From Deltaproteobacteria bacterium (GTDB lineage Bacteria; Desulfobacterota; Desulfovibrionia; Desulfovibrionales; Desulfovibrionaceae): a stretch of 39,250 nt of DNA. The position numbers and the translations under genes were made by a program. The notes beneath the pieces were generated by a model. The model was not told the origin of the DNA and did no database searches. It saw nothing but the letters and a program-made list of their open reading frames with translations. This document shows positions 1 to 39,250 of this stretch, one piece after another. Positions within the stretch are counted from its first letter, which is position 1; the number at the start of each line of letters is the position of its first letter. The stretch is from assembly GCA_031264465.1 (NCBI GenBank), contig JAISDX010000003.1:1-39250 (forward strand), read 5' to 3'.

Positions 1-109
1 AAAGACGGGTGAAGGCAAGCCGCGTGCACGGGCGTGTCGCGAGCAAATGATATGACCGAATTAGGTAGCACATGAATTGACCGATGAGGAGTCTAAAAAG
101 GAGGCTCCC

Positions 110-240
110 ATGCGTCCGATGGCGCGCATTCATGAGGTAGCTGCCATGCGTTTTTTGGAGATCAATGGGCGTTTCAGCCAGTGCGAACTCACCTGTGCGG
201 GCAGACTGCGGAGGTGATGGGCGTTTCCTTAGCTGTTACC
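110..240 (+). pseudogene. ISNCY-like transposase, frameshifted N-terminal stub
   Basis: A good Shine-Dalgarno (AAGGAGG, 96-106 area) precedes an ATG at 110. The reading frame begins MRPMARIHEVAAMRF and continues LEINGRFSQCELTC, the typical opening of ISNCY-type transposases. It hits a stop at 215-217. In the next frame, 208-240 reads AEVMGVSLAVT, which is the expected continuation (the helix-turn-helix usually reads like AAELLGMS). A single frameshift near 200-208 therefore explains the break. Nothing transposase-like follows before the end of lon at 255, so this is a truncated, dead remnant. The family call is from motif memory, and the exact IS is not identified. Confidence 0.55.
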
Positions 241-248
241 CGAGGCCA

Positions 249-264
249 CCGGCTTCAGCCGGTG
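249..264. terminator. Small hairpin over the lon stop codon
   Basis: ACCGGCT-TC-AGCCGGT is a perfect 7-bp inverted repeat that overlaps the lon stop codon (255-257). No T-run follows on the minus strand, so it would be at best a weak or Rho-assisted end for lon. Confidence 0.3.
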
Positions 265-2786
265 TAGTATTCACTTTTTGCCCGGAGTTTTTCTGCCCGG
301 GCCTTTTTGCCGGGGGCGCTCTTCCTGGCGGGGCTTTTTCCCGCAAAGGCCAGGTCCAGCACGTCCTGCAGTACAGCGGCGGTGTGGATGGTAATCTGCC
401 CGAGCAGGTCCTTGGGAATGTCTTCCAGATCTTTCAGGTTCTGCTTGGGAATGATGGCGTGCCCAAGGCCGCGCCCCACGGCGGCCAGGATTTTTTCCTT
501 GATGCCGCCCACGGGCAGCACGATGCCGCGCAGGGTTATTTCGCCGGTCATGCACAGGTCCGAGCGTACCGGGCGCCCGCTCAGGGCCGAGATCAGGGCC
601 GTGGCCAGGGTTACGCCGGCCGAGGGGCCGTCCTTGGGCGTGGCGCCGGCCGGTACGTGGATGTGCATGTCGGTATTTTCGTAAAAGTCCGGCTCGATGC
701 CCAGTTCCTTGGCCTGCCCCCGGGCGTAGCTTACCGCCGCCTGGGCGCTTTCCTTCATCACCTCGCCGAGCTGCCCGGTGAGAGTCAGCCGGCCCTTGCC
801 GGGCATGGTGCTGACCTCGATGTGCAGAATTTCCCCGCCGTAGGGCGTCCAGGCCAGTCCCAAGGCCAGCCCGGGTGGGAAATTGACGCCGAGTTCGTCG
901 TCCAGAAAGCGCGGCGCGCCCAAAAGCTCGTGTATTTTATCCAGGTCCACCCTGAACGGGGGCTTTTCGCCCTCGGCCTTGTGCCGGGCCAGCTTGCGGC
1001 AGATGGAGCCGATTTCGCGCTCCAGGTTGCGCAGACCGGCCTCGCGGGTGTACTCGCGCGTGATGCTCTCCAGCAGGCCGGGGCCATAGCTCACATCACC
1101 GGGCTTGAGGCCGTTCTCCTTGGCCTGGCGGTCCAGCAGGTAGTTTTCGGCAATGGCCACTTTTTCCTGCATGGTGTAGCCGGGCAGGCGGATTATTTCC
1201 ATGCGGTCGCGCAGCGGCCCGGGGATGGTGTCCAGCGAGTTGGCCGTACAGATGAACATGGCCTTGGAAAGGTCGTAGGGCACGTTCAGGTAGTGGTCGG
1301 TGAACGAGAAGTTCTGTTCCGGGTCCAGCGCTTCCAGCAGGGCGGAAGAGGGGTCGCCGCGAAAATCTGAACCGAGCTTGTCGATTTCGTCCAGCATGAT
1401 TACGGGGTTGCGGGTGCCGGCCTGTTTCATGGCCTGGATGATCCGGCCGGGCATGGCGCCCACGTAGGTGCGGCGATGCCCGCGAATTTCCGCTTCATCG
1501 CGCATGCCGCCCAGGGACATGCGCACGAACTTGCGCCCGGTGGCCTTGGCAATGGAGCGCCCGAGCGAGGTTTTGCCCACGCCGGGGGGGCCGACAAAGC
1601 AGAGGATCGGCCCTTTGGACCTAGGGTTGAGCTTGCGCACGGAAAGATATTCCAGAATGCGCTCCTTGACCTTTTTCAGGCCGTAGTGGTCGTCATCCAG
1701 GATCTTTTCGGCTTTCTTGATATGCAGGGTGTCGCGTGAAAGCTTGCGCCAGGGCAGGTCGGCCAGCCATTCCAGGTAGGTGCGCAGCACCGAAAACTCG
1801 GCCGAGTCGCCGCTCATGCCGCTGAGGCGCCGCAGTTGCTTGTCGGCTTCCTTGCGTACTTCGGCCGTCAGCCCGGCCTTTGTCAGCGCTTCTTTAAGCT
1901 CGTCCATTTCGCCGGTGTCCGGGCCGCTTTCACCCAACTCCCGGCGGATGGCCTTCATCTGCTCGCGCAGGAAGTAGTCACGCTGGGCCTTGTCCATGCC
2001 CTCGCGCGCGCTTTCCTGAATATGCACCTGCATGGTGGCCAGTTCCGCCTCTTTGGCCAGGTGCTTGTTTACCAGGGCCAGACGTTGGACCGGGTCGAGG
2101 CATTCCAGAATTTCCTGGGCCTCGCCCACTTTCAGGCGCAGGTTGGCCGAAATGAGGTCGGCCAGCCGCCCCGGGTGGTCCACACTGGACAGGACGGACG
2201 CGATTTCCGGGTTGTTGATGCCGCGCATCTGCAATATTTTCTCGCTCTGGTCGCGGGCGGCGCGCATGTTGGCCTCCACTTCCAGCCCGGCCGGGTGTTC
2301 TTCGCGCTCGGGCAGAAGCTCCACGTCCGCTTCCAGGTAGGGCTTGCCCTCGGTGATGGCCAGGGCGCGAGCCCGGGTGAGCCCCTGCACCAGGAGCTTG
2401 AGGCGTCCGTCCGGCATTTTCAACATGCGCATTATGGCCACCACCGTGCCGACGCGATGCAGGTCGTCCGGGTTTGGCGTTTCCACGCTTTCGTCTTTCT
2501 GGGTGAGGATCATCATGTAGCGGTTGCCGTTCAGGGCGGCGTCCACCGCCTGGACCGAGGCTTCGCGCCCCACGAACAAGGGGAGCATCATGTAGTTGAA
2601 GATCACCACGTCGCGCACCGGCAGAACCGGCAAAACGCGCGGAATGTCCGAAGGCAGCACGTTATGCTGCTCCGTGCTGTCGTTCAGGGGCGGATTGCCT
2701 TCATCCTGCTGCCCGTGAGCTTCGGGCTGGCTTTCCTGCTCCATGGGAGCGGACAATTCGAAAATATCGTCATCATGATTGTTCAT
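255..2786 (-). CDS. lon: ATP-dependent protease Lon
   Basis: Cytoplasmic AAA+ serine protease that degrades misfolded and regulatory proteins. At 843 residues it is full length. The order is an acidic N-terminal tail (1-48), the LON substrate-binding domain (about 50-250), a coiled helical linker, and the AAA+ module with Walker A GPPGVGKT (399-406) and Walker B VIMLDEID (462-469). The protease domain has the catalytic dyad Ser722 (in PKDGPSAG) and Lys765 (in GGIKEK); their 43-residue spacing is the same as in E. coli Lon. The start ATG has GAGAGG about 7 nt upstream. It is the last gene of the minus-strand run but is separated from radC by 255 nt containing its own promoter, so it is probably transcribed independently. 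No CIRCE element was seen upstream. Confidence 0.97.
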
Positions 2787-3009
2787 GCGTTGGACCTCTC
2801 AAAAAAATTCAGGCCAAAACCCCGAGCCTGACCAGGCCGGTGACTGGTGTCCGCAAAGCGTGACGTGGCGGGAAATCCGCAGTATTCCGAGCGTTAAGAT
2901 TTCCAGGCGGATTTGTTTTTTGTTGTTGAAGATGCCGCACACTCCCATTGTGGAAACAGCCCGCGGGCTTTGCGGATACTGGAAGCATTCGCGAAATGGC
3001 TCCCAGTTC

Positions 3010-3037
3010 CAAATAGGAACGTGCGAGTGATTGTCAA
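3010..3037 (-). promoter_or_regulatory. Putative sigma70-type promoter for lon
   Basis: Read on the minus strand, TTGACA (3037-3032) and TATTTG (3015-3010) are separated by 16 bp, just downstream of the radC stop. The resulting lon leader would be about 215 nt. Confidence 0.5.
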
Positions 3038-3041
3038 GCCC

Positions 3042-3707
3042 TTAAACCAAACCCTGGTGCATGATGCTGGACCAACCCTGATCAGAGACAATCAGGTGGT
3101 CCAGCATGCGGATTTCCATGATTTTGGCGCATTCCAGCACCCGGCGGGTAACATCCAGGTCGGATTGCGAAGCGGTTGGACGCCCGCCCGGGTGGTTGTG
3201 CACCAGAAAGAAGCCGGAAGCTTTTTTCAGCAGGGCTTTTTCCATAATCTCGCGCGGGTAGACGGCGCTGGACTCCACCGAGCCAGCGGAAACGCACTCC
3301 CAGGCGATCAGACGGTTCTGGTTGTCCACGAAAGCGGCCCAAACTTTTTCGTAGGGCAGCCCGGCCAGGCGCAAGCGGGCCATGGCGGCCACGCTTTCCG
3401 GGGTGGCCAGCACCTCGTGCCGCCTGAGCGGGGCTTCGGCATAGCGCGCCAGGGTTTCGCGCAGGAGCAGCCAGTAATTCAGCAGTCCGGGCCCGAAGCC
3501 GGGCGCCTGGAGCAATTCGGCCGGCCTGGCGTCCAGCACGCCGCGCAGGCTATGGAAACGGGCCAGTAAATCTTTGGCCAGGGGCTTGGTGTCGCGCCGG
3601 GTGAGCACCTGCCCGAGCAAAAGCTCAAGAATTTCATAGTCAGCCAGGTCGCAGGGGTTTTTGTCCAACCGTTCGCGCAGGCGGTCTCTGTGGCCGTGGT
3701 AGTGCAC
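3042..3707 (-). CDS. radC: RadC-family JAMM/MPN protein
   Basis: RadC (DUF2466) family protein of 221 residues, the usual length. Despite the name, its role in DNA repair is not established. An N-terminal helix-hairpin-helix region (about 1-90; LLQAPGFGPGLL) is followed by the JAB/MPN domain with an intact metal motif HNHPGG-x5-SQSD, so a zinc site can form. The start is a GTG with AAGGAAG about 8 nt upstream. It begins 27 nt after the holA stop and is most likely the last gene of the leuS-lptE-holA-radC operon. Confidence 0.88.
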   Translation of the reverse strand: MHYHGHRDRLRERLDKNPCDLADYEILELLLGQVLTRRDTKPLAKDLLARFHSLRGVLDARPAELLQAPGFGPGLLNYWLLLRETLARYAEAPLRRHEVLATPESVAAMARLRLAGLPYEKVWAAFVDNQNRLIAWECVSAGSVESSAVYPREIMEKALLKKASGFFLVHNHPGGRPTASQSDLDVTRRVLECAKIMEIRMLDHLIVSDQGWSSIMHQGLV

Positions 3708-3734
3708 TTTAGTTCTTCCTTTAAGAGACGGCCC

Positions 3735-4757
3735 TCAGGCCTTGAACAGCCGGAACAGTTCGGCCAGCAAAAGTTCAAAGGCCTGCTGGGGGCTGCGCTC
3801 GCCGCTCTTGACGCCCTGGTCGGCCGCGAGCGCCAAGTCCCAGATTTTGGCCAGCCTGCCGTAGCCCAGGCTCCTGGCCAGGCCGGCCTTGCTTTGCAGC
3901 ACCTGGGGCGGCAGGAAAACCTGCTCCCCGACCAGGAGCTGCCAGAGGATTCTGGCTTCGCGCAACAGCATGGCCAGAAAGGAGAAGAGCCCGGCATCCG
4001 GGGCCTCGAGCTGGTCTTTCATGAACTGGCCCCAAACCGCCGCCGGGTTGCGGCCGCTTTGCAATTCCTGCAGGAACGCGAAAATATCGATATCCTTGCG
4101 GTAGGCCAGCATGGTCAGGATTTCCGGACTGAGCCTGCCGTCAGGCCCGGCCCCCAGGGCGACTTTATCCATTTCCAGCCGGACGGCGCCGGCGTCGGGC
4201 GGCATGGCGGCAGCCAGGGCTTCAAGCTCCGCCGGGGCCAGGCGCAGGCCCAGGCGGCCGGCTTCCTTGTGCACGAATTGCCGGAGGCCGCGGGCTTCAA
4301 GCGGCGGGATTTCCCGGTACCAGCCCTGTTGCCGGGCAAAAGATACACATTGCAGGTCCGCTATATGTTTCGGAATTTTTAACTTGCCGCGTTCGTAATC
4401 AAGCTCGAAGCAGACGAGCGGCCAAGCGGCGCCACCGGCCTGGCCCAGCAGGCTGGAAAGCTTTTTCAGTTCGGCGGCCGGGATGACCTGGGCGTTGCGT
4501 AAAACCACGGCCCGGGGAGTGGAGAACAGCCCCTGCTGGCCGAGAAGTTCGCGCCATTCGTGAATGGAAAACTCGTCGCCCCAAACAACGCGTTTTTCCC
4601 AGCTCCCGCCCGGAGCGGCGGGAGCCTGAGCGGGCAGGGGCAACAATCCAGCGCCCGGGCCGGCAGCCGGCGCATGTTCGCGCAGGAGGGCCTCGAGGTG
4701 TTCAAGCAGCAGGACGGAGTCCGGCCCCAGGCAGATATAGAAACCGGGTCTGGACAT
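3735..4757 (-). CDS. holA: DNA polymerase III delta subunit
   Basis: Clamp-loader delta subunit, which opens the beta sliding clamp. The open frame extends to 4898, but an upstream start would overlap lptE by 124 nt and add unrelated sequence. The ATG at 4757 gives 340 residues, the normal family size, and lies 17 nt after the lptE stop. The N-terminal section (FYICLGPDSVLLLEHL ... VVWGDEFSIHEW ... GLFSTPRAVVLRNAQVIP) is typical of the HolA nucleotide-binding-like domain, followed by the helical lid and collar regions. Adjacency lptE-holA is common in Gram-negative bacteria. The call rests on motifs and context. Confidence 0.8.
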   Translation of the reverse strand: MSRPGFYICLGPDSVLLLEHLEALLREHAPAAGPGAGLLPLPAQAPAAPGGSWEKRVVWGDEFSIHEWRELLGQQGLFSTPRAVVLRNAQVIPAAELKKLSSLLGQAGGAAWPLVCFELDYERGKLKIPKHIADLQCVSFARQQGWYREIPPLEARGLRQFVHKEAGRLGLRLAPAELEALAAAMPPDAGAVRLEMDKVALGAGPDGRLSPEILTMLAYRKDIDIFAFLQELQSGRNPAAVWGQFMKDQLEAPDAGLFSFLAMLLREARILWQLLVGEQVFLPPQVLQSKAGLARSLGYGRLAKIWDLALAADQGVKSGERSPQQAFELLLAELFRLFKA

Positions 4758-4774
4758 GCTTCCGCCCAAGGCTC

Positions 4775-5386
4775 CTAAAATGCGCGGCGCATCTGGGCCA
4801 CCAGATGGCGGATGGCCTGCAGGGAAAGCTGTTCCGCCGCCGAGCGGTCGGAATAGGACTCGTAGGTATCCGAATAGCTCTCGATGGCGGAACGCCAAGC
4901 CTCGCTGTTGTCGGAGCCTCGGTAGACAATGGCCTGCATCCGGATATTGCCGGTGTACAAAATGGTGGTATCCTGGCTGGTTTCCAGGCGGGAGCGGATG
5001 GTGAAGGAAAGAATGTTCACCTGGATGCTGTAGTCGGACGGGCCGTCATCCACCCAGACCGCCACTTTCCTGGCTCCCAGTTCGTCACGCAGGCTGGAGC
5101 GGACGATCTGCCCCATCCAGGGATATAGGGTCGGGTGCTCCACGCCCTTCATCTTCATGGTGACGGTGCTCGGGCCGAGCACGGTTTCCTGGCGGGAGTC
5201 CAGGCCGTAGCCGCAAGCTCCCAGCAGCAGGCAAAGCGTCAGGCAAAGCATCGGGCAGATGAGCCGGCCGCAACGGCGGGCTCCGCCCTTGCGGGAAGAA
5301 CCCGCGTCCCCAACCGTGTGGTTGGGGATGCGGCTGGAGTGTTTATTTTCAGGAAGCGACGACATTGACCAGCTTGTCCGGAACAT
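4775..5386 (-). CDS. lptE: LPS-assembly lipoprotein LptE
   Basis: Outer-membrane lipoprotein that plugs LptD and helps insert lipopolysaccharide. The lipobox LLGAC puts the lipidated Cys at about residue 58. It is preceded by a hydrophobic stretch (LICPMLCLTLCLLLGA) and a basic patch (RKGGARR), and followed by CGYGL, typical of LptE. The beta-rich mature part ends in helices (SYSDRSAAEQLSLQAIRHLVAQM). The chosen ATG has AAAGGTG upstream and overlaps the 3' end of leuS by 38 nt; a second ATG at 5365 lacks a ribosome site. Either way the region before the signal helix is unusually long (about 40 residues), and a strong hairpin (5308-5327) lies inside it. Confidence 0.8.
   Translation of the reverse strand: MFRTSWSMSSLPENKHSSRIPNHTVGDAGSSRKGGARRCGRLICPMLCLTLCLLLGACGYGLDSRQETVLGPSTVTMKMKGVEHPTLYPWMGQIVRSSLRDELGARKVAVWVDDGPSDYSIQVNILSFTIRSRLETSQDTTILYTGNIRMQAIVYRGSDNSEAWRSAIESYSDTYESYSDRSAAEQLSLQAIRHLVAQMRRAF
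5308..5327. terminator. Perfect hairpin just after leuS, inside the lptE leader
   Basis: CCCCAACC-gtgt-GGTTGGGG is an 8-bp perfect stem with a 4-nt loop, about 20 nt beyond the leuS stop in the minus direction. No T-run follows. It may attenuate or help couple expression between leuS and lptE rather than fully terminate. Confidence 0.4.
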
Positions 5387-7871
5387 GGAGCACCTTTCTT
5401 ACGGTCAGCCCGGCCAGGTGGCGGCTGACGTTGCCTTCGGCCAGAGCGGCTTTTTCGATTTCCGCCTGGGCGATGCCGGCGGGTACTTCCAGTTTGCCCC
5501 TGAGTTTGCCGTTGACCTGCACCACCACGGTGATGATGTCACGCCGCAGGGCTTCTTCGCTGTACTTGGGCCAGTCCATGGTGGAAACGCGGCCGAAGCG
5601 CCCGGTCAGGCCGAACCTTTCCCAGAGTTCCTCGGCCAGGTGCGGCGTAAAGGGCGCCAGCATGGTCAGCACTGTGGAGAAGGCGGAAGAAAGCGCCGTC
5701 CGGCCGCTGGCGCTTTCCAGCAGTTCTTCCTTGGCCAGGTAGAGGTGGTTGACCAGCTCCATGGTGGCGGCAATGGCGGTGTTGAATTGGAAGCGGACGC
5801 CGATGTCCTCGCCGGCCTTTTTCACGGCCGCGTGTTCGCGCAGGCGGGTTTCACGGGCCAGGGGCGTTTGGGCCGCGTCCGGGCCGGCCGTGCAGGGCCC
5901 GGCCACCGGGAGCTTGCCGGTCAATTCCTCAGCCAGGCGCCAGACGCGCTGCACGAAGCGGTAAGAGCCCTCAATGCCGCTGTCGGTCCAGTCGAAGTCA
6001 CGCTCCGGCGGGGCCGCGAACAGGCAGAACAGGCGCACGGTGTCCGCGCCGTATTTTTTGATCATGTCGGTGGGGTCAACGGTGTTGCCCTTGGATTTGG
6101 ACATTTTGGCCCCGTCCATCAGCACCATGCCCTGGGTGAGCAGGTTGGCGAAAGGCTCGTCCTGGCCTTCCAGGTAGCCGCAGTCGCGCAGGGCCTTGGT
6201 GAAGAAGCGGTCATACAAAAGGTGCAGGATGGCGTGCTCCACCCCGCCGATGTACTGGTCCACCGGCAGCCAGTTTTTCACGGCCGCCGGGTCGAGGGGG
6301 GCGTCTTCCTTGCGGGAGGAAGTAAAGCGGGCCTGGTACCAGGACGAGTCCACAAACGTATCCATGGTGTCGGTTTCGCGCCGTCCTTCGCCGCCGCATT
6401 GCGGGCAGACGCACTTGTAGAACTCTTCGGCGTAGGGCAGGGGAGAGCGCCCGTCCGGCAGCGTTTTAAGGTCCAGGGGCAGGATGACCGGCAGGTTTTC
6501 TTCCTTTTCCGGCACCACGCCGCATTTTTCGCAGTAGATAACCGGAATGGGAGTGCCCCAGTAGCGCTGGCGGGAAATGTTCCAGTCGCGCAGCCGCCAG
6601 TTCACGGTGCGTTTGCCCTTGCCGTTCCGCTCAAGCCAGGCGGCGATGGCGTCCTTGCCGGCCTCGTTGTCCATACCGGTGTATTCGCCGGAGTCGAACA
6701 TCAGGCCGGGGCCGTCGTAAGCCGCGTCCAGGTTGGCCAGGCTGAGCGGGGTTTCGGCCTTGCGCGGCTGGATGACCACCCGGATGGGCAGGCTGTATTT
6801 TTTGGCAAAGTCAAAATCGCGCTGGTCGTGGGCCGGTACGCCCATGACCGCGCCGGTACCGTAGCCGGCCAGCACGAAGTTGGCAATCCAGATGGGCATG
6901 AGCTCGCCGGTGAAGGGGTTTTTGCAGTACGAACCCGTGAACACGCCTTCCTTTTCCATGAGGTCGGGGTTGGCCATGTAGGCCACCGGGCCGCTCTGCT
7001 CTTGCTTGAGCTTTTCAATAAAGGCGCGGGTTTCCCGTTCCTGGGGCTTGCCCTTGATCAACCGCTCCAGCAGCGGATGTTCGGCGGAAAGGCTCATGAA
7101 AGTGGCGCCGAACACGGTGTCCTGCCGGGTGGTGAACACGCTGATGCTGTCGGTTCCTTCGGCCAGGGCGAAGTTGATTTCCGCGCCCACGGATTTGCCA
7201 ATCCAGTTGCGCTGCATGGTGACGACGCGTTCCGGCCAGCCTCCGACCAGCGTATCCAGGTCGTCCAGGAGTTGGTCGGCGTAGTCGGTGATGCGGAAGA
7301 ACCACTGGGTAAGGTCTTTTTGTTCCACTTTGGAGTCGCAACGCCAGCACAGGCCTTCTTCAACCTGCTCGTTGGCCAGAACGGTGTTGCACTTGGGGCA
7401 CCAGTTCTGGGCGGCATTCTTGCGGTAGGCCAGGCCCTTTTCCATGAACTTCAGGAAAAACACCTGGTTCCATTTGTAGTAGCCGGGGTGGCAGGTGGCC
7501 AGTTCGGTGTGCTTCCAGTCGTAAGAAAAGCCCAGGCGCTGCAACTGGGCGCGCATGGCCCTTATGTTGGAGAAAGTCCACTCCGCCGGGTGGATGTTGT
7601 TCTGGATGGCCGCGTTCTCGGCGGGCAGGCCGAAACCGTCCCAGCCCATGGGATGCAGCACGTTGAAACCTTCCATCCTCTTGAAGCGGGCCAGTACGTC
7701 CCCTAGCGAATAGTTACGGACATGTCCCATGTGAATTTTGCCGGAAGGGTAAGGGAACATTTCCAGACAGTAGAAATGCGGCTTGTCGCCACCCTGGGTG
7801 GTGTTGAAAGTGTCTTCATCCGCCCAGATCTTCTGCCATTTTTCTTCAATGTCGCCGGGGTTGTACTTCAT
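5349..7871 (-). CDS. leuS: Leucyl-tRNA synthetase
   Basis: Class Ia aminoacyl-tRNA synthetase charging tRNA-Leu; 840 residues, full length. The HIGH signature is HMGH at 47-50 and the KMSKS loop is at 589-593 (KMSKSKGNT). Zinc-type Cys pairs are visible in NWCPKCN and CWRCD, and a second set in YCEKCG and CVCPQCGG. The CP1 editing domain lies roughly between residues 220 and 420, and an anticodon-binding helical domain and C-terminal domain (ending KLVNVVAS) complete it. It heads the minus-strand run leading to lptE, holA and radC; its promoter must lie in the AT-rich gap facing cobU (7872-8034). Confidence 0.97.
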   Translation of the reverse strand: MKYNPGDIEEKWQKIWADEDTFNTTQGGDKPHFYCLEMFPYPSGKIHMGHVRNYSLGDVLARFKRMEGFNVLHPMGWDGFGLPAENAAIQNNIHPAEWTFSNIRAMRAQLQRLGFSYDWKHTELATCHPGYYKWNQVFFLKFMEKGLAYRKNAAQNWCPKCNTVLANEQVEEGLCWRCDSKVEQKDLTQWFFRITDYADQLLDDLDTLVGGWPERVVTMQRNWIGKSVGAEINFALAEGTDSISVFTTRQDTVFGATFMSLSAEHPLLERLIKGKPQERETRAFIEKLKQEQSGPVAYMANPDLMEKEGVFTGSYCKNPFTGELMPIWIANFVLAGYGTGAVMGVPAHDQRDFDFAKKYSLPIRVVIQPRKAETPLSLANLDAAYDGPGLMFDSGEYTGMDNEAGKDAIAAWLERNGKGKRTVNWRLRDWNISRQRYWGTPIPVIYCEKCGVVPEKEENLPVILPLDLKTLPDGRSPLPYAEEFYKCVCPQCGGEGRRETDTMDTFVDSSWYQARFTSSRKEDAPLDPAAVKNWLPVDQYIGGVEHAILHLLYDRFFTKALRDCGYLEGQDEPFANLLTQGMVLMDGAKMSKSKGNTVDPTDMIKKYGADTVRLFCLFAAPPERDFDWTDSGIEGSYRFVQRVWRLAEELTGKLPVAGPCTAGPDAAQTPLARETRLREHAAVKKAGEDIGVRFQFNTAIAATMELVNHLYLAKEELLESASGRTALSSAFSTVLTMLAPFTPHLAEELWERFGLTGRFGRVSTMDWPKYSEEALRRDIITVVVQVNGKLRGKLEVPAGIAQAEIEKAALAEGNVSRHLAGLTVRKVLHVPDKLVNVVAS

Positions 7872-8034
7872 GCTCTTGCGTCCTTGAAAAATATGAGAAG
7901 TTATAAAGGGCCTCTGCCAATCAGTCTGTATTTTTTTCTAGCTCTTTTTCAAGTGCTTGTCGATTTTAAAATCAGGTTGGAAAAACGCGCCTCAGGAGCT
8001 TGTTCGCGCCTTAAAAGGCGGGTAGTTAAGGCAA

Positions 8035-8622
8035 ATGAATAAAGGACGCCTTATTTTTTGCAGCGGCGGTTGCCGCAGCGGCAAGAGCGCCCAAGCGCTC
8101 CGGCTGGCGGAAGGCTTGGCCGGCCGGGCGGACAACGCCCCGGCCGCCGGTCTGGTTTTCGTGGCCACCCTGGACGTGCGCGATGCGGAAATGCGCGCCC
8201 GGGTGGAGCGGCACCGGCTGGAGCGCGGCGCCGGGTGGCAGACCCTGGAAATACCCGTGGACAAGGCGCCGGACCTGGCGGCGCACCTGGACCGCGCCCT
8301 CAGGCTGGGGCGGGTGCTGGTGCTGGACTGCCTGAGCACCTGGGTTGGCGCCTGTCTGGAAAGTTTGCCCCAGCGCCCTCCCGGCGGTTGCCGGGAGCTG
8401 GAGGAAGCCATTCTGGCCCGGCTGGCCGAGGCGCTTGACCTCCTGGCGCAGGCCGGCGCCCGCTGCGTGCTGGTAAGCGCCGAAACCGGCCTGGGGCTCG
8501 TGCCGGAATCAAAAGATGGTCGCGCCTTTCGCGATGTCCTGGGCCGGGTCAATCAACTGGCGGCCGCCCGGGCGGACGAAGCCTGGTTCATGGTCAGCGG
8601 CCTGCCTTTGCGGCTGAAATAA
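8035..8622 (+). CDS. cobU: Adenosylcobinamide kinase / guanylyltransferase
   Basis: CobU/CobP, the bifunctional enzyme that phosphorylates adenosylcobinamide and transfers GMP to it in nucleotide-loop assembly of cobalamin. The P-loop GGCRSGKS is at residues 11-18. The His in VERHRLERGAGWQTLE (His60) aligns with the guanylylated histidine of CobU, and LDCLSTWVG is the conserved Walker B-like strand. Length 195 residues fits. AAGG lies 5-8 nt before the ATG. It is a lone cobalamin gene here, divergent from leuS, and no cobalamin riboswitch was seen upstream. Its TAA stop directly touches the MITE-like element at 8623. Confidence 0.92.
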   Translation: MNKGRLIFCSGGCRSGKSAQALRLAEGLAGRADNAPAAGLVFVATLDVRDAEMRARVERHRLERGAGWQTLEIPVDKAPDLAAHLDRALRLGRVLVLDCLSTWVGACLESLPQRPPGGCRELEEAILARLAEALDLLAQAGARCVLVSAETGLGLVPESKDGRAFRDVLGRVNQLAAARADEAWFMVSGLPLRLK

Positions 8623-8779
8623 GGGAAACGCGGCTTAATGGTCTTTTTGCTCCCTGGCCGCGTCAGGCTCCTCCCGAGCGAAGCTCATGTATGTCTTGAT
8701 ACAATTCGCTCCGCCCGGAATGCGGTTGCCGGAGCAGGGCTTGCCAGGAAACAAAAAGCCTCATTAAGCAGCGTTTCCC
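8623..8779. mobile_element. MITE-like element with 36-bp terminal inverted repeats
   Basis: The left end GGGAAACGCGGCTTAATG (8623-8640) is mirrored by the right end 8762-8779, whose complement reads GGGAAACGCTGCTTAATG (17 of 18 identical). Similarity continues inward through CTTTTTG and CCTGGC for about 36 bp. A second, inner inverted repeat GAGCGAA/TTCGCTC lies near the middle. The 157-bp unit has no coding capacity and could fold into one long hairpin, so it may also act as the cobU terminator. The 18-bp end recurs at 20274-20291. No convincing target duplication was seen. Confidence 0.6.
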
Positions 8780-8971
8780 AAGCTTTGTCCGGCCGGCGGC
8801 AGCCGTGAAAATAAGGTTGATTTTAACATATAATATATTAATTTTATTTATAATAAAAATAAAATTTAAAGTTGACTTTTTTTATATAATATATGAGAAA
8901 AAGTACGAATTAATTAGTAGTGTTTTGCGGAGCAGCCGTGCAAGCACCAATCGAAAATAACGAGGACAGAT
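8780..8971 (+). promoter_or_regulatory. AT-rich promoter/operator region of the Rrf2 gene
   Basis: The stretch 8818-8920 is almost pure A+T, in strong contrast to its surroundings. The 11-mer ATATAATATAT occurs twice, at 8828-8838 and 8884-8894, 56 bp apart. TTGACT (8872-8877) is present but too close to the following TATAAT (8885-8890) to pair with it. Rrf2 regulators commonly bind AT-rich palindromes in their own promoters, so autoregulation is a reasonable inference. Confidence 0.45.
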
Positions 8972-9508
8972 ATGAAACTCTCCGCTAAAACCCGCTATGC
9001 CGCCAGGATTCTTCTTGATCTGGCCCGCCACGACAAAGCCGTGCCGGTTCCGGCCACCCGTTTGTCGCAGCACACCGGCGTGTCGGTGCAATTTATCGAA
9101 CAGATTCTCAAGCCGCTGAAGCAGGCCGGTTTTACCGCCAGCACCCGCGGAGCCGGCGGCGGGCACTGTCTGGCCAGGCGCCCCAGCGAAATTACCCTGG
9201 CCGATGTGGTCTGCCTTATGGAGGGCGGCATCCATCTGACCCTTTGCGGCTCGGAAGACAAGACCATTTGCGACAGCCGCGACTTTTGCGTTACCCGCGC
9301 CGCCTGGGTGAAAGTTTCCGAGTGCCTGACCAAAGAGTTGTCCAACATTACCCTGCAGGATCTTCTGGACGAATACCGGGTGGTAAACAGCAAGACCGGC
9401 AAGAGCGAAGTTTTTCCGGTGTGCCGTCTGCGCATGATTTCCGCGAGCGCCCGCGCCCCGCGCCCCGCCCGCTCCCCCGGTAAAACCGGAGTCGGACGCG
9501 GTGCCTGA
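8972..9508 (+). CDS. Rrf2-family Fe-S transcriptional regulator
   Basis: Winged-helix Rrf2 regulator related to IscR. The N-terminus MKLSAKTRYAARILLDLA and the recognition region (SVQFIEQILKPLKQAGFTASTRGAGGGHCLA) are characteristic. Three cysteines, Cys92, Cys100 and Cys106 (LCGSEDKTICDSRDFC), match the Fe-S cluster-binding trio, so it probably senses iron-sulfur or redox state. The GAGGAC site lies 5-10 nt before the ATG. No isc or suf genes follow; it stands alone with a strong terminator. The last 25 residues are a basic, low-complexity tail rich in Arg, Ala and Pro that is not part of the family fold. The specific regulon cannot be read from the sequence. Confidence 0.85.
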   Translation: MKLSAKTRYAARILLDLARHDKAVPVPATRLSQHTGVSVQFIEQILKPLKQAGFTASTRGAGGGHCLARRPSEITLADVVCLMEGGIHLTLCGSEDKTICDSRDFCVTRAAWVKVSECLTKELSNITLQDLLDEYRVVNSKTGKSEVFPVCRLRMISASARAPRPARSPGKTGVGRGA

Positions 9509-9552
9509 GAGTGACCGCCCTGTCCGAGGGCGCGCGCCTGAGCGCGCCAAAA

Positions 9553-9581
9553 ACAAAGCCCGCCGTAAAAGCGGGCTTTGT
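9553..9581 (+). terminator. Hairpin terminator after the Rrf2 gene
   Basis: ACAAAGCCCGC-cgtaaaa-GCGGGCTTTGT is an 11-bp perfect stem with a 7-nt loop. The T-run is embedded in the arm rather than following it. It separates the plus-strand Rrf2 gene from the minus-strand rpsI. Confidence 0.75.
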
Positions 9582-9589
9582 GCGTTGTA

Positions 9590-9737
9590 CGCGGAAATAA
9601 CTTATAGATTTCGCGTTTGAGATTGTCGCTTAACGTCGAGCAAAGCTCGCCCGCGCCAATCTCGCGGGCCTTGCTACGCTTCGCTTCACACGGCCGGAGC
9701 ATTTCACCGGAATAGATATTCTCACTGACGAAATGCT
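9590..9737. other. Gene-free segment with overlapping inverted repeats
   Basis: Several inverted repeats lie downstream of rpsI. GAGATTG (9619-9625) pairs with CAATCTC (9657-9663) around an inner CGAGC/GCTCG hairpin. GCCCGCG (9649-9655) pairs with CGCGGGC (9663-9669), which competes with the first. GAGCATTTC pairs with GAAATGCTC just before the rpsI stop. They probably form the end of the rplM-rpsI transcript. No gene was seen. Confidence 0.4.
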
Positions 9738-10130
9738 CTAACGCTTGGAGTACTGGTAACGGGCGCGGGCGGCGCGCAGGCCGTACTTTTTACGTTCTTT
9801 CTTGCGGGCGTCGCGGGTAAGGAAGCCGGCCTTCTTGAGGGCGGGGCGCAGGTTTTCATCCACGTTCAAAAGAGCGCGGGCAATGCCGTGGCGCACGGCT
9901 TCAGCCTGGCCGGTCGAACCGCCGCCCTGCACGTTGACCCGAATGTCGAACTTGTCGACCAGCCTGGAAAGCACCAGGGGCTGGCGCACGATCATCTGCA
10001 GGGTCTTGCGCGGGAAGTAATTTTCAATGGTGCGGCCGTTAACCTGAATCTGTCCGCTGCCGCTGTACAGGCGGGTGCGGGCGGTGGCGTTCTTGCGGCG
10101 GCCGGTGCCGTAGTGAAATTCATTGGACAT
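9738..10130 (-). CDS. rpsI: 30S ribosomal protein S9
   Basis: Small-subunit protein uS9, 130 residues, whose C-terminal tail reaches the ribosomal P site. The sequence begins with [20 protein letters not shown] and has [19 protein letters not shown] in the middle. It ends [10 protein letters not shown], the invariant basic tail. It follows rplM by 16 nt in the standard rplM-rpsI operon. Confidence 0.98.
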
Positions 10131-10146
10131 ATCTATCTCCAGTCAA

Positions 10147-10581
10147 TTAGTACGGAAAAACCAGGTTTTTGGGCTGCTGCGCCGTGTGCGGGTGTTCCGT
10201 GCCGGCGTAAACTTTGAGCTTCTTGAGCATGGCCCGGCCCAGGCGGTTCTTGGGCAGCATGCCGCGCACCGCGTTCATGAGCACAAATTCCGGCTTGGAG
10301 GCCAGCATCTTGTCCAGAGCGGTTTCCTTGAGCCCGCCGGGGTAGCCGGTGTGGCGGTAGTACATTTTGTCGGACATTTTTTTGCCGGTAACCGCGATCT
10401 TTTCGCAATTCACAACCACGATGAAGTCGCCGTTGTCCATGTGCGGAGCGAATTCCGGCTTGTGCTTGCCGCGCAGACGGTGCGCAATTTGCGAAGCCAG
10501 ACGCCCCAAAATTTTATTTTCGGCATCCACCACGTACCATTCACGCTTGATATCAGCGGGGGTGGGGCTGAACGTTTTCAT
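10147..10581 (-). CDS. rplM: 50S ribosomal protein L13
   Basis: Large-subunit protein uL13, 144 residues. Diagnostic stretches are [38 protein letters not shown] and [13 protein letters not shown], with [13 protein letters not shown] near the end. AAGGAG lies about 8 nt before the ATG. It is the first gene of the rplM-rpsI operon. The roughly 80-nt leader contains GC-rich repeats (GTCCGGCCTCC / TTGTCCGGCG) that could fold, but a known L13 leader was not recognised. Confidence 0.98.
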
Positions 10582-10659
10582 GAAAAGACTCCTTAAAAAA
10601 CGGGTTCGCCGGACAACGGAGGCCGGACACCCGCATTAAATGCGACTGCAAAGGCGATA

Positions 10660-10688
10660 TGACTAAAAGTTTAACGCCGCCTTGTCAA
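10660..10688 (-). promoter_or_regulatory. Putative promoter of rplM-rpsI
   Basis: On the minus strand TTGACA (10688-10683) is followed after 17 bp by TAGTCA (10665-10660). The -35 is perfect and the -10 is poor. It overlaps the farthest upstream possible start of the divergent HD-domain gene, which argues for a later start of that gene. Confidence 0.4.
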
Positions 10689-10780
10689 TAGAAAAATATA
10701 AGCATACTGTGACAACGATTCGTAACGGGTGGGAATCAATATCTCAAAAACCGCCGCACTTCAACAATTTTGAGCAAAAA

Positions 10781-12052
10781 ATGGCAAATATTCGTAAAAG
10801 CTTGCTTCAGTTCGTTTTCGCCGGCTCCTACATGAAGCGCTGGAACGACAAGCTAAGGCCCATGGAGTTTATCGAAGCCGACAAGCAGGCCCATAAAATG
10901 ATCGTGGCCTGGCTGCTCTGCCGCCTGAACGGCGGGCCGGACGCGGCCTCCCGCCTCGCCCTGGAGCAGGAAGTGGTGGAACGGAGCATGTTCGACTACT
11001 TTTTCCGCCTGGTGATTACCGACATCAAGCCGCCGGTGTACTACCGCATCAAGCGGAACCCGGCCGACTACGCCGAGCTGGCCGCCTGGGCCATTGACGA
11101 GCTTGAGCCCCTGCTGCGCCCGCTCGACCCGGACGGCGCCGGTTTTTGGGCCCGCCTGGCCGAGCATGTGCGTGAACCCGACAAAACCGACCTGCCGGCC
11201 AAAATCCTGGACGCGGCCCACAACTACGCCAGCAGTTGGGAACTGGCCATTTTAAGTTCTATGAACAGCTTCGACCCGGAAATGCCGGAAATCAAGAAGG
11301 ATTTCCAGCGCAAGCTCGCCGCCCGCAAAGATTTGAACGGCATGGACGAGCTGATGGGCTCGCCGGATATGGATGTTTCCGCCCCGCCGACTTCGGCCCT
11401 GGGCGGCATCGCCAAGCTTTGCGGGCAGTTGCGCTTCCAGAAACGCTGGTCGCAAACGCCGCGTATTCCGGAAACTTCCGTCATGGGCCACATGCACATG
11501 GTGGCCTGCTACACCTATTTTTTCAGTCTGGCCGTCGGCGCCTGCCCGGCCCGTCTGGTGAACAACTTCTTCTGCGGACTGTTCCACGATTTGCCGGAAC
11601 TGCTCACCCGCGACATCATCTCGCCGGTGAAAAAATCCGTGGACAACCTGAGCGGCCTGATCCGCAACTACGAAAACGAGGAGATGGAGCGCCGCATTTT
11701 CAAGCCGCTCTGCCTGGAGGGGCACCAGGCGCTGGCCGACCGCCTGGCCTACTACCTGGGCCTGGACCTGGATTCGGAATTCCGCGAATGCATCGCGCGC
11801 GACGGCAAGACGGAGGCGGTGAGCTTTGACGAACTGCAAAGCGTCTACAACCACGACGCCTACGACCCCAAAGACGGGAGCCTGATCAAAATCTGCGACA
11901 ACCTGGCCGCTTTTATCGAGGCCTACACCGCCATGCGCAACGGCATCAGTTCGGACCAGCTCTACCAGGGCATCTGGCGCATCCGCACCCAGAATGCCAA
12001 GCTCTCCATCGGCGGCATTCACGTGGGGAGTTTACTGGCCGATTTTGATTAG
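10781..12052 (+). CDS. HD-domain (YfbR-like) hydrolase
   Basis: Predicted metal-dependent phosphohydrolase of the HD superfamily. The frame is open from a TTG at 10682, but that start would sit on the rplM promoter. The ATG at 10781 gives 423 residues, beginning MANIRKSLLQFVFAGSYMKRW; no start has a good ribosome site, so the exact N-terminus is uncertain. The HD signature is visible as MGHMHMVACY, then GLFHDLPELLTRDIISPVK, and a later Asp in LIKICDNLAAF, matching the nucleotidase-like HD group. The N-terminal half is unassigned helical sequence. The substrate is unknown; 5'-deoxynucleotides are a guess from the family. Confidence 0.75.
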   Translation: MANIRKSLLQFVFAGSYMKRWNDKLRPMEFIEADKQAHKMIVAWLLCRLNGGPDAASRLALEQEVVERSMFDYFFRLVITDIKPPVYYRIKRNPADYAELAAWAIDELEPLLRPLDPDGAGFWARLAEHVREPDKTDLPAKILDAAHNYASSWELAILSSMNSFDPEMPEIKKDFQRKLAARKDLNGMDELMGSPDMDVSAPPTSALGGIAKLCGQLRFQKRWSQTPRIPETSVMGHMHMVACYTYFFSLAVGACPARLVNNFFCGLFHDLPELLTRDIISPVKKSVDNLSGLIRNYENEEMERRIFKPLCLEGHQALADRLAYYLGLDLDSEFRECIARDGKTEAVSFDELQSVYNHDAYDPKDGSLIKICDNLAAFIEAYTAMRNGISSDQLYQGIWRIRTQNAKLSIGGIHVGSLLADFD

Positions 12053-12076
12053 AAGTCATTTAATACATGACCTCTG

Positions 12077-12373
12077 GTGCCTGATGCGCCGCACGGAACA
12101 AAAGCCCAATGCCGGGAAGCCATCTTCAGATGGCGTTGGCCCAAGGGCTTTGTCTGCTCTGTATGCGGCGGAATCAAACACTGCATTATTGAAACCAGAG
12201 CCTTGTATCAGTGTTCCTCATGCCGTTCGCAGATATCTCTCATCGCCGGAACAATATTTCATTCCACCAATTACCTTTGAAAACATGGTTTAGCGCCATT
12301 TCTAATATGACGCAAAGCAAAGGAAGCATTTCCAGCCTGGAGCTTGCCCGCCGTCTGGGTGTCACTCAAAACA
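12077..12373 (+). pseudogene. IS1595-type transposase remnant, frameshifted and truncated
   Basis: The segment QCREAIFRWRWPKGFVCSVCGG, then IETRALYQCSSCRSQ and AGTIFHST, is the zinc-ribbon start of IS1595-family transposases. The frame ends at a stop (12278-12280). In another frame the expected continuation resumes: PLKTWFSAISNMTQSKGSIS, then LELARRLGVTQNT. After codon 12373 the similarity stops abruptly where the AT-rich island begins. The usual N-terminal leader is missing as well, and the DDE-like catalytic part is absent. It is dead and marks the left edge of the acquired segment. Confidence 0.75.
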
Positions 12374-12393
12374 CATTCTTGTATCCAAATGGA

Positions 12394-13218
12394 TTACAAA
12401 AAGAGCTCCGGTTCAGCACGGCGAGCATAACCTTTCTCCAGTACATGCCGGTGTTCGAGGAATTTTTCGTCGTCGTTGTATTTGGCCGCGGTGGGACATT
12501 TTTTCACACAGGCGCAGCATTTGATACAGGCTCTCGGCACATTTGACGGGTCTGCTGAATCGATTGAACCCATAGGACATACCTCTACACAAAGTCCACA
12601 CTTCACACAGGTATCATTGGTTTTGGGCTTGACCTCTAAGATGTTCACTGGATTGCCCTGAAGATCGCGTGGTATATATCTGGGACGGATGGGATCGCTG
12701 CCGTTGACCAAAACAGGCTCTATCGGCGTAGCAATAAGATTCTGAATTTTCTCTACTATTTGAGCAGTAAAGCGTTCGGCTATCGCCATATCCTGCGCAT
12801 CGGGGCGGTTGGCCGCCAATGTTTTAGAAAAGGAGTGTTCTCCAATGAATGCCGCACCCGCAACGGGGATAAATCCATTTTCAAACAATACATTGCGCAG
12901 TTCAATCAGTGCGTCGTCATAGTTGCGGTTGCCGTAAAGCACGACAGGGATTGCAAGAGCGTCATTTCCGGTAAACGAGCCTTGTATGTAGGGCAGTAGG
13001 ATATTGGGGATTCGGCCCGCGTAGACTGGGGTTCCAAAAATCACCACATCCCCTTTCTTGAAAGTATGGTGCTCTTTGCGAGCACCCGGCAGAGTAAAAT
13101 TGATGGTCTGGACGGAAACCTTCAGTGCTGCACCTATCTGATTAGCGATACTGCAAACTACCTTTTCGGTTGTGCCAGTGGCGCTGAAATACACTGCATA
13201 TATTCTTTGAATGGCCAT
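12394..13218 (-). CDS. EFR1-type flavodoxin/ferredoxin fusion protein
   Basis: Predicted electron carrier of 274 residues. The N-terminal flavodoxin-like domain has the FMN phosphate loop FSATGTTEK (11-19) and VVIFGTPVYAGRIPN. A bacterial ferredoxin domain follows with two [4Fe-4S] motifs: Cys204, 207, 210, 214 (CVKCGLCVEVCP) and Cys231, 234, 237, 241 (CIKCCACVKKCP). This arrangement is known as the EFR1 family, common in Clostridia; partners are unknown. The ribosome site is weak (AGAG). It is the last minus-strand gene of the island, and its end lies against the transposase remnant. Base composition is distinctly lower in GC than the host genes. Confidence 0.85.
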   Translation of the reverse strand: MAIQRIYAVYFSATGTTEKVVCSIANQIGAALKVSVQTINFTLPGARKEHHTFKKGDVVIFGTPVYAGRIPNILLPYIQGSFTGNDALAIPVVLYGNRNYDDALIELRNVLFENGFIPVAGAAFIGEHSFSKTLAANRPDAQDMAIAERFTAQIVEKIQNLIATPIEPVLVNGSDPIRPRYIPRDLQGNPVNILEVKPKTNDTCVKCGLCVEVCPMGSIDSADPSNVPRACIKCCACVKKCPTAAKYNDDEKFLEHRHVLEKGYARRAEPELFL

Positions 13219-13397
13219 GCTAATTTCTCTTTTCTTCTCATTTAACTACAAATTTGTTCTATTACAAGAGCTTCAACTCCCATTATCTTTTCTCTTATCT
13301 CTAACTACTCCCACATGGGATAATTGGACATGTAACACAAAGCGCCACAGGGCCAATTGAGATTTTTGTACCTTTGCCTATTGCAATTTAAGCATTA

Positions 13398-14393
13398 TTA
13401 ACTTTCCATCCAAGAGGCCTTGGATTCGAGGATTATTCCATCATCATTTGTAGCTTGGGTTAGGCTGCCCGCCTGTGCCTGAATACAGATATAGACCAAA
13501 TCCTCGTTCTCAGCTTTAATTGCTCTTTCGCCCGCAGGCGCTACGCGGATTATGCTTCCTTCTTGAATTGCAAACTCTTCGCCATCCACCATAAACTTGC
13601 CGCTGCCGCTTACCACAATGTACACTTCTTCATTCAGCTTATGGGCATGGACAAACGGAGTATACTGTCCGGATGGCGTGTAGTTAAATGAAATCTCACT
13701 ACCTGTAAGGTTTAATTTCTGCCTGGCCATTACCCGTCCTTTTTCAGCCAAATTGCCTTTGAATGTACCAATGTTCATTACATCATAGTTTTTTCCCATT
13801 TTTATATCCTCCTTGTCATTTTTAAATCTATGGCAGGCGGCTTTTATGAATCCGCCAAACACATCATGGCTGTATACAAATCCCTTACGTAAGTATAAGT
13901 CATAGGCATCATCATTGCCGTTTGAGATATACACAAAAGCCAAATCACAGTCAGGGAAACTGCCAAGCCATTCCATCGCCATACCAATGAGCTTGCTTCC
14001 CAAGCCCATGCCTCGATACTCGTCACGAAAATATAACTGACTCAGGCAACCCACTTTTTCGGGCAAATCATCCCAATCTGGATAAAGCCCAACCACTTTC
14101 TCCCCAATCTTAACGGGAGCCCAATCGGGAATATAGGACTTATCGCCATCAGAAACGCGGTCAATCGTAGAAAAGACATACCCAACGGGTTTTTCATCAT
14201 CTTTCACAACAACCAACTGACTATGAAGTGAACGCTTAAAGCTGCTCTTTAACCTTGTATCAAAATTCATGCTGTCAAATGCTTCAGGTGCAATAGTAGC
14301 TTTTGACTTTTGAAAAGCCATCAACTCATTGCATAAATCCCTGCATTGTTCAATGTTTCCATCTGTTACGATTTCAATTGTAATATTCGCCAT
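13398..14393 (-). CDS. Acetyltransferase-cupin fusion protein
   Basis: One open frame of 331 residues joins two proteins that are usually separate. Residues 1-198 form a GNAT acetyltransferase with the acetyl-CoA loop RGMGLG (127-132) after CLSQLYFRDEY. Residues 199-331 form a small cupin with FVHAHKLNEEVYIVVSGSG and VDGEEFAIQEGS. The start ATG at 14393 has GGAGGTG just upstream, better than the farther ATG at 14429. The join is revealing: the codons before Met199 contain AAGGAGG about 8 nt from that ATG (13797-13799), a full ribosome site that is read through as part of the acetyltransferase. The acetyltransferase has evidently lost its stop. The cupin may still be made on its own. Substrates are unknown. 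Confidence 0.8.
   Translation of the reverse strand: MANITIEIVTDGNIEQCRDLCNELMAFQKSKATIAPEAFDSMNFDTRLKSSFKRSLHSQLVVVKDDEKPVGYVFSTIDRVSDGDKSYIPDWAPVKIGEKVVGLYPDWDDLPEKVGCLSQLYFRDEYRGMGLGSKLIGMAMEWLGSFPDCDLAFVYISNGNDDAYDLYLRKGFVYSHDVFGGFIKAACHRFKNDKEDIKMGKNYDVMNIGTFKGNLAEKGRVMARQKLNLTGSEISFNYTPSGQYTPFVHAHKLNEEVYIVVSGSGKFMVDGEEFAIQEGSIIRVAPAGERAIKAENEDLVYICIQAQAGSLTQATNDDGIILESKASWMES
13797..13817 (-). promoter_or_regulatory. Internal ribosome binding site for the cupin half
   Basis: On the minus strand AAGGAGG is followed about 8 nt later by ATGGGAAAAAACTATG, the natural start of the cupin. It lies inside the continuous acetyltransferase-cupin frame, so independent translation of a 133-residue cupin is likely. 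Confidence 0.6.
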
Positions 14394-14443
14394 ATCAACA
14401 CCTCCAAAAGCTTTGTCCGTAAAAGCCATCCTATTCGCGCCAC

Positions 14444-14477
14444 CCCCAGCGGTGAGCTAAAATGCTCACCGCTGGGG
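14444..14477. terminator. 14-bp perfect hairpin between island genes
   Basis: CCCCAGCGGTGAGC-taaaat-GCTCACCGCTGGGG is a perfect 14-bp stem with a 6-nt loop, between the PNPOx-like gene and the acetyltransferase-cupin gene (both minus). No long T-run follows on either strand. It is GC-rich inside an AT-rich island. Confidence 0.55.
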
Positions 14478-14515
14478 CATAACGCTCATTTTCTATGGCG
14501 CAGATCTGATTGCTA

Positions 14516-14905
14516 TTACAGCAGTTTGCCAGCGTCAGGGCCGGGAGTTTGAATGAATACTTCGTCAACCTTGACGATAATAACGCCTTTTGTGACGAGG
14601 TTCATTTTACCGGAATATGAGTTACCCTCTTTGACAAGGACTTCATCAATCGTGTAAGTGGCCGTTCCTTTGATTTGATACCCCTGTAATGTCTGCATGT
14701 TGAAAACCGTGATTGCCACATGATTGTTTTTAGCCAGATTGTCCAATCCCTTTTTCATAAAGACGTCGAATAAAACAAGGTTGTCCTGCTCGTCAATCTT
14801 CTTAAAAAAGACTGGCGCTGAATTGGGTTTGTCGCTACAGGTCGAGAAAATCCAGATGCTATTCTCCTGCAAAAATCTTTTTACTTCACTGTTAAGTTTG
14901 CTCAT
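14516..14905 (-). CDS. Pyridoxamine 5'-phosphate oxidase-like flavoprotein
   Basis: A 129-residue protein of the PNPOx-like split-barrel fold, members of which bind FMN, F420 or haem. Typical features are the start SEVKRFLQENSIWIFSTCSDKPNSAPVFFKK and the following VLFDVFMKKGLDNLAKNNHVAITVFN. It ends in VDEVFIQTPGPDAGKLL. An excellent AAGGAGGT lies before the ATG. It is divergent from the HxlR regulator, an arrangement that suggests it is a target of that regulator. Small proteins of this type often reduce quinones or flavins, but the substrate cannot be stated. Confidence 0.8.
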   Translation of the reverse strand: MSKLNSEVKRFLQENSIWIFSTCSDKPNSAPVFFKKIDEQDNLVLFDVFMKKGLDNLAKNNHVAITVFNMQTLQGYQIKGTATYTIDEVLVKEGNSYSGKMNLVTKGVIIVKVDEVFIQTPGPDAGKLL

Positions 14906-14953
14906 AAAAACAACCTCCTTAAAGTTGCGCTTCGCTTTGGCAAAATCACAATA

Positions 14954-14982
14954 TTGCCAATTTATGCATTTAATATTATAAT
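14954..14982 (+). promoter_or_regulatory. Promoter of the HxlR regulator
   Basis: TTGCCA (14954-14959) and a perfect TATAAT (14977-14982) are separated by 17 bp. An inverted repeat TTGGCAA ... TTGCCAA (about 14938-14960) overlaps the -35 and could be an operator. Confidence 0.65.
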
Positions 14983-15025
14983 AATCACATTGGATACAAA
15001 GCGCAAGTATGCACTTTTATGTAAC

Positions 15026-15049
15026 ATTACTTACCTAAATGAAAGTAAT
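15026..15049. promoter_or_regulatory. Candidate HxlR operator
   Basis: ATTACTT (15026-15032) and AAGTAAT (15043-15049) form a perfect 7-bp inverted repeat with a 10-nt spacer. It is downstream of the hxlR promoter and upstream of its likely ATG at 15069. HxlR dimers bind such spaced palindromes, so it is a natural autoregulatory site. Confidence 0.45.
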
Positions 15050-15068
15050 GAACTGTAGGATGGTTTGT

Positions 15069-15446
15069 ATGAAGAAAAAATGTCCGATAGAATTTACGCT
15101 TTCGCTTATTAACGGAAAATGGAAAATACTGATTATGAAAGAATTGTCGCATGCGCCACTTCGATATGGAGCTGTGGTGAAGTGTATTCCAAACGTAAGC
15201 CCTAAGGTTCTTATCCAACAACTAAGAGTAATGGAGGAGGATGGACTGATTGTAAGAACCGTTTTTCCAGAAGTTCCTCCAAGAGTTGAGTATTCATTAA
15301 GTGAAAAAGGTATAAGCATTATATCTATCTTTATGGAGCTGCGCCGTTGGGGACTTGAAGCAAATGAAACAGAAAAAGTAGAGTGTACTTTATGTGGTAA
15401 ATGTCAACAGCATATTGCTAAATATCAAAATTCAACACCACAATAA
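15069..15446 (+). CDS. HxlR-family transcriptional regulator
   Basis: Winged-helix repressor of 125 residues. The start MKKKCPIEFTLSLINGKWKI is the signature opening of HxlR proteins. Cys5 matches the N-terminal cysteine used by relatives such as YodB and HypR to sense quinones, aldehydes or disulfide stress. The C-terminal CTLCGKC adds three more cysteines. Upstream ATGs at 15039 and 15048 are in frame, but 15039 falls within the palindromic operator, while ATG 15069 has AGGATGG about 8 nt before it. Divergent from the PNPOx-like gene, it probably controls that gene and possibly the rest of the island. Confidence 0.85.
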   Translation: MKKKCPIEFTLSLINGKWKILIMKELSHAPLRYGAVVKCIPNVSPKVLIQQLRVMEEDGLIVRTVFPEVPPRVEYSLSEKGISIISIFMELRRWGLEANETEKVECTLCGKCQQHIAKYQNSTPQ

Positions 15447-15609
15447 CGTATATTAATAAAATATATGACAAAATATAAATAAAATAATACCAATGATATA
15501 TTGTAATTTTCTTTCGCAGACACCATAATACAGGAATGGCCTCAGGCAATCCCAAAAGGGAAAATACATACTAAACGAGACTAGAGCCTAAAATTACGAG
15601 GAGAACAAC

Positions 15610-16089
15610 ATGAGCAAGAACGCGGTTAACAGCCTGATTATGGCCCACGACCGGGCTTTCAGTTTCTTGGAGCGGTTTATCGACGCCAGTTCCGACAAAA
15701 CCTGGAGCACTCGCGTCGGGGGCGACCCGGCCTGGCAGCACCTGCTCCACGCCCTGGCCACCAGCGAATTCTTCCTGGCGCCCAAGGAGGGCGGGCCGGA
15801 ACTGCCCCATCATTTCTCCATGGAAGTGGTGATGTTCCAGGCCTGTCCGTCCGCCCCGTCCCGTGATCAGTTAAAAACCGTTGCCAGGGAGGCCCGGGCT
15901 TATACGGAAAAATTCCTTCATTCTCTCAGTGACGCTGAACTGGACAGCCTTCACGAAGGCGCCGGCGCCCGTATGGGCGCGCCCTTGACCAACGTCGCCC
16001 TGATCGCCAACCTGATCGGCCATCTTTACTACCACTTCGGCCATTGCGACGCCGCCCTGCGCGATAACGGTGAAAAGGGACTGTTTTAA
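15610..16089 (+). CDS. DinB-like four-helix protein
   Basis: A 159-residue protein of the DinB/YfiT-like metal-binding four-helix bundle family. The pattern SLIMAHDRAFSFLERFIDA, then DPAWQHLLHALATSEFFL, then NLIGHLYYHFGHCDAALRDNG near the end fits the family. The His residues in WQHLLH and GHLYYHFGH could bind a metal. A GAGGAG ribosome site lies before the ATG. GC content returns to host level here, marking the end of the island. The enzymatic role is unknown; some relatives are thiol-dependent transferases. Confidence 0.65.
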   Translation: MSKNAVNSLIMAHDRAFSFLERFIDASSDKTWSTRVGGDPAWQHLLHALATSEFFLAPKEGGPELPHHFSMEVVMFQACPSAPSRDQLKTVAREARAYTEKFLHSLSDAELDSLHEGAGARMGAPLTNVALIANLIGHLYYHFGHCDAALRDNGEKGLF

Positions 16090-16095
16090 AAAACG

Positions 16096-16133
16096 GCGTC
16101 CCTGGCGAATGGCCGGCCATTCGCCAGGGACGC
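16096..16133. terminator. 38-bp perfect palindrome, bidirectional terminator
   Basis: GCGTCCCTGGCGAATGGCC is followed immediately by its exact complement, centred at 16114/16115. It is preceded by A-rich and followed by CTTT sequence, and lies between the convergent DinB-like and Smr genes. It can end transcripts from both sides. Confidence 0.75.
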
Positions 16134-16156
16134 TTTGGCAATCGCTCCGGCCGGGG

Positions 16157-17089
16157 TCAGGCTTCGGCTTTCGGCCAGTTGCTCCGGTCCCAGCGAATTT
16201 TGCCGCTTTTCTTGTACTTGCGCAGCAGCACGTAAATGGCTCCGGTGCCGCCGTCCTTGGGCTGGGCGGTGCAAAAAGCCAGCACCGCTCTTTTCAGCGG
16301 TTCGCGGGTCAGCCAGTCCTGCATGTTCCGGCGCAGGACGCCGAGGCCGCCGGGCGAATTTTTGCCGCGCCCGGTCACCACCACCAGCGAGCGCTGCCCC
16401 TTGTTGTAGGCATGGCGGATGAAAGTGGTGAGCGACTCCCGGGCCTGCTCGGCGTTCTGGCCGTGCAGGTCGATGTGCGATTCCGGGCTGTACTGCCCGG
16501 CCCGCAGCTTGGCCAGCACCAGCGGGTCCAGCCCCATGACGCGCCCTTCAAAAAATTCGTCGGTGTATTCCAGGGCGAATTCCACTTTGCCCTGCAGGAA
16601 ATCCTGCAGGTAGTCCTGGTCTTCCAGCAGGTTGATTTTCGGTTCCGGCCTGGGCGGCGCAAGGTCGCGCCCTTTGCCGTCCACCGGTTTTACCCCCTGC
16701 ATGGCCGAGGCGAAAATATCCAGTTCGTCTTTTAATGCGGGCGTTGCGGCGGCTGGCGCCGGTCCGGTTTTTGGGGCTTTGTCCGGGGCCGTCGGCTCTT
16801 CCGGCCGGTCCGATCCGGTCCCGGGCCGCTCCAGGTCGGCCGGCCGCTCGCGCGGCGCTGCGTCTTTCATGGGTTTGAAGCCCGGGTTGCGCATGGCCTG
16901 CAGAAACAAAGCGGCGTCGTTGTCATCATTGGCCGGCCGCTTTTTGGCCGCGAGCGCCGGCGGGGCAGGGGGCGCGGCGGGCGTTTTTTTGGCAGCGGGA
17001 GCGGCGGTAGCCTTTTTGTCCAGCTCCTGCCGCAACTGCTGAAAAGGGTTTAAGAAAACGTCTTCTTCCTTGGAGTTTTTGTCGTTCAT
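16157..17089 (-). CDS. Smr-domain protein
   Basis: A protein of about 310 residues. The first 140 residues are low-complexity, rich in Ala, Pro and Lys, and probably disordered. The C-terminal Smr (MutS2-related) domain reads SHIDLHGQNAEQARESL, then VVVTGRGKNSPGGLGVLRRN and FCTAQPKDGGTGAIYVLLRK. The LDLHG-like motif and TGxG motif are those linked to nuclease activity in Smr proteins, so an RNA or DNA endonuclease role is possible. The ATG at 17089 is preferred; an in-frame TTG at 17107 is also possible. It starts about 20 nt after tenA and probably belongs to the hypA-hypB-tenA-smr transcript. Confidence 0.8.
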   Translation of the reverse strand: MNDKNSKEEDVFLNPFQQLRQELDKKATAAPAAKKTPAAPPAPPALAAKKRPANDDNDAALFLQAMRNPGFKPMKDAAPRERPADLERPGTGSDRPEEPTAPDKAPKTGPAPAAATPALKDELDIFASAMQGVKPVDGKGRDLAPPRPEPKINLLEDQDYLQDFLQGKVEFALEYTDEFFEGRVMGLDPLVLAKLRAGQYSPESHIDLHGQNAEQARESLTTFIRHAYNKGQRSLVVVTGRGKNSPGGLGVLRRNMQDWLTREPLKRAVLAFCTAQPKDGGTGAIYVLLRKYKKSGKIRWDRSNWPKAEA

Positions 17090-17110
17090 GGCTTTTCGAC
17101 CGTCCAACCC

Positions 17111-17776
17111 CTATACGGGCCATTGCTCCAGGCGTGAAGCGCTGTCCCAGAACATCCATTCCATCTTGGAGCACATCAGGTAAGCCTTGCTCATGGCCTG
17201 GCGGCGCTCTTCGTCGCTCTGCGCCGCCACTTCGTCGCAGATGGCGATGGCTTTTTTCACGGCCGCGCCGTATTCGTCGCCGCCGTAGGTGTCGATCCAT
17301 TGCTGGTAAGGGTTGTCGCCCTTGCGCCGGTTGGCCAGGATGTAATCGCCCACTTCCTTGTAGATCCAGAAGCAGGGCAGCACGCCGCCCAGGGCCGCTT
17401 CAACCGGGGCGTGCGCCACGAGTTGCAGCAGGTAGGAAGTGTAAAGCTGGCAGGTGGGGGAGGGTTCCAGCCAGCCGGCCGGCAATTCGGCCGGGTTGAT
17501 CTTGCTGATGAAGGAAGCGTGCAACTCGTGCTCGACGTACATGCTGTCGGCGGCAAAGCGCAAAAAGGCTTCGGAATGCGCGGGCTTTTCCAGGCGCATG
17601 GCCAGGCCGATCAGCATCTTGCCGTAGGCGGCCAGGTAGAGGGCGTCCTGCTGGATGTAGAAAATGAAGTTCCGGTGTGCCAGGGTGCCGTCCATAAGCT
17701 GGTGGATGAAAGGCAGTTCCAGAATTTTGTTGTAGACGGGCAGGGCGGTATCCCAAGCCTGTTTGCTCCAGGTCAT
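17111..17776 (-). CDS. tenA: TenA family thiaminase II / aminopyrimidine hydrolase
   Basis: TenA salvages thiamin breakdown products by hydrolysing aminopyrimidines to HMP, the precursor phosphorylated by ThiD. The 221 residues carry the key positions Asp44 (IQQDALYL), Cys135 (GVLPCFWIY) and Glu206 (KMEWMFWD), essentially the same numbers as in Bacillus TenA, so the enzyme should be active. Its ATG overlaps the hypB stop (ATGA) with GAGGAG upstream, so it is translationally coupled to a hydrogenase maturation gene rather than placed in the thi operon 3.5 kb away. No riboswitch was seen in front of it. Confidence 0.9.
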   Translation of the reverse strand: MTWSKQAWDTALPVYNKILELPFIHQLMDGTLAHRNFIFYIQQDALYLAAYGKMLIGLAMRLEKPAHSEAFLRFAADSMYVEHELHASFISKINPAELPAGWLEPSPTCQLYTSYLLQLVAHAPVEAALGGVLPCFWIYKEVGDYILANRRKGDNPYQQWIDTYGGDEYGAAVKKAIAICDEVAAQSDEERRQAMSKAYLMCSKMEWMFWDSASRLEQWPV

Positions 17777-18471
17777 CTCTCTACTCCTCGATGGTTTGTG
17801 GTGGTTTTTCCCAAGGTTTTTTTCGCGGCCCTGGCCTGGCGCAGCCAGTCGTACCAGGCTTCCAGACCATGGCCTTCGCCCCGGCAGCTCACGGGCAAAA
17901 TTTTCAGGTCGCGCCGGGCGGCCCGGGCAAAGCCGGCCGCTCTCTCCAGGTCGAAATCCACATAGGGCAAAATGTCAATCTTGTTCAAGAGCAGCACTTC
18001 GGCCAGGTGGAAAAGCCGGGGGTATTTTTCGGGTTTGTCGTCACCCTCGGTGACGCTGAGCAGGGCTATCTTGCAGTCTTCCCCCAGGTCGAATTCCACC
18101 GGGCAGACCAGGTTGCCCACGTTTTCGATGAACAGGATGTCCAGTTCGTCCAGGTTGAAGCGGCCGATAACTTCGCGAATCATGCCGCTGTCCAGGTGGC
18201 AGCCGCCGTGCGTGTTGATCTGCACGGCTTTGGCGCCGCTTTTTTCCACCCGGCGGGCGTCGTTGTCGGTTTGCAGGTCGCCCTCAATGACGCCGAAGCG
18301 GAATTCGCCGCCCAGGGCGGTCAGGGTTTTTTCCAGAAGCGAAGTTTTGCCGGCCCCGGGCGAACTGATCAGGTTCAGCACCAACAGGCCGTTGGCCGCG
18401 AACACCTGGCGCAGTTCTTCGGCTTCGCGGTCGTTGGCTTCCAGGAGGGAGCGTCCTATTGATATTTCCAT
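17773..18471 (-). CDS. hypB: Hydrogenase nickel-incorporation GTPase HypB
   Basis: GTPase that, with HypA, delivers nickel to [NiFe]-hydrogenase. The 232 residues contain the P-loop ISSPGAGKTSL (G1), IEGDLQTDNDA, the metal-binding GGCHLD, IENVGNLVCP and the G4 motif LLNKIDILP. The His-rich N-terminal nickel-storage tail found in some HypBs is missing. It lies downstream of hypA and is coupled to tenA by the overlapping ATGA. No hydrogenase structural genes are in the window. Confidence 0.96.
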   Translation of the reverse strand: MEISIGRSLLEANDREAEELRQVFAANGLLVLNLISSPGAGKTSLLEKTLTALGGEFRFGVIEGDLQTDNDARRVEKSGAKAVQINTHGGCHLDSGMIREVIGRFNLDELDILFIENVGNLVCPVEFDLGEDCKIALLSVTEGDDKPEKYPRLFHLAEVLLLNKIDILPYVDFDLERAAGFARAARRDLKILPVSCRGEGHGLEAWYDWLRQARAAKKTLGKTTTNHRGVER

Positions 18472-18528
18472 AATTTTCGTCCTTGCTAAATCTGTAGCTG
18501 AGCGGGCCTGATTCTTGCGGAACCGGGC

Positions 18529-18885
18529 TTATTCAGCCTCCATGCGCTCAAAAAAAATTTCCGCGCCGCTCAGGGCCTGATGGAAAAACTCATAGCCGCA
18601 AAGCGGGCAACTGGTAAAGAGTGAGCCCGGCGCGGTCGTAAAATCCCGCCCACAACCGGCGCAGCGGAGCAAAAGCGGCTCGCGCACGATTTCCAGGCGG
18701 ACGTCCCGAAACGTTTCTCCAGAGTCGCCCGCGAGGGCGCTGAAGGCGAACTCCAGCGCTTCCGGCAGCACGCCGGCCAGCGCTCCGCAGCGCACCCGGA
18801 GCGAAATGAGTTTTCGCAGGCCGTGGCGGCGCAGTTCCTGGCCGGCCATTTCCAGCAGGTTTTCGGCTATGGCGAGTTCGTGCAT
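18529..18885 (-). CDS. hypA: Hydrogenase maturation nickel chaperone HypA
   Basis: 118 residues. The N-terminal MHE (His2) binds nickel, and a zinc site is formed by Cys75, Cys78 (CAGC) and Cys93, Cys96 (CPLC). Both are intact. It is the first gene of the hypA-hypB-tenA-smr run; the gap to hypB is 57 nt. Its 5' leader contains a GCGGGC/GCCCGC hairpin with an A/T centre (18947-18972) and a tandem GGCCGAGGATT repeat. Confidence 0.95.
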   Translation of the reverse strand: MHELAIAENLLEMAGQELRRHGLRKLISLRVRCGALAGVLPEALEFAFSALAGDSGETFRDVRLEIVREPLLLRCAGCGRDFTTAPGSLFTSCPLCGYEFFHQALSGAEIFFERMEAE

Positions 18886-18987
18886 GCGGGCAGGATAGGA
18901 TAAAGATTGGCCTTCGTCCAGGCCGAGGATTGGGGCCGAGGATTTTGCGGGCCGGAAAATTTTTCAGCCCGCCACAGTTCTAGCGAT

Positions 18988-19015
18988 TTGCTTTTTGCAA
19001 CAAATACATTAAATT
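18988..19015 (+). promoter_or_regulatory. Possible promoter of a small RNA
   Basis: TTGCTT (18988-18993), a 16-bp spacer and TAAATT (19010-19015) on the plus strand. Transcription would begin near 19022, ahead of the hairpins and terminator described next. Confidence 0.35.
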
Positions 19016-19021
19016 GGTTTT

Positions 19022-19134
19022 CATCGCAGGGTTACCCTGCCGGATTTTTGGGGCTCAAGCACCGGTCGGACAGTCTGTTTCGCTGTGTTCGAACGGCGTT
19101 AAAAGCCGGGCGGAGCGGTTCGCGCCCGGTTTTT
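19022..19134 (+). ncRNA. Candidate small RNA or leader with terminator
   Basis: About 113 nt between a possible promoter and an intrinsic terminator, with no open frame of note. It contains GCAGGGT-t-ACCCTGC (19027-19041) near the 5' end and ends in the GCCGGGCG/CGCCCGGT hairpin with T5. This could be a free-standing RNA or an attenuated leader of the TPR gene at 19170. It did not match a known riboswitch or the SRP RNA by eye. Confidence 0.3.
19105..19134 (+). terminator. Intrinsic terminator upstream of the TPR gene
   Basis: GCCGGGCG-gagcggttcg-CGCCCGGT followed by TTTT; the stem extends outward as TTAAAA/TTTTTAA with one mismatch. It lies only 35 nt before the TPR gene start, which makes it an attenuator candidate. 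Confidence 0.55.
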
Positions 19135-19169
19135 AAAGCAAAAAAAGTCAGTTTTTACCAGGAGCGGCA

Positions 19170-20273
19170 ATGCGCGGAGGACCTGTATTCCTTGGAGTCT
19201 ACGCCCAGGCCGCCGAGCTTGAGAGCGGCGGCGAGAAAAACGCGACCCGTTGGCATGTGTGGGGGCTGGCCGACGGCGGTTTCATGTTGCAGGAAGCTCC
19301 CGTTGAAGAGGCCGCCGGCCCGGGCGCGCCCGGCGGCAAAAGCGCAAAACAGCAGGGTGAGCCCCGGCGGCTTTCCCCGGACGAATTTTTTCTTGAGTAC
19401 CGCGTACTGGCCGCTTTTTCGCCGCAGAAAAAAGGCCGCAAGCCCAATCCCGCGGCTCCGGTGGTGGAAGATTACACCCGCGACGCCAAAATGGGCGATG
19501 CCGGGGCGGGCGAAGGCCCGGTAAACGACCCGCCCAAGCCTGGAGCGGGCGTAAAAAGGCCGGATGGCTACAACAACCTCTGGGCCCGCCGGGACGAACC
19601 GGCCGGCGCTCCGTTCAAGCCCGCCGGCATGCGCGGTGCGGCTGAAGTCCGCTCCTGGATGCCGCCGGAGGACGATTCCGGCCAGGGCCTGACCATAGTC
19701 AAGGGAAGATCCTCCATGCCGGAGGAAGCGCGGCCCCTGGCCCGGGATGTGCCGAAGCCGGAGGCGGAGCCGCCGTCCGAAGTCCGGCCGGCGGTGATCG
19801 ACCGGGCCGGCCGGAGCGACGTCCAGGCCCGCCTGGTGGAAACCCTGGACGAAGACGACGGGCCGGTGAAAATGCCGCGCGCCGAAATTGAGCGCATCGA
19901 GGAAGATTTCCGCACCGAATTTTCCCTGGCCCTGATTCGCCTTAAAGGCAAGCGGGACGAGGGTATCGCCGCCCTGGAAAAAATGGTTGCGCGCCCCGGC
20001 CCCTTTGCCGTGGAGCACAAGTTCATGTTCACGGACTGCGGCCTGGCTTTGCGCAAACGCAATTTTTACGCCCTGGCCAACAAGTACCACGAGCGGGCGC
20101 GCAAGCTTTCGCCAGACGACGAACATGTGCTTTTCAACCAGGCCAGGGTAATGTATGAATCCGGCAGGATTGACAAGGCCAGGGCCTGTTTGCAGCTTGC
20201 CCTGGACATGGTCCCGGCTTTCGGGGCGGCCAAGGATTTTTTGGCTTTTATTGACGGGCCGAATAAGAGATAA
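19170..20273 (+). CDS. TPR-repeat protein of unknown function
   Basis: 367 residues with no signal peptide. The first 230 residues are charged, Pro/Gly/Ala-rich and probably flexible. The last 120 residues form tetratricopeptide-like helices: FSLALIRLKGKRDEGIAALEKMV, HKFMFTDCGLALRKRNFYALANKYHERARKLSPDD (consensus TPR) and HVLFNQARVMYESGRIDKARACLQLALDMVPAF. It likely mediates protein contacts. A clear AGGAG precedes the ATG. It is followed by the AMIN-domain gene 14 nt later, so the two are likely co-transcribed and may act together at the cell envelope. Confidence 0.7.
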   Translation: MRGGPVFLGVYAQAAELESGGEKNATRWHVWGLADGGFMLQEAPVEEAAGPGAPGGKSAKQQGEPRRLSPDEFFLEYRVLAAFSPQKKGRKPNPAAPVVEDYTRDAKMGDAGAGEGPVNDPPKPGAGVKRPDGYNNLWARRDEPAGAPFKPAGMRGAAEVRSWMPPEDDSGQGLTIVKGRSSMPEEARPLARDVPKPEAEPPSEVRPAVIDRAGRSDVQARLVETLDEDDGPVKMPRAEIERIEEDFRTEFSLALIRLKGKRDEGIAALEKMVARPGPFAVEHKFMFTDCGLALRKRNFYALANKYHERARKLSPDDEHVLFNQARVMYESGRIDKARACLQLALDMVPAFGAAKDFLAFIDGPNKR

Positions 20274-20291
20274 GGAAACGCTGCTTAATGA
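20274..20291 (+). repeat. Isolated 18-bp end of the MITE-like element
   Basis: GGAAACGCTGCTTAATGA is identical to the complement of the right end of the 8623-8779 element. Like that element's left end, it begins directly after a TAA stop codon. Its last ATG is the start codon of the AMIN gene, and its AGGAAA is the only ribosome-site-like sequence there. Confidence 0.6.
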
Positions 20292-21067
20292 ACAAGTTCA
20301 TAACCATGCTCAGCCTGGGAGTGGTGGTTGCCGCCATGCTGCTGGTGCTGGGCATGCACCTGCGCCAGTCGGCCGACGGGGAACCGCAAGCCCCGGCCGT
20401 TTTGAGCTCCGCCGTTGAGGTCGGGACGGAAAGCGCGGCCGGCGGCGCCCCTGGCGGGTCCCTGCCCGGCCTCATCCCGCCTGAAGATGAGGATAGTTCC
20501 TTCAGCTTGCGCACCCCGGTGCGCCCGCCGGCCGACGGCGGGAACCAGGACGTAACGCCCATGGACGGCGGCGCGGCGGGCGGACAACCGGCGGTTATTC
20601 CCGTGCGGGGTGGCCAGGGCGCGGTGGCTTCTTCCCCCACGCCCGGCCCCACGCCGGACCGTACGCCGAGCGTAGCGCCGGGCAGGCAGCCCGCCGCTAC
20701 GGCCGGTACCCCGGCCCCGGCCACGCGCTCGGCTCCAGCCACCGCTTCGGTCAGTCGGGGCCGGGGGAGCATTGTCGAACTCAGCCTGCAATTCCGGGGC
20801 CGGGGCATGGCTCTGGTCATCGAGGGCAGCGGGCCGCTGCCGGCCAGGCACTTTGTGCTGGCCGGCCCGGATCGCCTGGTGGTGGACCTGCCGGGCTCCT
20901 GGAGCAATTTGAAGGTGCCGGCCGTGCCCTCCAACAACCTGGTGAAAAGCGCGCGCCTCGGCCGCCAGGACGACGCCGACCGCCTGGTGCTGGATCTCAA
21001 AACCAGGCTGAAGTCGCACAGTATCAACCGCATCAGCGACAAGAAGATTGAAGTCCTGTTTAATTGA
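20288..21067 (+). CDS. AMIN-domain membrane-anchored protein
   Basis: 259 residues. An N-terminal membrane helix (about 5-24: ITMLSLGVVVAAMLLVLGM) with no cleavage site suggests an inner-membrane anchor facing the periplasm. A long Pro/Ala/Gly-rich linker (30-155) would span the periplasm. The C-terminal 100 residues, IVELSLQFRGRGMALVIEGS, then ARHFVLAGPDRLVVDLPGSW and DADRLVLDLKT, form an AMIN domain, a fold that binds peptidoglycan or envelope complexes. No catalytic domain follows. It is paired with the TPR protein. The start codon belongs to the 18-bp repeat described above; AGGAA is 11-12 nt upstream. Confidence 0.75.
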   Translation: MNKFITMLSLGVVVAAMLLVLGMHLRQSADGEPQAPAVLSSAVEVGTESAAGGAPGGSLPGLIPPEDEDSSFSLRTPVRPPADGGNQDVTPMDGGAAGGQPAVIPVRGGQGAVASSPTPGPTPDRTPSVAPGRQPAATAGTPAPATRSAPATASVSRGRGSIVELSLQFRGRGMALVIEGSGPLPARHFVLAGPDRLVVDLPGSWSNLKVPAVPSNNLVKSARLGRQDDADRLVLDLKTRLKSHSINRISDKKIEVLFN

Positions 21068-21086
21068 CGAAGATCGTTCCAAGGTC

Positions 21087-21115
21087 TTGACGCATCGCCG
21101 GAGCTGGCGTATCTG
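21087..21115 (+). promoter_or_regulatory. Promoter of the thiamin operon
   Basis: TTGACG (21087-21092), 17-bp spacer, TATCTG (21110-21115). The predicted start, about 21122, coincides with the first bases of the TPP aptamer. Confidence 0.6.
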
Positions 21116-21121
21116 AAAATC

Positions 21122-21220
21122 ATCGCTGGGGGAGTCCGCCCACGCCAACAGACGGACTGAGAGTGGCACATCGCCAGACCCCTTGAACCTGAAGCAGTTG
21201 ATACTGCCGTAGGAAAGCAT
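21122..21220 (+). promoter_or_regulatory. TPP riboswitch (THI box)
   Basis: The conserved core is clear: GGGGGAGTCC, the paired GGACTGAGAG (helix AGTCC/GGACT), ACCCCTTGAACCTGA, and the terminal ACTGCCGTAGGAAAGCA. GGGG at the start pairs with CCCC of the ACCCCTTGAACC box. It senses thiamin pyrophosphate and controls the six thi genes that follow through the adjacent terminator. Confidence 0.95.
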
Positions 21221-21235
21221 GAATCCGGCCCTGAT

Positions 21236-21275
21236 AGCCCCTTCCGCTTTCCAAGCGGGCGGGGCTTCTTTTTTT
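21236..21275 (+). terminator. Riboswitch expression-platform terminator
   Basis: AGCCCC-tt-CCGCTT-tcc-AAGCGG-gc-GGGGCT followed by TTCTTTTTTT. It is an intrinsic terminator placed 16 nt after the aptamer and 14 nt before thiS, so TPP binding most likely shuts off transcription. Confidence 0.9.
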
Positions 21276-21288
21276 CGGAGCAAAAGAC

Positions 21289-21507
21289 ATGGGCAATCAG
21301 GAAAATATCAGCTTCGCGGTCAACGGCCTGCAGGCGATCTGCCGCAAGGGCCTGACCCTGGAAGACTACCTCGTGGGCGCGGAACTTGAGCCGCATAAAG
21401 TGCTGGTGGAAATTAACGGGCAAATCCTGCGGGCCGAGGCGTTCGGCACCTACGAGCTCAACGCCGGCGACCAGGTGGAAATCATTCATTTCGTGGGTGG
21501 AGGTTAA
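21289..21507 (+). CDS. thiS: Sulfur-carrier protein ThiS
   Basis: 72-residue ubiquitin-like carrier whose C-terminal Gly-Gly is adenylated by ThiF and converted to a thiocarboxylate for thiazole synthesis. It ends in VGGG, with VEIIHF before it, as expected. CGGAG lies about 10 nt before the ATG. First gene of the operon. Confidence 0.92.
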
Positions 21508-21511
21508 AAAA

Positions 21512-22306
21512 ATGACAGTAAATGGCGACCCTTTCGTCATCGGCGGTAAAACGCTCTCAAGCCGCCTGTTTATCGGTACCGGCAAATACGGCGATGACGC
21601 CCTGATCCCGCAAATCGCCGCCTCGTCCGGCTCGGAAGTGATCACCGTGGCCCTGCGCCGGGTGGACCTTTCCAACAACAAGGGCAACGTGCTCCGGCAA
21701 ATTCCCGAAAACCTGCAACTTTTGCCCAACACCTCGGGCGCCCGCAACGCCGAAGAAGCCGTCCGCCTGGCCCGCCTGGCCCGGGCCGCCGGCGTGGGCG
21801 ACTGGATTAAAATCGAAGTGATCTCCGACACGCGCCACTTGCTGCCCGACGGCCACGAAACCGCCAAGGCTACGGAAATACTGGCCAAAGAGGGCTTCGT
21901 GGTCCTGCCCTACGTCAACGCCGACCTGTACGTGGCCCGCGACCTGGTAAATGCCGGCGCCGCCGCCGTCATGCCGCTGGGCGCGCCCATCGGCAGCAAC
22001 CGGGGCCTGGCCGCCCGCGAGATGATTGGCATTTTGCTGGAAGAAATCGAACTGCCCATCATCGTGGACGCCGGCATCGGCCGTCCTTCCCAGGCCTGCG
22101 AGGCCATGGAGATGGGCGCGGCCGCCTGCCTGGTGAACACGGCCATCGCCACGGCCAAAGACCCGGTGCGCATGGGCGCGGCCTTCGGCGAAGCCGTGCG
22201 TTCCGGGCGTAACGCCTACCTGGCCGGGCTGGGCCGGGTGCTGGCTCAGGGCGCGGAAGCCTCTTCTCCCGAAGCAGGCGCGCTGACCGGATTTTTGCGA
22301 AAATAG
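21512..22306 (+). CDS. thiG: Thiazole synthase ThiG
   Basis: TIM-barrel enzyme combining DXP, dehydroglycine and ThiS-thiocarboxylate into thiazole phosphate. The 264 residues begin at the ATG 4 nt after the thiS stop, with GGAGG overlapping the thiS end. Conserved stretches include [48 protein letters not shown] (the Schiff-base lysine region), [15 protein letters not shown] and [17 protein letters not shown], all typical of ThiG. Confidence 0.97.
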
Positions 22307-22318
22307 CAAGGAGGCTAC

Positions 22319-23569
22319 ATGCACGCTCCAATGCAGGAAGGATTTTACCCGGAATTGCAGCGTATGCTGTCAACAGGCTGGCGTGACGCCGTGAACGGGG
22401 CCGACGCCGGCGAAGCGCGGCGGGCGCTGGGCAAACGCAGGCTTGACGAGGCGGATTTCGCGGTACTGCTTTCACCGGCGGCCGAGCCGTTTCTCGAAGA
22501 TATGGCGAGGCGCTCCCAGGCCGAGACTCTGCGCAACTTTGGGCGCGGCATCCAGTTGTTCACGCCGCTTTATCTGGCCAACTACTGTACCAACCGCTGC
22601 GTTTACTGCGGCTTCAGCGCCCGGCGCGACATCAGGCGCCGGCAGCTCTCGCTGGAAGAAGTCGAGGCCGAAGCCAGAGCCATTGCCGCCACCGGGCTGC
22701 GCAAAATTCTGGCCCTGACCGGCGACGCCCCCAAGCGCACCGGCGCGCCCTACCTGGCCCAATGCCTCAGGGTGCTGGCCCGGCATTTCAGCTCCGTGGC
22801 CATCGAGGTGCCCTCCATGACCGTGGAGGAATACGCCCTGCAGGTGGAAGCCGGGGCCGACGGCATGACCATGTTCCAGGAGACCTACAACAAGGAACGC
22901 TACCGGGAACTGCATCCCGGCGGGCCCAAGGCTGATTTCCACTTCCGCCTGGACGCGCCCGAGCGGGCGCTCCTGGGCGGCATGCGCTCCGTCAACCTGG
23001 GGCCGCTCCTGGGCGTTGCCGACTGGCGCGAAGACGTCATGGCCGTGGCCGCGCACGCCCGTTTTCTGATGCGCAAGTATCCGCAGGCCGAGGTGAGCAT
23101 CTCGCTGCCGCGCATGCGCCCGCACACCGAAGGGGGCGAGGTGGCCTTTCACCCGGACGCCGTGGACGACTTCCACTTCGTGCAAATTCTCACCGCCCTG
23201 CGCTGCTACCTGCCGCAGTGCGGCATCACCCTCTCCACCCGTGAGCCGGCCGCCCTGCGCGACCGCATCATCCCGCTGGGCGTGACCCGCGTCTCGGCCG
23301 GGGTGAACACGGCCGTGGGCGGACACACTGACGAGGCGGCGAAAAAACGGGCCGCAGCAGCGCCGGAAGAGCGGGACAAGCCGCAGTTCGACATTTCCGA
23401 CGAGCGCAGCGTGGATGAAATGGCGGCAGCGCTGCACGGCCTGGGCTTCCAGCCGGTGTTCGCCGACTGGCTCCTGCCCGGCAAGGGCGAGGCCGCGCTG
23501 AACCCGAGCATTGCTACCGCCCTGGGCGCGCCGGGCGCGCTGGACGAGCCCCTGGGCGGAGCCGCCTGA
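22319..23569 (+). CDS. thiH: Tyrosine lyase ThiH (radical SAM)
   Basis: Radical SAM enzyme that cleaves tyrosine to dehydroglycine, the oxygen-independent source of the glycine imine for ThiG. 416 residues. The cluster motif is Cys90, Cys94, Cys97 (NYCTNRCVYCGF). ALTGDAPKRTG is the SAM-contact strand, and GVTRVSAGVNTAVGG lies near the end. AAGGAGG sits before the ATG. Use of ThiH rather than the oxidase ThiO agrees with an anaerobic host. Confidence 0.96.
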   Translation: MHAPMQEGFYPELQRMLSTGWRDAVNGADAGEARRALGKRRLDEADFAVLLSPAAEPFLEDMARRSQAETLRNFGRGIQLFTPLYLANYCTNRCVYCGFSARRDIRRRQLSLEEVEAEARAIAATGLRKILALTGDAPKRTGAPYLAQCLRVLARHFSSVAIEVPSMTVEEYALQVEAGADGMTMFQETYNKERYRELHPGGPKADFHFRLDAPERALLGGMRSVNLGPLLGVADWREDVMAVAAHARFLMRKYPQAEVSISLPRMRPHTEGGEVAFHPDAVDDFHFVQILTALRCYLPQCGITLSTREPAALRDRIIPLGVTRVSAGVNTAVGGHTDEAAKKRAAAAPEERDKPQFDISDERSVDEMAAALHGLGFQPVFADWLLPGKGEAALNPSIATALGAPGALDEPLGGAA

Positions 23570-23570
23570 A

Positions 23571-24209
23571 ATGCCCACGCCGCTGCAGGCGGGGCTGTCC
23601 CGCTATTGGAGCCCGGAGCAACTGTCCCGTCTGGCCGCGGTGCGGGTGGGCGTTGCCGGGGCCGGCGGCCTGGGCTCGAACTGCGCCATGCTGCTGGTCC
23701 GCAGCGGGGTGCGCGCTTTCACCCTGGCCGACTTCGACCGGGTGGAGGCCTCCAACCTGAACCGGCAGTTTTACTTTTCCGGCGATATCGGGCAAAGCAA
23801 GGTGGAAGCGCTGGGCCGCAACCTGCGCCTCATTGATGCCGAACTGGAACTCCGCCTGCTTGAGCGGCGTCTTGCGGCGGAAGATCTGCCGGCCCTGTAC
23901 GCCGACTGCCCGGTGGTGGTGGAAGCGCTGGACCGGGCCGAATACAAGGCGATGTTCTGCAACGCCATGCTGCGCGCCGGCAAGTTCCTGGTAAGCGCCT
24001 CCGGCCTGGGCGGCATTGGCGGCCTGTCGGAACAAAGCGGCCGGCCGGCCATGCGGGCCCGGCGCCTGGGGCCGAACTTCGTCTGCGTGGGCGATTTTTC
24101 CACCGAAAGCAACGCGGCGAACCCGCCGCTGGCGCCGCGCGTGGTACAGGCGGCGGCCATGCAGGCCGACTTGGTGTTGGATTATATTTTAAACCATTCC
24201 GCCCGGTGA
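23571..24209 (+). CDS. thiF: ThiS adenylyltransferase ThiF
   Basis: E1-like enzyme that adenylates ThiS. The ATG at 23571 lies one base after the thiH stop and gives 212 residues. GVAGAGGLGSNCAMLLVRSGV is the ATP-binding loop, followed by DFDRVEASNLNRQFYF and CPVVVEALDRAEYKAMF. Unlike E. coli ThiF, no CxxC zinc pairs are present, and the C-terminal part is short. This compact form is common in anaerobes, so the protein is probably functional rather than truncated. Confidence 0.88.
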   Translation: MPTPLQAGLSRYWSPEQLSRLAAVRVGVAGAGGLGSNCAMLLVRSGVRAFTLADFDRVEASNLNRQFYFSGDIGQSKVEALGRNLRLIDAELELRLLERRLAAEDLPALYADCPVVVEALDRAEYKAMFCNAMLRAGKFLVSASGLGGIGGLSEQSGRPAMRARRLGPNFVCVGDFSTESNAANPPLAPRVVQAAAMQADLVLDYILNHSAR

Positions 24210-24241
24210 TCAAGAAAAGGGCCGGAACAGAAGGCGCTTGA

Positions 24242-24883
24242 ATGAAAAGAATTTATCCCGAGACCGACATCTATGCCATCCTCGACCTGAACCTTTCCCG
24301 CGGGCGGAGCAATGTGGAAATCACCAAGCGGCTCCTGGAGGCGGAAGTCAAAATCATCCAGTACCGCGAAAAGGACCGCAAACTGGGCGTGATGCTGGAA
24401 GAGTGCCGGGCCATTCGCGAACTGACCCGCGCGGCCGGGGCGACGTTCATCGTCAACGACTTTACCGACATCGCCCTTCTGGCGGACGCCGACGGCATTC
24501 ACGTCGGGCAGGAGGACATTCCGCTGCCCGAACTGCGCAAGCTGGTGGGGCCGGAACGCATCATCGGCCTTTCCACCCATTCGCCGGAGCAGGCCAGGGC
24601 GGCCGTGGCGGCCGGGGCCGACTATATCGGGGTAGGGCCCATTTTTCACACCAACACCAAAAAAGACGCGGTGGACCCGGTGGGCTTTGAATACCTGGAT
24701 TACGTGGCCAAAAACATCAAGCTCCCCTTTGCGGCCATCGGCGGCATCAAGGAACATAACATCGGCGCTGTGGCCGCGCATGGCGCGCGCTGCTGCTGCA
24801 TCATATCCGCCATCGTGGGGGCGGACGACGTGGCCGGCGCGGTCAGGAACCTGCGCCGGGCCATGCGGGAAGGAAGGAAATAA
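24242..24883 (+). CDS. thiE: Thiamin-phosphate synthase ThiE
   Basis: TIM-barrel enzyme that joins HMP-pyrophosphate with thiazole phosphate. 213 residues. VKIIQYREKDR, FIVNDFTDIALLADADGIHVGQEDIP, GLSTHSPEQARAA and ADYIGVGPIFHTNTKKDA are diagnostic. The usual VNDR appears here as VNDF. GAAGG precedes the ATG. It comes 32 nt after thiF. Confidence 0.95.
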   Translation: MKRIYPETDIYAILDLNLSRGRSNVEITKRLLEAEVKIIQYREKDRKLGVMLEECRAIRELTRAAGATFIVNDFTDIALLADADGIHVGQEDIPLPELRKLVGPERIIGLSTHSPEQARAAVAAGADYIGVGPIFHTNTKKDAVDPVGFEYLDYVAKNIKLPFAAIGGIKEHNIGAVAAHGARCCCIISAIVGADDVAGAVRNLRRAMREGRK

Positions 24884-24885
24884 CC

Positions 24886-25719
24886 ATGCGCGAATTCCCC
24901 AATATTTTGAGCATCGCCGGCACCGACCCGAGCGGCGGGGCCGGCATCCAGGCCGACCTCAAAACCGCCACCGTCCTCAAGGGGTTCGGCCTGTCCGTGA
25001 TCACCGCCCTGGTGGCCCAGAACGGCGCGGGAGTGAAAGGCGTTCAGGCCGTGCCGCCAAGTTTCGTCCTGCTGCAACTCGAAGCCGTGTTCGAGGGCTT
25101 CAAGGTGCACGCCGCCAAAACCGGCATGCTCTGCAACAAGCCGATCATGGAGGCACTGGCCCCGGTGTTGGCCAAACGCTGCTACCCCCTGGTGGTGGAC
25201 CCGGTGTGCGTGAGCCAGTCCGGGCACAAGCTCATTGAGGACGACGCCATTGAAGTTCTGCGCGCGAGAATTGTGCCGGCGGCCGACCTGATCACCCCGA
25301 ATCTGCCCGAGGCCGAAACCCTGAGCGGTGTGAAAATAGATTCCAGGCAGAGCATGGAGCGGGCCGTGGACAAGCTGCTCAAGGCCGGGGCCAAGGCCGT
25401 GCTGCTCAAGGGCGGACACTTCAAGGCCGGCGGTCCCGGCGCGGGCGGCGACAGCCTGACCGACTTCCTGTTCCTGGGCGACGGCAGCCGCCTGGAACTG
25501 GTGCACGAGCGCATCGAAACGAACAATAACCACGGCACCGGCTGCACGCTTTCCGCCGCCATCGCCACTTTCCTGGGCCAGGGCCACGGGCTGGAGGAAG
25601 CGGTGCGGCGCGGGCAGCGCTTTCTGCACGCGGCTCTGGCCACCAGCTTCCACCCCGGCCTGATCGGAGCCGGGCCGGTGAACTTCGTGGGCGGGGCCGA
25701 GGCCGAATTCCGCCAGTAA
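24886..25719 (+). CDS. thiD: HMP / HMP-phosphate kinase ThiD
   Basis: Ribokinase-fold kinase that converts HMP to HMP-pyrophosphate. 277 residues beginning MREFPNILSIAGTDPSGGAG. It also shows GMLCNKPIMEAL, VVDPVCVSQSG, LITPNLPEAE and the anion-hole motif NNHGTGCTLSAAIA. It starts 2 nt after thiE. It would also phosphorylate HMP released by TenA, which links salvage with synthesis. Last gene of the thi operon; thiC is not present in the window. Confidence 0.96.
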   Translation: MREFPNILSIAGTDPSGGAGIQADLKTATVLKGFGLSVITALVAQNGAGVKGVQAVPPSFVLLQLEAVFEGFKVHAAKTGMLCNKPIMEALAPVLAKRCYPLVVDPVCVSQSGHKLIEDDAIEVLRARIVPAADLITPNLPEAETLSGVKIDSRQSMERAVDKLLKAGAKAVLLKGGHFKAGGPGAGGDSLTDFLFLGDGSRLELVHERIETNNNHGTGCTLSAAIATFLGQGHGLEEAVRRGQRFLHAALATSFHPGLIGAGPVNFVGGAEAEFRQ

Positions 25720-25746
25720 AAAGGTTAATGACGCGTCAAATAATGG

Positions 25747-25784
25747 TTGACTTTGGGATATTTGATGTTATAACGTGTTATAAC
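25747..25784 (+). promoter_or_regulatory. vapBC promoter with twin palindromic operator
   Basis: TTGACT (25747-25752), 16 bp, TATAAC (25769-25774). The 8-bp palindrome GTTATAAC occurs twice, at 25767-25774 and 25777-25784, with centres 10 bp apart (one helical turn), over and just after the -10. This suits binding by the VapB/VapC complex. Confidence 0.6.
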
Positions 25785-25803
25785 AAAATACTTGGAGCCG
25801 CAT

Positions 25804-26058
25804 ATGACGCATACAACCGCACATCAACCCTTCGTGACCCGTCAGTTTATGGCTGGTAACTCGCCAGCCGTCCGCATTCCAGCCAACATGGCATTTCCGC
25901 CCAAAACGGAACTTGTCGTTGTCCGTGAAGGCGATCGCATCATTGTTGAGCCGAAAGAAAAAAAACTTGGCGATATTCCCAAGCTGCTGCACGCGCTTAA
26001 TGAAAATTTTGTCGGCGGGCGGCCGGAGTTTGATGAAACGGAAAGGGATTGGCTGTGA
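25804..26058 (+). CDS. vapB: VapB-type antitoxin (AbrB-like)
   Basis: 84 residues. The N-terminal SpoVT/AbrB-type DNA-binding swapped barrel reads AGNSPAVRIPANMAFPPKTELVVVREGDRIIVEP; the C-terminal tail (LLHALNENFVGGRPEFDETERDWL) should wrap the toxin. TGGAG precedes the ATG at 25804. Its stop overlaps the toxin start by 4 nt. It probably represses its own promoter. Confidence 0.85.
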   Translation: MTHTTAHQPFVTRQFMAGNSPAVRIPANMAFPPKTELVVVREGDRIIVEPKEKKLGDIPKLLHALNENFVGGRPEFDETERDWL

Positions 26059-26444
26059 TCAAGTGCATGCTCGACACCAATATCTGCATATATTTAATCA
26101 AAAAACATCCGCCGGAAATTGTGGAGAAATTCGACAATTACCGGAGAGGTGAGATTTGCATAAGCTCCATCACCTGGGCGGAGCTTTGCTGCGGGATCAA
26201 AAAAGACGGCGCGGGCATTACAGAGCGGCTTTTAGAACTTCTCGCGGTGGTCCCCTTTGGCGTTGAAGATGGGAGGGCCTTCGGCAGACTGACCGGGCTG
26301 GTTCCAAGCAGGAAAGCCAGTTTGGATAGAATGATTGCCGCCCATGCCTTGTCCCTTGGGGTAACGCTGATTACAAATAACCCTGCCGATTTTGAGGCGT
26401 ACAAGCCTGCCGGCTTGCTGTTGGAGAACTGGCTTTGCCCATAG
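26055..26444 (+). CDS. vapC: VapC-type PIN-domain toxin
   Basis: 129-residue PIN RNase starting at GTG inside the overlap GTGA with vapB. Acidic catalytic residues are present: Asp7 (CMLDTN), Glu in SSITWAELCCG, Asp in KASLDRMIAAHAL, and Asp in TNNPADFE. Targets of relatives are initiator tRNA or rRNA loops, but this one is not known. The pair sits between the thi operon and a minus-strand cluster. Confidence 0.9.
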   Translation: MIKCMLDTNICIYLIKKHPPEIVEKFDNYRRGEICISSITWAELCCGIKKDGAGITERLLELLAVVPFGVEDGRAFGRLTGLVPSRKASLDRMIAAHALSLGVTLITNNPADFEAYKPAGLLLENWLCP

Positions 26445-26489
26445 AGATTTTCAGTGGTCAGGCGCCGAAAATTTAAGCGTTACATGATA

Positions 26490-27128
26490 CTATTTTTTAG
26501 CCACCACTTCCAGCAGGTCGCTGGCCATGATGTCGGAAGGCGCGGTGGCTTTTTCATCCAGGGGGATGTCCGTGCCGTAGCGCTGGTGGGCGATGCGCAG
26601 CACTTCCTCGCTGTCCAGGTTGTAGTCGGCGATGCGGCGCAGCGGGCCTAGCTCCAGGCCGGTGTTGCGCTGGTACAGCTTCCAGACCAGTTCCGAGCAG
26701 TAAATTTTGTCGTCCGACCATTGGAACAGAAAGTCGTAAGGTTTGCCCGCGAACGTGGCAACGTCATTCAGCATGGCCGCCAGAGCTTCCGGGGTCAGCG
26801 CTCCGGCGTCCTTCAGGCGCATGAGAACGTAATGGCCTTTTTCACCCCGGGCAATCCAGTCGGCCAGCGGCGTCCAGGTAACCGGCCCGATAGCCTCCAG
26901 CACCTGAAGCTTGCCGTCCTTTTCCAGAATGATGCCGCAATGGGTGTATTCCGAACCGGTGGCGATGCGCAGGGCCAGGCTCTGGGAAGTGTTCAGCGAT
27001 TGGAAAATCAGGTCGCCGGCCTTTACCTCCGTGTCGGCGTCGCCGGCGCAGGCCGGCGGGATCAGCAGCAGGCCCGCGAGGAGCAGGGCGGGTAAGGTTT
27101 TGCGAGCGGCTTCAAGTTTGCGGGTCAT
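26490..27128 (-). CDS. YiiX-like permuted NlpC/P60 hydrolase
   Basis: 212-residue exported protein. The signal peptide is KTLPALLLAGLLLIPPACA, with likely cleavage before GDAD. The permuted papain-like motifs are GDLIFQ, YTHCGII (His63) and YCSELVWKLY (Cys144). Relatives include E. coli YiiX and cleave amide or ester bonds in envelope molecules; the substrate is unknown. It follows the TctC-like gene by 19 nt and is the last gene of a minus-strand cluster. Confidence 0.78.
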   Translation of the reverse strand: MTRKLEAARKTLPALLLAGLLLIPPACAGDADTEVKAGDLIFQSLNTSQSLALRIATGSEYTHCGIILEKDGKLQVLEAIGPVTWTPLADWIARGEKGHYVLMRLKDAGALTPEALAAMLNDVATFAGKPYDFLFQWSDDKIYCSELVWKLYQRNTGLELGPLRRIADYNLDSEEVLRIAHQRYGTDIPLDEKATAPSDIMASDLLEVVAKK

Positions 27129-27147
27129 AACATTCTCCTTACCGCCT

Positions 27148-28134
27148 CTAGGGCAGGTTGTAATCTTCTTTCAGCGGGCGGTAATATTCGGCCAGTTGGT
27201 GCAGGTAAACGGCCAGGTTCACGGCATCCAGCGCGGCCGGCTCAAAGCCCAGGGCCGCAAGCTCGGCCTGGAATTCCCGCTCCTGGGCCAGGCCGAAGTA
27301 AATGCCGGCCGCGCTGCGTGAAGTGGTGCTCGTCACTTCGCTGGACATGGCCAGCCCGAAATAGGAAATTTCCAGAATGTCGTAGCCGAGCTCCAGGAAG
27401 GTCGGGGCCTGGGGGAGTAGCGGGTGGCGCTTTTCCGCGGTTACGCCCAGCGGGCGGCAGCCCCGGGCGAGCAGTTCCGGGTTGGGGTAGCCCCAAAAAG
27501 CCAGGGCCGCGCCGCTCTGGGCGCCCTGCAGGGCCGAATGTACGCCGGTGTAGGGGCGGTAGGCGGTTTTTATGCCGGCCTGACGGTCCAGGCGCAGGCT
27601 GGTAAGCTGATGGGAGGCGCCGCTGCCGGCAATGGCCGGTCCGCCCGGCTGGAGCCGGGCCTGATCCACGAGGTCGTAAAAGCCGGTGAGCGGGCTGTCC
27701 GCCGGCGCCCACAGCACCAGAGGGGCCGAGGCCAGCAGGCAGACGTTGCTGAAATTATCCAACTTGAAGGGCGGATACTGTTTCAGGGTTTGCAGCGTCA
27801 GGCTGGTCAGTTCGGTCAGGGCCAGAGTGTAGCCGTCCGCTTCCTGGATGTCCAGCTCCGTCCAGGCCGAAACCCCGCCGCGTCCGGGCCGGCTGCGTAC
27901 CTCGAAATTGTATTTGGTGGCCGCCTGGTAGCGGGGGCGCAGCTTTTCCAGCAGGGCGGCCGTGCCGTCTTCCGCGTCGTAGGGGTTAAGAATGACGCTG
28001 TCCTGGTCAGGGTAGGGATGTATGGCCTTGAAGGCGGCCAGCGCCGGGGCCGGCGCCGCCAACAGCCAAATCAGCAGCCAGACCGGCAGCCGGGCTGTCC
28101 GGATTAGCCGCGGATCGCGCTTCGCCGCCGGCAT
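27148..28134 (-). CDS. TctC-like periplasmic binding protein
   Basis: 328 residues with a signal peptide (RLPVWLLIWLLAAPAPALA). It shows the Bug/TctC fold: FEVRSRPGRGGVSAWTELDIQEADGYTLALTE corresponds to the family's NRPGAGG and DGYTL segments, and SGASHQLTSLRL and LGVTAEKRHPLLPQAPTFLELGYD are also typical. TctC proteins bind carboxylates for a tripartite transporter, but no tctA or tctB is present here. It starts 3 nt after the upstream gene. It may sense or deliver a ligand rather than serve transport. Confidence 0.75.
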   Translation of the reverse strand: MPAAKRDPRLIRTARLPVWLLIWLLAAPAPALAAFKAIHPYPDQDSVILNPYDAEDGTAALLEKLRPRYQAATKYNFEVRSRPGRGGVSAWTELDIQEADGYTLALTELTSLTLQTLKQYPPFKLDNFSNVCLLASAPLVLWAPADSPLTGFYDLVDQARLQPGGPAIAGSGASHQLTSLRLDRQAGIKTAYRPYTGVHSALQGAQSGAALAFWGYPNPELLARGCRPLGVTAEKRHPLLPQAPTFLELGYDILEISYFGLAMSSEVTSTTSRSAAGIYFGLAQEREFQAELAALGFEPAALDAVNLAVYLHQLAEYYRPLKEDYNLP

Positions 28135-28137
28135 GGC

Positions 28138-28848
28138 CTATCTCTCCAGGGCCTGTTCAAACAGTTCGTCGGCGTTCTCGATGCTGTACACTACCCAGGA
28201 CTGGTCTTCCCGGGCCAGCATCAGCTCCAGCTCATAGCTTTTGCCGCTGGCCGAATCCGTCAGCGAAGTGAGGATCAGGGCGCTGGCCTCATCCTGCGCG
28301 GCCAGAACGGCCGGGCCGAACTTCTGGCGGGACGGCTTCAAGGCCGCAAGGTTCAGGAACAGCCCGCCGTCCAGGCCGGTCAGTTCGTTCTGCGGCCGGG
28401 GCTGGCCGGCGAAATAGCCCGAGGCCACACCGTAGAGGACGAATGTGCGCAGTTCGCCGCTCAGGAAAAGCTGGGCCGGGCGGCGTGAGGAAACCGAAGA
28501 GGCGTTGAGCGAACCCAAAAGCGCCGGCAGGGGCTGGGGGAGCGTGAGCGCGCCGGAGCGGAGGCGCTCGTTGATCTGCGGCATGGTATTGTTCAGGAAA
28601 GCCACCCCCAGCGTGTTGAAATCAATGCGGGAGTCGGCCAGTTCAGAGTCGCGGGTGTCGATGGCCTGTTGCAGTATGTCCACGATCCGCCTGGGGTCTT
28701 CCATGGCGGGCAGATCGTGCGGAGGCGGCGCGTCTTCCTTTTTGGCCTGGCTGGAAGCCAGGGCGCCGTCAGGGTTCAGCCCGGCCGCGCCGCAGCAGAT
28801 GAAAAGAGCCACCAGGCCGAGAAGAAAAGCAAGAGTTTTGCCGTGCAT
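28138..28848 (-). CDS. Exported protein of unknown function
   Basis: 236 residues from the ATG at 28848, which has GAGG about 6 nt upstream (an ATG at 28860 is less likely). A hydrophobic signal (KTLAFLLGLVALFICCGAAG) is followed by a charged linker. The rest has alternating helices and strands (RRIVDILQQAIDTRDSELADSRIDFNTLGVAFLN; QSWVVYSIENADELFEQALE). No domain was recognised. Between ribF and the TctC-like gene, it is probably co-transcribed with both. It could be an accessory of the binding protein. Confidence 0.7.
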   Translation of the reverse strand: MHGKTLAFLLGLVALFICCGAAGLNPDGALASSQAKKEDAPPPHDLPAMEDPRRIVDILQQAIDTRDSELADSRIDFNTLGVAFLNNTMPQINERLRSGALTLPQPLPALLGSLNASSVSSRRPAQLFLSGELRTFVLYGVASGYFAGQPRPQNELTGLDGGLFLNLAALKPSRQKFGPAVLAAQDEASALILTSLTDSASGKSYELELMLAREDQSWVVYSIENADELFEQALER

Positions 28849-28874
28849 ATTGTTCCTCATTTAATTACAACATG

Positions 28875-29867
28875 TTAGAGCGGGTAAAGTTCGGCAAAAG
28901 CCGGGTCGCGTCTGGCCGCGCCGAGGATCTCCCGGGTTTGCCGCACGTCCAGGCCGATTTGCCTGGCCAGGTCCGCCGGGCCGGGGAAGGCCGTTTCCGT
29001 ACGCAACTTTTTTATAAAATACAGGCGCAGGTCCTGTCCGTAAATATCGCCGCTGAAATCGAGCAGGTGCGCTTCCAGCGAAACCTTGCCGTTGCCGAAG
29101 CTGGGGTTTGTGCCCAGGTTGCAGGCCGCGCCCGCGGCTTTGCCCTGCATGGCCGCCCCGGCCGCCAGGCAGGCGTAAATGCCGGGCGGCGGGAGCAGGA
29201 GCGGGCCCGGGTCCAGGTTGGCCGTGGCAAAACCCAGGTCGTGCCCACGCCGGCAGCCGTGCAGCACCCTGCCGTGCACGCTGTGCTGGCGGCCCAGGAG
29301 TGGCGGCAGCCCGGCCAGGTCGCCGGCGGCCAGGCGCTCGCGTACCCAGGTGGAGGAAATGACCCGGCCTTCCGGCATGAGGCGCAACGGCTCGATTATT
29401 TCCAGGGAAAAGCCGTAGCTCTCCGCCCGGCTGCGCAAAAATTCGTAATCGCCCAGCCCCCGGCTGCCGAAGGAAAGGTCGTAGCCCAGCACCAGGCTGC
29501 GCGCTTTAAGGCGGTCCAACACCAGGCCGCGCAGGAAGTCTTCCGCCGCCATGGCGGCCAGGCCGCGCTCAAAAGGCAGCACCAGGCTGTAATCCACCCC
29601 CAGCCCGGCCAGGATGGCCAGGCGGTCTTCCAGGTCGGCCAGGGAGCGCGGCGCGCCGGCCGGGTTGAAAAACACCGCCGGGCGCGGTTCGAAAGTCAGG
29701 GCCAACAGCGGCAGGCCCAGGGCGTTTGCCCTGGCCCGGGCCGCGGCAATCAGGGCCTGGTGCCCCCGGTGCATGCCGTCAAAGGTGCCCCAGGTCAGCG
29801 TCGTGCCGCCGGCGCCGGCCGCGCCGAGCGCGGCGGAAGCCTCTTCAAGGCTGTGCAGAGTGATCAT
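28875..29867 (-). CDS. ribF: Bifunctional riboflavin kinase / FAD synthetase
   Basis: RibF makes FMN and FAD. 330 residues. GTFDGMHRGHQALI (about 27-40) is the nucleotidyltransferase signature in the N-terminal FAD-synthetase domain; VLGYDLSFGSRGLGD and VISSTWVRERLA follow. The C-terminal riboflavin-kinase domain has LGFATANLDP, GIYAC and EAHLLDFSGDIYGQDLRLYFIKKLR. It precedes three envelope genes on the minus strand and is divergent from purH. A promoter may be TTGCAC and TAATAT, 16 bp apart, in the gap 29900-29960. Confidence 0.93.
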   Translation of the reverse strand: MITLHSLEEASAALGAAGAGGTTLTWGTFDGMHRGHQALIAAARARANALGLPLLALTFEPRPAVFFNPAGAPRSLADLEDRLAILAGLGVDYSLVLPFERGLAAMAAEDFLRGLVLDRLKARSLVLGYDLSFGSRGLGDYEFLRSRAESYGFSLEIIEPLRLMPEGRVISSTWVRERLAAGDLAGLPPLLGRQHSVHGRVLHGCRRGHDLGFATANLDPGPLLLPPPGIYACLAAGAAMQGKAAGAACNLGTNPSFGNGKVSLEAHLLDFSGDIYGQDLRLYFIKKLRTETAFPGPADLARQIGLDVRQTREILGAARRDPAFAELYPL

Positions 29868-30000
29868 ATCAAGTGTTACCGCCTTTACCCCGGCCGGAAA
29901 ATATATTATAAAAGCAGATTGCCTTGAGGAATATTATCATAGCATACTCACTGTGCAAAACTACCCTAAAACCCAAGCTACTTCAAGAGCTGGAGAACTA

Positions 30001-30609
30001 ATGGAATTATTGCCGGTAAAAAGAGCGCTGCTCAGCGTTACGGACAAAAGCGGCCTGGCGGATTTTGCTTCGTTTCTGGTCAAGGGGGGCGTCGAGCTCG
30101 TTTCCACGGGCGGCACCCGTAAAACTTTGCAGGAAGCCGGGCTGCCGGTCACCCCGGTCAGCGCGGTGACCGGCTTTCCGGAAATTTTGGGCGGCCGGGT
30201 TAAAACCCTGAACCCTTACATCCACGGCGGCATCCTGGCCGACAAAGACAACCCGGATCACCTGAGGACCCTGGAAGAGCATAAAATCAAGCCCTTCGAC
30301 CTGGTTTGCGTCAACCTGTACGACTTTTCCGGAGCTCTGGCCAAAAAGCTGGACGAGCGCGCCAGCATCGAGGAAATCGACATCGGCGGTCCCTGCCTGC
30401 TGCGGGCCGCGGCCAAGAACTTTCATTCCCTGCTGGCGCTGCCCGGCGTCGCCTTTTACGCCGAAGCGCGCCGCGAGCTTGAGCGTAACGGCATGAGCGT
30501 TTCGCTGGACTTCCGGCGCAGGACGGCCGCCGCCGCCTTCAAGGCCACCGCCGGGTACGATTCCATGATTGCCGGCTGGCTGGGCGCTTTACAGGGAAAC
30601 GCCGATTAA
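30001..30609 (+). CDS. purH: IMP cyclohydrolase (PurH N-terminal type)
   Basis: 202 residues matching only the MGS-like cyclohydrolase part of PurH, which closes FAICAR to IMP. ALLSVTDKSGLADFASFL, LVSTGGTRKTLQEAGLPVTPVSAVTGFPEILGGRVKTLNP and DLVCVNLYDF are diagnostic, together with EEIDIGGPCLLRAAAKN. The AICAR transformylase half is absent and no frameshift is visible, so this is a naturally free-standing enzyme, as known in Desulfovibrio-like bacteria. The ATG has GGAG 8-11 nt upstream. Confidence 0.9.
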   Translation: MELLPVKRALLSVTDKSGLADFASFLVKGGVELVSTGGTRKTLQEAGLPVTPVSAVTGFPEILGGRVKTLNPYIHGGILADKDNPDHLRTLEEHKIKPFDLVCVNLYDFSGALAKKLDERASIEEIDIGGPCLLRAAAKNFHSLLALPGVAFYAEARRELERNGMSVSLDFRRRTAAAAFKATAGYDSMIAGWLGALQGNAD

Positions 30610-30620
30610 CGGTAAGGCGG

Positions 30621-30648
30621 CTCCCGGCCAAGGAGGTTTGGCCGGGAG
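30621..30648. terminator. Hairpin between convergent purH and buk
   Basis: CTCCCGGCCA-aggaggtt-TGGCCGGGAG, a perfect 10-bp stem, 12 nt after the purH stop. No T-run is present, but its position between convergent genes fits a terminator. Confidence 0.6.
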
Positions 30649-30689
30649 TGGAAGGCCGTGGGAATTTCCGGAGCCTGGCGCGGGCAAGG

Positions 30690-31787
30690 TCAGCTTTTAC
30701 CGGCATAGCCGGCGTACACGGCGGCTTTTTCCTCGCCGCGCAGCACGCGCAGGCCGCCCTGGGCCAGGGCTTCCATCTCAAGCTCGCCGGGGTAGACTTT
30801 CAGCGGGGCCATGGGGGCCACGTATTCCTTGATCATGCTGACGATCATGGCGGAAAAGGCAATGCCGCCGGTCAGGATGGCCGCATCGCAGCGCCCGCCC
30901 AGCACGGCGATCATGCCGCCGATGTCTTTGGACAGTTGGTGGATCATGGCGCGCAACACCAGGGTGGCTTCGGCTTCGCCCCGCATGACCCGCTGTTCCA
31001 CTTCGCGCATGTCATTGAGGCCCAGATAGGCCTTGATGCCGCCGTTGCGCTGCATGAGGGCCAGCAGTTCCTGTTTGCTGTAGTTGCCGGAAAAGGCCAT
31101 CTCGATAAGCCCGCGCCCATAAACCAGGCCGCTGCGTTCCGGGGTAAAGGCGCCTTCCCCGTACATGCCGTGGGTGGCGTCGATGACCCGGCCGTAGCGG
31201 TGCGCGCTGGTGGTGATGCCGCCGCCCATGTGGCAGATGACGAAGCGGGCGTCGTTGTAATCCATGCCCATCTCCCGGGCGCACAGGCGGCCGACGGCTT
31301 TGGTGTTGAGAGCGTGGAACAGGGACTCGCGCGGGATTTGCGGCAATCCGCTCAGGCGGGCTTCCGGGATCATTTCGTCCACAACGGCCGGATCCACCAC
31401 AAAGGACGGGATATTGTACTTGCCGGCGATATCGGCGGCAATGATCGCGCCCAGGCAGGAAGCGTGGAGGCCGGCCACTTCACCGTGCAGATCTTCCAGC
31501 ATAAGCTCGTTCACCGCGTAGGTCCCGGAGGCCAGCGGAGCGATCATGCCTCCCCGCCCGACCACCGCGCTGAGGTTCTCCAGCCGGATGTCCCTTTCCC
31601 TGAGGGCGTCCATGATATAGCGCAGGCGCACGTCATGCTGTTCCGTGATGCTTGCGCAGTCGGCAAAGTCTTCCGGCGGGTGGCGCACGGTCCGCTCGAA
31701 CAGCGCCTGTTCATTTTCGAACAGCGCGAACTTGGTGGAAGTGGAGCCGGGGTTGATCACCAGGATCAAAAATTTTTCGTTAACCAT
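30690..31787 (-). CDS. buk: Butyrate kinase
   Basis: ASKHA-fold acyl kinase of 365 residues that forms ATP from an acyl phosphate, usually butyryl phosphate, sometimes branched or propionyl. The N-terminal phosphate loop is VINPGSTSTKFALF (Asn12), followed by VVGRGGMIAPL, FVVDPAVVDEM, CHMGGGITTSAHRYGRVID and AAILTGGIAFS. These favour butyrate over acetate kinase. AAGGAGAG lies before the ATG. It follows the MFS gene by 55 nt, a gap with a GC-rich hairpin. No ptb (phosphotransbutyrylase) is adjacent. Confidence 0.9.
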   Translation of the reverse strand: MVNEKFLILVINPGSTSTKFALFENEQALFERTVRHPPEDFADCASITEQHDVRLRYIMDALRERDIRLENLSAVVGRGGMIAPLASGTYAVNELMLEDLHGEVAGLHASCLGAIIAADIAGKYNIPSFVVDPAVVDEMIPEARLSGLPQIPRESLFHALNTKAVGRLCAREMGMDYNDARFVICHMGGGITTSAHRYGRVIDATHGMYGEGAFTPERSGLVYGRGLIEMAFSGNYSKQELLALMQRNGGIKAYLGLNDMREVEQRVMRGEAEATLVLRAMIHQLSKDIGGMIAVLGGRCDAAILTGGIAFSAMIVSMIKEYVAPMAPLKVYPGELEMEALAQGGLRVLRGEEKAAVYAGYAGKS

Positions 31788-31842
31788 TGAAACTCTCCTT
31801 TATTGGCGGGCCGCGCCGGTTTTCAGCGGCCCGGCGGGCAAA

Positions 31843-33099
31843 TTACGGTTTCTTGAGCAAGGCGCTCAAAAGCAGGGCCAGGCCGGCGAAGCTCAGCATG
31901 GCCAGGGACATGGCGCTATAGCCGCCGGTAGCCATATAGAGTTTCCCGGCCAGATAGGGACCAAGTACGGAGGCGGATATTACGCTGCAATTCAGAAGGC
32001 TGAAATTCAGCGAGTAGCTTTTCATGCCGTAGAACAGGCTGGCGATGGCGGCGGTGCAGGAAGCCGTGGCTCCGTAGCCCAGTCCGGCCCAGGCAAAAGC
32101 CAGACAAAGCAGGAGCAGGCTGCCGCCCTTGATGGACAGCATGGTAACGGCCGAGGCGGCTATGAAGCAAAAGCATACGCCGCGCATGAGGATTTTGCGG
32201 CCGTACCGATCCAGCGCCAGCCCGCTAAAGAGCCGGCCAAGCCCGTTGCAGGCGGCGATGATTCCGGCCAGGGCTCCGGTCTGCCCGGCCGCCGCCCCCA
32301 GGTCTTGCAGCAGCGGGACGGCGTGTCCCATCAGCATGAGGCCGGTGGCATAGATCAGCGTCGCCCAGGCGAAATAAACGTAAAAGGAACGGCGCCGGAT
32401 CATCTCGGGCGTGGTCAGTTCCAGGCGCTTTTCCGCCGGAGCTTTTTTCCCTTCGGGCGCCGGCGGAAATTCCACTCCCTGGCCGGGCGGCGCTATGAAA
32501 AAGGAGCCGAGCGCCAGACAGCCGCCGGTCATAAGCCCGCAAAAGCGCATGGCGAACTGCCAGTCAAAAGCGGCAATCATGGCGCTCCCGGCCGCGCTGA
32601 TCAGCATGCTGCCCAGGCCGAAGCCCATCATCAGCATACCCGAGGCCAGCCCCAGCCTGTCCGGAAACCAGCGCAGCATGGCGCTCAAGATAGCGTTGTA
32701 GGCGATGCCCAGCCCCAGGCCCATAAGAACGCCGTAGCCGATGTAAACTTCGGCCAGACTATCGGCGGTCGCTGCCAGAAAAAGACCGCCGCAGACCAGA
32801 ACGGCGCTGATGCGGATGTTCACCCGGCCAGCCCAGAACTTGCTGAAAATGCCGGTACAGATACAGCCGACGCAGAATGAGGCGAGGCAAATGGAAAAGG
32901 GCAGGGAGGTCTGGGCGCGATCCCAGCCGAACTGCCGCTCCAGCGACGGCATGAATATGGACCAACTGAAAAATATGCCCATGGAAAGGAACATGATTAT
33001 GGAAACGCCCAGCAACGGCCAGCGGCGCCGTATCGCCGGGGCGGCGCCGCCGCTTTCGCCGGGAGCGGCGGATTGGTAAATATTAAGGCTCGTGCTCAC
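31843..33099 (-). CDS. MFS carrier, oxalate/formate antiporter-like
   Basis: 418-residue membrane transporter with about 12 helices and a GTG start preceded by CGGAG. Helix 1 is PLLGVSIIMFLSMGIFFSWSIF, and the loop 2-3 type motif appears in NGLGRLFSGLALDRYGRKILMRG. The OxlT-type subfamily (monocarboxylate or dicarboxylate exchange) is suggested by GIFFSWSIFMPSLERQFGW. Placed between PFOR and butyrate kinase, it probably moves a small organic acid. The specific ligand is not known. Confidence 0.78.
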   Translation of the reverse strand: MSTSLNIYQSAAPGESGGAAPAIRRRWPLLGVSIIMFLSMGIFFSWSIFMPSLERQFGWDRAQTSLPFSICLASFCVGCICTGIFSKFWAGRVNIRISAVLVCGGLFLAATADSLAEVYIGYGVLMGLGLGIAYNAILSAMLRWFPDRLGLASGMLMMGFGLGSMLISAAGSAMIAAFDWQFAMRFCGLMTGGCLALGSFFIAPPGQGVEFPPAPEGKKAPAEKRLELTTPEMIRRRSFYVYFAWATLIYATGLMLMGHAVPLLQDLGAAAGQTGALAGIIAACNGLGRLFSGLALDRYGRKILMRGVCFCFIAASAVTMLSIKGGSLLLLCLAFAWAGLGYGATASCTAAIASLFYGMKSYSLNFSLLNCSVISASVLGPYLAGKLYMATGGYSAMSLAMLSFAGLALLLSALLKKP

Positions 33100-33161
33100 T
33101 GTGAACTCCGAAAAGTCGCGGATTGACGGTTGACGCGCAAACAGCCGCGTTTGCCACGCTG

Positions 33162-33202
33162 CCCGTCCGGCTTGCCGCGCTTGGCGCGGCGAGCCGGACG
33201 GG
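33162..33202. terminator. Long hairpin between PFOR and MFS genes
   Basis: CCCGTCCGGCT (33162-33172) pairs with AGCCGGACGGG (33192-33202), and inside it GCCGCGC pairs with GCGCGGC, leaving a 3-nt loop. About 19 of 20 pairs form. It lies 25 nt beyond the PFOR stop on the minus strand; without a T-run it more likely stabilises the PFOR mRNA or attenuates the downstream genes. Confidence 0.55.
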
Positions 33203-33227
33203 TTTATCAGGGAACCCGGTCGGCAGC

Positions 33228-36752
<3,525 letters not shown>

Positions 36753-36779
36753 TTTTTCTCCTTTTTTTGTTTTTTAATA

Positions 36780-36794
36780 TGTTGCAATGCAACA
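36780..36794. promoter_or_regulatory. 15-bp palindrome, candidate IclR operator
   Basis: TGTTGCA-a-TGCAACA is a perfect 15-bp palindrome, 28 nt upstream of the PFOR start and between the divergent PFOR and IclR genes. Operators of IclR regulators are often 15-bp palindromes of this shape. Confidence 0.55.
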
Positions 36795-36980
36795 CAACGT
36801 GGCGACTAGAAACACATGAATCATATTTCCTCCCAACCGTCAAGGCTTTACCCGGCAAATTTTTTGTGTCAGATCAGAACTGAAAATGCTGGCCGGCGGC
36901 CACGGGCGGTTTTTGAAGCTGAGGACATTTTAACTTTGAAAAAGCTGCAATGCCCGGCGGTCAGGGCGCAAGGAGCGAGC

Positions 36981-37772
36981 GTGAAGCCTGATTACGGAGC
37001 ACATGACGAGCAGGATAAAAAAATCATTAAAAGCCTGCTGAAGGCCTTGTCGGTCATTGAGCTGTTGTCCGAGCACAAAGAGCTTGGCATTACCGAAATC
37101 GCCAACCTTCTCGGCATGGACAAAAGCGCCGCCTACCGTATTCTGATGACGCTCAAGCGGAAAAATTTTGTGTTTTCCAACCCGGAGAATCAAAAATACC
37201 GTAACGGAGGCAAGTTTTACGCCATAGGGCAGAGTGTTTTGAAGCACCGCCACTTCAACCCGCTGTTGGAAGCCGAGTTGAGCAGACTGGCGGAAGAAAC
37301 CGGAGAGGTGGTGAATTTCGCCGTGCCGGACGGCATTGATATCCTGGTTCTGGCCGCCTGTGAAAGCGATGACTGGATGAACCCGGCCGCGCGCATAGGG
37401 CAGCGCCGCCCCATGTACTGCACTTCGCTGGGCAAGGCCGTATTGGCCCACTATGACCCGGAACACGCGCGCGCCCTGAGCGAACGCTTTGTTTACGAAG
37501 CTTTTACCGAGCGCACCATTACAAGCCCGGAGGCGCTGATGCGCGAGCTTGAAACCACCAGAGCGCGCGGCTACAGCCTTGACGATATGGAGTCGCACAA
37601 AAGTTTGTGCTGCGTGGGGATTCCTCTTCTGAACAGCTACGGGGACCCGTTGGGGGCGGTGAGCATTTCCATGTATTCGCTCAAGCGCGATGTGAACCCG
37701 GAAACCCAGCAACGTTACATCAGGCTGCTGCTGGAGGCTTCGGCCCGCCTGACGGCCGCCCTGAAAGGATAG
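36981..37772 (+). CDS. IclR-family transcriptional regulator
   Basis: 263 residues from a GTG at 36981 that has AAGGAG 5 nt upstream. The frame is open from 36816, but that extension looks non-coding. The winged helix (KSLLKALSVIELLSEHKELGITEIANLLGMDKSAAYRIL) is followed by the effector domain (GRIGQRRPMYCTSLGKAVLA region, RGYSLDDMESHKSLCCVGIPLLNSYGDPLGAVSIS). These regulators respond to small organic acids. Divergent from PFOR, it most likely governs the PFOR-MFS-buk genes through the palindrome at 36780. Confidence 0.88.
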   Translation: MKPDYGAHDEQDKKIIKSLLKALSVIELLSEHKELGITEIANLLGMDKSAAYRILMTLKRKNFVFSNPENQKYRNGGKFYAIGQSVLKHRHFNPLLEAELSRLAEETGEVVNFAVPDGIDILVLAACESDDWMNPAARIGQRRPMYCTSLGKAVLAHYDPEHARALSERFVYEAFTERTITSPEALMRELETTRARGYSLDDMESHKSLCCVGIPLLNSYGDPLGAVSISMYSLKRDVNPETQQRYIRLLLEASARLTAALKG

Positions 37773-38216
37773 GAGTCGGAATGCGGGTTTTCGAGTACGG
37801 CGCGGTTAATGATTGTATTTCTTCCCTGTCCCCATTGTTTCGGCATTAGGCCTGTTTTTTGCAATTTGCGCACAGGACGAGCATGGAAAAATTAACGAAA
37901 AGATTTCTTAAAAAAATTGCCCGGCAGCGTAAAAATAAAAAAAAACTTGCTTTCGCCGAGGCGGTAGATTATAGAAGAGACAGTTAAGGAGGGGGGGTAT
38001 CGCCAGTTGAAATCCAGGGTGAAATTGGATTTAACTAGCGGATTTTCCAAAGAGAATGTGAGGCCGGGCAGAGGGGAAACTGTTTGGCCGTTACATCGTA
38101 TCCTGCCATTATTGCGATTTTCGCACCCATCCTTAAAGATCCGCCCGTGTGGAGCGTTGTAGTATTGTTTATCGAGTAATTTCAATACAGATCAATACCT
38201 AGTAAAGGAGTAAGTT
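37773..38216. other. Intergenic region before the adhesin gene
   Basis: 444 nt of lower GC than the genes. It contains the small open frame at 37883-37987. It also has an inverted repeat AAATCCA/TGGATTT (about 38010-38032), and CAATAC elements near 38162-38198: GTATTG (38162-38167) opposite CAATAC (38183-38188), with a second CAATAC at 38193-38198. The latter could be operator sites for the adhesin. No riboswitch or tRNA was recognised. Confidence 0.45.
37883..37987 (+). CDS. Possible small basic protein
   Basis: A 34-codon frame from an ATG with AGGA about 7-10 nt before it. The product begins MEKLTKRFLKKIARQRKNKK and ends AEAVDYRRDS; it is very Lys/Arg-rich. The body is AT-rich. Nothing similar is recalled. 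It may be a genuine small protein or chance reading of an A-rich leader. Confidence 0.3.
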   Translation: MEKLTKRFLKKIARQRKNKKKLAFAEAVDYRRDS

Positions 38217-39250
38217 ATGGCTTCTGAAACTACTGAAAATACATCTGAAACCACCCGCCAGATCGTGGCCGTGCCCGCTCCCATAGCGGGCGAAGCCGTA
38301 GCCGTGCGCTCTGCGTCCGGCGCTGAACTGGATTTCGGTTTTAACCCGTCCGCCGCCGTCGTGTCGCGCGACGGCAACAGTCTGGTTTTTGAGCTGGACA
38401 ACGGCGGCACCGTCACCTTGGTAGGCTTTTTCGCGGTGGGCGACCAGCCCCTGCCCGACTTCCGTACGCCCGACGGCGTGCTGGTAGCCAGCCTGGATTT
38501 CTTCGCGGGCAGTGACATCGACGTCAGAACCGCCGCTCCGGGGGGAACGGCTCCTGGCAGCGGCGGCATCTCCAGCTATGATGATAATGCCGGTGCCATG
38601 TTGGGAGGGGTGGACCGGCTTGGAACCTCTAGCAACAGGTGGCAGTGGTCCTCGGATCAGGAAGAATTCACGAGATTTCAACAACTATCGGAATTACCCT
38701 CTCCCCCGCCGGTGATCGATATTTCTCTGGATGCCAACGGCAACGCGGCGGTGGCGATGGAAGGTTCGGACCTGGTCTTCGCCATCGGCCAGTCGGCGGC
38801 AAGCCTTTACAGCACCAGCGTCGACTGGAGCATCACGGTTCCGGCGACGGCGCCGGCCGGCTCGCATACGGCCAGCTTCGCCGATTTTGACGCAGCGCAG
38901 TTCTCCGCCAGGGGCATCAGCGCGGTCGACAACGGCGACGGCACCTGGACCCTGAGCGGCACGGCGACCATTGCGGCCGGCCAGACCAGCGCGGAAATCC
39001 GCATCCCGACCTATGACGACGTGATCGTTGAAGGCAACGAAAGCCTGAGCTTGATGCTTTTCAACGTGACCGGCGGGGCGCAACTGCCCGGCGGAGTGAC
39101 GGAATTTTCCTACACGGGCACGATCATCGATAATGATCTGCGGATTGGGCCGGTGGATCCCGGCAAGCCTGTCGACCCGACCGATCCTGACAGCTACGTG
39201 ACGGACGGCAACGCGGCGGTGGCGGTGGAAGGCAACAATCTGGTCTTCAC
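38217..39250 (+). CDS. LapA/BapA-like giant adhesin, N-terminal part (cut by window end)
   Basis: The frame is open to the window edge (344 codons). AAAGGAG lies 6 nt before the ATG. Residues 10-100 (RQIVAVPAPIAGEAVAVRSA ... GGTVTLVGFFAVGDQPLPDF) form the N-terminal retention-module type domain that holds type I-secreted adhesins in the outer membrane. A linker (about 105-165) follows. Next comes a Calx-beta-like repeat, DWSITVPATAPAGSHTASF ... GDGTWTLSGTATIAAGQTSAEI ... DDVIVEGNESLSLMLFNVTGG. GNAAVAMEGSDLVF recurs as GNAAVAVEGNNLVF about 157 residues later, so a tandem array probably continues. It is likely a biofilm or attachment factor. No Dinitrogenase-like LapG site was identified. Confidence 0.8.
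   Translation, partial: MASETTENTSETTRQIVAVPAPIAGEAVAVRSASGAELDFGFNPSAAVVSRDGNSLVFELDNGGTVTLVGFFAVGDQPLPDFRTPDGVLVASLDFFAGSDIDVRTAAPGGTAPGSGGISSYDDNAGAMLGGVDRLGTSSNRWQWSSDQEEFTRFQQLSELPSPPPVIDISLDANGNAAVAMEGSDLVFAIGQSAASLYSTSVDWSITVPATAPAGSHTASFADFDAAQFSARGISAVDNGDGTWTLSGTATIAAGQTSAEIRIPTYDDVIVEGNESLSLMLFNVTGGAQLPGGVTEFSYTGTIIDNDLRIGPVDPGKPVDPTDPDSYVTDGNAAVAVEGNNLVF

Follow-up and report, generated by a model that had tools for sequence, protein, structure and literature searches.

What is the 157-bp non-coding fold-back unit that starts on the base after the cobU TAA, at positions 8623-8779 of the window (the whole 39,250-nucleotide stretch of Desulfovibrionaceae DNA analysed here), and why do related units adjoin stop codons in a fixed orientation? 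A preliminary description had suggested that this may be a small mobile element with 36-bp imperfect terminal inverted repeats, an inner inverted repeat and no coding capacity, glued to the cobU stop, and that it may in addition terminate or stabilize transcripts. Its coordinates hold, and the locus is divided as follows.

8035-8622, plus strand: cobU (PF02283 match), whose stop codon TAA (8620-8622) adjoins the element
8620-8623, plus strand: left target-site copy TAAG (YTAR-like), which holds the cobU stop TAA
8623-8779, no strand assigned: whole copy of the putative MITE as first named, opening with GGGAAACGC and closing with GCGTTTCCC
8624-8639, plus strand: left terminal inverted repeat GGAAACGCGGCTTAAT, the first 11 nt of which equal the IS5-family IS end at G000:C68 save one base
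8640-8653, plus strand: inner left arm, T-tract GGTCTTTTTGCTCC
8654-8737, minus strand: conserved core, a predicted hairpin in which the minus strand is the structured one (65.2 bits and E = 1.2e-13 with the covariance model)
8738-8762, plus strand: inner right arm, complementary A-tract, with about 10 extra bases (GGTTGCCGGAGCAGGGC region) in the 157-bp class of copies relative to the 147-bp class
8763-8778, minus strand: right terminal inverted repeat, outside-in GGAAACGCTGCTTAAT
8779-8782, plus strand: right target-site copy CAAG

With a 4-bp target duplication taken into account, the element itself spans 8624-8778 (GGAAAC...GTTTCC) and is flanked by TAAG and CAAG, which are identical in three of four letters. 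Pairing between the arms extends over some 36 nt at 86% identity, and the fold of the unit surpasses those of shuffled sequences (z = -5.9 on the plus strand and -9.5 on the minus strand; 0/200 shuffles as good). No ORF of at least 60 aa lies within 8623-8779 on either strand. A small protein was considered and rejected: a short plus-strand ORF from the arm ATG crosses some copies, but indels between copies break its frame. Elsewhere in the window, a lone 17-nt arm of the MITE without the core (20273-20289) carries an ATG at which the next ORF may start, and a TPP riboswitch (RF00059, 64.4 bits) occupies 21118-21232 on the plus strand.

Does the unit behave as a mobile element? Its own 2.27-Mb genome contains 42 matches to it at E<=0.001; as with IS5-family MITEs, many non-coding copies bounded by terminal inverted repeats are scattered across it. 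These copies fall into two size classes, of 157 bp and about 147 bp, and are accompanied by palindromes that lack the core (28-38 bp and about 77 bp) and by lone 17-nt arms (151 arm matches versus 1 for a reversed-pattern control). A single-copy ordinary terminator, named in the preliminary description as the alternative to a mobile element, is ruled out by the 42 copies and by the lack of a terminator-type T-run after the window hairpin. The idea that the core was inserted into pre-existing terminator palindromes was likewise rejected for this genome, in which the outer arms form one family with target duplications.

Target duplications were sought with the element taken as GGAAAC...GTTTCC and four flanking bases on each side (27 own-genome copies). 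YTAR, a known IS5 target (PMC10359306), is the consensus on both flanks, and the two flanks of a copy agree in 72 of 108 letters, compared with 54 expected from shuffling (p = 0.00025). Many copies are imperfect, and only 5/27 carry perfect duplications (TTAG/TTAG, CAAG/CAAG, TTAA/TTAA, TTAT/TTAT and CCAG/CCAG). A 2-bp TA duplication gave a weak result in a first test (p = 0.036), and the 4-bp YTAR is the better fit. Since YTAR contains TAA and TAG, insertion at this target would place copies next to stop codons. In the congeners G002 and G003, the cobU stop lacks any element; as these are different species, this constitutes absence of the element and not a strict empty allele.

Which transposase could have moved the unit? 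DDE_Tnp_1 has a single match in the genome, a 3' portion of an IS5-family transposase gene truncated by a contig end (NF033581, E = 9.5e-15), and the IS end downstream of its stop codon reads, outside-in, CTAG followed by GGAAACGCTGAACAAT. The MITE and this IS share the GGAAACGCTGA end and the CTAG target; their ends agree over approximately the 11 outermost nt, beyond which the match is loose. A candidate for the transposase with the same ends, which the preliminary description proposed to look for, is found in part: one end and the target match, but the gene is cut by the contig end, the other IS end is not seen, and the genome yielded no partner IS in complete form. In other genomes, CTAG, TTAG, CTAA or TTAA precedes GGAAAYGCTG at the ends of homologous ISs (CTAG followed by GGAAATGCTGAATAAT, TTAG by GGAAACGCTGAATAAT, TTAA by GGAAATGCTGAATAAT and CTAA by GGAAACGCTGCTTTAG), and at locus L292 of G163 inverted ends stand 985 bp apart between CTCA flanks. 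The DUF772 transposase of G168 was rejected as a partner because it has no matching ends. A separate IS5-type IS of about 830 bp (DUF4096) lies in G014 (L136, about 1087-1914), and its ends, GGGCCTGTTAACACTA, resemble those of an element of G104 in L259. The copy number, the target duplications, the element-free congeners and the IS whose one visible end and target match those of the MITE support the identification of the unit as a probable IS5-family MITE, ordinary as a mobile element, and the preliminary description stands in this respect.

The ordinary character does not extend to the interior. In relatives, it is this part of about 85 nt, and not the ends, that is conserved. In an independent MAFFT alignment (A2) of 21 cores, read on the minus strand of the window, 98.2% of cells are paired across 24 pairs, 9 pairs display two-sided changes, and no shuffle reaches the observed values. 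In a larger alignment of 74 distinct sequences, which was fitted to the covariance model and thus leans towards it, two-sided changes occur in 20 of the 24 pairs, 94.7% of cells are paired versus 28-54% when the alignment is slid, and the observed covariation is reached by 0/500 shuffles. Two-sided compensatory changes thus exceed the controls, as expected of a structured RNA. The structure has a preferred strand: G.U cells outnumber A.C cells on the minus strand by 185 to 25 (36 to 17 without four G.U-rich columns, by subtraction from the same table), and the minus-strand fold is better in all 29 own-genome copies tested. Diverse family members fold to one layout, which the minimum-energy fold of the window copy displays less cleanly. 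Loops of 2x2 type, in which each strand reads GA, interrupt the core helix; GA/GA occurs at three positions in 44, 43 and 55 of the 74 sequences, and the pairs that close these loops covary themselves (beside the apical loop, C-G in 49 and G-C in 20). We infer that the GA/GA loops would form sheared tandem G.A pairs. A sub-family in G168 (L202-L205) carries an extra hairpin (GCCCTG TTCGAAG CAGGGC) in place of part of the basal G.A loop, in a three-way-junction-like arrangement. The core has no Rfam match at or above the gathering score or at relaxed thresholds, and a search of viral contigs with the core pattern returned no match.

Could such a hairpin be a by-product of the inverted repeats? 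Quasi-palindrome correction, in which one arm serves as the template for the other, can yield two-sided changes. A plain IS5-family MITE in which such template switching keeps the arms complementary, with a core that is shared by way of recombination and horizontal transfer, would account for the mobility evidence completely, and no RNA function would be needed. Arm correction, however, should erase the GA/GA mismatches, which are persistent, and should not favor G.U over A.C on one strand; furthermore, the core persists across genera in which the ends do not. We thus regard a by-product as improbable. On the sequence comparisons, the interior is a conserved, predicted one-strand hairpin and not a decayed transposon.

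The exchange of ends is seen in the distribution of the core, which was detected in 54 of 288 Desulfovibrionaceae genomes from 20 genera. Its carriers include the cultured D. cuneatus DSM 11391 and several uncultured or gut Desulfovibrio, the gut habitat being presumed by us from isolate names. YTAR-type ends around the core occur as several sets: GGAARYGCTGATTAAT in the genome of the window, G092 and G168; GGRGCTGTTTCTAAAT in G092 and G104; GAAGCTGTCTCAAAAT and GGGGCTGTCTCCAAAT in G014; and GGGAACCTCTACAAAC in G180, with flanks that include CTAG/CTAG, TTAA/TTAA and TAAT/TAAT. A second class of ends, GGTATTGGCTCACTTTG or GGTAGTGCCTCAATTTG, encloses the core with 8-bp duplications (TTGTCGGG twice and TGACCGTG twice), and both classes are present in G005. 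These sets show that one predicted core sits in MITEs with different, exchangeable ends, including the unrelated set with 8-bp duplications. Longer copies of 234-340 bp in G092 (L236, L248 and L254) keep the same ends and the core but also contain another repeat, inserted internally.

How are the copies placed relative to genes? In a count of six-frame ORFs of at least 80 codons (not annotated genes) whose stop adjoins the element, and among copies that are not fully independent, the stop lies only 3' of the structured strand in 16 cases versus only 5' in 1 in the own genome (p = 0.0003) and in 38 versus 7 in other genomes (p = 3e-6). With the stop on this side, the mRNA of the adjoining gene reads the opposite strand; the structured strand is therefore antisense to that gene, and a simple role as a 3'-UTR stabilizer does not fit. 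Three different long hairpins start from the TAG of one orthologous gene in G092, G104 and G143/G144 and share one orientation; several relatives have no element at this stop codon. The G104 and G143/G144 elements fall below the covariance-model threshold (fold z = -6.0 and -9.2) and were assigned to the family by eye from their fold and motif layout. Apparently, this stop codon received three candidate members in separate insertion events, each with the same orientation. The site after the same stop codon is filled in G110 (L262) by an unrelated palindrome (AGAGCGGTTTGCTAATGAAATTAGCTAAACCGCTCT). In G304 (L159, 1501-1581), a core copy stands in sense between the 16S rRNA and tRNA-Ile genes and is thus probably transcribed, which favors the RNA reading indirectly; this genome has three core matches of equal score, perhaps one per rRNA operon. 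The covarying minus-strand hairpin interior, common to MITEs with unrelated ends, and the oriented copies at stop codons were both missed in the preliminary description.

The fixed orientation admits two further explanations. The strand that the adjoining gene reads could be a Rho-loading or termination site, and the orientation would then be maintained since termination would occur on that strand alone. Family-wide, YC dinucleotides per 78 nt are indeed more numerous on the plus strand than on the minus strand (14.6 versus 6.3), but C equals G in the window's own core (0.306 each), which makes the argument weak for this genome, and selection keeps the other strand folded; we consider a Rho site very unlikely. 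Alternatively, the core could function in the form of single-stranded DNA, perhaps being recognized by a hairpin-binding mobility or replication enzyme, as in REP/RAYT or IS200/IS605 systems. One-strand structure and fixed orientation would be expected there too, and GTAG REPs often provide stop codons, specifically a TAG at their termini, according to PMC3733652. However, inverted ends with duplications of 4 or 8 bp are indicative of DDE transposition. No Y1 gene is matched in G250, and elsewhere the core is found at 1 of 20 Y1 loci, on which grounds identity with RAYT/REP elements was rejected. Action as single-stranded DNA thus seems doubtful, and RNA is the form on which we infer selection to act.

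We therefore favor, with a probability of roughly 0.6, the view that the unit is an IS5-family MITE that inserts at YTAR and carries a selected minus-strand hairpin that would act at the transcript level as RNA. An IS5-type transposase presumably mobilizes the non-autonomous MITE in trans via its GGAARYGCTGAWTAAT-like ends, and insertion at YTAR would duplicate 4 bp, with stop codons as frequent and harmless targets. The interior would be the selected hairpin, folded as the minus strand with helices broken by the 2x2 GA loops. This module may be active when it is transcribed (or single-stranded), and a host factor probably binds or processes it. The structured RNA would, in the reading we favor, make insertions at gene ends tolerable or even useful, and this would account for the single orientation of copies that adjoin a stop codon, in which the structured strand is antisense to the ending gene.

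A bolder generalization, which we offer tentatively, is that Desulfovibrionaceae possess a structured RNA module, with helices broken up by tandem G.A loops, that would spread as cargo of MITEs belonging to two or more unrelated DDE transposase families. Inserted at stop codons with a fixed orientation, it would act on the transcripts there, and it could be viewed as a bacterial counterpart of SINE RNAs that recruits different transposases. Bacterial MITEs are usually seen as transposon debris in which the ends matter and the interior does not. Here, the reverse applies: it is the interior that is conserved, between ends that can be exchanged, and this suggests that the cargo is a structured module under selection. 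The family offers a concrete test of whether MITEs persist through hairpin action at gene ends, with the orientation bias as a measurable prediction, and adds an undescribed structured element to many genomes of the Desulfovibrio family, including that of the cultured D. cuneatus. Within the part of the literature covered, we found no description of a covarying, end-exchanging core family, and word searches of one stem-loop survey and two REP surveys returned no mention of Desulfovibrio.

How does the element compare with known systems? Like REP/REPIN sequences with RAYT, it is a palindrome downstream of genes, and a REP terminus can supply the stop codon (PMC3733652); unlike them, it has target duplications, inverted ends, a much longer hairpin and no consistent Y1 partner. 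Correia (NEMIS) and ERIC elements, too, are short, fold back on themselves and lie close to genes. RNase III cleaves transcripts that contain Correia units, and an ERIC unit at a 3' end changes mRNA decay (reviewed in PMC10969869); the present module may affect transcripts somewhat similarly. No relation in sequence is apparent, and the present element differs in its 4-bp or 8-bp duplications and in a core with regular G.A loops. With IS5-family MITEs, the unit shares its short length, non-coding nature, inverted ends, 4-bp YTAR-type duplication and a matching IS5-family IS end in the genome. It departs from them in its interior, in which no IS-derived sequence is seen and which appears instead as a covarying hairpin common to MITEs with other ends.
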